From assembly GCF_001270965.1 (NCBI RefSeq), contig NZ_LGIA01000225.1:1-42073 (forward strand): a stretch of DNA of 42,073 nt, written 5' to 3'. Each line of letters opens with the position of its first letter. The stretch's first letter is position 1. The translations under genes and the position numbers were made by a program. This DNA is from Sunxiuqinia dokdonensis (GTDB lineage Bacteria; Bacteroidota; Bacteroidia; Bacteroidales; Prolixibacteraceae). The notes beneath the pieces are model-generated. The model was given only the letters and a program-made list of their open reading frames with translations. It ran no database searches and was not told the origin of the DNA. Below are positions 1 to 42,073 of this stretch, in pieces.

Positions 1-1483
1 TGGTTGTTTTGGCGAGCTCCGTTTTCCAGCTTTCATAAGCGGTTTCGTAAGCTTGCTTATTTTTTTCATCCGGAACGATGGTTTCCAGCTTAGTCAGATT
101 TTCGAAAGCTTCGCCGGCCGATTGATAGTAGCCAGAGCCAATACCTGCGCCGCGAGCCGCGCCAATTGAGCCATCGGTGTTGTACAGTTCGATGGTGGCT
201 CCGGTAACTCCGGCCAATGTTTCCCTGAAAATGGGGCTTAAAAACATATTGGCTTTTCCTGCCCGGATCACTTTCGCGTTGATGCCAATGTTTTCCATCA
301 CTTCCATGCCGTACTTAAAGGAAAACACGATGCCTTCCTGAGCGGCCCTAAAGAGATGCGGCATGCTGTGAATGTTGAAGTTGATTCCGGCAAAGGTGGC
401 CCCGGGGTTCTTATTCTCCAGTACCCGTTCAGCACCATTTCCAAAGGGAAGTATGCTCAGGCCTTCAGACCCGATGGGAACTTGGGCAGCCATGGCGTTC
501 ATTTGTTCGTAGGTGAATGCGCTGTTGCCTGCATTTTTATTCAGCCAGGAATTTAGAATGCCGGTTCCGTTGATGCACAGCAGCACACCCAGCCGGTTCG
601 CTTGGGCTGAATGATTAACGTGGGCAAAAGTATTTACCCGCGATTTGGGATCGTAGGCCACTTCTTCGCTCACCCCGTACACCACACCCGATGTTCCGGC
701 AGTCGTTGCAATTTCTCCCGGATTCAGCACATTCAGCGACAGGGCATTGTTGGGCTGGTCGCCTGCCCGGTAGCTGATTTTTGTGCCTTTGGCCAGTCCC
801 AGCTCTTTGGCTGCCGTTGCACTGACCTCGCCCTGAACAGAAAATGTTGGTACAATTTCCGGGATGAATGAGGCATCGAACCCGTAATGGTCAAGGATAA
901 GTTTGGACACTTTGTTTTGCTGAAAATCCCACAACATACCTTCCGATAATCCGCTGGCCGTGGTTTTGATTTCACCGCTCAACTTCATGGCAATGTAGTC
1001 GCCCGGCAGCATCATCTTGTAGATGCGGCTGTACTGTTCGGGTTCGTTGTCTTTCACCCATTTTAGCTTCGAAGCCGTGAAATTTCCTGGTGAGTTCAGC
1101 AAGCTGGCCAGGCATTTTTCTTCGCCGATTTCCTTTAGCGCCTGGTCTCCAATGGCAGCTGCGCGGCTGTCGCACCAAATAATCGATGGGCGAATCACCT
1201 CTTGCTTGCGGTCCACCATGACCAAGCCGTGCATTTGGTAGGAGATACCGATGGAGTCGATGGTTGACGGATCAACTTTCGACTGCGCCAATACGTCGGC
1301 TAAAGCCAGCTTGAGGTTGGACCACCACTGTTCAGGTTCCTGTTCGGCCCAACCGGATTGTAGGGCTGTTATCTTCATTTCTTGTTTGGGATGGAATGCG
1401 GAAGCAACACATTCGCCTGTTTCGCCAGCAAGCAGCGAAACTTTAACCGACGAGCTCCCAATATCGAAACCGAGTAAGTACAT
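1..1483 (-). CDS. xylB: Xylulokinase (FGGY carbohydrate kinase), 3' end cut by window edge
   Basis: Phosphorylates D-xylulose with ATP to xylulose 5-phosphate, feeding pentoses into the pentose phosphate pathway in the cytoplasm. The frame reads from an ATG at 1481-1483 to the window start, about 494 codons, so only a few residues are missing from a family of about 490-500 residues. It opens with MYLLGFDIGSSSVKVS, the FGGY phosphate-1 loop, and has IWCDSRA, the MLPGDYIAMKLSG segment, the TAGTSGVVYG phosphate-2 motif and a GAARGAG stretch near the C terminus. The GntR-type regulator gene lies just upstream on the same strand, and an operator-like sequence sits between promoter and start codon. 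Other FGGY kinases (fuculokinase, gluconokinase) are possible, but the QMHGLV segment and length fit xylulokinase best. Confidence 0.9.
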   Translation of the reverse strand, partial: MYLLGFDIGSSSVKVSLLAGETGECVASAFHPKQEMKITALQSGWAEQEPEQWWSNLKLALADVLAQSKVDPSTIDSIGISYQMHGLVMVDRKQEVIRPSIIWCDSRAAAIGDQALKEIGEEKCLASLLNSPGNFTASKLKWVKDNEPEQYSRIYKMMLPGDYIAMKLSGEIKTTASGLSEGMLWDFQQNKVSKLILDHYGFDASFIPEIVPTFSVQGEVSATAAKELGLAKGTKISYRAGDQPNNALSLNVLNPGEIATTAGTSGVVYGVSEEVAYDPKSRVNTFAHVNHSAQANRLGVLLCINGTGILNSWLNKNAGNSAFTYEQMNAMAAQVPIGSEGLSILPFGNGAERVLENKNPGATFAGINFNIHSMPHLFRAAQEGIVFSFKYGMEVMENIGINAKVIRAGKANMFLSPIFRETLAGVTGATIELYNTDGSIGAARGAGIGSGYYQSAGEAFENLTKLETIVPDEKNKQAYETAYESWKTELAKTT

Positions 1484-1521
1484 AGTTCTAAGCGTATTAT
1501 TCGTTTAAATCTTAATAAACC

Positions 1522-1573
1522 GTTCTGTTCTGGTATGCTCTGCAAATTTAGGAGCAGGCTGGCGATTTCAAAA
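1522..1573 (-). promoter_or_regulatory. xylB promoter with GntR operator-like site
   Basis: Read on the minus strand, a Bacteroidota -7 box TAAATTTG (1543-1550) lies 18 nt downstream of a TTTTG -33-like element (1569-1573). Directly after the expected transcription start comes GCATACCAGAACAGAAC (1522-1538). The same 17 bp recur exactly in front of the neighbouring regulator gene at 2618-2634. Placement across the start site suggests repression by the adjacent GntR protein; that role is inferred. Confidence 0.6.
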
Positions 1574-1602
1574 TTTCTAATTCATGTTGTAAAACATGTT
1601 TT

Positions 1603-2598
1603 TCAGATTGAGCTGCGCACCTTCAATTTGGTGGGAACGCAAAAATGAATGGGGTCTCCGCTGTTGACGAAATCGGCAGCTTTGCGGCCCATGAGTTCAA
1701 AGTCGGTTGAAATGACGGTGATGCCATCTTTTACGTATTTTTTCATTGGCGTTTCGTTGTACGAAATCACGCCAACCTCCTTGCCTGGCGTTAATTTCTT
1801 TTGGTCACACTGATCCAGAAAGCGGGCCAGCAGTCGGTCGCTCACCATCAGGTACAGGTCGCCCGGCTGGATGTCGAGCAATTTGGAATTGCGCATGACT
1901 TCGCATTCAATCTGATAATCTTGGCAGAATGCTTTAAAATAATCGATCGACTCTTTGGGGTGATAAGTGAATTCAGGATACAAATAAATGAAACGTTTGT
2001 ATTTTCTTACCAGCTCAATATTTGTTACAAAAGCTTGGTAGAGTGTCTGACCGAAGTCCTGATAAACTGATGAATTGGTTTCGCGTGAATGGACGTTCCA
2101 GTCGATGATAAGTAGTTTATCGGTTGGTATTTTTTTGATGACTTCCGGAACGTGTTCGTGATCGAAGTTCATGATGATGTACTTGGTGTATTTGCCCACG
2201 CTTTCTTTAATAATGGTTTCAAATACGTTGATGTTGTAATGGTGAAAATGTAAATCAACCGTAATATTGTCGGACAAATTCTCTAAAAATGAACCGTACA
2301 GAACTTCTTTGTAGGCTTTGAACGTATCGAGAAACAGAAAAACTTTGGTCGTTGCTTTAGCCACAAAATAGCCTTTGTTAGGGACCGACTCAATGGTTCC
2401 CCGGTCTTTCAGTTCAGCATAGGCCTTGAAAACCGTGTCGCGCGACAGCTCGCTCTCCTTGCACAGTTGATTGACCGATGGCAGAATGTCGCCAACCTGT
2501 AATAGATTTTTGCTAACGGCTTCCGTTACCGAATCAACCAGTTGCTGAAATTTAAGCTGATTGGAAGCTGGATCAATTTTGAAGTGAAATTTACTCAT
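1603..2598 (-). CDS. GntR-family regulator with LacI-type sugar-binding domain (AraR-like architecture)
   Basis: A 331-residue predicted sugar-responsive transcriptional repressor. Residues about 5-75 form a GntR winged helix-turn-helix (segments ILPSVNQLCKESELSRDTVF and NKGYFVAK). The rest resembles a periplasmic-binding-protein fold of the LacI/GalR type, ending with the GVISYNETP and VISTDFELMGRKAADF segments typical of that effector domain. I chose the ATG at 2596-2598. A longer reading from 2640 would begin inside the -7 box and operator-like sequence, so it is unlikely to be translated. The gene lies 119 bp upstream of xylB on the same strand, so xylose or xylulose regulation is the simplest guess. 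The same operator-like sequence before both genes suggests autoregulation. The effector is not visible from sequence. Confidence 0.85.
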   Translation of the reverse strand: MSKFHFKIDPASNQLKFQQLVDSVTEAVSKNLLQVGDILPSVNQLCKESELSRDTVFKAYAELKDRGTIESVPNKGYFVAKATTKVFLFLDTFKAYKEVLYGSFLENLSDNITVDLHFHHYNINVFETIIKESVGKYTKYIIMNFDHEHVPEVIKKIPTDKLLIIDWNVHSRETNSSVYQDFGQTLYQAFVTNIELVRKYKRFIYLYPEFTYHPKESIDYFKAFCQDYQIECEVMRNSKLLDIQPGDLYLMVSDRLLARFLDQCDQKKLTPGKEVGVISYNETPMKKYVKDGITVISTDFELMGRKAADFVNSGDPIHFCVPTKLKVRSSI

Positions 2599-2617
2599 GC
2601 ATTTAAAATTGAAAGGT

Positions 2618-2641
2618 GTTCTGTTCTGGTATGCAAACATA
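2618..2641 (-). promoter_or_regulatory. gntR promoter -7 box and operator-like site
   Basis: On the minus strand the -7 box TATGTTTG (2634-2641) abuts GCATACCAGAACAGAAC (2618-2634), 20 bp before the chosen ATG. The 17-bp element is identical to the one in front of xylB. This supports the shorter start for the regulator and suggests autorepression (inferred). Confidence 0.6.
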
Positions 2642-2847
2642 CAAAAACGATTCAGAAAATCTTATTTTTCTTTGGACTCAGCAGGAAATATTTAAGGTTG
2701 GGCGTCGTTTAAAAGCAAAAGGATAAAGGGAGTGTCTAATTTTTTAATTTTTAAGTTTGATCCATTCGGTACAAAGCTCCCTTTTTCTTTTTTTGTTTGA
2801 AGTATACGCATACCGGAAGGCCTCAGCATGTTTTGTTTGGTGGAAGT

Positions 2848-2880
2848 AAAAAGGGCGATTTTTACAAGAAAAATCGCCCC
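2848..2880 (-). terminator. Rho-independent terminator after proline dehydrogenase
   Basis: A perfect 11-bp inverted repeat, GGGCGATTTTT (2853-2863) and AAAAATCGCCC (2869-2879), has a 5-nt loop. On the minus strand it is followed by five T (2848-2852). It begins 18 bp past the stop codon of the minus-strand gene ending at 2897. Confidence 0.85.
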
Positions 2881-2896
2881 GGTAAACCCTTGATAA

Positions 2897-3808
2897 TTAA
2901 CCCTTAAGAAACAGTGCTTTTATAATGTGGCTGGCAATTTCCGGATTTTCTTTCAGCCGGCGGGTGGAATAGTTAAACCACTGCTTGCCAAAAGGAACGT
3001 ACACGCGCATTTTGTGGCCAGCAGCCACAATCGAGTTTCGCAACTCAGGTGTTACGCCATACAGCATTTGAAATTCGTACATCGATTTTGGGACCTGGTG
3101 CTTTTCGATCAACTTCATGGCTTCTTCAACCAGGAATTTGTCGTGCGTGGCAATACCGGCATACATTTTATTTTTAAACATGAGTTCCAGGTCTTCGAGG
3201 TAATGATTGCGAACCTCCTGGTAATCTTTATAAGCGATTTGTTTTGGTTCAACATAAATTCCTTTACACAGACGAAAGTTGAGGGGGTGCCCATTGGAGG
3301 GGAAATTGCTGAAGTCAAGTAAATCGTCAAGCGTGCGCCGCAGGTAAGCTTGAATCACCAAGCCGACGTGGCCGCTGAATTCCTTTTTAAGTTTCTTAAA
3401 AAGCTCAAGTTCGATATCCACGCATTGCGAATCTTCCATATCAATGCGCACGAAATTGTTTTTCTCAGCTGCTTTGGCCACAATTTCGCGTAAATGGCGG
3501 TAGCACTCTTCCTCATCGATTAACAGCCCAAACATGGTGGGCTTCAACGAAAAGTTGCCCTGGATATTTTCGCTGGTAAAGCGCTCAATGATGTCCAGGT
3601 ATTGCTTTTTATTTTCCTCAGCCTGGTCGAGACTGGTGATGAACTCACCCAGTAAATCAATGGTCACTTCAATATTTTGTTCGTTCAGCTTGCGCGACAC
3701 CTCAAGCCCGTCTTCCATTCCTTCGCCGGCAATGTAACGCTTACTAAACTGCCAAATTAGTTTTTTGGGCATGTAAGGAAGCAAATCTGCAATCATCTTG
3801 TTCAACAT
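2897..3808 (-). CDS. Proline dehydrogenase (monofunctional, FAD-dependent)
   Basis: Oxidises L-proline to 1-pyrroline-5-carboxylate and passes electrons from FAD to the respiratory chain. The 303 residues match the single-domain (PRODH barrel) enzymes, not the long bifunctional PutA. Visible family motifs are VRIDMED (about residue 120), RLCKGIYVEPK (about 180), GIATHDKF, EFQMLYGV and the C-terminal substrate-binding YSTRRLKENP, whose Arg pair normally contacts the proline carboxylate. The ATG at 3806-3808 is followed directly by conserved sequence. It appears monocistronic: its own terminator follows and the gene upstream is divergent. No P5C dehydrogenase is in the window. Confidence 0.92.
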   Translation of the reverse strand: MLNKMIADLLPYMPKKLIWQFSKRYIAGEGMEDGLEVSRKLNEQNIEVTIDLLGEFITSLDQAEENKKQYLDIIERFTSENIQGNFSLKPTMFGLLIDEEECYRHLREIVAKAAEKNNFVRIDMEDSQCVDIELELFKKLKKEFSGHVGLVIQAYLRRTLDDLLDFSNFPSNGHPLNFRLCKGIYVEPKQIAYKDYQEVRNHYLEDLELMFKNKMYAGIATHDKFLVEEAMKLIEKHQVPKSMYEFQMLYGVTPELRNSIVAAGHKMRVYVPFGKQWFNYSTRRLKENPEIASHIIKALFLKG

Positions 3809-3849
3809 GGTTGTTCGTTGTGTTTAAAATATTCTGTCATTCACGATTT

Positions 3850-3881
3850 TAAAAATACGGATTCCGGCTGCTCGGTTTCAA
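3850..3881 (-). promoter_or_regulatory. Possible promoter of proline dehydrogenase
   Basis: On the minus strand TTG (3879-3881) and TATTTTTA (3850-3857) are 21 nt apart, close to the Bacteroidota -33/-7 pattern with one mismatch in the -7 box. The rest of the 329-bp divergent gap (3809-4137) holds only A/T-rich sequence and the opposing promoter. Confidence 0.35.
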
Positions 3882-3993
3882 TGATGTTTATCAGCGAAAA
3901 GGTATGATTTTGCGCATGTTTTTTTCGTCAGACTTTCGCAGCTTCACAACAAAAAAATATTGCATCAAAGCTGTAATCCTAATTATAAATTTT

Positions 3994-4001
3994 TATTTTT
4001 G
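3994..4001 (+). promoter_or_regulatory. Possible -7 box for the OmpH-like gene
   Basis: TATTTTTG matches the Bacteroidota -7 consensus TAnnTTTG exactly and lies 136 bp before the ATG at 4138. A clear -33 box was not seen, so this is a weak call. Confidence 0.3.
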
Positions 4002-4137
4002 GCTCTGGTTAATTGAAACCGTAAGCAGGCAAAACGGGCGAGTCGTTTCATGAGGAATTTCGAGTGGTAAATATTCGTTCTCCGAAGTCAGGTACTTGCT
4101 CACTATTCTAAAAAAAATAAAAACTAATTATTCAAAA

Positions 4138-4731
4138 ATGAAAAATACTTCATTGATTCTGAACCTGGTTCTGGCCGTTGCTATTGTTGTTATTTATGTG
4201 TTACATTTTAGTGGGAAAAGCAGCAATGAACCTGCTGGTGAAAACTCATCGATAGCGACATCCCATTCCGATTTAAAAATTGCTTACGTCAAAGTTGATT
4301 CCCTGATTTTAAATTATCAATTGGCTGAAGAGTTGCATGATTCGTTTACCAAAAATCAGGAGGCCTATACCAAAGAATATACAGACAAGCGCTCGGCTTT
4401 CGAAAAGCGTGCAGCCGCTTTCCAGGAAAAAGTTCAGCGTGGAGGTTTCCTCACGCAAGATCGCGCCGTTCAGGAACGTGATCGTTTGGTGAGCGAGGAG
4501 CAGGAAATTCTGTCGCTCGATCAGGAGCTTTCAACCAAGCTTGCGGAAATGCAGTCGACCAATAACCAGCAGCTCATTGACAGCTTGATGAATTACCTGA
4601 AAGAGTACAACGCCAATAAAAAGTACAGCTATATTTTCAATGCGGGCGACATTCTGATTGGAGACGAAGCGCACAACATTACGAAAGAAGTGTTGGATGC
4701 CATGAATGCCCGTTACAGCGAGAAGAAATAA
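4138..4731 (+). CDS. OmpH/Skp-family periplasmic protein
   Basis: A 197-residue predicted envelope protein. The start used is the ATG at 4138; an upstream TTG (4096) would only add a polar tail in front of the membrane segment. Residues about 5-24 are a hydrophobic helix (signal or uncleaved anchor). They are followed by a Ser/Gly linker and the OmpH-type beta strand LKIAYVKVDSL. Residues about 75-165 are a charged, Gln/Glu-rich coiled-coil, as in the tentacle arms of Skp. The C-terminal YSYIFNAGDILIGDEAHNIT is typical of the Bacteroidota family members. Skp-like proteins hold unfolded outer-membrane proteins; that function is inferred from family. A terminator follows directly. Confidence 0.8.
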   Translation: MKNTSLILNLVLAVAIVVIYVLHFSGKSSNEPAGENSSIATSHSDLKIAYVKVDSLILNYQLAEELHDSFTKNQEAYTKEYTDKRSAFEKRAAAFQEKVQRGGFLTQDRAVQERDRLVSEEQEILSLDQELSTKLAEMQSTNNQQLIDSLMNYLKEYNANKKYSYIFNAGDILIGDEAHNITKEVLDAMNARYSEKK

Positions 4732-4752
4732 GCAAAAGATACGATCAGTAAA

Positions 4753-4781
4753 AAGTCCGGGCTTTGTCCGGATTTTTTTTT
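4753..4781 (+). terminator. Rho-independent terminator after OmpH-like gene
   Basis: AAGTCCGG (4753-4760) pairs with CCGGATTT (4768-4775) around a 7-nt loop, and the T run continues to 4781. It lies 22 bp after the stop codon of the OmpH-like gene and ends 16 bp before the glycosyltransferase start, so the next pair probably has its own promoter or depends on read-through. Confidence 0.8.
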
Positions 4782-4797
4782 GCCCTAACTTTCCTGC

Positions 4798-6009
4798 ATG
4801 AATTTTGCCAGTCGTTATATCAGCCGAAACATCAATTATCCCACTTTCGTTTCCACGCCACCCGCCAAAAATCTGGGTTTGCAGGTGGTTATTCCCTGTT
4901 ACGATGAGCCCGATATTCTGCAAGCCATTCAATCGCTGGGTGCTTGCCAGCCTCCGGTTCAGGCGGTTGAGGTGTTGGTGGTGGTCAATCAGTCAGAGCT
5001 GAGTTCGCCGGAGGTTGAACGGCAAAACGCGCAAACCATCCAGGCACTTGAAGACTGGAGCGCCAAAAATCAACAGGTATTTTTCAAGCTGCATGTTGCG
5101 GCGCCACCGCCCTTTCGGAAAAAGCATGCCGGGGCTGGCTTGGCTCGAAAAACCGGAATGGATGAGGCGGTCCGGCGATTCGCTGTGCTCGACAAATCCG
5201 ATGGCGTGCTCATTTCGCTGGATGCAGATACGACGGTTGATTCGAATTATTTTGTTGAAATTGAAAAACACTTTCGGCTATCGGAAAAGGAGGTTGGCGC
5301 AACGATCCGGTTTCGGCACCGGTTGGATGAGCTGACCGACGAGGCACACCGGCAAGGCATGCAACTGTACGAAAGCTATCTGCATTACTATAAGCAGGCC
5401 ATGGCGTTTACCGGCTTCCCGCAAGCGATTTACACCGTAGGGTCGGCTTTTGCCGTTCGCGTGGATGCCTACGTCAAGCAAGGCGGCATGAACCGCAGGC
5501 AAGCAGGCGAAGATTTCTATTTTCTGCACAAGCTGGCGCAGTTGGGTCCTGTTGGCGAGATCAACCAAACCTGCGTTTATCCATCGGCGCGTATTTCGCA
5601 GCGCGTTCCCTTTGGCACTGGCCCGGTGCTAAAGAAATGGATGGAAGGCGACCAAAGCCTGAAACTCACCTACCATTTCAAAGCCTTTCAACACCTGAAA
5701 CAGTTGTTTGACAGGCTGCCTGAAATCTATCAAAGTAGCGATTCTGAACTGGCGGCCCTGCTCAGGGAACTGCCTTTGCCGCTGACTACTTTTCTGGAAT
5801 CCGACGATTTTGAAACTGCTTTGCAGGAAATCCGTTCCAATGCCGCGCGGCAGGAGAGCTTTCAAAAGCGGTTTTATGCCTATTTCAACGCCTTCAAAAT
5901 CCTGAAGTTTCTGAATTACGCGCATCCTGATTTTTACCCCTGGCAGGATTTGGAGGAAGCTTTCCGGCAAGTCAAAGACTTAGGACAACTTCATACAAAC
6001 AAACAATGA
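4798..6009 (+). CDS. Family 2 glycosyltransferase
   Basis: A 403-residue GT-A fold glycosyltransferase predicted to move a sugar from a nucleotide donor to an unknown acceptor. The GT2 start LQVVIPCYDEP is at about residues 28-38. The metal-binding DxD is D142-A-D144 within ISLDADTTVD, and the catalytic-base ED is E241-D242 in GEDFYFLHKL. The GSAFAVRVDAY segment precedes it, as in other GT2 enzymes. There is no transmembrane helix, so it is probably cytoplasmic. The C-terminal 120 residues have no assignment. Its stop overlaps the next start (ATGA, 6006-6009), so the two products are probably made together. Acceptor and product cannot be read from sequence. Confidence 0.75.
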   Translation: MNFASRYISRNINYPTFVSTPPAKNLGLQVVIPCYDEPDILQAIQSLGACQPPVQAVEVLVVVNQSELSSPEVERQNAQTIQALEDWSAKNQQVFFKLHVAAPPPFRKKHAGAGLARKTGMDEAVRRFAVLDKSDGVLISLDADTTVDSNYFVEIEKHFRLSEKEVGATIRFRHRLDELTDEAHRQGMQLYESYLHYYKQAMAFTGFPQAIYTVGSAFAVRVDAYVKQGGMNRRQAGEDFYFLHKLAQLGPVGEINQTCVYPSARISQRVPFGTGPVLKKWMEGDQSLKLTYHFKAFQHLKQLFDRLPEIYQSSDSELAALLRELPLPLTTFLESDDFETALQEIRSNAARQESFQKRFYAYFNAFKILKFLNYAHPDFYPWQDLEEAFRQVKDLGQLHTNKQ

Positions 6010-6728
6010 TTTATATTGAGCAAATTAGAAATTCCCGACCAAGGGAAGATCGACTAAGCTACCCGCACAGCATACCGTCAATCTTGAAGCTGGATGAATT
6101 GAAGTTCCGAAGAAGTGTAACTTTTATTGTTGGAGAAAATGGCTCAGGAAAATCGACTTTGCTGGAAGCCCTGGCGATTAAAGCCGGTTTTAACCCGGAG
6201 GGAGGAAGCTTAAATTTCAACTTCAAGACCATGGATTCTCACTCGGAACTGTACAATGACATTAAATTGGTCAGGTCGGCATACCGGAATACGGATGGCT
6301 TTTTTCTGAGAGCGGAAAGTTTTTACAATGTGGCCAGCGAAATTGATCAGGTCCTGGGGAAGGATCTGGCCCTAAGAAATTATGGAGGCTCGCTGCATGA
6401 GCGCTCTCACGGCGAGAGCTTCCTTGCTCTGGTTCATAACCGGCTGTCTGGCCAGGGGCTCTATATCTTCGATGAGCCGGAGTCCGCCTTGTCGATGACC
6501 AGCCAGTTGAATCTGCTGATCGAGATGAAAGCCCTGGTTGAAAACAAATCGCAGTTTGTCATTGCAACACATTCACCCGTTTTGTTGGCCTATCCCGGCG
6601 CAGACATCTACCAGATTTCGGACGGTGGGTTGGAACTTGTGGATTATGAGCATACGGAGCAATACCGGTTAATGAAGTATTTTATAAACAATCACCAACA
6701 AATGATTGCCTGTTTGCTCCAGCCATAG
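6006..6728 (+). CDS. Small stand-alone AAA/ABC-type ATPase (COG3910-like)
   Basis: A 240-residue predicted cytosolic ATPase of the RecF/SMC-like type, lacking membrane domains. Walker A is GENGSGKST at residues 43-51. The signature-like HERSHGESFL is at about 130-140, Walker B with catalytic Glu is LYIFDEPE at about 153-160, and the H-loop ATHSPVLL is at about 187-194. The space between Walker A and the signature is too short for a coiled-coil, unlike Rad50 or SMC. It overlaps the glycosyltransferase stop by 4 bp, implying translational coupling. Proteins of this type are usually called predicted ATPases; the client process is unknown, and no nuclease partner gene is adjacent. Confidence 0.75.
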   Translation: MIYIEQIRNSRPREDRLSYPHSIPSILKLDELKFRRSVTFIVGENGSGKSTLLEALAIKAGFNPEGGSLNFNFKTMDSHSELYNDIKLVRSAYRNTDGFFLRAESFYNVASEIDQVLGKDLALRNYGGSLHERSHGESFLALVHNRLSGQGLYIFDEPESALSMTSQLNLLIEMKALVENKSQFVIATHSPVLLAYPGADIYQISDGGLELVDYEHTEQYRLMKYFINNHQQMIACLLQP

Positions 6729-6828
6729 TGTACCTGCTATGCTGCGCGATCGCAAGTGTCGTCAGAGCATCATCTGCCTGGAAACTAGCCGACAATCCGG
6801 CATGCTTTGATTGCGCCCATGGGGACTA

Positions 6829-6859
6829 TTGCTAATATCCACGGCAAGTGTTAACTTTA
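6829..6859 (+). promoter_or_regulatory. Possible promoter upstream of phased repeats and HU-like gene
   Basis: TTG (6829-6831) is followed 20 nt later by TAACTTTA (6852-6859), one mismatch from TAnnTTTG. If real, transcription would start at about 6866 and the four phased repeats would lie at and just downstream of the start site. Evidence is only the spacing and box similarity. Confidence 0.3.
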
Positions 6860-6860
6860 T

Positions 6861-6948
6861 GATCTAGGACTTAGATAGGTGTGACCTAGGTCTTAATCTT
6901 ATAAGACCTACAATATATTAATGTATGATCTAGGTCTCAAAATTAATT
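6861..6948 (+). repeat. Four iterons with exact 22-bp period
   Basis: Four units begin at 6861, 6883, 6905 and 6927. Their first ten bases are GATCTAGGAC, GACCTAGGTC, GACCTACAAT and GATCTAGGTC, so the core GAYCTAGGTC recurs with centres exactly 22 bp apart (about two helical turns). The core is palindromic; copies 2 and 4 are best and copy 3 is degenerate on its right half. It lies in the 297-bp gap before the HU-like gene. The rest of that gap shows no gene. Confidence 0.75.
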
Positions 6949-7025
6949 TTACAGCAGCGGATGCCTAGTTCTACGGGTGTCTGAAATTAAAAGATGGGCT
7001 GACAATCATTAAAACAAAGCGTATT

Positions 7026-7421
7026 ATGACTATTTTCTACCGTTTGGATGAGCAGACCGATAATCTGAATCCGGAAGAAGCACGGAAGCGGGGCCTGTAT
7101 CCTCGTGTGATTCGTAAGGAGACGGTTGGGCTTCGCACATTGTGCGTGCGCGCCGCTACCGGCACAACCTTTAATGCGTTTGAATTGGAGGCTGGTGTGC
7201 AATTGGCTGTCAAGCAGTTGATCGAAGAATTGGCGGATGGCAATCATGTTTGCATTGAAGGATTTGGCACTTTTTCGCTAAGCGCCAAAGCCAGCCGTCC
7301 GGCCATGGAACAGCATGACATTCGGGCCGAATCGATCAGCCTGAAACGAATCGTGTTTAAAACCTCGAAAATTTTGCTGAAGCGGGCTGTGTTCCGCTTT
7401 CAGCGGAAGCCGGCGGATTGA
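7026..7421 (+). CDS. HU-family DNA-binding protein, Bacteroidota HU-related type
   Basis: A 131-residue protein of the HU/IHF-related group common in Bacteroidales, longer than the roughly 90 residues of classical HU. Its N-terminal extension (residues 1-30) replaces the usual start. The segment TTFNAFELEAGVQLAVKQLI forms the helical dimerisation part. GNHVCIEGFGTFSLSAKA is the beta-hairpin lead that matches the HU signature. The DNA-binding arm region follows (residues about 97-118), and the C-terminal tail is basic. It may act as a nucleoid or structural protein; the family's role is poorly known. The ATG follows a 22-bp phased repeat block that may control it. The downstream gene is convergent. 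Confidence 0.8.
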   Translation: MTIFYRLDEQTDNLNPEEARKRGLYPRVIRKETVGLRTLCVRAATGTTFNAFELEAGVQLAVKQLIEELADGNHVCIEGFGTFSLSAKASRPAMEQHDIRAESISLKRIVFKTSKILLKRAVFRFQRKPAD

Positions 7422-7464
7422 AATCGTTGGCGGACGACTCATGCTGTTGAAGCCGGAGGGGCAT

Positions 7465-7493
7465 AAAAAAAAGCAGACATTTGGTCCGCTTTT
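7465..7493 (-). terminator. Terminator between convergent HU-like and glsB genes
   Basis: AAAAGCAGAC (7469-7478) and GTCCGCTTTT (7484-7493) form a 10-bp stem with a 5-nt loop. Read on the minus strand the one mismatch becomes a G-U pair and eight T follow (7465-7472), so it suits the minus-strand gene best. It may also stop the plus-strand transcript. Confidence 0.8.
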
Positions 7494-7517
7494 CGATATC
7501 TTTAATTCAAATGAATG

Positions 7518-8474
7518 CTATTCCGGAGTTGGGAAATCGTCTTCTTTCCCTTTGATGTAGGTTTCAATGTGCCGGTCTTTTTTGGCTTCGTAAATATCCT
7601 TAATGGTCAGGATAATTCCGGTTTCCTCCACATCGCCAAAGCGATCATTCAGCACGGTTCCGAAAGTTTTCATGGAGGGGCTCAGGTTCATGTAGGCATT
7701 GATCAGCGGCGGAATATTTTCGCCATGCTCGCGCACCTGCTGGGTCAATATCTTATAATCTTCCTTGTACGATCCGCCATTAAAAACCTTGGCGAGTGCG
7801 TCCATGTCCATGTGCAATTCCATGGGCTTTTTCGGTGTGACCAGACCTTCGTGATCACGGAAGTACTTCAGGAAAAAATACTGAATCAGGTTTCGTGCGT
7901 CGGAGTGGAAGTGCGAATACATGGTGACCTTGCCAAAAAAGTATTTCATTTCCGGGTGGTCCACAATCAAGGCGCCCAGTCCGTCCCAAAGATTATCCAA
8001 GGCAAACAGCGCTTTGGCTCCTGCTTTGCTCGACTGGTACGCCGGCTGCACAAACGAACGGCCAAGCTCCAGGGTATAGGGCAGGTAATTCTTTTTAAAG
8101 TCTTCGGAAAAATGGAATAAACGTGAGGTGGCCAGTGAAATATCGCCATGTTCATCAACCGGAAGGTTGGGACACATGATGTAGCGGTATCCGCCCAGAA
8201 TTTCCTGAGCATCCGGATCCCATACGAGCAGCTGTTTGTAAGGATTATCGTTGATGTCGTATTGGTCAATGTCAATTTCTTTTCCTGTCCCGCCTCCGGC
8301 ATCGCGAAAAGTAATCTCACGTAACCGGCCAATCTCGTGCATAACATTGGGAGAATCGTGATGCGTAATCACGTAGATCTCATTGGCACCTTTATTCGTT
8401 TTCCGTAGAAGCCGTTCCGGTGTCAACTCGGCAATAATCGCTTCTTTGGGCTTCGGTGCAACAATATCTTTCAT
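7518..8474 (-). CDS. glsB: GlsB-like N-acyltransferase of glycine lipid synthesis (GNAT-like)
   Basis: A 318-residue GNAT-like acyltransferase of the hemolysin/OlsB-related group. In Bacteroides, GlsB puts a 3-hydroxy fatty acid on the glycine amino group to start glycine-lipid synthesis; assignment here is by pattern recognition. Visible landmarks are LREITFRDAGGGTGKEIDID (about residues 51-70), LLVWDPDAQEILGGYRYI, the acyl-donor-binding-like YTLELGRSFVQPAYQ, and a downstream segment about Trp-Asp-Gly-Leu-Gly. The start is the ATG at 8472-8474; a TTG 30 bp upstream is less likely. It is the second gene of a minus-strand pair with the PlsC-like gene, 76 bp apart, which matches the GlsA/GlsB partnership. 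Confidence 0.75.
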   Translation of the reverse strand: MKDIVAPKPKEAIIAELTPERLLRKTNKGANEIYVITHHDSPNVMHEIGRLREITFRDAGGGTGKEIDIDQYDINDNPYKQLLVWDPDAQEILGGYRYIMCPNLPVDEHGDISLATSRLFHFSEDFKKNYLPYTLELGRSFVQPAYQSSKAGAKALFALDNLWDGLGALIVDHPEMKYFFGKVTMYSHFHSDARNLIQYFFLKYFRDHEGLVTPKKPMELHMDMDALAKVFNGGSYKEDYKILTQQVREHGENIPPLINAYMNLSPSMKTFGTVLNDRFGDVEETGIILTIKDIYEAKKDRHIETYIKGKEDDFPTPE

Positions 8475-8550
8475 ACTTAATCCGCTAATTTTGTTGAGGT
8501 ACAAAACTATAAAAATTTATTGAAGAAAGTGAGTCGGTTGTTCTTTAAAT

Positions 8551-9393
8551 TCAGTGCTTGTGCAATTCCGCCATCGAATAGACTTTCTCACGAACAAAGT
8601 CAGCCCACTCGGTTTGTTTTTGGCTTTTGTCGAAGGTGGTCCAGGGAATTGGACGGCCAAAGGTCATGGTGAATTCCTGTCCCCGGTGCTTGAAAGTTTC
8701 GTCGGCCAAAAAGAACTGTTCCAGGTTCCATTTCAGGCCCAGGAACTTTCGAAAGTTCGCCAGCCGGTAAAAGAAATTGGAATTTCGACCGCTTACATGC
8801 ACCGGAATGATGTCGCGCTGGTACTGCACCGACTTCTGGATAAAGTGCTTTTTCCATGCCATGTCAGTTATTTTTCCATTGATTTTCCGGGAGGCATACC
8901 CCGATGGAAAAATCAAAATTTGCGCGTCAGACTCGTATTGTTCATGCACCACTTTGGCAATCTCGCGGCTGTGTCCGCCTTGCTTGTTGATGGGGACAAA
9001 CACACTTTCGAGTTGCGGAATGTTCATCAGCACGTCGTTGACCAGGAAGCGGACGTCGCCCAGTAATTTGTTGACATTCGACATGAGCAGCAGCCCGTCG
9101 AAGCCGCCAAGCGGGTGGTTCGATGCAAAGATAAAACGTCCTTCGGCTGGGATGTTTTCTGTCCCGTAAACCCGTTCCTTGACTTCGAAATGTTCGACGA
9201 CCTGGTGGACGAATTCAATCCCTTTCTTGTCTCCGTATTTGGCCAGAATTTCATTCACATCGCGAATGTGCATGATCCGGTTGATAAAATTGTATACAAA
9301 GCCCGGAATCAGCTTGGCCAGCTTGGGGCTTTTTTCTTTAAAGACCGCCCGAATGTCGATTGGTTTTATTCCGTTTGGATATTGCTCATCCAT
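8551..9393 (-). CDS. glsA: GlsA-like PlsC-type O-acyltransferase of glycine lipid synthesis
   Basis: A 280-residue lysophospholipid-acyltransferase-fold enzyme. In Bacteroides, GlsA adds the second, ester-linked acyl chain to N-acyl glycine. The acyltransferase block I is SNHPLGGFDG at about residues 92-101; its His and Asp are separated by five residues rather than the usual four of NHx4D. Later blocks are FVPINKQGG, LIFPSGYASRK (block III-like) and IIPVHVSGRN (block IV-like). No clear transmembrane helix is present, so it is probably a peripheral inner-membrane protein. It is the promoter-proximal gene of the pair with glsB. The gene diverges from mraZ across a 307-bp gap. Confidence 0.78.
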   Translation of the reverse strand: MDEQYPNGIKPIDIRAVFKEKSPKLAKLIPGFVYNFINRIMHIRDVNEILAKYGDKKGIEFVHQVVEHFEVKERVYGTENIPAEGRFIFASNHPLGGFDGLLLMSNVNKLLGDVRFLVNDVLMNIPQLESVFVPINKQGGHSREIAKVVHEQYESDAQILIFPSGYASRKINGKITDMAWKKHFIQKSVQYQRDIIPVHVSGRNSNFFYRLANFRKFLGLKWNLEQFFLADETFKHRGQEFTMTFGRPIPWTTFDKSQKQTEWADFVREKVYSMAELHKH

Positions 9394-9612
9394 TTGTTTC
9401 AGTTTTGAAAGTCGAAAAATAGAAAATAAAATTGAGCTCCGTAATCCTTGAGGTTTATTTGTGATTTTTAATCTTTGTAAATCAGTTTATCAACTGATGT
9501 TGAAATTTTTTTTGTTTTGCTTAATGGGCAATATTTCAGCACGTTGAGTGTTGTTATTAACAATGATTAATGGATTATCAACAACAAATAAACATTTTTC
9601 AGGCGAATGTGT

Positions 9613-9657
9613 AGTGGAAAAAAGTGACCAATAGTGACTGAAAGTGGTATTTAGGGA
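9613..9657 (+). promoter_or_regulatory. MraZ-box-like repeats upstream of mraZ
   Basis: AGTGG, AGTGA, AGTGA, AGTGG and AGGGA start at 9613, 9623, 9633, 9643 and 9653: five pentamers with an exact 10-bp period. MraZ is known to bind tandem pentamer boxes with 5-bp spacers in its own promoter in other phyla. A weak -7-like TAATTTTA lies at 9668-9675, so binding would cover the -33 region. The rest of the 307-bp gap (9394-9700) is A/T-rich and shows no gene. Confidence 0.7.
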
Positions 9658-9700
9658 AAGAAATTACTAATTTTACGATTGAAAAATAGACAATTAACAG

Positions 9701-10156
9701 ATGGATTTCTCAGCCGAAAAAAAAGCAACATTTGATGAAAAGGGACGTGTTGTGCTGCCTGTCGACTACAAGAACGAGATGGGTGGCCGGATTCCCAATG
9801 GTCAGTTGGCTGTTGAGATTGATCCGTTTGAGAAGTGCCTGAACGTTTATCCGCTGGAAGCCTGGGAAAAAAGGCTCGCTTCGTTCAAGGCCAAACTCAA
9901 CAGAAATAACCCCCGGCAAAGTCGTTTGCTGGATATGATTTACCGCAATTTTAAAATCATCAGCGTGCCCGAAAGCTGCCGCATGAATTTTCCGAATAAC
10001 TTTTTGGAAAAGGTCAACATCACCAAGGATGTTGTTTTTGTTGGCGTTGGCGATCGGATTCGTTTGTGGGATGCTACGGAATACGACGCTTACCTGGAGA
10101 CGGGTGGCGACTACGGAGAATTGTTTTCAGAGTTTTTTGGATCAGAGGAGGATTAA
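9701..10156 (+). CDS. mraZ: Division/cell wall cluster transcriptional regulator MraZ
   Basis: A 151-residue protein with two AbrB-like swapped-hairpin repeats that assembles into a ring and represses the dcw operon. The first repeat keeps the signature FDEKGRVVLP (residues about 11-20). In the second repeat the expected DxxGR is replaced by ESCRMNFP (about 87-94), a degenerate form. The length fits the family (about 140-155). It heads the cluster, and the five AGTGR boxes in front of it point to autoregulation. It ends 2 bp before the rsmH start. The end of its reading frame carries AGAGGAGGA, a Shine-Dalgarno-like run unusual for this phylum, which could serve rsmH. Confidence 0.95.
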   Translation: MDFSAEKKATFDEKGRVVLPVDYKNEMGGRIPNGQLAVEIDPFEKCLNVYPLEAWEKRLASFKAKLNRNNPRQSRLLDMIYRNFKIISVPESCRMNFPNNFLEKVNITKDVVFVGVGDRIRLWDATEYDAYLETGGDYGELFSEFFGSEED

Positions 10157-10158
10157 GT

Positions 10159-11061
10159 GTGGAGCAACCGTATCACATACCGGTTTTATTGAATGAAAGT
10201 ATCGAAGGGCTCAACATTCAAAAGGACGGCGACTACGTGGATGTCACCTTCGGCGGTGGCGGCCACTCGTGCGAATTGTTGAAGTCGATCGACACGGGAC
10301 GCCTGTTTGGTTTCGACCAGGATGAAGATGCCGCGGCCAATGCGTTTGATGATCCGCGTTTTATTTTTGTCCGACACAACTTTAAATATATCCGCAATTT
10401 TCTGCGCTACCATGGCGTTGAAAAGGTGGATGGCATTTTAGCCGACCTGGGCGTTTCGTCACACGATTTTGATGTGGCTGAGCGCGGGTTTTCCTTCCGG
10501 TTCTCCGGCGCGCTGGACATGCGCATGAACCGCGATTCAAAAACCACGGCTGCCGATGTGGTGAATGACTACCCGGAAGAGCAGCTCATCAAAATATTTC
10601 GCGAGTATGGCGAAGTGGATAATGCCTACCGGTTGACCAAGCAAATTGTCGCAGCCCGGCAGCTCCAGCCCATCAAAACAATCGACCAGTTTAAATCGGT
10701 GATTTCCGACTGCGTGTCAAAGAAAAATGAAGCGAAATATTTGGCCAAGGTTTTTCAGGCATTGCGCATTGAAACCAACGGCGAATTGGAAGTGCTGAAA
10801 GATTTTCTGGTTCAAAGTGCCGAGCTGTTGAAGCCCGGAGGTCGGTTGGTGGTTATCACCTATCATTCGCTTGAAGACCGCCTGGTCAAGAACTTTATCA
10901 AGGCGGGAAATTTTGAAGGCAAACAAGACAAGGATTTTTATGGGAATGTGAGCTCGGTGCTGAAAGCAGTCAACCGGAAAGTGATTATTCCCAATGATGA
11001 AGAAATTGCCCGAAATCCCAGGGCGCGGAGTGCGAAATTGCGAATTGCAGAAAAAGTATGA
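10159..11061 (+). CDS. rsmH: 16S rRNA (cytosine1402-N4)-methyltransferase
   Basis: A 300-residue SAM-dependent enzyme that N4-methylates C1402 in the ribosomal P site of 16S rRNA; also called MraW. I start it at the GTG at 10159, which gives VEQPYHIPVLLNES, the family N terminus. Upstream in-frame codons lie inside mraZ. The SAM-binding YVDVTFGGGGHS is at about residues 25-36, GILADLGVSSHDFD at about 95-108, and the C-terminal VVITYHSLEDRLVKNF and NPRARSAKLRIAEK are diagnostic. An AGAGGAGGA run 7 nt before the GTG is a plausible ribosome site. It overlaps ftsL by 4 bp (ATGA). Confidence 0.96.
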   Translation: MEQPYHIPVLLNESIEGLNIQKDGDYVDVTFGGGGHSCELLKSIDTGRLFGFDQDEDAAANAFDDPRFIFVRHNFKYIRNFLRYHGVEKVDGILADLGVSSHDFDVAERGFSFRFSGALDMRMNRDSKTTAADVVNDYPEEQLIKIFREYGEVDNAYRLTKQIVAARQLQPIKTIDQFKSVISDCVSKKNEAKYLAKVFQALRIETNGELEVLKDFLVQSAELLKPGGRLVVITYHSLEDRLVKNFIKAGNFEGKQDKDFYGNVSSVLKAVNRKVIIPNDEEIARNPRARSAKLRIAEKV

Positions 11062-11426
11062 GTGCGAAGGACAACACATCAGGAAAAAGCAAAAACCGCA
11101 GAAATGGATTGAAGTCGTTTCTCGGAGGGAGTTTGCTGGCCAGCGAAAAGGTGATGCGGCAAATGCCTTTTGTATTTTTTGTTGCGTTTTTGGGAATCCT
11201 CATGATTTCGAACCGCTACTGGTCGGAGAAAACCATTCGCCGGATGGAAGCGGTGCAGGACTCAATTAAAGAGCTGCGAGCTGAGTCGGTGACCTGGGAA
11301 ACGGAACTGATGAAGATGAACCGACCATCAGAAATTGTTGAAAAAGTTAAATCCAGTGGCCTCGACTTGCAGGAAGCCAGCGAGCCGGCCCGCAAACTAA
11401 AAGTAGAAAAAGCAGATCGCGAATAA
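11058..11426 (+). CDS. ftsL: FtsL-like cell division protein
   Basis: A 122-residue bitopic membrane protein. A basic cytoplasmic tail (residues 1-33) leads into one transmembrane helix, roughly MPFVFFVAFLGILMISNRYW (36-55). A periplasmic coiled-coil follows, with heptad-like EAVQDSIKELRAESVTWETE and a conserved-looking PSEIVEKVKSSGL near residue 90. This layout and the position between rsmH and ftsI identify it as FtsL, which recruits the FtsW/FtsI synthase with FtsQ and FtsB. Sequence identity to proteobacterial FtsL is low, as usual. Start and stop overlap both neighbours (ATGA upstream, TAATG downstream), implying translational coupling. Confidence 0.85.
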   Translation: MSAKDNTSGKSKNRRNGLKSFLGGSLLASEKVMRQMPFVFFVAFLGILMISNRYWSEKTIRRMEAVQDSIKELRAESVTWETELMKMNRPSEIVEKVKSSGLDLQEASEPARKLKVEKADRE

Positions 11427-13543
11427 TGGAGATTAGAAAAGACATAACCGCCCGCTTCGGGATTATTTATTTTCTGGCCGTGTTGATTGGAATCATCATC
11501 GTGGCTAAAATCTTCATGGTCCAAAATATGGATACCGAGAAGTGGAAAGATATTGCCAAAAACCTGAAGAACAACACCGCCGAAATTCCTGCTAAACGTG
11601 GGAATATTTGTGCGGATGATGGCAGTATTCTCGCGACCTCGGTGCCTCAATATGAGTTGCGCCTTGATTTGGCGGCTCCTATGATTAAGCGGGTTTACAG
11701 TGAGAAGTCGGATGCTTTTGCACTGGAAGTGGCGGAGTTTTTCGGCACATCGAAATCTCAGTTTAAACAAAAAATGGATCAGGCGTTCAAGAAAGGAAAT
11801 CGCTGGTTTTTGATTTATCCCAATGAGGTCAACTACAACCAGCTTCAGCGGTTTAAGCGCTTGCCGATGATGGCGAACAACGGCTTTGGTTCGGGATTGA
11901 TCGTGGTTACGGAGAACGAACGCGTGATGCCGCACGGCGACCTGGGCAGCCGGATGATTGGCACCTTAAATAAAGGCGCCTTTGGTGGTGTGCATGGCAA
12001 CGTGGGCTATTCGGGCATCGAGGGGCTGATGGAAGGCTACTTGAGCGGAAAGAACGGAACTGCACTGAAGCGCAATTTTTCGGGCCGTTGGATCGATGTG
12101 CCGGTCATTGAACCGAAAGATGGAAGCGATGTGATTACCACCTTGAATGTGAATTTGCAGGACTTTGCCAACAATGCCTTGCATCGGCAAATGGAAACTT
12201 CGCAGGCCGAGTGGGGCACCGCCATTGTGATGGAAGTAAAAACAGGTGAAGTAAAAGCCTTGGCCAACCTGGGACGTAAAGCCGACGGTAGTTATGCCGA
12301 AACCTACAACTTCGCACTGGGGCACCAGGGAGCCAGCGAGCCGGGTTCAACCTTTAAATTGATGTCGTTGATGGTGGCCATGGAGCATGGCTATGTGGAT
12401 ACCTCGGACGTGTTTGACACGGGCAACGGCGTGTGGAAGTACCGCGGACAAACGGTTTACGACAGCGATTATCATCGCGGCGGACATGGACAACTGACCA
12501 TGAAGGAGATTTTTGAGCTTTCATCCAATGTGGGCGTGGCTAAAATTATTACCAAATATTACGAAGGACACGAGCAGGATTACATTGATCGGATCTACAA
12601 TTTTGGACTGAACAAACCCATGGGACTGGGCTTTTTTGGCGAGGGCATTCCGAAAATTAAGTATCCGGGCGATAGCGACTGGTGGGGCCCATCGTTGGCT
12701 TGGATTTCCTATGGATACGAAATTAAACTGACCCCGCTGCAAACCGCGGCATTTTACAATGCGGTAGCCAACAACGGCCAAATGGTGAAGCCAAAGTTTG
12801 TCAAGGAAGTTCGCCGCAATGGCATTCTCGAAAAGGAATTCAAAACAGAAATAATCAATCCATCAATCTGTTCAAAAGAAACCCTGGCAAAAGCGCAGGA
12901 CATGTTAAAGGGCGTATGTACTGACGGCACCGGACGGTCGCTTAACAATCCGTATTTCCCCATTGCCGGGAAAACCGGAACTGCCCAGGTGGCCTACAAT
13001 AATCAAGGCTACGAGAAGGAAGGACGCAAAAACTACCAGGCATCTTTTGCCGGGTATTTCCCTGCTGACGATCCGCAGTACACCTGCGTGGTGGTGATTG
13101 TTGGGCCCAAGGGACTGTACTATGGCGGGTCGGTGGCAGGCCCCGTGTTTAAGGAAATTGTGGGAAAAGTGTATGCCAGCTTTATGGAACCCCGCGAAAA
13201 TGAGCTGGAGCAACTGGCGGCCATGCCTCAGGTTAAGTCGGGTTTTAAAGATGAGATTGAGCGCACAACCAAAGCACTGAAGTTGAAGATTGAGGCGGAA
13301 GAAGTGGACTCAAAGCTGATTCGGGTCATTCCGGAGCAGGATCGCTTAAGTGCTACCGAACTGGCGGTTGGCGAGGGCCTGGTGCCCGATGTTCGTGGCA
13401 TGGGTGGCAGCGATGCCCTGTATTTGCTGGAGAGCTCCGGACTGAAAGTCAGGATGAAAGGCATTGGCAAGGTTCAAAAGCAATCGTTACGGGCTGGAGA
13501 TAAAATAAAAGAAGGACAAACAATTTACATTGATTTAGGCTAA
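11426..13543 (+). CDS. ftsI: Septal peptidoglycan transpeptidase FtsI (PBP3-type) with PASTA domain
   Basis: A 705-residue class B penicillin-binding protein that crosslinks septal peptidoglycan. An N-terminal transmembrane helix (about residues 13-31) is followed by the dimerisation domain (KRGNICADDGSILATS). The transpeptidase motifs are all present: S308-T-F-K311 in EPGSTFKL, S366-S-N368, and K516-T-G in IAGKTGTAQV. The last 60 residues (LVPDVRGMGGSDALYLLESS onward) form one PASTA domain, ending ITYIDLG-like; PASTA tails are common in this phylum's FtsI but absent from Escherichia coli FtsI. Overlaps with ftsL and murE (TAATG) place it in one translationally coupled run. Confidence 0.95.
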   Translation: MEIRKDITARFGIIYFLAVLIGIIIVAKIFMVQNMDTEKWKDIAKNLKNNTAEIPAKRGNICADDGSILATSVPQYELRLDLAAPMIKRVYSEKSDAFALEVAEFFGTSKSQFKQKMDQAFKKGNRWFLIYPNEVNYNQLQRFKRLPMMANNGFGSGLIVVTENERVMPHGDLGSRMIGTLNKGAFGGVHGNVGYSGIEGLMEGYLSGKNGTALKRNFSGRWIDVPVIEPKDGSDVITTLNVNLQDFANNALHRQMETSQAEWGTAIVMEVKTGEVKALANLGRKADGSYAETYNFALGHQGASEPGSTFKLMSLMVAMEHGYVDTSDVFDTGNGVWKYRGQTVYDSDYHRGGHGQLTMKEIFELSSNVGVAKIITKYYEGHEQDYIDRIYNFGLNKPMGLGFFGEGIPKIKYPGDSDWWGPSLAWISYGYEIKLTPLQTAAFYNAVANNGQMVKPKFVKEVRRNGILEKEFKTEIINPSICSKETLAKAQDMLKGVCTDGTGRSLNNPYFPIAGKTGTAQVAYNNQGYEKEGRKNYQASFAGYFPADDPQYTCVVVIVGPKGLYYGGSVAGPVFKEIVGKVYASFMEPRENELEQLAAMPQVKSGFKDEIERTTKALKLKIEAEEVDSKLIRVIPEQDRLSATELAVGEGLVPDVRGMGGSDALYLLESSGLKVRMKGIGKVQKQSLRAGDKIKEGQTIYIDLG

Positions 13544-15000
13544 TGACGAATTTGAAGAAGATATTGAACGGACTGGATTATGAACTGCTGGCCGGAAAAC
13601 CGGAGGCAGCGGTCGGTCAGTTGCATTTCGATTCGCGAAAGGTAACACCCGGCGATGCGTTTGTGGCCGTGGCCGGTACACATGTCGATGGTCACCAGTT
13701 CATTCAAAAAGCCATCGCGCAGGGTGCTTCGGTGATTATTGCGGAGAAGTTTGAGGATGTTGAGCCGGCGGATGTCACTTTCGTCAGGATGAATGACACG
13801 GCTGTAGCGCTTGGTCAGCTGGCTGCGAATTTTTATGGCAATCCGTCAGGCAAACTCAAGGTGGTTGGCGTTACCGGAACCAACGGGAAAACAACCATCG
13901 CCACCTTGCTGTATTTGCTGTTTAAAAAACTGGGTTACCAGGCCGGATTAATTTCAACCATTAAATATTATATTGGCGACGAAGAGTTGCCTGCAACACA
14001 CACTACGCCCGATGCTTTGCAAATTCAAAAGCTGATGGCTTTGATGGTTGAAAAGGGCTGCGGCTATTGTTTTATGGAGGTCAGCTCACATGCCATTCAC
14101 CAGGACCGGATTTCGGGAATTGACTTTGATGGAGGCATTTTCACCAACCTTACGCACGACCACCTGGATTATCACCAAACGTTTGCCGAGTATCTGAAAG
14201 CGAAGAAGAAGTTTTTCGACCAATTGCCTGCAAAGGCTTTTGCTTTGACCAATGCCGATGAGAAAAATGGGCTGGTGATGCTTCAGAATACCGCAGCCAG
14301 TAAAAAGACTTACGGCTTAAAAGCCCTGGCCGACTATAAATGTAAGGTGCTGGAGAAACATTTTGACGGGATGCTGCTGAGTGTGGAAGGGCAGGAAGTA
14401 TGGACGCATTTTGCGGGTTTGTTTAATGCCTACAACCTGATGGCTGTTTATGCTGCTGCCGTGCTGTTGGGCGAATCGTTCGAGTCGGTCTTGCCAATTA
14501 TCAGCGAATTGAGATCGGTGGCCGGGCGTTTCGAAATATTGCGTTCGCCCGATGGAAAATATGCGGTGGTGGATTACGCCCACACACCCGATGCCTTGAA
14601 AAATGTGTTGAACGGCATTACCGAGATCCGCACCGGTAATGAGCAGGTGATTACCGTTGTTGGGGCCGGCGGCGACCGCGATAAAACCAAACGTCCGATT
14701 ATGGCGCACGAAGCGGCCTTGCAAAGTGACAAGGTGATTTTGACATCGGACAACCCGCGCAGCGAAGTGCCCGAGCAAATTATTGCCGACATGCAAACCG
14801 GCATTGAGCCGCACCAGAAAAACAAGGTGCTGTCCATTGTAAGTCGCCGCGAAGCGATACGCACGGCCTGCATGCTGGCGCAACCCGGCGATATTGTTTT
14901 GGTGGCCGGAAAGGGACACGAAGACTATCAGGAAATTAAAGGGGTGAAACACCATTTTGATGATAAGGAAGTGATCAAAGAGATTTTCAACCTAAACTAA
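13543..15000 (+). CDS. murE: UDP-MurNAc-L-Ala-D-Glu:meso-diaminopimelate ligase
   Basis: Cytoplasmic Mur ligase adding the third stem residue to UDP-MurNAc-dipeptide; 485 residues. The ATP P-loop GVTGTNGKTT is at about residues 109-118. The Mur-ligase YAHTPDALKNVL and GAGGDRDKTKRP segments are clear, and the amino-acid-selecting DNPR motif (in SDNPRSE, about residue 402) indicates meso-diaminopimelate rather than lysine. The catalytic HGHEDYQ-type end is present as GKGHEDYQE. Start overlaps the ftsI stop by 1 bp (TAATG). MurF, the next ligase, is not in the window. Confidence 0.96.
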   Translation: MTNLKKILNGLDYELLAGKPEAAVGQLHFDSRKVTPGDAFVAVAGTHVDGHQFIQKAIAQGASVIIAEKFEDVEPADVTFVRMNDTAVALGQLAANFYGNPSGKLKVVGVTGTNGKTTIATLLYLLFKKLGYQAGLISTIKYYIGDEELPATHTTPDALQIQKLMALMVEKGCGYCFMEVSSHAIHQDRISGIDFDGGIFTNLTHDHLDYHQTFAEYLKAKKKFFDQLPAKAFALTNADEKNGLVMLQNTAASKKTYGLKALADYKCKVLEKHFDGMLLSVEGQEVWTHFAGLFNAYNLMAVYAAAVLLGESFESVLPIISELRSVAGRFEILRSPDGKYAVVDYAHTPDALKNVLNGITEIRTGNEQVITVVGAGGDRDKTKRPIMAHEAALQSDKVILTSDNPRSEVPEQIIADMQTGIEPHQKNKVLSIVSRREAIRTACMLAQPGDIVLVAGKGHEDYQEIKGVKHHFDDKEVIKEIFNLN

Positions 15001-15012
15001 AAGAAGAACGGG

Positions 15013-16263
15013 ATGCTATATTTATTATATGAATGGTTAAAAGATTTCGATATTCCGGGGTGGGGAATGGTGCCTTACATCTCGTTTCGTTCGGGAGCGG
15101 CGGTGCTGACCTCGCTCTTAATCACCATGGGATTTGGGGGCAAGCTGATTAACTATTTGCGGCTCAAGCAAATTGGTGAAGACGTACGCGATTTGGGGCT
15201 CGAAGGACAGATTCAGAAAAAAGGCACACCCACCATGGGCGGTTTGATTATTCTGGCCTCCATTATCATTCCAACTTTGCTGTTTGCCCGGCTGGATAAT
15301 ATTTACATTCTGCTGATGCTGATTACCACTGCTTGGCTGGGCTTAATTGGTTTTGTTGATGATTACATTAAGGTATTCAAAAAAGATAAAGAGGGTTTGG
15401 CCGGACGGTTTAAAATTTTGGGGCAGGTGAGTTTGGGCGTTTTGGTGGCATCCACCTTGTATTTTTCTGACGAAGTGATTGTACGCGAAAAGGTTTTAGG
15501 GGTCAGTGGCGATTTCAAAAAGGAGATTGTAGTGGATGTTGAAACAGGCATGCAAGAAGTGCGCTACATTACCAACGATGTTAAGTCAACGCGCACGACC
15601 ATTCCGTTTATCAAAAACCATGAGTTTGACTATGCCTGGCTGGTACCGTTTTCCGGTGAACGTGGCGAATTCTGGCGCTGGCTGATCTATGCTTTGGCCA
15701 TCATCCTGATCATTACAGCCGTGTCGAATGCGGCAAACCTGACCGACGGCATTGACGGACTGGCGACCGGAACCTCGGCGATCAGTGGAGCAACACTTGG
15801 AATACTGGCCTACGTTAGTGGTAACATCATTTATGCCGATTACCTGAACATCATGTACATCCCCAATATTGGTGAATTGACGGTGTTTATTGCGGCGTTT
15901 ATCGGTGCTACCGTTGGATTTTTGTGGTACAACTCGTACCCGGCCCAGGTGTTTATGGGCGATACCGGAAGTCTGGCGCTGGGAGGAATTCTGGCCGTTT
16001 TTGCCGTGGCTATTCGCAAGGAGATTCTGATTCCATTGTTGTGCGGGATTTTTGTGCTCGAGAACTTTTCCGTGGTCATTCAGGTGGCCTATTTTAAATA
16101 TACCAAGCGCAAGTATGGCGAAGGTAGGCGGGTTTTTCTGATGAGCCCGATTCATCATCATTATCAGAAAAAAGGCATTCCCGAAGCGAAAATCGTAACA
16201 CGCTTTTGGATTGTTGGGATCATTTTGGCCGTGTTGACCATTGTCACCCTTAAAATGCGTTAA
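15013..16263 (+). CDS. mraY: Phospho-MurNAc-pentapeptide transferase
   Basis: Integral membrane enzyme that joins phospho-MurNAc-pentapeptide to undecaprenyl phosphate, giving lipid I. At 416 residues it is about 55 longer than Escherichia coli MraY. The extra length is mostly a loop at about residues 160-225 (between LYFSDEVIV and the [10 protein letters not shown] helix), as usual in Bacteroidota. Catalytic features are DDYIKVF with the Asp pair at about 116-117, [12 protein letters not shown] at about 242-253 and the His-rich [11 protein letters not shown] at about 377-387. Around ten membrane helices are visible. It starts 12 bp after murE and stops 2 bp before murD. Confidence 0.96.
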
Positions 16264-16265
16264 GC

Positions 16266-17603
16266 ATGGCAAACCGGTTGGTGGTCATAGGAGCAGGTGA
16301 AAGCGGCGTAGGCTCGGCCATCTTGGCCAAAAAGCAAGGCTTTGAGGTTTGGGTGACTGATGCCGGAAAAGTGAAGCAAAAATACAAAGACGTTCTAACC
16401 AAGTATGGGATTCTTTTTGAAGAAGGAAAGCACTCGGAAGATCGTTTGCTCGGTGCCGACCTGGTGATTAAAAGCCCGGGCGTACCCGATACCGTACCCT
16501 TGGTTGTCAAGCTGAGGCAAGCCGGAATTCCCGTGATTTCGGAGATTGAGTTTGCCGGCAATTATTGCCGGGCCAAAACCATTTGCATAACCGGCAGCAA
16601 CGGCAAAACAACGACTACCATGCTGACTTATCACCTGCTGAAAACAGCGGGCTTGAACGTCGGCTTGGCCGGAAATGTGGGCCAGAGCTTTGCCTGGCAG
16701 GTGGCCGAAGCCGACTACGACTATTATGTGATTGAACTGAGTAGTTTTCAGTTGGACGGCATGTACGCTTTTAAAGCCGATATCGCTGTTTTGCTGAATA
16801 TCACGCCGGATCATTTGGATCGGTACGATTATCAATTGCAGAATTATGTGGATTCGAAATTCCGGATTCTACAAAATCAGACGCCCGACGATTTTTTCAT
16901 TTATGGGGCCGACGATCCGATCATTCAAAAGGAATTGAAAAAAAGAAATATACCAGCCATGGGCTTGCCTTTTGGCTGGACACAGGCTCCGAGAAACGGA
17001 GCAGGAATAGAAGATGAAAAATTAGTGATCAACTGGAAACAAAAAACTTTCGATATGTCCATTTTCGATATTGCTTTACAAGGAAGACATAACACCTACA
17101 ACTCCATGGCTGCGGGCCTGGCCGGTATGGTGTTGAACATCCGGAATGAAAAAATCAGGGAAAGCCTTTCTGATTTTAAGGGCGTTGAGCATCGCCTCGA
17201 ACGTTTTCTAAGGGTGCATGGCATTGAGTTTATTAACGACTCAAAAGCCACCAACGTGAATTCGACCTGGTATGCTTTGGAAAGCATGAACAAGCCGATC
17301 GTTTGGATTGCCGGGGGCGTTGACAAGGGAAATGATTACCATGCCTTGAAGGACCTGGTGAAGAGCAAGGTGAAAGCCATTGTTTGCCTGGGTGTGGATA
17401 ACAAGAAGATCCGGGAAGCATTTGCCGATATCGTGCCTGATATTGTTGAAACGCAGGACATGACCGATGCCGTGCGCTCGGCTTACTACCTGGCAAAAAA
17501 CGGCGAAACCGTATTGCTATCGCCAGCATGCGCCAGTTTTGATTTATTTGAAAATTATGAAGACCGCGGACGCCAGTTTAAAAATGCTGTCCGCGAGTTG
17601 TAG
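16266..17603 (+). CDS. murD: UDP-MurNAc-L-alanine:D-glutamate ligase
   Basis: Cytoplasmic Mur ligase adding D-glutamate to UDP-MurNAc-L-Ala; 445 residues. The N-terminal Rossmann part reads LVVIGAGESGVGSA. The P-loop TGSNGKTTTT is at about residues 107-116, followed by NVGQSFA, ELSSFQLD and NITPDHLDRYD, all standard MurD blocks. The C-terminal domain keeps NDSKATNVNSTWYAL and the nucleotide-binding SPACASFDLFENYEDRG. It is 2 bp from mraY and separated from ftsW by a 90-bp gap holding a 15-bp tandem repeat, the largest gap in the cluster. Confidence 0.96.
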   Translation: MANRLVVIGAGESGVGSAILAKKQGFEVWVTDAGKVKQKYKDVLTKYGILFEEGKHSEDRLLGADLVIKSPGVPDTVPLVVKLRQAGIPVISEIEFAGNYCRAKTICITGSNGKTTTTMLTYHLLKTAGLNVGLAGNVGQSFAWQVAEADYDYYVIELSSFQLDGMYAFKADIAVLLNITPDHLDRYDYQLQNYVDSKFRILQNQTPDDFFIYGADDPIIQKELKKRNIPAMGLPFGWTQAPRNGAGIEDEKLVINWKQKTFDMSIFDIALQGRHNTYNSMAAGLAGMVLNIRNEKIRESLSDFKGVEHRLERFLRVHGIEFINDSKATNVNSTWYALESMNKPIVWIAGGVDKGNDYHALKDLVKSKVKAIVCLGVDNKKIREAFADIVPDIVETQDMTDAVRSAYYLAKNGETVLLSPACASFDLFENYEDRGRQFKNAVREL

Positions 17604-17609
17604 ATCAGA

Positions 17610-17654
17610 CATTGGATAATTGGTCATTGGATAATTGGACATTGGAATTTGGAA
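17610..17654 (+). repeat. 15-bp tandem repeat, three copies, between murD and ftsW
   Basis: CATTGGATAATTGGT (17610-17624), CATTGGATAATTGGA (17625-17639) and CATTGGAATTTGGAA (17640-17654) follow one another without gaps. The block starts 7 bp after the murD stop and ends 39 bp before the ftsW ATG, within an operon whose other spacers are mostly under 20 bp. Confidence 0.9.
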
Positions 17655-17693
17655 TTTTTCCGCCGGTTAGCGGATTGAAACGTGAAATTAAAT

Positions 17694-18893
17694 ATGAACT
17701 TCTCAATAGGTAAAATATTAAAAGGTGACCGGATTGTATGGGTAGTACTCACGTTTTTATCCATCATTTCGCTGATGATTGTGTACAGCGCAACCGGTCG
17801 GCTGGCTTATAGCGAGGCTGGCGGAAATACCTTTTATTACCTCAGCCGGCAGCTCATTTTTCTGTTGCTGGGATTTGGGCTGATGGCTTTTCTGGTCAAT
17901 GTTATTCCAGTGAAGTTTTATACTTACATCGCCCCTTTGGCGTTGGCAGTGACAATTGGCGCTTTGCTTGCTGCCATTGTTCAGTATAAATTATCGCCCG
18001 GAAAACCAACACCGCGTTCGCTCGATTTGGGCTTTCTCAGCTTTCAGCCTGCAGAGCTGGCCAAAATTTCGCTGATGATGTTCGTCGCCAAAGTTTTGGC
18101 CAAGCGACAAAAATCGAAAGAGGAATTGAAAAAGGCCTTTTACTGGGTGTTTGGCTCCAGTGCTGTGGTTTGTGGCATTATCTTTTACGGTGATATTTCG
18201 ACCTCCGCACTGATTTTTGGCAGCGTCATGATTTTGATGCTGATTGCCCGTATTCCTGCCAAATTTTTATTGATGACCGTTGGAACCGGATTGTCTTTGT
18301 TGATGTTACTATATTTTACCGCTAACTATCTTCCTGACTCGGCCGGACGTGTGCACACGTTCAAAGAACGTATTGATGATTTTGTGTACGGCGACGATCA
18401 TGCAGCGCTCGGAACAACCCAGGCCGACTATGCCAAACTGGCCATTTACGAGGGCGGCATGTTCGGAAAAGGTCCGGGCAATAGTGAAGTGAGTAATTAC
18501 ATGGAGGCAGCATACAACGACTTTATTTATGCCATTATTATAGAAGAATATGGTTTGCTTGGAGGTTTTTTTGTTGCGTTGCTCTACCTCATCCTTTTAT
18601 ATCGCGGGGTGGTCATTGTGCGGCGATCAAACCGGACCTACCCAGCATTTTTAACCGCAGGTTTGGTGTTGCTGCTTGTTTTTCAGGCCATCATCAATAT
18701 GGCTGTTTCGGTGGGGGTAGCCCCGGTCACCGGACAACCAATGCCTTGGGTGAGTATGGGTGGAACCTCCATGTTGTTTACTGCAGTTTCTTTTGGCGCG
18801 ATCTTGTCAGTCAGTTATCACAATCAGCGAAACAAAGTAGTTGTTGAACCACCGGTCATGGTTGACATGCCGGACGAAGATGAGGAACTGTAA
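17694..18893 (+). CDS. ftsW: Septal peptidoglycan polymerase FtsW (SEDS family)
   Basis: A 399-residue membrane glycosyltransferase that polymerises lipid II at the septum with FtsI. About ten hydrophobic helices are visible. Conserved SEDS segments include FLSFQPAELAKISLMMFVAK (the Pro-Ala-Glu region), DDFVYGDDHAALGTTQ in the large loop, FIYAIIIEEYGLLGGF, and the C-terminal GVAPVTGQPMPWVSMGGTSM. I prefer the ATG at 17694 (MNFSIGKILKGDR). An in-frame GTG at 17682 would add only four residues. A 1-bp spacer separates the stop from murG. Its operon position and GQPMPWVSMGG motif favour FtsW over RodA. Confidence 0.94.
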   Translation: MNFSIGKILKGDRIVWVVLTFLSIISLMIVYSATGRLAYSEAGGNTFYYLSRQLIFLLLGFGLMAFLVNVIPVKFYTYIAPLALAVTIGALLAAIVQYKLSPGKPTPRSLDLGFLSFQPAELAKISLMMFVAKVLAKRQKSKEELKKAFYWVFGSSAVVCGIIFYGDISTSALIFGSVMILMLIARIPAKFLLMTVGTGLSLLMLLYFTANYLPDSAGRVHTFKERIDDFVYGDDHAALGTTQADYAKLAIYEGGMFGKGPGNSEVSNYMEAAYNDFIYAIIIEEYGLLGGFFVALLYLILLYRGVVIVRRSNRTYPAFLTAGLVLLLVFQAIINMAVSVGVAPVTGQPMPWVSMGGTSMLFTAVSFGAILSVSYHNQRNKVVVEPPVMVDMPDEDEEL

Positions 18894-18894
18894 A

Positions 18895-19995
18895 ATGAAA
18901 AAGTTAAAAGTAATCATCAGTGGCGGCGGTACCGGAGGACATATTTTTCCGGCGCTGGCCATTGCCAATGAACTCAAGGCCCAGGTGCCCGAGGTCGATA
19001 TTCTTTTTGTTGGAGCTAAAGGAAAAATGGAAATGGAACGGGTGCCCATGGCGGGATACCCAATTGTCGGTTTGCCGGTCATCGGGCTGCCCCGGAAGTT
19101 GTCGTTTAAACTGTTCAGCTTTTTCTGGTCGCTCAATAAAAGTATGATTGAGGCACGGAAGATTATTCGAAGTTTTCGGCCTGATGTGGTGGTCGGAGTG
19201 GGCGGATTTGCCAGTGGCCCGGTGTTGAAGGCCGCTTCGCGGAAAGGGATCCCGACCATCTTGCAGGAGCAAAACTCCTATGCCGGAAAAACCAATAAAT
19301 GGCTTTCGAAGCGGGTGAAAAAGATTTGCGTAGCCTATCCCAACATGGAACGTTATTTTCCGAAGTGGCGGATCGTGCTCACCGGGAATCCATTTCGCCA
19401 AAACTTGTTGAATGAAGTGGACAAAAAAGAAGCTTACAAGTTCTATGAACTGGAAGAAGGTAAGCCCGTGATTTTGTTGATGGGTGGAAGTTTGGGGGCA
19501 CGAACCCTGAATGAAAGCATTTTGTCCAATCTCGATTTGCTGGATCAATCGAATGTCCAGATTATATGGCAGTCTGGCTCTTATTATCATAAGGCCATCC
19601 TGGAGCGTTTTAATGGAAAGTTGAGGAAAAATATTCACCTGATCGAGTTTCTGTCGCGGATGGATTTGGCTTATGCAGCCGCTGATTTGGTGATTTCGCG
19701 TGCGGGAGCGAGCACCATTTCCGAAATCTGTCTGCTTGGGAAAGCATCGATTTTAGTACCGTCGCCCAATGTGGCCGAGGATCATCAAACCAAAAACGCC
19801 ATGGCCTTGGTCGAAATTGAGGCGGCCATCATGGTAAAGGATGGCATGGCGGTGAAAGAACTGTTTCCGACAGCACTCGATCTGATTAAAGATGAAGAAC
19901 GTATGAAAAAATTGTCGGAGAATAGCCTGAAAATGGCCAAGCCAAACGCAACGTCCGACATTGTGAAGGTGATTTTAAATGAAGTAAACAAGTAA
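18895..19995 (+). CDS. murG: Lipid II synthase MurG (GlcNAc transferase)
   Basis: Peripheral inner-membrane GT28 enzyme that adds GlcNAc to lipid I, giving lipid II; 366 residues. The N-terminal glycine loop is ISGGGTGGHIFPALAIA (residues about 7-23), and a second loop is GVGGFASGPVLKAA. The donor side shows LLMGGSLGARTLNES and SRAGASTISEICLLGKASIL, the UDP-GlcNAc-binding signature. The ATG at 18895 was chosen because the conserved N terminus begins there; earlier in-frame codons lie inside ftsW. The stop is immediately followed by the murC ATG. Confidence 0.96.
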   Translation: MKKLKVIISGGGTGGHIFPALAIANELKAQVPEVDILFVGAKGKMEMERVPMAGYPIVGLPVIGLPRKLSFKLFSFFWSLNKSMIEARKIIRSFRPDVVVGVGGFASGPVLKAASRKGIPTILQEQNSYAGKTNKWLSKRVKKICVAYPNMERYFPKWRIVLTGNPFRQNLLNEVDKKEAYKFYELEEGKPVILLMGGSLGARTLNESILSNLDLLDQSNVQIIWQSGSYYHKAILERFNGKLRKNIHLIEFLSRMDLAYAAADLVISRAGASTISEICLLGKASILVPSPNVAEDHQTKNAMALVEIEAAIMVKDGMAVKELFPTALDLIKDEERMKKLSENSLKMAKPNATSDIVKVILNEVNK

Positions 19996-21381
19996 ATGGC
20001 AGGTTTAGCACATATCACACAGATCTATTTTCTCGGTATCGGTGGAATCGGGATGAGTGCGCTGGCACGCTATTTTAAGCACGCGGGCTACCAGGTGTCG
20101 GGCTATGACCGAACGGAGACCAAGCTCACGCGTCAGCTTCAATCCGAAGGAATTGATATTCATTATGACGATCGGCCCGATTGGCTGGCTAGTCATTTAC
20201 AGCTTCACAAATCACTGGTGGTTTATACACCGGCAGTTCTAGCGGATTTAGGTGAGCGTGTTTTTATTGAAAATCAGGGTGTCCCCATGAAAAAGCGGTC
20301 GGAGGTTTTGGGTATGATCTGTTTCGAGAAACGGTGTTGCGCAGTAGCCGGCACACATGGAAAAACCTCCGTGTCAACCATGTTGGCGCACATTCTTCAT
20401 ACGTCGTCTTTGGGATGCACCGCTTTTCTGGGAGGAATCTCGAAGAACTACCAAACAAACCTGTTGTTGGACGAAGCAAGCGACTGGGTGGTGGCCGAAG
20501 CCGATGAATTTGACCGTTCTTTTCTGCGATTGTTTCCCAACCTGGCGGTCATCACCTCCATGGATGCCGACCATCTGGATATTTACGGAACGCAGCAAGC
20601 CATCGTCGATTCGTTTAACGCCTTTGCCGGGCAGGTGCAGTCGGGAGGTTCGGTCGTTGTAAAAAAAGGCTTACAGGTAATAAAAGATCCAGCAAAAAGC
20701 ATCAGCTACTACACCTATTCGCTGAATGAGCGGGCTGATTTCTATGCTGAGAATATTGAGTTGGTGGACGAAGCCTACCAGTTCGACTTAATTCATCCGA
20801 AAGGGAGAATTGAAGGCATGCGCCTGAATTATCCGGGACTGATGAATGTGGAAAATGCCATTGCCGCTTCATCGCTGGCTTTGCTGGCCGGAGTCGACTC
20901 CGAAGAGTTGTTGGTCGCATTGGCTGCATACCAGGGTGTCAAGCGTCGTTTCGACATCCAGTACCGGAGTGAGCAATTCGTTCTGATTGACGATTATGCC
21001 CACCACCCTGCAGAGTTGAAAGCGACCATCGCATCGGTGCGTGACATGTTTGCCGGACGAAAGGTTACTGGCATTTTTCAGCCGCACCTGTATAGCCGCA
21101 CGCGCGATTTTGCCGAAGGTTTTGCCCAAGAGCTGGATCAGCTGGATGAGATTATCTTACTGGATATTTATCCGGCGCGCGAAAAGCCAATTGCAGGAGT
21201 AAATTCTGAATTAATTTTCAATCAGATAAAAAATAAAAACAAACAACTCATCACCAAACAGGATCTGCCAGGCGTGGCTGAAAAATTGCAGGCTGGTGTC
21301 GTGCTGATGATGGGTGCAGGCGATATTGATACCCTGGTCGAACCGGTGAAATTGAAGTTAATGGAAATTGAACATGTTTAA
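19996..21381 (+). CDS. murC: UDP-MurNAc:L-alanine ligase
   Basis: First Mur ligase of stem-peptide synthesis; 461 residues. The N-terminal UDP-binding FLGIGGIGMSALARYF is at about residues 12-27. The ATP loop AGTHGKTSVS is at about 117-126, followed by the substrate blocks AEADEFDRSFL and ITSMDADHLDIY. The C-terminal domain has DDYAHHPAELKATI and the GIFQPHLYSRTRDF segment, both diagnostic of MurC. No MurB or Ddl genes follow, unlike in Proteobacteria. Its end overlaps the ftsQ start by 8 bp, suggesting translational coupling. Confidence 0.96.
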   Translation: MAGLAHITQIYFLGIGGIGMSALARYFKHAGYQVSGYDRTETKLTRQLQSEGIDIHYDDRPDWLASHLQLHKSLVVYTPAVLADLGERVFIENQGVPMKKRSEVLGMICFEKRCCAVAGTHGKTSVSTMLAHILHTSSLGCTAFLGGISKNYQTNLLLDEASDWVVAEADEFDRSFLRLFPNLAVITSMDADHLDIYGTQQAIVDSFNAFAGQVQSGGSVVVKKGLQVIKDPAKSISYYTYSLNERADFYAENIELVDEAYQFDLIHPKGRIEGMRLNYPGLMNVENAIAASSLALLAGVDSEELLVALAAYQGVKRRFDIQYRSEQFVLIDDYAHHPAELKATIASVRDMFAGRKVTGIFQPHLYSRTRDFAEGFAQELDQLDEIILLDIYPAREKPIAGVNSELIFNQIKNKNKQLITKQDLPGVAEKLQAGVVLMMGAGDIDTLVEPVKLKLMEIEHV

Positions 21382-22123
21382 GTCGTTTGTCAAAATAGGA
21401 ATTTTTGCTTCGCTGGTGGCCCTGGTGGCCCTGAGTATGGCCTTTTCTTCGGGGCGGCTGGGCAAGGTCAGTTGCGATGAGCTGGTGGTGCTGATTGACA
21501 AGGATTCGCCTCGGTTTATTGATGAGGATGAAATTGCACGCTTAATCAAAAAGGCGGACAAAAGCTTGTTTGAAAAGAAGCTGAACGAGATCAATACCGA
21601 GCAGTTGGAGCATGAGTTGAAGAAGGAAACAACCATCCGGGAGATTGAGATTTACCGGCGAATTACCGGCGAAAATATGGAATTCAAAGGGAAGTTGATT
21701 GCTGAGGTATCGCAACGCGACCCGATTATGCGGGTTAGAAACGAGACGGAGGATTTCTACCTCGACCGTGCGGGCGTGCGGATTTCAGCCAGTCAGGCAT
21801 TTGTGAGCAAGGTTTTGCTGGCCAGTGGATATGCCAGCGAAAAGTACGCGAGGGAGCAATTGTTGCCCTTGGTTGTTTTCATTCAGGAAAATGAATTTTG
21901 GAATGCTCAGATTGAGCAGTTGCAGGTCAATAAAAATGGAGAGCTGGTTTTGTCAACATTGGTCGGTGACCAGTTGATTGAATTTGGAAAACCATCGGAT
22001 TTTGAACTCAAACTGAGAAACCTGAAAGCGCTTTACGATCAGGCATTTCCAAGAACCGGCTGGGATTTTTATTCGAAAATAAACTTGAAATATACCAATC
22101 AGGTGGTGTGCACAAAAAAATAG
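21374..22123 (+). CDS. ftsQ: FtsQ-like cell division protein
   Basis: A 249-residue bitopic inner-membrane protein. The ATG at 21374 is preferred; a TTG two codons earlier is also in frame. One transmembrane helix lies at residues about 6-24 (IGIFASLVALVALSMAF), then a periplasmic region with the POTRA-like charged stretch and a beta domain (AEVSQRDPIMRVRNETEDFY). Identity to well-studied FtsQ proteins is low. The call rests on topology, size, the VSQRxPIxRV segment and the murC-ftsQ-ftsA order. It links early ring proteins to FtsL/FtsI/FtsW. Confidence 0.85.
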   Translation: MFKSFVKIGIFASLVALVALSMAFSSGRLGKVSCDELVVLIDKDSPRFIDEDEIARLIKKADKSLFEKKLNEINTEQLEHELKKETTIREIEIYRRITGENMEFKGKLIAEVSQRDPIMRVRNETEDFYLDRAGVRISASQAFVSKVLLASGYASEKYAREQLLPLVVFIQENEFWNAQIEQLQVNKNGELVLSTLVGDQLIEFGKPSDFELKLRNLKALYDQAFPRTGWDFYSKINLKYTNQVVCTKK

Positions 22124-22128
22124 TGTAT

Positions 22129-23430
22129 ATGGGCAAGAGCGGGAAAATAATAGCAGCAGTTGATGTCGGGACAACCAAAGTGGTTGTGGTGGCCGGCAGA
22201 AAGAATGAGGATGGCAAGATTGAAGTTTTGGGATACGGCAAAGCGCGTTCCATGGGCGTGAAGCGCGGCGTTGTGCTCAACATTGACGAAGCCTTTTCCG
22301 CGATTCATGAGGCGATTCGGCAGGCCGAAGATGCTTTTCAGGGCGATATCGAAGAGGTGTATGTCAACATTGTCGGGCAGCAGTTAAAGACGCTGACCAA
22401 CCAGGCCGAACGATACATTGGCGACCGTCGCATCGTGTCGGATGAAGATGTTGACGCCTTGTTTCAGCAGGTGAAAAAAGTCGATTTGCCCGAGGGATAT
22501 AAGATTTACCATGTGGCGCCGCAGTTGTTTACCATCGACCACGAATCGGGTATTCCAAATCCGGTGGGCATGACCGGCGAACGCATGCAGGCGGAGTTCA
22601 AGCTCATGGTGGCGCCCGAATTGTACGAGACCAACCTGAAACTCTGCTTTGAACGGGCCGGCATAAACATCCGGCGGTCAATGATTGATCCCTTGGCATC
22701 ATCCGAAATTTTGCTTTCGGAGGATGAGAAGGAAGCGGGTGTGGTTTTGCTTGATATTGGCGGAGGAACAACCAAAATGGCCATTTATCGCGATGGTGTA
22801 CTGTGTTACTCGGCGCTGATTCCTTTTGGTGGCAACGTGATTACGCACGATATCAAGGAGGGATGCAGCATTCTGGCACGCCAGGCCGAATCGCTAAAAG
22901 TACAGTTTGGACAGGCGATGGGTGATTTTGCACCCGAAGACAAGGTGGTCACCATCCCGGGCATTTCAGGTTGGGAGCCCAAAGAAATTTCCTTTAAAAG
23001 CCTGGCTTTTATTATCCAGGCCCGTATGGAAGAAATCATCGAAGCCTTTTTCTTTCATCTTGAAAAATCGGGCTATATGGACCAGGTTGGGGCCGGCATT
23101 GTGCTTACCGGAGGAAGCGGCTTGCTGCCGAACCTCGGGCAGCTCATCAAGTTTCAAACGGGGCTTGATGTGCGTAAAGGCATTCCGCGTCTGAAGCTTG
23201 GGGAGCAATGGAAAGAATTGGAAGATCCGCGAAATGCAACGGTTCTGGGCTTGCTGACCACGGCCTTGAACGATATTGACAATGAAGAACCTGCGAAAGA
23301 ATTTTTCTTTAAGCCGAAGAAAAAGAAAGTGCGCTCAACACAGCCTGGCTTTTTCTCGCAAGTGAAGAAAGAAGTGACCCGCCAGGTAACGCTGTTTTTT
23401 GAAGATGAACAGGATACGGAAATGTATTAA
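22129..23430 (+). CDS. ftsA: Cell division actin homologue FtsA
   Basis: A 433-residue actin-fold ATPase that tethers FtsZ filaments to the membrane. The phosphate-1 loop is IAAVDVGTTKVVVVAG (near the start). The 1C domain segment VYVNIVGQQLKTL follows, then VVLLDIGGGTTKMAIY (phosphate 2) and GIVLTGGSGLLPNL (adenosine loop). The C terminus has a basic linker (FFFKPKKKKVRS) and an amphipathic tail, GFFSQVKKEVTRQVTLFFED, expected to be the membrane-targeting helix. The ATG at 22129 is used, 5 bp after the ftsQ stop; a GTG at 22108 inside ftsQ is in frame but adds nothing conserved. Confidence 0.95.
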   Translation: MGKSGKIIAAVDVGTTKVVVVAGRKNEDGKIEVLGYGKARSMGVKRGVVLNIDEAFSAIHEAIRQAEDAFQGDIEEVYVNIVGQQLKTLTNQAERYIGDRRIVSDEDVDALFQQVKKVDLPEGYKIYHVAPQLFTIDHESGIPNPVGMTGERMQAEFKLMVAPELYETNLKLCFERAGINIRRSMIDPLASSEILLSEDEKEAGVVLLDIGGGTTKMAIYRDGVLCYSALIPFGGNVITHDIKEGCSILARQAESLKVQFGQAMGDFAPEDKVVTIPGISGWEPKEISFKSLAFIIQARMEEIIEAFFFHLEKSGYMDQVGAGIVLTGGSGLLPNLGQLIKFQTGLDVRKGIPRLKLGEQWKELEDPRNATVLGLLTTALNDIDNEEPAKEFFFKPKKKKVRSTQPGFFSQVKKEVTRQVTLFFEDEQDTEMY

Positions 23431-23449
23431 CCTATAAAAATCCCCGGAT

Positions 23450-24718
23450 ATGACGGAGGACATTTTAAATTTCGGATTTCAGGAATCAAAGTCATCGATT
23501 ATTAAAGTGATCGGGGTTGGTGGTGGCGGCTGTAACGCCGTAAATCACATGTTTGATGAAGGGATTGAAGGCGTTGACTTTTTGATTTGTAATACCGACG
23601 CCCAGGCCTTGCGCAACAGCCCGGTTCCGATTAAAATACAACTGGGTGTCACCCTTACCGAGGGACGTGGCGCAGGCAACCTGCCCATGCAGGGCGAACA
23701 GGCAGCCATTGAAAACCTGGATGATATTCGAAGTGTGCTGGAGGGAACAACCAAAATGTTGTTCATCACGGCCGGGCTGGGCGGTGGAACCGGAACGGGC
23801 GCAGCACCCGTGGTTGCCGAGCTGGCCCGCGAACTCGATATTCTGACGATTGCCGTGGTCACCATTCCTTCGCCGGCCGAGGGCAAGCGCCGGTTTCAGC
23901 AAGCGCTCGAAGGGGTGGAGAAACTGAAAAAAAATGTGGATAGTTTGCTGGTGATCAGCAACGAAAAATTACATAAAATTTATGGCGACCTTCCCGCGTC
24001 GCAAGCCTTTAAAAAGGCCGATAATATTTTGGGTACGGCCGTGAAAGGCGTGGCCGAGATTATCACGCTGCACGGAAACATCAACATTGACTATGCCGAT
24101 GTGCACACGGTGATGGCGGGTAGCGAAGTATTTATCATGGGAACCGGCATTTCCGAAGGAGATGGCCGGGCGATGGATGCCGTCATGAAAGCACTCGAAT
24201 CGCCCTTGCTGGATAGCAACGACATCAAAGGAACCAAAGATATTTTGCTGAATATCACATCAGGTGACGAGGAAATCCGGATGGGTGAAATTGGCGACAT
24301 CATCGAATTTTTACAAGAGAAAGCCGGGCAGGATGCCAATATCATCTGGGGTAACAGTTTGGATAAAAAACTTGGAACCAAAGTGAGCGTTACGCTGATT
24401 GCTACCCGCTTCGATAAAAATCCAAACAGTTTGTTACAGGAGAAGAAGCCCAAAGAAGAGGTGCTTTTTGAAGAACAAGACATCGATATTAACCTGGAAG
24501 ACGAGGATGAAAATCTGATTCCGGGATTTGAAAAAGAAATAGCGAAGCCGCAGAAAGCGGAAGCCATCAAACGAACAGCCAATTCCCGCAAGCAAAAAGC
24601 CAAGAGCAAAAGGGAGTTGGTCTCTGAACAAACCCAGGAAAGTGGAACAACCGACAGCTGGTTTCAACGGCAGTTTAACCGTTTTTTTGAGGATCAGGAC
24701 GAAGAAATTGAGAACTAA
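23450..24718 (+). CDS. ftsZ: FtsZ paralogue 1, with atypical aromatic amphipathic C terminus
   Basis: A 422-residue tubulin-like GTPase. The GTP-binding signature GGGTGTGAAP is intact at about residue 110. The T7 catalytic loop NINIDYADVHTVM keeps both Asp residues, so it should polymerise and hydrolyse GTP. Differences from the second copy are GGGGC instead of GGGGG at the start, TIPSPAEG where FtsZ normally has TxPFxxEG, and the tail. After the globular domain (about residue 320) an acidic then Lys/Arg-rich linker ends in DSWFQRQFNRFFEDQDEEIE. No IPAF/IPAY docking peptide is present. The tail resembles the FtsA amphipathic end. It follows ftsA by 19 bp and precedes the second ftsZ by 20 bp. 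Confidence 0.93.
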   Translation: MTEDILNFGFQESKSSIIKVIGVGGGGCNAVNHMFDEGIEGVDFLICNTDAQALRNSPVPIKIQLGVTLTEGRGAGNLPMQGEQAAIENLDDIRSVLEGTTKMLFITAGLGGGTGTGAAPVVAELARELDILTIAVVTIPSPAEGKRRFQQALEGVEKLKKNVDSLLVISNEKLHKIYGDLPASQAFKKADNILGTAVKGVAEIITLHGNINIDYADVHTVMAGSEVFIMGTGISEGDGRAMDAVMKALESPLLDSNDIKGTKDILLNITSGDEEIRMGEIGDIIEFLQEKAGQDANIIWGNSLDKKLGTKVSVTLIATRFDKNPNSLLQEKKPKEEVLFEEQDIDINLEDEDENLIPGFEKEIAKPQKAEAIKRTANSRKQKAKSKRELVSEQTQESGTTDSWFQRQFNRFFEDQDEEIEN

Positions 24719-24738
24719 CAATTAAGAAAGAAAAGTCT

Positions 24739-26154
24739 ATGTCAAGCGATATTATGAATTTCGATTTAAATAAAACTTCCGAAGAAATTATTAAGGTGAT
24801 TGGTGTGGGAGGTGGTGGCGGAAATGCCGTAAACCACATGTTTCAGCAGGGCATCAAGGATGTTGGTTTCATGCTGTGCAATACCGACGAACAGGCGCTG
24901 AAAAATAGCCCGGTTCCGCTGAAGCTGCAGTTGGGCGAGTCGCTCACCGAAGGACGTGGTGCCGGAAACAAACCTGAAATTGGTAGAGAGGCAGCCATTG
25001 AAAGCATTGACGAGATTAAAAAGACCTTGAAATCGACGACCAAGATGGTTTTTATCACGGCCGGAATGGGCGGTGGAACAGGAACCGGAGCGGCGCCGGT
25101 CATTGCCGAAGCGTGCAAGGAGCTTGACATTTTGACGGTTGGCATTGTCACGCTGCCGTTCCGCAATGAGGGGCGACGGCGCATTAAGCAGGCCATTGAC
25201 GGCATTGCTGAAATGGAGAACCATGTGGATTCCTTGCTGGTGATCAACAACGAACGCATTCGGGAGATGTATGGTGACTTTAAAATTTCAGAAGCCTTTG
25301 CCAAAGCCGACAATGTGCTGACCACCGCTGCCAAGGGAATTGCTGAAATTATCACGGTTCCCGGCTACATCAACGTGGATTTTGCCGATGTGGAAACCGT
25401 CATGCGCAACAGCGGGGTCGCCGTCATGGGCTCGGCCAAAGCTGAGGGCGAAAACCGGGCGCTGCGTGCAGTGGAAGAAGCTTTGAATTCACCGCTTCTG
25501 AACAACAACGACATCAATGGGGCCCGCAATATTTTGCTCAATATTACTTCAGGAAATGAAGAGGTGACCATGGACGAAATTGGAGAAATCACAGATTACG
25601 TGCAGGCCAAGGCCGGTCATGATGCGGACTTGATTTGGGGAAACGGACTGGATGACACTCTGGGACACGAAATCTCGGTGACCATTATCGCTACTGGCTT
25701 TAGTGTGAGTAGCATTCCGGAAATGATGGCTGCCCGCAAGGTGGAAAAAACCTATCATACCCTGATCGACGAGCCACAACCAACACCGCCGGTGCGTCCA
25801 AAACCCGAAGTGCGCGTTCCGTTTACCGGCGGCGAAGCCAAGCGCACAAGCATCAACCAGCAGTCGATTGAGTTTGAAATCAACAAACCCGTTGATGAAT
25901 TTGACGAGTTGTATGGAAAAGCCAATGCTGACCCGAAGAAAGAGTACTCCGTGAAACTGGATTACTCTTCCTCATCGGACGAAGAGGTGGACGAACTGGA
26001 AAACATTCCGGCCTACCGAAGAAAAAAGGTGAACATTCAGAATATGAAAAAGAAGTTTGAAGAGAAACTGTCACGCTTCTCGCTTTCGCCTGATGATGAT
26101 GACAATACCAAACTGCGGGACAACAACTCGTACCTGCACGATAAGGTGGATTGA
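24739..26154 (+). CDS. ftsZ: FtsZ paralogue 2, canonical type
   Basis: A 471-residue tubulin-like GTPase that should form the main Z ring. GGGTGTGAAP (about residue 113), the TLPFRNEGRRR segment and the T7 loop YINVDFADVETVM are standard. After the core, a Pro-rich and acidic linker of roughly 100 residues leads to ENIPAYRRKKVNIQ, which resembles the conserved C-terminal peptide that docks FtsA and other partners. A further extension follows, ending DNNSYLHDKVD. Reading the two copies side by side, more than half of the core positions are identical, so this is an old, diverged tandem duplication. It is the last gene of the cluster; a repeat-rich gap follows. Confidence 0.95.
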   Translation: MSSDIMNFDLNKTSEEIIKVIGVGGGGGNAVNHMFQQGIKDVGFMLCNTDEQALKNSPVPLKLQLGESLTEGRGAGNKPEIGREAAIESIDEIKKTLKSTTKMVFITAGMGGGTGTGAAPVIAEACKELDILTVGIVTLPFRNEGRRRIKQAIDGIAEMENHVDSLLVINNERIREMYGDFKISEAFAKADNVLTTAAKGIAEIITVPGYINVDFADVETVMRNSGVAVMGSAKAEGENRALRAVEEALNSPLLNNNDINGARNILLNITSGNEEVTMDEIGEITDYVQAKAGHDADLIWGNGLDDTLGHEISVTIIATGFSVSSIPEMMAARKVEKTYHTLIDEPQPTPPVRPKPEVRVPFTGGEAKRTSINQQSIEFEINKPVDEFDELYGKANADPKKEYSVKLDYSSSSDEEVDELENIPAYRRKKVNIQNMKKKFEEKLSRFSLSPDDDDNTKLRDNNSYLHDKVD

Positions 26155-26161
26155 CGAGAAG

Positions 26162-26315
26162 GTGAGAAGGTGAGAGAGTGAGAGGGTGAGAGGGTGAGAA
26201 TGTGGGAAAAGAGGATATTCCCTCGGTGAAACTCTGTGCAAAACTCCGTGTTCTCTGTGGTTGAGTTTTGAGCAGGTGAGAAGGTGAGAGAGTGAGAAGG
26301 TGAGAAGGTGAGACC
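26162..26315 (+). repeat. Two octamer (GTGAGARG) microsatellite blocks after ftsZ
   Basis: GTGAG recurs every 8 bp at 26162, 26170, 26178, 26186 and 26194, and again at 26276, 26284, 26292, 26300 and 26308. The roughly 75-bp stretch between them has phrases such as CTCTGTG and CTCCGTG. From 26316 to 26467 the gap continues with AT-rich short repeats (ATTCAATA and CTCGAAACTT variants). No gene is visible in 26155-26467. Confidence 0.9.
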
Positions 26316-26467
26316 ACTGAAAAATGAAAACGGTGTGAAGAAATATTCAATGATGAATATTCAATATTCAATAACCAAGAAGGAAAGTGAGAACGTAAGC
26401 ATTTATGAGAGAGAGGTCAACAGTGAATAACTCGAAACTTGAAACTCGAAACTTTAAAACTGATAAG

Positions 26468-26920
26468 ATGAACTTATTTGATCAGATTAATGAAGATATC
26501 AAAGCGGCGATGAAAGCCCGCGAAAAAGAAAAGCTGGAAGCGTTGCGTGGAATCAAAAAAGTACTGCTCGAAGCACGGGTAGCCAAGGGCGCCGGAGCCG
26601 AGCTGGATGACCAGGAAGTGGTGAAGGTCGTGCAAAAGCTGGCCAAACAAGGCCGCGACTCGGCCACCATTTACCAGGAGCAGGGCCGCGACGATTTGTA
26701 CCAGCAGGAAATGAAGCAGGTGGAGATTTTTGAAACCTACCTGCCTGAGAAAATGAGCGACGAGGTGCTGGAAGCCACCATCAAAACCATTATCCAGTCG
26801 GTTGGCGCGACGGGCATGAAAGACATGGGCAAGGTGATGGGAATCGCGTCTAAACAACTGGCTGGGCAGGCTGATGGGAAAGATATTGCCGATAAAGTGA
26901 AGGCGCTGCTTTCGGAGTAG
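26468..26920 (+). CDS. GatB/YqeY domain protein
   Basis: A 150-residue stand-alone protein of the YqeY type, related to the tRNA-binding tail of the GatB amidotransferase subunit. The ATG at 26468 (MNLFDQINEDIKAAMKARE) gives the typical family start; an earlier ATG at 26405 would add residues encoded by repetitive DNA. Landmarks are the N-terminal helix pair with LEALRGIKKVLLEA, KQGRDSATIYQEQGRDDL, EIFETYLPEKMSDEE-like sequence and the C-terminal GMKDMGKVMG. Its exact role is unknown; tRNA-linked functions are proposed for the family. It sits downstream of ftsZ, separated by the octamer repeats. Confidence 0.88.
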   Translation: MNLFDQINEDIKAAMKAREKEKLEALRGIKKVLLEARVAKGAGAELDDQEVVKVVQKLAKQGRDSATIYQEQGRDDLYQQEMKQVEIFETYLPEKMSDEVLEATIKTIIQSVGATGMKDMGKVMGIASKQLAGQADGKDIADKVKALLSE

Positions 26921-26985
26921 TGAGCTTGTTTTTGTTCGGAAGCCACCTCACCCGGATTGTTTGCCATTCTGGAAATTAAAAATTG

Positions 26986-27031
26986 AAGGCCGTTGAAAAC
27001 AGTTGAAGCCAATTGTTCTCAACGGCCTTTT
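26986..27031. terminator. Bidirectional terminator between yqeY-like and GH43 genes
   Basis: AAGGCCGTTGA (26986-26996) and TCAACGGCCTT (27019-27029) form a perfect 11-bp stem. The loop region can extend the pairing (AACA with TTGTT), and T residues follow on the plus strand. It lies between convergent gene ends at 26920 and 27045. Confidence 0.8.
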
Positions 27032-27044
27032 CCGGGAATTCGTG

Positions 27045-27974
27045 CTACTCCGCTTCCAGCAGCCTATTCAAAATACTTTCCGGTGCTTTAAAAATAGTTC
27101 CATGCCGGGTACCTGCGGGGAAGCTGATTTGATCGTTGATCACTTCCCAGTTTTTCAAGTCGGTGCTGGCTACGGCTCCCATGTGGTGGCGGGTATATTC
27201 ATCATAAAACAACACCCATTTGTCGCCAATTTTGGTTATGGTTGGTCCTTCCACCCAATCGGGCGTGATGGGTTCGCTGATGAGCTGGTAACCTTCCGTA
27301 AGTTGGTCGCTGGCAGCAATCCGAATGTGTTTCTTTGCCGGGGTCCGGGTTTCATCTTTCAGAAAAAGATAGTAAGTGTCGTCCACTTTTTGAATCACGG
27401 CGTCAATCACATTGAACCCTTCGTCGTATAGCAACTTGGTGTCGCTAAAGTTTTCAAAATCTTTGGTGGTGGTGTAGTACATCCGGTGATTGTATTTGTC
27501 GTCGCCCTGGGTGTCGCCTTCGGTGAAGCGGCCGGGAATGGTGGTTGCCCAGTAAATCAGGTATTGCTTGCTGTCCTCGTCGTAATAGAGCTCGGGCGCC
27601 CAGCAGTTGAGCGCTTCGGGTTCGTGCGCCATCACCGGAATGAATTTTTGCTCCGACCAGTTAATCAAATCTTCGGACCAGGCATAGCCGATTCCCTTGT
27701 CGTTCCAGCTTACGGTCCACACCATGTGGTATTTGCCATCGGGCCCCGGAATGATGCAGGGATCCCGCATCAGCTTGTCATCGGCCACCTGCGGCGTGAG
27801 AAATGATTCGTTGTTTTTCAGGGCTTCATAATGATAGCCATCGTAGCTGTAGGCCAGGTGCAAGCCGTCTTGCCCGTTGTCCTGAAAAAAGGAGAAGAGG
27901 TAAACTTCTTTTTCCGGAGCCTGGCAGCTAAGCAGGAAAAAGGCCAAAAAAGTACTCAATAGGATTGTTCTCAT
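27045..27974 (-). CDS. GH43-type glycoside hydrolase, predicted lipoprotein
   Basis: A 309-residue five-bladed beta-propeller enzyme, probably an arabinofuranosidase or xylosidase acting on hemicellulose side chains. A lipoprotein signal ends at LLSC with the lipid-bearing Cys17. Repeated blade motifs include KLMRDPCIIPGPDGKYHMVW (the MRDP Asp, about residue 71, is a likely catalytic base), WAPELYYDEDSKQYLIYW, NVIDAVIQKVDDTYYLFLKD and WVEGPTITKIGDKWVLFYDE, whose Glu fits the catalytic acid. It is divergent from the GH9 gene. An operator-like element shared with xylB lies 145 bp upstream of its start. The substrate is inferred from family and context only. Confidence 0.82.
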   Translation of the reverse strand: MRTILLSTFLAFFLLSCQAPEKEVYLFSFFQDNGQDGLHLAYSYDGYHYEALKNNESFLTPQVADDKLMRDPCIIPGPDGKYHMVWTVSWNDKGIGYAWSEDLINWSEQKFIPVMAHEPEALNCWAPELYYDEDSKQYLIYWATTIPGRFTEGDTQGDDKYNHRMYYTTTKDFENFSDTKLLYDEGFNVIDAVIQKVDDTYYLFLKDETRTPAKKHIRIAASDQLTEGYQLISEPITPDWVEGPTITKIGDKWVLFYDEYTRHHMGAVASTDLKNWEVINDQISFPAGTRHGTIFKAPESILNRLLEAE

Positions 27975-28118
27975 CGTATTAGTTTTGCTTCAAAAATAAG
28001 GAAAGCATTTTAAAAAATGCACCCTCAATTTGGTCGGTCGAAAAGTACAAACTGATTGTTTCAATAGCGTGGTTTGGCCATGGGATTTTGGATCTGACCA
28101 AATTTCCGGTCTGGGGTA

Positions 28119-28132
28119 TTCTGTTCTGGTAT
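28119..28132 (+). promoter_or_regulatory. Third copy of the xylB/gntR operator-like motif
   Basis: TTCTGTTCTGGTAT occurs here in the 395-bp divergent gap between the GH43 and GH9 genes, identical over 14 bp to the core of the sites at 1522-1538 and 2618-2634. A TATCTTTA (28139-28146), one base from the -7 consensus on the plus strand, follows. Role as a GntR operator is inferred. Confidence 0.5.
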
Positions 28133-28149
28133 TTTTTTTATCTTTACGC

Positions 28150-28211
28150 GTGGCAGGCGCGGATTATTTTTTATTCAGAATTCAAGAATATTTCTTTTTC
28201 GCGCATGCCAC
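28150..28211 (+). repeat. 11-bp inverted repeat in GH9 leader region
   Basis: GTGGCAGGCGC (28150-28160) and GCGCATGCCAC (28201-28211) are inverted repeats with one mismatch and a 40-nt AT-rich spacer. It lies downstream of the possible GH9 promoter, so it may fold in the 5' leader of the mRNA. It could also be a protein-binding site. Confidence 0.5.
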
Positions 28212-28324
28212 CTGGAATTGATGACGAATTTTCATATTGAAATCAATACCTGATTTTGCCGGGAGCGAGCTTGTGAAATATTTCCATCCGAGGTGATGAT
28301 TAAAATTCATGCAGATTCCATGCG

Positions 28325-28335
28325 ATACCAGACCA
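28325..28335 (-). promoter_or_regulatory. Inverted partial operator-like site before GH9
   Basis: ATACCAGACCA is the reverse complement of TGGTCTGGTAT, one base away from the TGTTCTGGTAT core of the xyl operator-like motif. It lies 34 bp before the GH9 ATG. It is short, so coincidence is possible. Confidence 0.35.
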
Positions 28336-28369
28336 TTAAAAAAACAAATTATTTACTGATGAAAATCTT

Positions 28370-30901
28370 ATGAGAAGACTTCTGTTTTTATCACTTGTCA
28401 TGCTGCTGACAGCAGCAGTTAGTCCCGTTTCAAGTCAGAACTTGAAGCTCAACGATTTGGAGTATTTCGAGACGCAGGGAGTCAACCTTCTGGTGTACAG
28501 CAACCTGTTTACCGGGGGGTTCAACGATGAAAAGAACGCCGGTATTGAATTGATCCACCATGGCGTTAGAACAGCGCAAGGCGGTGCTGTGCGACTTTCC
28601 AATACGCCGGAGCAGTGGGACTTGGTTCCTGCCATACCCAACCGAACAGTTGATCCGGAGTCGAACACCATTGAGGCGGTATTGCGGTATGAAGATTTCG
28701 ATTTTGATTCGCGGGTGGTTGTCACGGCGAAGGGGACAGGTGTTGAGATCTCGGTTTACCTTGATCAACCCGTTCCGTCGGAATTGGAGGGGAGCGCCGG
28801 ATTTAACCTGGAGTTTTTGCCTTCGCAGTATTGGGGTAAGACCTATTTGATGGATGGGCGTTTGAACCGGTTTTCCCGTTATGTGGTGGGGAACACCGTA
28901 ACGCGGCCCAACAGTGAAAAATTGAAGCAATACAAAGGATACATCACCTACGACGACCGGGGTACCGGCCGATTTATCGACCCGCTTCCGCTGGAATCCG
29001 GCCGCAGCTTGCTTCTTGCGCCCGAAGATCCCGAGCGCATGGTGAAAATCACTTCGCCTGATGCTGATTTGCTGCTTTTCGACGGCCGTGTGCTGGCACA
29101 AAACGGCTGGTACGTTGTTCGTAGTTTACTTCCGGCAGGAAAAACAGGCAAGGTTTTAAGTTGGACCGTTGAACCAAACGCCATTGACGGGTGGATAAGA
29201 GAGCCAAATATTGGGTTCTCCCAAGTGGGCTACCTTCCTTCACAACCCAAAGTCGCGGTTATTGAACTCGACAAAAAGGACAAGCCGCTTGCAAAAGCAT
29301 CGCTGTATAAAATTGACGCCGACGGCAAAGCTACTGAAGCGTTTAGTGGCAACATCGCAGCCTGGGGCGACTATTACAAGTACCACTACGTGAAATTCGA
29401 TTTTTCTTCCGTTCACACACCCGGAATCTACTACATTCAGTATGGCGATTTTAAAACCAACAACTTCATAATCAACGATAACGTTTACGACAAGATTACC
29501 GACGCCACGAGCGATATCTGGATTCCAATACACATGAATCACATGTTTGTGAACGAGGCTTACCGGGTGTGGCACGGCGAGCCTTTTAAAGACGGTTATC
29601 TCCAGGCGCCGCCAAACACCGATCACTTTGACCTTCACAGGCAGGGGCCGACAACCGATACCGAATACGAAGCGCTGGAGTTGATTCCCGGATTAAACAT
29701 AGGCGGTTTTTTCGATGCGGGTGATTTTGATATCGAGACCGGATCGAACATTGGCGTGGTGCAGAACTTTGTGCAAACATGGGAATATTTCAAACCGGAG
29801 CGCGACCAGACTTTTGTTGATCAGGAGCAACGTTACGTTGACCTTCATCGCCCGGATGGGACACCGGACATCTTGCAGTTTATCGAGCATGGAACGATGA
29901 ACCTGGTGGCCCAGGCTGAGATTATTGGGCATATGGCTCAGACGCTTTCCAACGCGGTTCTCGACAATTACCACCACCTGGGCGACGCAGCCTCACTAAC
30001 CGATGGCCTTCCATACAATCCAAACCTGGGTCCTTACGAAGTGGCCCCTGACGGCCGTTCGAGCGGAGTTAAGGATGATATGTGGGCGTTTACCAGCCGC
30101 AATCCCGGCCTCGATCTTAGGGCTGCAACCATGTTTGCCGCAGCAAGCCGGGCATTGAAGGGATATAATGACGATCTTTCAGAACGGGCGCTGCAGCAGT
30201 CGAAACGATTGTTGAAAGAGGCAACGGAATTGCTTGCCGATCAGCCGGAGGATTGGTCTGGCCGGGCACGCGGATCAGCCAATCTGGGCACCAATCTTCA
30301 ACTGTATATTTCAACCGGCGAGCAGGAATACCTCGATAATTTCCAGGAACTGTTGTGGCCTGCACTTGATGATAACGTCAGCAGGACCATATTAACAGCT
30401 TTGCACGCCATTCCGCACCTGGATGCATCTTACAAAGAAAAGCTCAGTCCGTATGTTTTAAAGTACAAAGAATACATTGATGGGCTTGAAAAGGATAATC
30501 CGTACGGAGTTCCAATCGGCCTTGGCAACTGGGCAGGAGCAGGAGGTGTGGTGAACTTTGGCACCACCATTTGCTTTGCCAACAAATATTTTCCGGAGAT
30601 TATCGACGCCAGCCATGCGTTCAAAACCACCAACTGGCTGTTTGGCTGCCATCCGTATCACAATTATTCATTGGTCGCGGCGGTGGGTGCGGCCCGTCCA
30701 AAAGCGGTATTCTATGGAAATAACCGGGCCGATTTTTCATTTATTCCGGGAAATGTTGCTCCTGGCATCTTGTTCCGGCAACCCGATCACTTCGAAAACT
30801 ACGACGACTGGCCATTTTTGTGGGGACAAAATGAAGGCACGATTGGCGGAAATACCAGTTATTTAATTTTTGGATCAGCGTTTAGAAATCTAGTGAAATA
30901 G
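28370..30901 (+). CDS. Secreted GH9 family glycoside hydrolase (endoglucanase-like)
   Basis: An 843-residue exported enzyme. A cleavable signal peptide ends near SPVSSQ (about residue 23). The N-terminal 260 residues are a beta-rich region without assignment. The cellulase Ig-like N domain follows (NIGFSQVGYLPSQPKVAVIE, about 280-365), then an alpha/alpha-barrel GH9 catalytic domain. Catalytic residues are visible: D449-A-G-D452 in GGFFDAGDFD, and E822 in WGQNEGTIGG as the general acid. WLFGCHPYHNYSLV replaces the usual LGxNP segment. GH9 enzymes cut beta-1,4-glucans; a related beta-glucan or xyloglucan substrate is possible. It is divergent from GH43, with the shared operator-like motif in the gap. 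Confidence 0.88.
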   Translation: MRRLLFLSLVMLLTAAVSPVSSQNLKLNDLEYFETQGVNLLVYSNLFTGGFNDEKNAGIELIHHGVRTAQGGAVRLSNTPEQWDLVPAIPNRTVDPESNTIEAVLRYEDFDFDSRVVVTAKGTGVEISVYLDQPVPSELEGSAGFNLEFLPSQYWGKTYLMDGRLNRFSRYVVGNTVTRPNSEKLKQYKGYITYDDRGTGRFIDPLPLESGRSLLLAPEDPERMVKITSPDADLLLFDGRVLAQNGWYVVRSLLPAGKTGKVLSWTVEPNAIDGWIREPNIGFSQVGYLPSQPKVAVIELDKKDKPLAKASLYKIDADGKATEAFSGNIAAWGDYYKYHYVKFDFSSVHTPGIYYIQYGDFKTNNFIINDNVYDKITDATSDIWIPIHMNHMFVNEAYRVWHGEPFKDGYLQAPPNTDHFDLHRQGPTTDTEYEALELIPGLNIGGFFDAGDFDIETGSNIGVVQNFVQTWEYFKPERDQTFVDQEQRYVDLHRPDGTPDILQFIEHGTMNLVAQAEIIGHMAQTLSNAVLDNYHHLGDAASLTDGLPYNPNLGPYEVAPDGRSSGVKDDMWAFTSRNPGLDLRAATMFAAASRALKGYNDDLSERALQQSKRLLKEATELLADQPEDWSGRARGSANLGTNLQLYISTGEQEYLDNFQELLWPALDDNVSRTILTALHAIPHLDASYKEKLSPYVLKYKEYIDGLEKDNPYGVPIGLGNWAGAGGVVNFGTTICFANKYFPEIIDASHAFKTTNWLFGCHPYHNYSLVAAVGAARPKAVFYGNNRADFSFIPGNVAPGILFRQPDHFENYDDWPFLWGQNEGTIGGNTSYLIFGSAFRNLVK

Positions 30902-30934
30902 ACTGAGTAAGCGGCGGAAGTTGTTTGTGGTTTA

Positions 30935-30965
30935 GTGAGGGTTTCACTTCGAGTGAAGCCCTCAC
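30935..30965 (+). terminator. Strong hairpin after the GH9 gene
   Basis: GTGAGGGTTTCACT (30935-30948) pairs with AGTGAAGCCCTCAC (30952-30965), a 14-bp stem with one T-G wobble and a TCG loop, 34 bp after the GH9 stop. No T run follows on the plus strand, so it may act as an mRNA 3' stabiliser or processing site instead of an intrinsic terminator. Confidence 0.6.
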
Positions 30966-30999
30966 GGGCAAGCTACAGGCCGACCATCCACATCGTGTG

Positions 31000-31240
31000 T
31001 CCGGCTTCCAGCTCCCGAGTTTCACCATGCACACCATATATGATGGCTTCCGGCACGTCCAATCCGACCATTCATACCCTGAACGCATGGTCCGGCACTC
31101 CCGATGTCACCATTCATACCCTGAATGATGGTTTCCGGCATTCCAAATGCACCATTCATGCCCTGAATGCACGGTCCGGCACTCCATACGTCATCATTCA
31201 CGCCATGAACAATGGGTTCCGGCACTTTGAATCGCATGTT
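31000..31240. repeat. Degenerate tandem array of about 42-bp hairpin units
   Basis: TCCGGC recurs at 31000, 31049, 31091, 31134, 31175 and 31218 (spacings 49, 42, 43, 41, 43). Each unit carries a version of CCATTCATACCCTGAATG, whose CATTCA and TGAATG can form a hairpin. Units alternate between GGTCCGGCACTCC and GGTTTCCGGCATTCC forms, giving an 84-bp super-period. Both strands stay open, with 14-residue periodic translations, but neither has a convincing start or protein-like composition. The 381-bp gap 30902-31282 holds only this array and the hairpin before it. Confidence 0.85.
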
Positions 31241-31282
31241 TATGCTGTGTTGTAAGCTTTTTTGCTGGTCGGGAGGGTGATT

Positions 31283-31855
31283 TTATGCCGGTTTTTTGGT
31301 TCCGCGGTACGAGTAGTAGGTGCTCACCAGCTCAATAGCCCGTTTGATGGCCTGGTTGATGGGTAGGCTTTCGTTGGCCAGTTGAAAATCGATGGCCGCC
31401 AGTTGCATGTAGTAGTCCTGAAACGGGGGCGCTTGCAGCAATTGGGCTGGTTTTAGCTCCTGGTAAGCTGGTGTTTCTTTCAGCGTTTTGCAGGTCACCA
31501 TACGTTTTTGGTGCATTTTGTCGGAGGTGGTGGAATGGCCAAACAGGCGGCAAATCAGCCCGCGGTATTCATATTCGGTGCAGCCCCAGCCATCAAGGCT
31601 GAGCGGCGTGAAGATGCCGCAGATTGTATTTTCTGCCCGTAATTCCAGCTCGTCGTAAAAGGCGTCGGCTTTATCGGTTTGGTGCAAGTGGTAAGCCAAG
31701 GGTAAAAACTCGAGCGGGCTGGCATAAATGTCCTTTTTTAGGCAACAAAGCGAACAACCAGCAGGACATTCCATTTGGGAGGCTTTTCGAAATTCTTCGG
31801 AATGCAGGGCTGCTGCTTTCAGCACTTTCTGCACGCGTTTAATTTTTTTGATCAT
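31283..31855 (-). CDS. YkgJ-type CxxCxxCC cysteine-cluster protein
   Basis: A 190-residue cytoplasmic protein with the conserved Cys cluster CPAGCSLCC at residues about 30-38 and further Cys in NTICGIF, WGCTEYEY and LICRLFGH. This pattern defines the YkgJ/Fe-S or zinc-chelating family. Members are thought to bind metal, but a precise function is unknown. The C-terminal 70 residues are helical. The start is the ATG at 31853-31855. It is convergent with the GH9 gene across the 42-bp repeat array. A 423-bp gap with a MITE-like block separates it from the response regulator gene. Confidence 0.75.
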   Translation of the reverse strand: MIKKIKRVQKVLKAAALHSEEFRKASQMECPAGCSLCCLKKDIYASPLEFLPLAYHLHQTDKADAFYDELELRAENTICGIFTPLSLDGWGCTEYEYRGLICRLFGHSTTSDKMHQKRMVTCKTLKETPAYQELKPAQLLQAPPFQDYYMQLAAIDFQLANESLPINQAIKRAIELVSTYYSYRGTKKPA

Positions 31856-32014
31856 CGTGTATTACTTCACAAAAACAAGCTAAAATGAGGCGCTAAATGT
31901 AATCATTTGGATGATTTGTGCGACGAAAAAAATGATCCGCTCGCTGAAAAAATAATGATGGGAATAACCGCACATTTTTTCAAGAAGATCTTCTCCTTTT
32001 CAAGAGCCTGTGCG

Positions 32015-32150
32015 GCTTCTGACGGAAGGAGTACCCGAGCGCAGCGAGGGGAGGTGCTTGGTGACTCTTCCGGCTCCGATGATCTGAACCACCTTCCCCT
32101 GTTTGCCAAAGCCAAATCCTCGCAGGCCACACGAAGCCCTTGTCAGAAGC
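32015..32150. mobile_element. Possible MITE-like or structured element with terminal inverted repeats
   Basis: A 136-bp GC-rich block is bounded by perfect 9-bp inverted repeats, GCTTCTGAC (32015-32023) and GTCAGAAGC (32142-32150). A nested inverted repeat, GGGGAGGTG (32048-32056) with CACCTTCCCC (32090-32099), allows an internal hairpin. Its base composition is clearly richer in G+C than the flanking gap. Neither strand has a protein-like reading frame. No target-site duplication was evident. The rest of the 423-bp gap (31856-32278) shows no gene. The element call is tentative. Confidence 0.35.
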
Positions 32151-32222
32151 GTCTTTCCGTCCGACAACCGGCGGATCGGAATCTGCCTGAGAACTTAATA
32201 GAACGTTCAAATCCTCAAGCCC

Positions 32223-32251
32223 CTCACTTCGCCATCAGGTGAAAATGTGAG
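32223..32251 (-). terminator. Hairpin after the LytTR regulator gene
   Basis: CTCAC (32223-32227) pairs with GTGAG (32247-32251) and the inner TTCGCC (32228-32233) with GGTGAA (32238-32243) around ATCA, leaving a 3-nt bulge. It lies 28 bp past the minus-strand stop. There is no T tail, so terminator function is uncertain. Confidence 0.4.
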
Positions 32252-32278
32252 TGGCCCGGCTGGGATACTTTCTTCCTC

Positions 32279-32998
32279 TTACTGCCTGGCAATCCGTTTA
32301 TCTACTTCGGCTTTGTAGCTCCGGCCGATGGGGACTTTATGTGTCCCGAGCTCAACCAGGCCCGGAAGCAGGGAGCTGACTTTGTCAATGGAAATGATAT
32401 AACTTCGGTGAACCCTGAGAAATCGATTCTGCGGAAGTTGTTCTTCGAGGTGGCTGATCCGCTCCTTGACGGTGATTTTCCCCTTTTCGGTGTGAACCAG
32501 GACATAATCGCCATAGCTCTCCAGGTAAACGAGTTCGTTGAATGAAACCTTGTGTAGTTTTTTGTCGGCTTTGACGAACAAGTGGTCTGCCGGCAGGTTC
32601 TGGGTCAAGTCGGTTACGGATGACGCTGTTTCGTTGACCCGTTGATAGAACCGGTTGATGGCTTTGGAGAATCGAAGCAGCGAGATGGGTTTCAAAAGAT
32701 AATCGATCACATCCAGTTCGAAAGCTTCAATGGCATAGTCGCGGTAGGCCGTTGTGAAGATCACTTTGGGCGGGTGGTTCAGGTTTTTCAGAAATTCCAC
32801 GCCGGTAATCTGTGGCATCTGGATGTCGAGAAACAGCAAATCGACCTTGGTTTTCGACAGCACTTCAATGGCTTCGATGGCATGATTGCATTCGCCCACC
32901 AGCCGCAGGTTCTTGAATTCCGACAGGTGGTTTTTAATCACCCGGATGGCAATCGGTTCGTCGTCAACAATCAGGCAGTTGTAGTTTAGTTTGTCCAT
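32279..32998 (-). CDS. LytTR-family response regulator
   Basis: A 239-residue two-domain regulator. The receiver domain (residues 1-120) keeps the acidic pair in IVDDEP (D12-D13), the phosphoacceptor D58 in LLFLDIQMP, a Thr in IFTTAYRDYA and the Lys in YLLKPIS. A LytTR DNA-binding domain fills residues about 140-235 (VYLESYGDYVLVHT, FLRVHRSYIIS, GRSYKAEVDKRI). The start overlaps the end of the sensor kinase gene by 13 bp, so kinase and regulator are probably translated together. It likely binds direct repeats upstream of its targets; no clear LytTR site was found. The target may include the divergent ExbB-like gene (inferred). Confidence 0.93.
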   Translation of the reverse strand: MDKLNYNCLIVDDEPIAIRVIKNHLSEFKNLRLVGECNHAIEAIEVLSKTKVDLLFLDIQMPQITGVEFLKNLNHPPKVIFTTAYRDYAIEAFELDVIDYLLKPISLLRFSKAINRFYQRVNETASSVTDLTQNLPADHLFVKADKKLHKVSFNELVYLESYGDYVLVHTEKGKITVKERISHLEEQLPQNRFLRVHRSYIISIDKVSSLLPGLVELGTHKVPIGRSYKAEVDKRIARQ

Positions 32999-34110
32999 TG
33001 GTTTTTTTCTTGAATTTCTGTTGTCACGTCCAGTTGCAATTGAAGCTTAATTTCGAAGGTCTGGTCACCGGGGATGATTTCTAACTGGTGCGCATTGGGA
33101 TAAATGAGCTCCAGCCGTTTTTGTACGTTTTTCAAGCCGATTCCCTCGGTGTATTCGTCATTCTTATCATGTGCCGGGTTGCGGCTGTTGCGAACGCGAA
33201 GTTTGAATTGCCGGCCATCAATGCGAATGTGAATGTGAACGAAAGGATTCTCAATGGACTTGCTGACCCCATGCTTGAAAGCGTTCTCGAAAAAGGCCAG
33301 CAACAACATGGGCGCAATTTCCAGTTGCTCGGGCTCTCCATCCAGGACGAATTCAAGTTTCAGTTGATTTCCGTAGCGCAGTTTTTCAATCTCCAGGTAG
33401 TTGCTGAGGTGTGCCAACTCGCTTTTGAGACTTACCTTGGGGCGGTTGCATTTATAGAGCATGTAATCCATCAAGTCCGACAGCTTTAACACCAACTCCG
33501 GCGCCAGATCCGACTTTTCAAGTGTTAACCCGTAGAGGTTGTTGAGCGTGTTGAAAAGAAAATGCGGATGGATTTGCGCCCGCAGCAATTTCAGCTCCGA
33601 CTCCCGCAGTTTGAGGTTGGTTTCCAACTGAGTTTTTTCGAGCCGCGTGTTTTCCTTTTTGATTTCGAAAGCCCGCTTCACCTGTTCAATGGCCACAAAA
33701 GCCAGGATGATAAAGTACAGGCCAACCAACAGGAAAACCACGTCGAACGAAGTGGGATCAAGCTTGTAAAACTGGAAATCGCTGACCGTAACAAACACAA
33801 ACATGCTAATGACCAGCTCGGCCCAAAGCGTAAACACAAAGGTATAGACCAGGAAAAGCAAAAACCGCCAGGGATGGCCCTTGAATAGAAAGCGTGGAAT
33901 GAGGAAGTAGTTCAGAAAGTAGCTGGTGCCCATCGCCAGCGGAAACAAGAGCGATGCAAAAATAATGGTGGTTTGATAATCGCGGTTGGCACGTCCAAAA
34001 AACAAAATGAAAAACAAGTACGAAATCACCCAAAACAGGAGATGTTGTCCGACCTTCATCAAGTTGGCGGGAACAAACTGGGGGGAACTTACTTTTGGGA
34101 TGATCTTCAT
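32986..34110 (-). CDS. LytS/YehU-type sensor histidine kinase
   Basis: A 374-residue membrane kinase. I start at the ATG at 34108-34110 (MKIIPKVSSPQF); a longer in-frame reading to 34281 adds 57 residues of no recognisable content. Four hydrophobic helices lie at about residues 23-38, 48-71, 82-108 and 122-142, then a short coiled-coil and the His_kinase (5TM-LYT-type) domain. The phosphoacceptor is His183 in AQIHPHFLFNTLN. The ATPase part keeps LLLAFFENAFKHGV (N box) and GIGLKNVQKRLELIY (G box). It pairs with the overlapping LytTR regulator. No periplasmic sensor domain is visible, so the signal may be membrane-embedded. Confidence 0.92.
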   Translation of the reverse strand: MKIIPKVSSPQFVPANLMKVGQHLLFWVISYLFFILFFGRANRDYQTTIIFASLLFPLAMGTSYFLNYFLIPRFLFKGHPWRFLLFLVYTFVFTLWAELVISMFVFVTVSDFQFYKLDPTSFDVVFLLVGLYFIILAFVAIEQVKRAFEIKKENTRLEKTQLETNLKLRESELKLLRAQIHPHFLFNTLNNLYGLTLEKSDLAPELVLKLSDLMDYMLYKCNRPKVSLKSELAHLSNYLEIEKLRYGNQLKLEFVLDGEPEQLEIAPMLLLAFFENAFKHGVSKSIENPFVHIHIRIDGRQFKLRVRNSRNPAHDKNDEYTEGIGLKNVQKRLELIYPNAHQLEIIPGDQTFEIKLQLQLDVTTEIQEKNQWTN

Positions 34111-34305
34111 ATTTTCGTTCAATCGAAGCCTCAAATTACTGAAAAAATAGGATGAAACGGAAAGAATGTCGACGAATAACCTCAAATCGCCCCCGAATGC
34201 AATCAATCGCCGCTTCGACGTCGGGCGTGTCGCTCGCGGTTGTTTCATTCCACATTCGTGTCGTTGATCGATAAAATTCACTTTAAAAAGCAGGGGAGCG
34301 TACTA

Positions 34306-34333
34306 TTGCTTTCAGTATTTCACCTTAAATTTA
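34306..34333 (+). promoter_or_regulatory. Possible promoter of the ExbB-like gene
   Basis: TTG (34306-34308) and TAAATTTA (34326-34333) are 17 nt apart, and the second box is one base from TAnnTTTG. The start codon is 6 bp further on, which would leave an extremely short leader. Weak call. Confidence 0.3.
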
Positions 34334-34339
34334 ACGATT

Positions 34340-34717
34340 ATGAGACTATTTGATTTATTTTACGAAGGAGGCCCCCTGTTTATGGCGATTGTGACCATTT
34401 GGGGAATTGGCATGCTGGTGTTCACCGCGCAAAAGGTTCTTCACTTTTTTGTGCAGGATAAAGTCACCAAAAGCGGACTGGGTTTAATTTTACTTTTTGG
34501 AAGTTTGGCCATCGTCACCGGATTTTTGGGACAGGCCATCGGATTGATTATGGCTTTCGATGCCATTGAAGTCGTAGGCGATGTTTCTCCTGCCTTGGTT
34601 GCCGGCGGATTAAAAGTGAGTATGATTGCCCCGGTTTACGGCACCATTCTCTTTATCTTTTCACTCATTTTTTGGGGGGCACTGAAGGAAGTGTACACCC
34701 GCAAAACTCAGGGCTGA
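34340..34717 (+). CDS. Small MotA/TolQ/ExbB-like membrane protein
   Basis: A 125-residue protein with three membrane segments (about residues 12-33, 44-70 and 92-115). The block GSLAIVTGFLGQAIGLIMAF followed by GGLKVSMIAPVYGTILFIFS resembles the core helices of the MotA/ExbB proton-channel family. It is about half the usual ExbB length, and no ExbD or TonB partner is next to it. It is divergent from the LytS-type kinase, so it may be a target of that two-component system. Function as a proton channel is uncertain. A strong terminator follows. Confidence 0.65.
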   Translation: MRLFDLFYEGGPLFMAIVTIWGIGMLVFTAQKVLHFFVQDKVTKSGLGLILLFGSLAIVTGFLGQAIGLIMAFDAIEVVGDVSPALVAGGLKVSMIAPVYGTILFIFSLIFWGALKEVYTRKTQG

Positions 34718-34731
34718 CGAAAGCGAGTAAG

Positions 34732-34773
34732 GCGTTTGTTTCGGAAGGTGTTTTCCGGAACAAACGCTTTTTT
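34732..34773. terminator. Terminator between ExbB-like and epimerase genes
   Basis: GCGTTTGTTTCGGAA (34732-34746) pairs with TTCCGGAACAAACGC (34753-34767), a 15-bp stem with one T-G wobble and a 6-nt loop. A T6 tail follows (34768-34773) on the plus strand. It serves the plus-strand gene and may also end the convergent epimerase transcript. Confidence 0.85.
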
Positions 34774-35743
34774 AAATGGCGTGGACTTCACGATACCAGT
34801 CCACAAAGTTTTGTACGCCTTCTTCGAAGGAATATTGCGGGTTGTAGTTCAAGAGCTTTTTGGCTTTTTCGATGTTGGCAAAGGTAATGTCCACATCGCC
34901 GGCCTGCATGGGCAGTTGCTTAATGTTGGCTTTTACGCCCGTTGCTTTTTCAATGGCCGCAATCATATCGGTCAGTTTCACCGGCTGGTTGTTGCCCAGG
35001 TTGACGGTTTCGTAAACCGTTTCGTGGGTATTCAGGTAAGTGATCGCCCCTTGGATTCCGGCCACCGTGTCTTCGTAATAGGTGTAGTCGCGCGAGGTAC
35101 TGCCATCGCCAAACATCGGGATTTCCTGGCCGCTTAGAATCAGTTTGGTGAATTTATGAATGGCCAGGTCGGGGCGCTGCCGCGGGCCAAACACGGTAAA
35201 AAAGCGCATGTTAATGATGTCCAATCCATACAAGGCATGATAAGTGTAATTGATCAGTTCACAAGCTTTTTTGCTAAACGCGTAAGGCGAAATCGGCTGA
35301 CTTACATCCTGTCCTTCGTGAAACGGCGTTTCTTTGGTGTTGCCATAAACCGATGATGACGAAGCAAAGGCCATCTTTTTAATGCCCTTGTTTTTCATCA
35401 CATCCAGCACATTTTGCGTGGCCAGAATGTTGGCCCGGATATAACCTTGCGGATCTTCGATGGATGGGCGAACGCCGGCTTTCCCGGCCAAGTGCACAAT
35501 CACATCAATCGACTCGTTTTCCAGCGCCTGGCTCAAGGCATCCAAATCAGCCAAATCAACTTCAACAAAGCGAAAATTGGAATGATTTTTAAACGTTGAC
35601 AGGTTGCGTTCTTTGACCTGCCGATCGTAGAAGGGGTCGAAATTGTCGATTCCAATGACTTGGTTGCCGTTGGCCAGCAACTTTTCACTTAAGTGCGATC
35701 CGATAAATCCGGCACATCCGGTGACGACGATGGTTGATTGCAT
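34772..35743 (-). CDS. NAD-dependent epimerase, UDP-glucuronate 4-epimerase-like
   Basis: A 323-residue extended short-chain dehydrogenase acting on a nucleotide sugar, probably UDP-glucuronate to UDP-galacturonate. The NAD-binding loop is VTGCAGFIGSHL at about residues 7-18. The catalytic set comprises ASSSSVYG and the YxxxK motif in PYAFSKKACE. GKAGVRPSIEDPQGYIRANI and FFTVFGPRQRPDLAIHKF are close to the CapI/UDP-GlcUA-epimerase subfamily. The product would feed capsule, O-antigen or other acidic polysaccharides. It starts at the ATG at 35741-35743. A block of 11-bp phased GTCATT repeats lies 58-132 bp upstream, suggesting response-regulator control. Confidence 0.85.
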   Translation of the reverse strand: MQSTIVVTGCAGFIGSHLSEKLLANGNQVIGIDNFDPFYDRQVKERNLSTFKNHSNFRFVEVDLADLDALSQALENESIDVIVHLAGKAGVRPSIEDPQGYIRANILATQNVLDVMKNKGIKKMAFASSSSVYGNTKETPFHEGQDVSQPISPYAFSKKACELINYTYHALYGLDIINMRFFTVFGPRQRPDLAIHKFTKLILSGQEIPMFGDGSTSRDYTYYEDTVAGIQGAITYLNTHETVYETVNLGNNQPVKLTDMIAAIEKATGVKANIKQLPMQAGDVDITFANIEKAKKLLNYNPQYSFEEGVQNFVDWYREVHAI

Positions 35744-35800
35744 ACGCTTGACTATTTTTAATGATTGTCCTCTTTCATACCTATTTGTTCATTCATGGTT

Positions 35801-35875
35801 GTCAAATTCTTGTCATTGATCGTTTCAAAACAAATTAATGACCGCCTAATGACCATTGAATGACTTTTTAATGAC
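35801..35875 (-). promoter_or_regulatory. 11-bp phased GTCATT sites (Pho-box-like) upstream of epimerase
   Basis: AATGAC occurs at 35837, 35848, 35859 and 35870, exactly every 11 bp; on the minus strand this reads as four GTCATT units. Two opposed units, GTCAAA (35801) and GTCATT (35812), are also 11 bp apart. Eleven-base spacing of TGTCA-type half sites is the layout of PhoB/OmpR-class binding boxes. CCGCCT (35842-35847) and AGGCGG (35876-35881) form a further inverted repeat across three of the units. The regulator is unknown. Confidence 0.6.
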
Positions 35876-35906
35876 AGGCGGTAATCTTGCGGATATTCAT
35901 CTGGTT

Positions 35907-36596
35907 TTATTTTATTTTCCCCGAAACGAAAGCAATGAGCTTATTCAGCACCGGGATATTTAAACGACTAAACAGGCTTCGTTTGTTGTAATGAATTAGA
36001 ATATTCCGAAGATACACAAACATGCCCAAACTGTGGGCCGCCACCAATACCGGGTCGAGCCGGAACACGCCGTAAACAAAATTCATGGCTGATCCGACAA
36101 TGCTGATGATCCAAAATCCCAGCGGCAGAATGGATTCTTTCCGGTTTTCGGAATAAATCCATTGGTAAAAGAAACGCGAAATAAACACGATCTGCGCGGC
36201 GATACCCCAAATCATCAACAACAGCGGGTTGTTTTCGTTGCTGAAAAAGGTGGCCAGCGAATACTCCGTCCCGAAAAACAGGTAGGCCAGAATAATGGCG
36301 GGCGTCAGCAAAATGCCGGTGCGCATCAGCAGGGACATCGGTTTCCAGTCGTTCTTGAGCTGGATGTTCCGGACATAAATAAAGTAAACCAGGATTTGTC
36401 CGACCAGGATCGCTGCGTCGTTGCGCAGGATACCGTAGGTGAGCATTAAAACCGATGCCAGCAGGCTGATTTTCCAGAACAGGGTGGGCGACAATACTTT
36501 CCCTTCGTGCTCCGACTTAAACCACTGAATAATCGTCCTTCCGAAGAACAAAATTTGGCTCAGAAATCCGATGCTGTATATCAGGTAATCTTTCAT
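35907..36596 (-). CDS. Membrane protein with two tandem LAB_N (lipid A biosynthesis N-terminal) domains
   Basis: A 229-residue polytopic membrane protein made of two related repeats. Repeat 1 (about residues 9-78) has FLSQILFFGRTIIQWFKSE, then LFWKISLLASVLMLTYGILR and YFIYVRNI. Repeat 2 (about 125-195) has AAQIVFISRFFYQWIYSENR, then FWIISIVGSAMNFVYGVFRL and MFVYLRNI. Each half matches the three-helix LAB_N domain (related to PQ-loop proteins). LAB_N is found next to lipid A and glycolipid enzymes, but its activity is unproven. The ATG at 36594-36596 gives MKDYLIYSIGF; a longer start adds 15 residues outside the domain. It is divergent from lepA. Confidence 0.82.
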   Translation of the reverse strand: MKDYLIYSIGFLSQILFFGRTIIQWFKSEHEGKVLSPTLFWKISLLASVLMLTYGILRNDAAILVGQILVYFIYVRNIQLKNDWKPMSLLMRTGILLTPAIILAYLFFGTEYSLATFFSNENNPLLLMIWGIAAQIVFISRFFYQWIYSENRKESILPLGFWIISIVGSAMNFVYGVFRLDPVLVAAHSLGMFVYLRNILIHYNKRSLFSRLNIPVLNKLIAFVSGKIK

Positions 36597-36750
36597 TTCT
36601 AAACTTAACTGTAAGCGCTGCAAAGATAACTGAAATCCCACGCCAGCTGACTTTTTTACTTCCTTATTCGAAACGGTGGCTGGAAAACTTAGGAAATTAT
36701 TAAACTTTCCTAACGGAATCGGCTTTCTATTATTGTTATCGTTTTTTGAA

Positions 36751-36758
36751 TATCTTTG
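36751..36758 (+). promoter_or_regulatory. -7 box of lepA promoter
   Basis: TATCTTTG is an exact match to TAnnTTTG, 45 bp before the lepA ATG. A -33 element is not clear; TTG at 36734 is nearer than usual. An in-frame ATG at 36756 overlaps this box and is therefore unlikely to be the true start. Confidence 0.55.
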
Positions 36759-36803
36759 CGGCGAAGCCCGCAGGGAGTAATTGAAAGAAAGCTTTTTATA
36801 TCA

Positions 36804-38591
36804 ATGAAGAATATTCGCAACTTTTGCATCATCGCCCATATTGACCATGGAAAAAGTACTTTGGCCGACCGCCTTTTGGAGGTGACCAAAACAGTGAGTG
36901 AACGCGACATGAAAGAGCAAGTGCTTGATAACATGGACCTGGAGAAAGAACGCGGCATTACCATCAAGAGCCACGCCATTCAGATGGACTATGAGCAGGA
37001 TGGTGAAAAATATGTGTTGAACCTGATTGATACGCCCGGACACGTTGACTTTTCGTACGAAGTATCCCGATCCATTGCGGCTTGCGAAGGGGCTTTGCTC
37101 ATCATCGACTCCACCCAGGGAATCCAGGCGCAGACCATTTCGAACCTGTACCTGGCCATTGAGCACGATTTGGAAATTATTCCGATTCTGAATAAAATGG
37201 ACCTGCCCAATGCCATGCCCGAAGTGGTGGAAGATCAAATCATCGATCTGATTGGTTGCGACCGCGAAGACATTATCCGTGCCAGTGGAAAAACAGGCGA
37301 AGGTGTGGACGACATCCTGCGGCGGATCGTGGAAGTGATTCCGGCACCCAAGGGCGATCCGGAAGCACCGCTCGAAGCGCTGATCTTCGACTCAGTCTTC
37401 AACTCCTTTCGCGGAGTGATCGCTTATTTCAAAATTGTAAACGGAACGATCAACCAGGGTGATGCGGTGAAATTTGTCAACACCAAAAAAGAATACGATG
37501 CCGATGAGATTGGAGTACTTCGCCTGGGCATGGAGAAGCGTAAGACGCTCAGCACCGGCGATGTGGGCTACATCATTTCGGGAATTAAAACGGCCAAGGA
37601 AGTGAAAGTGGGTGACACCATTACGCACAAAGCGCGTCCCTGCCCAAAAGCAATTGAAGGTTTCGAAGAAGTGAAACCGATGGTTTTTGCCGGCGTTTAT
37701 CCCATTGATTCAGACGACTACGAGGACCTGCGTTCAGCGATGGAGAAATTGCAACTGAACGATGCTTCGCTTACCTACGAGCCGGAATCATCTGCAGCCC
37801 TGGGCTTCGGCTTTCGTTGTGGTTTTTTGGGCATGCTGCACATGGAAATCATCCAGGAACGCCTCGACCGCGAGTTTGACATGAACGTCATCACCACGGT
37901 GCCCAACGTGTCGTACAAAGTGCACACCACCAGTGGCGAAACCATTACCGTATACAATCCCTCCGGATTGCCTGCGACGACTACCATCGACGATATTGAC
38001 GAACCTTATATTCGCGCACAGATCATTACCAAGTCGGATTTTATTGGACAGGTGATGACCTTGTGTTTGGACAAGCGCGGAACACTCATCAACCAAAATT
38101 ACCTGACAGCTGAGCGGGCCGAATTGTCGTTCGACCTTCCGCTGGGTGAAATTGTCTTCGACTTTTACGATAAGTTGAAATCAATATCGAAAGGCTACGC
38201 TTCGTTCGATTACCACATCACGGGTTACAAACCGGCCAAACTGGTGCGCCTGGATATTTTATTGAATGGCGAAATGGTAGACGCGCTTTCTTCTTTGATT
38301 CACTTCGACAATGCGTATCCCATGGGGCGTCGCATGTGCGAAAAACTGAAGGAGCTGATCCCGCGCCAGCAGTTCGACATTGCCATTCAGGCAGCCATTG
38401 GCGCCAAAATTATTGCCCGCGAAACCGTGAAAGCCGTTCGGAAAGACGTAACAGCCAAATGTTATGGGGGTGATATTTCGCGGAAACGCAAACTACTCGA
38501 AAAGCAGAAAAAGGGGAAGAAACGCATGAAGCAGGTGGGCAACGTAGAAGTGCCGCAAAATGCCTTTATGGCCGTGCTGAAGCTGGATTAG
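36804..38591 (+). CDS. lepA: Translation elongation factor 4 (ribosomal back-translocase LepA)
   Basis: A 595-residue translational GTPase that acts on the ribosome and aids initiation or recovery from stalled states. G1 is AHIDHGKST (residues 11-19), G2 lies near RGITIKS, G3 is DTPGH and G4 is NKMD. Domains II, III and V follow. The C-terminal LepA-specific domain reads [20 protein letters not shown]-like sequence and ends [10 protein letters not shown], diagnostic of LepA and absent in EF-G. The ATG at 36804 yields the conserved [14 protein letters not shown] start. It appears to be monocistronic. The 285-bp gap after it carries a 14-bp repeat and a hairpin. Confidence 0.97.
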
Positions 38592-38603
38592 CAGGCCAGG
38601 CTG

Positions 38604-38666
38604 GATTCTTGATACTCGATTCTTGATACTCGATTTTTGATTCTGGATTCTGGATTCTTGATACTG
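38604..38666 (+). repeat. 14-bp tandem repeat after lepA
   Basis: GATTCTTGATACTC occurs at 38604-38617 and 38618-38631, then GATTTTTGATTCTG (38632-38645), a 7-bp half unit (38646-38652) and GATTCTTGATACTG (38653-38666). The 7-bp half units GATTCTT/GATACTC are related to each other, so the array may have grown from a heptamer. Confidence 0.9.
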
Positions 38667-38681
38667 CCGGCTGGATGAGTC

Positions 38682-38702
38682 ATCCTGAACTTGGTTCAGG
38701 AT
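38682..38702. repeat. REP-like 9-bp palindrome
   Basis: ATCCTGAAC (38682-38690), TTG, GTTCAGGAT (38694-38702) is a perfect 9-bp hairpin with a 3-nt loop. Its wording (CATCCTGAAC...GTTCAGGATCT) resembles a hairpin repeat commonly met between genes in Bacteroidota and other phyla. It may help end lepA transcription. Confidence 0.7.
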
Positions 38703-38876
38703 CTTCTGTCCACTCGCTGAAAGCTCGTTGCTGTTATCTGCTGTTGCCGGGTGCCGCAGCTCCGACTTTCAATCTGTAGTCAAAACAGAGATTTGAAAAC
38801 TTCAAGCACCTTGAATCGAAAATCCCTGCTGGCAGTATGACTGGATTTGAGTAAAATTAAATAAAACAATCCTGCT

Positions 38877-39341
38877 ATGAACGACTTATCCAAAGAATCA
38901 AAAGACCAATCTGCAGACAAAAATCCGGTTCCTAAAGTAACAGGAATTGGGGGAATCTTCTTTTTCTCGGAAGACCCGGAAGAAACAAAAAAGTGGTACG
39001 CCACCAATTTAGGACTCGAAGTGAATGAATGGGGATCGAGCTTTGAGTTTCGAAATGCTCATCAGCCTGATGAAATTAATTACCTGCAGTGGAGCCCATT
39101 CAAGCAAGACAGTGATTATTTTTCGCCTTCAAAAAAAGAATTCATGGTTAACTGCCGGGTGCAACAGATTGAAGCACTGGTGGAAAAGCTAAAGGCGAAC
39201 GGCGTAACCGTCGTGGATGAAATTACCAGCTATGACTATGGGAAATTCGTTCATCTGATGGATCCGGATGGCAACAAAATTGAGCTTTGGGAACCCGTTG
39301 ACCGTGTATTTACCGAAATGGGAGGAAAGACAACCAAGTAA
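38877..39341 (+). CDS. VOC-family (glyoxalase/bleomycin-resistance-like) protein
   Basis: A 154-residue protein. A polar N-terminal tail (1-20) is followed by one vicinal-oxygen-chelate unit of two beta-alpha-beta-beta-beta modules. Landmarks are GIGGIFFFSEDPEETKKWYA (start of module 1), LGLEVNEWGSSFEF, FMVNCRVQQIEALVEKLKAN (module 2) and the C-terminal VHLMDPDGNKIELWEP, whose Glu is the usual metal ligand. A His ligand at the start of module 1 is not obvious, so enzymatic activity is unclear. The methyltransferase follows 86 bp downstream on the same strand. Confidence 0.85.
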   Translation: MNDLSKESKDQSADKNPVPKVTGIGGIFFFSEDPEETKKWYATNLGLEVNEWGSSFEFRNAHQPDEINYLQWSPFKQDSDYFSPSKKEFMVNCRVQQIEALVEKLKANGVTVVDEITSYDYGKFVHLMDPDGNKIELWEPVDRVFTEMGGKTTK

Positions 39342-39427
39342 ACTCAACGTTTTCGCTGATCCGAAAACCCAAAGCAACGCCGCTCTGATCGAAATTGTTA
39401 ATTTTACAGGAATTAGCGTAAGCAACG

Positions 39428-40057
39428 ATGAAAAATTTCGACCGAAAAAAACATTGGGAAACCATTTACAAAACCAGGCCGCTGAACGAAGTGAGCTGGT
39501 TTGAACCCGTGCCCAAAACATCACTCGATTTTTTCAAACAATTTCAGGTGTCCAGGCAGGCTAAGATTATTGACATTGGAGGTGGCGACAGTCTGTTGGT
39601 CGATCATTTACTTGACCAGGGCTATTGCGATCTGACCGTGCTTGATATTTCGGAAGCAGCCATCGAACGTGCGAAGGAACGTTTGGGAGAGCGGGCTTCA
39701 ATGGTGAAATGGATCGTAGCGGATGCCGCCACTTTTCAACCCGACGAAAAGTACGACTTTTGGCACGACCGGGCGGCTTTTCATTTTCTTACCCAGGAGC
39801 AGGAAGTATCCAACTACCTCGGTATCGCCCAAAAAAGTATCTGCCCAAACGGGATTTTGGTTATCGGGACCTTTTCGGAACAAGGACCGGAAAAATGTAG
39901 CGGCATCGAAATCAAACGATATTCGGAAGATGCCATGACGAAGCTGTTGAACGCATTTTTTGAGAAAATCAGGTGCATCACCGTGGATCACCAAACTCCC
40001 TTCAGTACCATTCAAAATTTTGTGTTTTGCAGTTTCAGAAAGTTGAATACGGCCTGA
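39428..40057 (+). CDS. Class I SAM-dependent methyltransferase
   Basis: A 209-residue cytosolic methyltransferase with a Rossmann fold. Motif I is AKIIDIGGGDSLLVDHL (about residues 45-61), motif II TVLDISEAAIERAKERLG (about 70-87), and the post-I/motif III region WIVADAATFQPDEKYDFWHD (about 95-114). The segment around DRAAFHFLT resembles the tellurite/thiopurine-type methyltransferases often called TehB-like; the substrate cannot be assigned. The start codon at 39428 gives MKNFDRKKHWETIYKTRP, a typical beginning. It shares orientation with the VOC gene; an operon is possible. Confidence 0.85.
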   Translation: MKNFDRKKHWETIYKTRPLNEVSWFEPVPKTSLDFFKQFQVSRQAKIIDIGGGDSLLVDHLLDQGYCDLTVLDISEAAIERAKERLGERASMVKWIVADAATFQPDEKYDFWHDRAAFHFLTQEQEVSNYLGIAQKSICPNGILVIGTFSEQGPEKCSGIEIKRYSEDAMTKLLNAFFEKIRCITVDHQTPFSTIQNFVFCSFRKLNTA

Positions 40058-40180
40058 TACCAAAAAGGGGGTAAACGGATCGAGACCCGAGGCGAAATAA
40101 TTAAGAAATTGTTGTACTTTCATATTGAAAATTCGAATGTGCGCGCGTTTTGTCCGTTTCTGTGTTTAAAATGAAACCAT

Positions 40181-42073
40181 ATGGAGTTACCCCTTCTAAA
40201 AGATATCGTCATCATTTTTGCCCTGTCAACTTTTGTAAACTTCTTATTTACAAAGATAAAGATCCCCACCATCATTGGTTATCTGTTGACCGGGGTAATT
40301 ACCGGCCCTTATTTTCTTGGCATTGTGGGCTCAAACCACCAGATCGAGTTGCTGGCTGAAATTGGGGTCATTTTGCTAATGTTTACCATTGGGCTTGAGT
40401 TTTCAATCAACCATTTATTACGAATTCGTAAAATCGTCTTTTTTGGCGGTTTCATGCAGTTGATCCTCACGGCAGGGATCACGATGCTGGTGGCGCGGCT
40501 TTATAACTTAAGCTGGCCGGGAGCTTTGTTTGTGGGTTTCCTGACGGCCTTGAGCAGTACCGCCGTTGTGCTGAAGTTGATGCAGGAGCGCTCCGAAATT
40601 ACTTCGAACTATGGACGGACGGTGTTGGGAATCCTCATCTTTCAGGATGTGATTCTCATTCCCTTGCTCTTGTTTACACCCATGTTGGGAAGCGAAGCGT
40701 CGGATGTTGGCGGACAGTTGCTGCCACTGTTGGGTAAAACCGTGGTTTTGGTCGGAATGGTGTACGTTGGAAACCGTTGGCTCATGCCTAAATTGCTGCA
40801 GATGGTGGCGCTCACCAAAAACCAGGAGTTGTTTATGATGAGCATCTTTGCCATTTGTCTGTCCGTTGCTCTGCTAACTTCGGAGATGGGCATCTCGCTG
40901 GCCTTTGGAGCGTTCCTGGCGGGTTTAATGATTTCGGAGTCAGAATACAGCGACAACGCATTTGGTCATTTAATTCCGTTTAAAGATACCTTTACCAGCT
41001 TTTTCTTCGTCAGTATTGGATTGCTGCTCGATCTTAGTTTTGTTGGCGAACACCTGATGTTGGTATTTTCGACGGTCTTGCTGGTGCTGGTCATTAAAAT
41101 GGTGATTGCGGGCGGAACAGCATTTTTGCTTGGACATACTTTTCGTGGAACCATCATGGTTGGATTTGCACTTTGCCAGGTGGGTGAATTCTCATTTATC
41201 CTGGCGCAGTCGGGTTTGAAGTATAACATTATTCCGGATTATTATTACCAGCTGTTTCTGGCTGTGGCCATTATCAGCATGTCGGTTACCCCTATTTTGA
41301 TGATGATTTCGCGCCCGACTGCCGATTTAATGCTGAAATTGCCGATCCCAAAAATTTGGGTCGATGGCATGTTCCCACTGCCTCAGATTGAAGTGCCGGC
41401 GCTTGAAAACCATGTGGTGTTTGTTGGGAAGGATTCGCGTTCGCTCAATTTGTCGGTGATGGCGAAGTATCTGAAAATGCCCTACATCTCGATCATTTTT
41501 GATCCGGGCATTGTCAAAAAACTTCAGGAAAAAGGAGAGACCGTGATTTATGGCGATGCCAACAATGAACCCATCCTGGAAAAGGCCCACATCAAAACGG
41601 CCGATGTGGCGGTTGTTTCGGTGGGAAACTTGATTGTGTCTATGGCGGTTGTCGATAAAATTCGTCAACTCAACCCGCATGTTTTCATCATTGTTCGAAC
41701 CAAAAAAGTAGTGGACATTGAAGAATTGTATAAGCTCGGTGCCAACCAGGTGATTCCCGAAGAGTTTGAAACGGCGATTGATTTGTTTGAACGGGTGCTG
41801 AAAAAGCGCTTGGTTCCCCAGCGCGAAATTAACCGGGTGATTGCCAAAATCAGGAACGATCATTACGGTATTTTCCGCGACACCACCAACCAGTCCGACG
41901 AGTTATTTAAAGAACTGCCAAACCTTGAAATTATGGCTTTAAAAGTTCGCGAAGGTTCATTTGTGATTGGCAAGTCCATCAGCGAAATCAAGTTCCGCAA
42001 GGTTTTTGGTGTGACCCTGGTCGCCATCCTCCGGAAAGATAAGCTGATTGAGCATCCCGACGGAAACAAGAAG
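40181..42073 (+). CDS. CPA2-family cation/proton antiporter with TrkA-type domains, 3' end cut by window edge
   Basis: A KefB/KefC-like monovalent cation:H+ antiporter, 631 residues visible. The membrane part (about 1-395) has around twelve helices, including GYLLTGVITGPYFLGIV, LLMFTIGLEFSI, FQDVILIPLLL (ion-binding QD in the family's discontinuous helix) and FFFVSIGLLLDL. A Rossmann TrkA-N/RCK domain follows (NHVVFVGKDSRSLNLSVMAK, then VIYGDANNEPILEKA). The start of a TrkA-C domain is near the edge (LKVREGSFVIGKSISEIKFR). The ATG at 40181 yields MELPLLKDIVIIFALS. Usual length is above 640, so little is missing. Partner ion (K+ or Na+) is unknown. Confidence 0.9.
   Translation, partial: MELPLLKDIVIIFALSTFVNFLFTKIKIPTIIGYLLTGVITGPYFLGIVGSNHQIELLAEIGVILLMFTIGLEFSINHLLRIRKIVFFGGFMQLILTAGITMLVARLYNLSWPGALFVGFLTALSSTAVVLKLMQERSEITSNYGRTVLGILIFQDVILIPLLLFTPMLGSEASDVGGQLLPLLGKTVVLVGMVYVGNRWLMPKLLQMVALTKNQELFMMSIFAICLSVALLTSEMGISLAFGAFLAGLMISESEYSDNAFGHLIPFKDTFTSFFFVSIGLLLDLSFVGEHLMLVFSTVLLVLVIKMVIAGGTAFLLGHTFRGTIMVGFALCQVGEFSFILAQSGLKYNIIPDYYYQLFLAVAIISMSVTPILMMISRPTADLMLKLPIPKIWVDGMFPLPQIEVPALENHVVFVGKDSRSLNLSVMAKYLKMPYISIIFDPGIVKKLQEKGETVIYGDANNEPILEKAHIKTADVAVVSVGNLIVSMAVVDKIRQLNPHVFIIVRTKKVVDIEELYKLGANQVIPEEFETAIDLFERVLKKRLVPQREINRVIAKIRNDHYGIFRDTTNQSDELFKELPNLEIMALKVREGSFVIGKSISEIKFRKVFGVTLVAILRKDKLIEHPDGNKK

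Follow-up and report, generated by a model that had tools for sequence, protein, structure and literature searches.

A tandem FtsZ paralogue of Prolixibacteraceae with a putative membrane-targeting tail resembling that of FtsA

Two ftsZ genes behind ftsA in Sunxiuqinia dokdonensis

In the window, the whole 42,073-nt stretch of Sunxiuqinia dokdonensis DNA that was analysed, two intact ftsZ genes stand in tandem, separated by 20 nt, and the first of them follows ftsA after a gap of 19 nt. The dcw cluster upstream of ftsA, from mraZ to ftsQ, was read from the open reading frames, with family tests confined to FtsA and the FtsZs; the true start of ftsA is likely slightly downstream of the one given here, near 22129. 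The features of the locus are the following:

22108-23430, + strand: ftsA, matching the Pfam families FtsA and SHS2_FTSA and, with 321.6 bits (cut-off 175.85), TIGR01174
23347-23427, + strand: C-terminal tail of FtsA, GFFSQVKKEVTRQVTLFFEDEQDTEMY, amphipathic and membrane-targeting by homology with other FtsAs
23450-24718, + strand: ftsZ1, encoding an FtsZ of 422 amino acids without docking peptide and with an FtsA-like tail
23483-24424, + strand: GTPase and C-terminal globular domains of FtsZ1 (residues 12-325), with GGGTGTG and NIDYADV; pN/pS 0.09
24437-24649, + strand: variable linker of FtsZ1 (residues 330-400), basic ahead of the tail; pN/pS 0.48 (residues 330-398)
24653-24715, + strand: tail of FtsZ1 (residues 402-422), a predicted helix D-x-W-F-x-R-Q-F-x-x-F-F-E-D and then an acidic end; pN/pS 0.08 (residues 402-415)
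24739-26154, + strand: ftsZ2, encoding a canonical FtsZ of 471 amino acids
25990-26028, + strand: docking peptide of FtsZ2, DELENIPAYRRKK
26071-26151, + strand: extreme C-terminus of FtsZ2, SRFSLSPDDDDNTKLRDNNSYLHDKVD

Both proteins contain the two Pfam FtsZ domains (Tubulin and FtsZ_C) and exceed the cut-off of the NCBIfam FtsZ equivalog TIGR00065 (295.2 bits), FtsZ1 with 354.5 and FtsZ2 with 376 bits; since the match ends at residue 333 of FtsZ1, its membership holds despite the absent docking peptide. They are the only PF00091 matches in the genome (4.96 Mb, 99.97% complete), and their cores are 60% identical. The original prediction, made from the letters and their open reading frames, had described two complete ftsZ genes 20 bp apart, and the reading frames occupy exactly these coordinates; the GTP-binding and catalytic-loop residues that it called intact are legible in both proteins (GGGTGTG in each, the loop aspartates in NIDYADV of FtsZ1 and NVDFADV of FtsZ2). 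It was also right to assign an IPAY-type peptide to the second FtsZ, which carries DELENIPAYRRKK, and none to the first, which ends in SWFQRQFNRFFEDQDEEIEN. Ends like SRFSLSPDDDDNTKLRDNNSYLHDKVD are common in single-copy FtsZs of Bacteroidales, and FtsZ1 has no such end. The anchor of FtsZ2 is presumed to be the product of the neighbouring ftsA. A 2023 survey states that few bacteria have two ftsZ genes and places the additional one elsewhere than in the dcw cluster (PMC9871819); to this statement the Prolixibacteraceae are a clear exception.

Conservation and character of the FtsZ1 tail

At least two FtsZ matches were found in 105 of 108 Prolixibacteraceae genomes. All 105 contain FtsZ1, arranged in tandem in 100 by motif scan and in the remaining five by separate confirmation, and the tail is present in each of the 104 with a readable end; the original prediction had made its case depend on just such conservation among orthologues. 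A docking peptide was found by regular expression in none of the 104 readable family FtsZ1s (three matches within linkers were set aside), and a docking-peptide profile, trained on IPAY-type FtsZs and hence matching these by construction, placed 0/50 FtsZ1 tails and 0/17 tails of the FtsZ1-like proteins described below above background. GGGTGTG and the NxDxxD loop are both matched by regular expression in 49 of 50 FtsZ1s; the remaining one keeps GGGTGTG, with the loop unmatched. Among six sequences of the genus (the pairs of which are not independent), pN/pS amounts to 0.08 for tail residues 402-415, 0.09 for the core and 0.48 for the linker. W404 and F413 are invariant in all 28 aligned FtsZ1s, and the inner positions of the tail helix vary with their polarity retained. 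Since the tail is kept in 104 readable genomes and is under purifying selection, a meaningless chance end is very unlikely; the tail is real and old.

The original prediction had further noted a Lys/Arg-rich linker and W/F residues mostly on one face of a helix. The linker is indeed basic ahead of the tail, and on a 100-degree wheel F405, F409, F412 and F413 lie at most 70 degrees from the hydrophobic face, with R407 and R411 on the other side; the description needs one refinement, in that W404 sits at the edge of this face (-113 degrees). The mean best hydrophobic moment of the last 26 residues is 0.68 in FtsZ1 (n = 50), as compared to 0.57 (n = 69) and 0.66 (n = 36) in FtsA (FtsA range 0.57-0.68), 0.39 in IPAY-type FtsZs (n = 54) and 0.37 in the FtsZ1 linker, and FtsZ1 tails thus display the amphipathic C-terminal pattern of an FtsA-type membrane-targeting sequence. 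The 50 tails were chosen by tail motif, and a later scan found such an end in every readable FtsZ1 of the family; the 54 comparison sequences are IPAY-bearing FtsZs, mostly, not wholly, from Prolixibacteraceae, and rows fitting neither rule were left out. In 13 of the 104 readable FtsZ1s, which are of the Draconibacterium/Maribellus type and have a helix lengthened by one or two residues, the best moment is at most 0.5. The fraction of tails that exceed shuffles of their own composition in moment (p<0.05) is 0.52 for FtsZ1 of the family, 0.06 for tails of other families and 0.16 for family FtsA tails. An acidic end, atypical for a membrane helix, is common to FtsZ1 and FtsA here; the basic stretch ahead of the FtsZ1 tail recurs in the FtsAs of the family and is not shared by FtsAs outside it.

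The likeness to FtsA extends beyond amphipathicity. Scored with a profile of family FtsA tails, 34 of the 50 FtsZ1 tails exceed the 99% level of the background, as compared to 6% of the IPAY-type FtsZs and 4% of the shuffles; with a profile built from 36 FtsAs beyond the Prolixibacteraceae, from genomes without tailed tandem copies (some of them carrying another FtsZ, distant or split), 40% of FtsZ1 tails, 4% of IPAY-type FtsZs and 8% of shuffles do so. Reversing a tail preserves its helical periodicity; of 93 distinct tails, 97% (family profile) or 89% (outside profile) scored higher forwards than reversed. Scores of single tails are low (medians of 3.1 and 6.5 bits), so that significance resides in the set and not in individual tails, and the outside profile separates the sets poorly by rank (AUC against background of 0.86 for FtsZ1, 0.82 for IPAY-type FtsZs and 0.72 for shuffles). 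Judged by these profiles, FtsZ1 tails as a set resemble the C-terminus of FtsA beyond composition, which is compatible with common descent as well as with convergence.

Extra FtsZs beyond the family

Outside the family, the sample of the order includes 25 genomes with more than one FtsZ match; 24 of them were looked at (G345 was left out). Thirteen of these, from six further Bacteroidales families, hold one or two extra tandem FtsZs without docking peptide, most of them with amphipathic ends; the 17 FtsZ1-like proteins are all extra upstream copies in these genomes. The other 11 have split genes, distant copies or, in one case (G279), two adjacent copies, the upstream one of which retains a docking-like PTYNR end. 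Outside the class, two or three FtsZ matches occur in 15 of 148 genomes, every one from a single group of the phylum (f128). Nine of the 15 were searched again; these extra FtsZs are a different thing, as the six ends read have retained a docking-like P-A-[YF]-x-R, and the six copies are located on a different contig from the main copy or at a long distance from it. Neither the tandem copies of other families nor the likeness to FtsA had been noticed in the original prediction.

In a careful tree, the tailed FtsZs from outside the family fall into several groups, and a single clade of the 26 tailed FtsZs that it contains is not rejected (p-AU 0.13). For the wider set, we put at somewhat less than even odds a scenario in which Prolixibacteraceae and members of six families build rings of two or three FtsZs. 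The extra copies would be natural chimeras with FtsA-type tails, perhaps generated by a single in-frame tandem duplication with one end point within the 3' end of ftsA and the other within the ftsZ linker, and would constitute an FtsA-independent anchor, the dose of which tunes attachment and treadmilling.

Proposed membrane attachment in a ring of two FtsZs

In model bacteria, FtsZ is attached to the membrane via FtsA, ZipA or SepF, and the C-terminus of FtsA is a short amphipathic membrane-targeting helix. SepF and ZipA were not detected in the S. dokdonensis genome (among 14 control genomes, 7 gave a SepF match, and E. coli alone gave a ZipA match), so that the known anchoring candidates would be FtsA and FtsZ1. 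From the sequence evidence we consider it probable (roughly 0.7) that FtsZ1 is a working paralogue in which the docking peptide is replaced by an FtsA-like membrane-targeting tail, and which anchors itself and shares the ring with FtsZ2. On the inner membrane, the tail would adopt a helical form and anchor FtsZ1 filaments without FtsA; FtsZ1 would mix with FtsZ2 in filaments or bundles, and FtsZ2 would be held by FtsA via its IPAY peptide. The ring would thus have two attachment routes, and their ratio could determine how firmly it is anchored and how fast it treadmills. The earlier suggestion that the first FtsZ binds the membrane itself gains indirect support from the loss of the docking peptide, the selection on the tail and its FtsA-like amphipathicity and sequence; co-polymerisation of the two FtsZs with divided labour, the other part of that suggestion, may be inferred from the 60% core identity and the intact catalytic motifs.

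Alternatively, and with perhaps one chance in a handful, the binding partner of the tail is not lipid but a protein, which might recognise the FtsA tail as well. The invariance of W404 and F413 in 28/28 sequences is stricter than a lipid helix requires, the acidic end is common to FtsA and FtsZ1, and, by permutation, FtsA and FtsZ1 tails match each other better within a genome than between genomes. The first permutation gave p 0.0000-0.0092 in four settings; without a non-member row (L068), the outcome was 0/5000 with 64 clusters and p 0.0044, 0.0058 and 0.026 in the three sets with stricter de-clustering (40, 26 and 18 clusters), and the control pairings (tail-linker, FtsZ2-tail and linker-linker) were not significant by permutation. 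Nearest disjoint pair contrasts, however, number 13/13, 9/8, 6/6 and 6/2 for and against (Wilcoxon p 0.068, 0.35, 0.31 and 0.027) and fail in three of the four settings; because the signal sits between deep clades, co-evolution of the FtsA and FtsZ1 tails is not claimed. The variable inner helix positions with their conserved polarity and an amphipathicity on par with FtsA tails also argue against protein docking.

A slightly less probable alternative accepts FtsZ1 as membrane-bound and assigns it to a structure of its own, unmixed with FtsZ2, such as a second ring or a scaffold at the poles or for envelope growth. The cores are, after all, only 60% identical, and 17 core positions hold a paralogue-specific residue in at least 80% of the sequences of each paralogue, for example S141 in FtsZ1 and F in FtsZ2, a position that we take to be near the nucleotide pocket; tandem genes, common catalytic motifs and near-universal co-retention nevertheless suggest a joint role. 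It is most improbable that the tail is a docking peptide which has diverged strongly and yet retains FtsA binding: both start with acidic and hydrophobic residues and follow a variable linker, but the docking-peptide profile recognised none of the 50 FtsZ1 and 17 FtsZ1-like tails, the S. dokdonensis tail has no proline, and it stands at the extreme end, followed by acidic residues rather than Arg/Lys. The idea that FtsZ1 is a duplicate in decay, with an end that means nothing, can practically be dismissed, as the longer stem of the FtsZ1 clade (0.45 vs 0.13 changes per column for FtsZ2) is outweighed by its presence in 105 of 108 genomes and by the low pN/pS of core and tail.

FtsZs that bind the membrane by themselves are already known elsewhere. 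A laboratory chimera in which FtsZ bears the targeting sequence of E. coli FtsA attaches to bilayers and assembles into treadmilling rings (PMC7320174), and the FtsZ-YFP-mts and FtsZ-YFP-mts[FtsA] chimeras resemble the putatively self-anchoring FtsZ1 in having a C-terminal amphipathic targeting sequence and needing no adaptor (PMC5979038, PMC7320174); they are artificial and contain YFP, whereas FtsZ1 is natural, fixed in the family and paired with a canonical FtsZ. In Odinarchaeota, one of two paralogues has its own amphipathic membrane helix and the other is attached through an adaptor, according to the portion of the source used here (PMC12583498). The Prolixibacteraceae pair matches this split-anchoring pattern by sequence, with function inferred; the Odinarchaeota pair differs in being archaeal, with an N-terminal helix and SepF as adaptor (same portion of PMC12583498), and FtsZ1, with its C-terminal tail, may thus work like Odinarchaeota FtsZ1 without being a member of that type. 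The same portion cites direct membrane contact, in some cases by the C-terminus, for chloroplast FtsZ1 and for Mycoplasma FtsZs, whose targeting sequences are N- or C-terminal; these proteins belong to different lineages, and it mentions neither a tandem dcw pair nor likeness to FtsA tails (PMC12583498). Of three Agrobacterium FtsZ paralogues, only one has its full length, including linker and docking peptide (PMC13170164); FtsZ1 shares the absence of the docking peptide with extra FtsZs of this type but retains a linker and a conserved tail. A further counterpart is the FtsA tail, alike in its short amphipathic C-terminal helix, which for FtsZ1 is predicted, and, in the family, also in its basic stretch and acidic end, although it is borne by an actin-like and the FtsZ1 tail by a tubulin-like protein.

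If FtsZ1 does anchor itself, evolution would itself have made the FtsZ-mts experiment and retained it beside a canonical FtsZ. The family would then offer a question that can be tested in cells, namely, what role FtsA has beyond anchoring and whether anchoring strength serves as a control of treadmilling.

The ftsA-ftsZ1-ftsZ2 locus and its constancy in the Prolixibacteraceae

In the window, three genes read as the close of a dcw cluster, in which upstream gene names come from ORF reading and family tests cover FtsA and the FtsZs only. The three were assigned by ORF and family tests:

22108-23430, forward strand, ftsA, directly upstream of ftsZ1 with a gap of 19 nt
23450-24718, forward strand, ftsZ1, 422 aa
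24739-26154, forward strand, ftsZ2, 471 aa, 20 nt after ftsZ1

FtsZ1 and FtsZ2 alike pass the FtsZ equivalog cut-off, each with both Pfam domains, and no other protein of the window's genome (99.97% complete) matches PF00091. FtsZ2 carries the docking peptide DELENIPAYRRKK, the IPAY-type C-terminal peptide expected to bind FtsA. FtsZ1 ends in DSWFQRQFNRFFEDQDEEIEN, an amphipathic tail (residues 402-422) that follows a linker (residues 330-400) and replaces the docking peptide; the adjoining FtsA ends in GFFSQVKKEVTRQVTLFFEDEQDTEMY. Past its docking peptide, FtsZ2 finishes in another conserved motif (window 26071-26151); a motif of the SRFSLSxDxxxxxLRxNNSYLHDNVD type is common to many FtsZs of the Bacteroidales at this position and is lacking in FtsZ1. 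Immediately 3' of ftsZ2 (26156-26313) lie two arrays of the 8-bp unit GAGAAGGT, with 6.6 and 5.6 copies.

Among named loci, the closest FtsZ1s are those of Sunxiuqinia elliptica (85% identity) and S. indica (84%), followed by Maribellus, Draconibacterium, Mariniphaga, Tangfeifania and Prolixibacter, all of them, like Sunxiuqinia, Prolixibacteraceae genera; the family sampled below is identified as Prolixibacteraceae through these relatives. In 105 of 108 family genomes, each at least 90% complete, at least two FtsZ matches were found (two of the exceptions, G045, G049 and G062, have one match and one has none), and FtsZ1 was recovered in all 105; these genomes are related, so that the counts are not independent events. 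By motif scan, 100 of the 105 have a second FtsZ nucleotide-binding motif downstream in the same orientation; in the remaining five, where the scan missed the FtsZ1 motif, the pair is visible in ORFs or coordinates (for G079 via its named counterpart L102). The tail motif as written fits 103 of 105 FtsZ1 ends. Counting G013, which has E where the motif permits Q, N, K, R or M, and leaving out the masked end of G021, the tail is present on 104 of 104 readable ends. The docking peptide is absent from these 104 by regular expression, three matches located in the linker (PSYQKK twice, PSFSQK) being set aside. Two family genomes encode a third, distant FtsZ-like protein on a separate contig (L256:1550-2671 and L257:1479-2468; 35% and 24% identity to FtsZ1).

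Across 28 aligned FtsZ1s, W404 and F413 are invariant, and mean entropy is 1.3 for residues 403-415, 2.75 for the linker and 0.75 for the core. For six sequences of the genus, all pairs summed, residues 402-415 have a pN/pS of 0.08, next to 0.09 for the core; the linker reaches 0.48, and the stretch past residue 415 has 0.26. The close agreement of residues 402-415 with the core indicates that the tail is under the same constraint as the enzyme core.

Amphipathicity and likeness to FtsA tails

Measured as the mean best hydrophobic moment over the last 26 residues, amphipathicity is 0.68 for 50 FtsZ1s and 0.58 for 17 FtsZ1-like proteins, the extra upstream FtsZs of other families that have no docking peptide. 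FtsA values are 0.57 (69 of the family), 0.66 (36 outside it) and 0.68 (8 of other tandem families), and the comparison sets give 0.39 (54 IPAY-type FtsZs), 0.35 (19 further FtsZs from the order) and 0.37 (FtsZ1 linkers). The moment exceeds that of same-letter shuffles at 0.05 for a fraction of 0.52 of FtsZ1 tails, 0.06 of FtsZ1-like tails, and 0.16, 0.39 and 0.50 of family, outside and other-tandem FtsAs.

Profiles were built from the tails of the 69 family and the 36 outside FtsAs, with the 99% level of 508 unrelated C-termini as cut-off. The family profile places 0.68 of the 50 FtsZ1s and 0.71 of the 17 FtsZ1-like proteins above this level, versus 0.06 of IPAY-type FtsZs and 0.04 of 1000 shuffled tails; the outside profile gives 0.40, 0.65, 0.04 and 0.08, respectively, and by rank against background its AUC for FtsZ1 (0.86) is hardly above that for IPAY-type FtsZs (0.82). 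Individual tails score low (medians 6.5 and 3.1 bits). Among 93 distinct tails, 97% (family profile) and 89% (outside profile) outscore the same tail read backwards, a control that leaves the helical periodicity unchanged, and shuffles preserving the hydrophobic pattern do as well as the real tail in 8% or 22% of draws. These two controls argue that the likeness exceeds amphipathy and takes in the order of helix, then acid. The charge layout is that of the family FtsA, positive ahead of the helix and negative behind; FtsAs outside the family have only the acidic end in common with the FtsZ1 tail. FtsA and FtsZ1 tails show a co-variation that is no more than suggestive. A docking-peptide profile matched none of the 50 FtsZ1s or 17 FtsZ1-like proteins.

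Distribution outside the family and descent

Most of the 295 genomes in the order sample have one FtsZ match. At least two occur in 25 genomes outside the family, of which 24 were examined; 13 of these, from six families (f16, f22, f31, f66, f80, f99), have tandem ftsZ genes whose upstream one or two copies lack the docking peptide, 17 such copies in total. Many of these have ends like GWIQTTFDSLFDE, NSWLKRKIGTLFSDEE or GGGMQQLIDFFGGTDVRDDVEM; G188 has a longer, less clear tail. In all 13 genomes the final copy keeps the docking peptide, in diverged form (EPAHKR) in G039. The three f31 genomes and the single f66 genome have three consecutive ftsZs, two without docking peptide. At L184, L185, L186 and L187, where the three follow ftsA, the two docking-less tails of each locus are unlike (WIQTT type versus LQQ, LQK, IFQ or LSLW type). 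No second match at E 1e-30 was found in 49 other Bacteroidia genomes of the phylum sample. In another group of the phylum, f128 (L164-L183), two or three FtsZs are frequent; the extra ones lie away from the main copy and have docking-like ends in the six read. At L068 (G279, f86), the upstream of two neighbouring FtsZs has a docking-like PTYNR end; this pair is a separate duplication without an FtsZ1-type tail.

In a tree of 61 sequences, family FtsZ1 and family FtsZ2 each form a clade (bootstrap/SH-aLRT 100/99 and 99/98), in agreement with a quicker tree of 154 sequences. The tailed copies of other families fall into several groups on long branches; a single origin of all 26 tailed copies in the 61-sequence tree is not rejected (p-AU 0.13). 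We propose, without proof, that FtsZ1 arose in one step, by an in-frame tandem duplication from the interior of the ftsA 3' end to the interior of the ftsZ linker, which would yield ftsA, then an ftsZ with the FtsA tail at its end, then an intact ftsZ. The short gaps around ftsZ1 (median 18 nt upstream in 89 loci, 29 nt downstream in 90) are compatible with this but not diagnostic; the median ftsA-ftsZ gap is 35 nt across 58 loci where a single ftsZ was seen.

Proposed working of the two FtsZs

An FtsZ that binds the membrane itself is already known: according to PMC12583498, an Odinarchaeota FtsZ1 contacts the membrane through its own N-terminal helix, and mycoplasma and chloroplast FtsZs are cited as binding it themselves. 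The arrangement proposed here for FtsZ1 is close to a laboratory FtsZ-YFP with the E. coli FtsA targeting sequence (PMC7320174), whose coverage of bilayers is about sixfold denser than that of the MinD version. The construct also forms rings, and its treadmilling is slower (23 vs 35 nm/s); in its authors' suggestion, treadmilling could be tuned by a pair of alternative tethers. A 2023 survey (PMC9871819) places the extra ftsZ copies of bacteria outside the dcw cluster. Titles and abstract starts of the matches listed in open PubMed Central held no report of an FtsA-like tail on tandem ftsZ from Bacteroidota, and no full text of that collection co-mentions Prolixibacteraceae and ftsZ.

GGGTGTG and the catalytic-loop aspartates are kept in 49 of 50 FtsZ1s (regular expression), and FtsZ1 is 60% identical to FtsZ2 across residues 1-324, with 17 core positions consistently distinct; judging from these intact motifs and this identity, FtsZ1 should bind GTP and polymerise. 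SepF and ZipA gave no match in the window's genome (in 14 control genomes, SepF was detected in 7 and ZipA in E. coli alone), which leaves FtsA and FtsZ1 itself as anchoring candidates. The two proteins could then work in the following manner: FtsZ2 would be held by FtsA via its docking peptide, and FtsZ1, presumably seated on the membrane through its tail, may join the same ring. In three genomes of genus g44 (family f22), the signature of the docking-type FtsZ reads GKGTGTG, where GGGTGTG is canonical (L057:2751-4235, L258:960-2423, L259:1026-2564), and the tailed tandem partner of this FtsZ is canonical; in a fourth f22 genome (L260), the tubulin signature is canonical in both FtsZs. The GKGTGTG protein beside an intact tailed partner is a pointer to divided labour between the two FtsZs.
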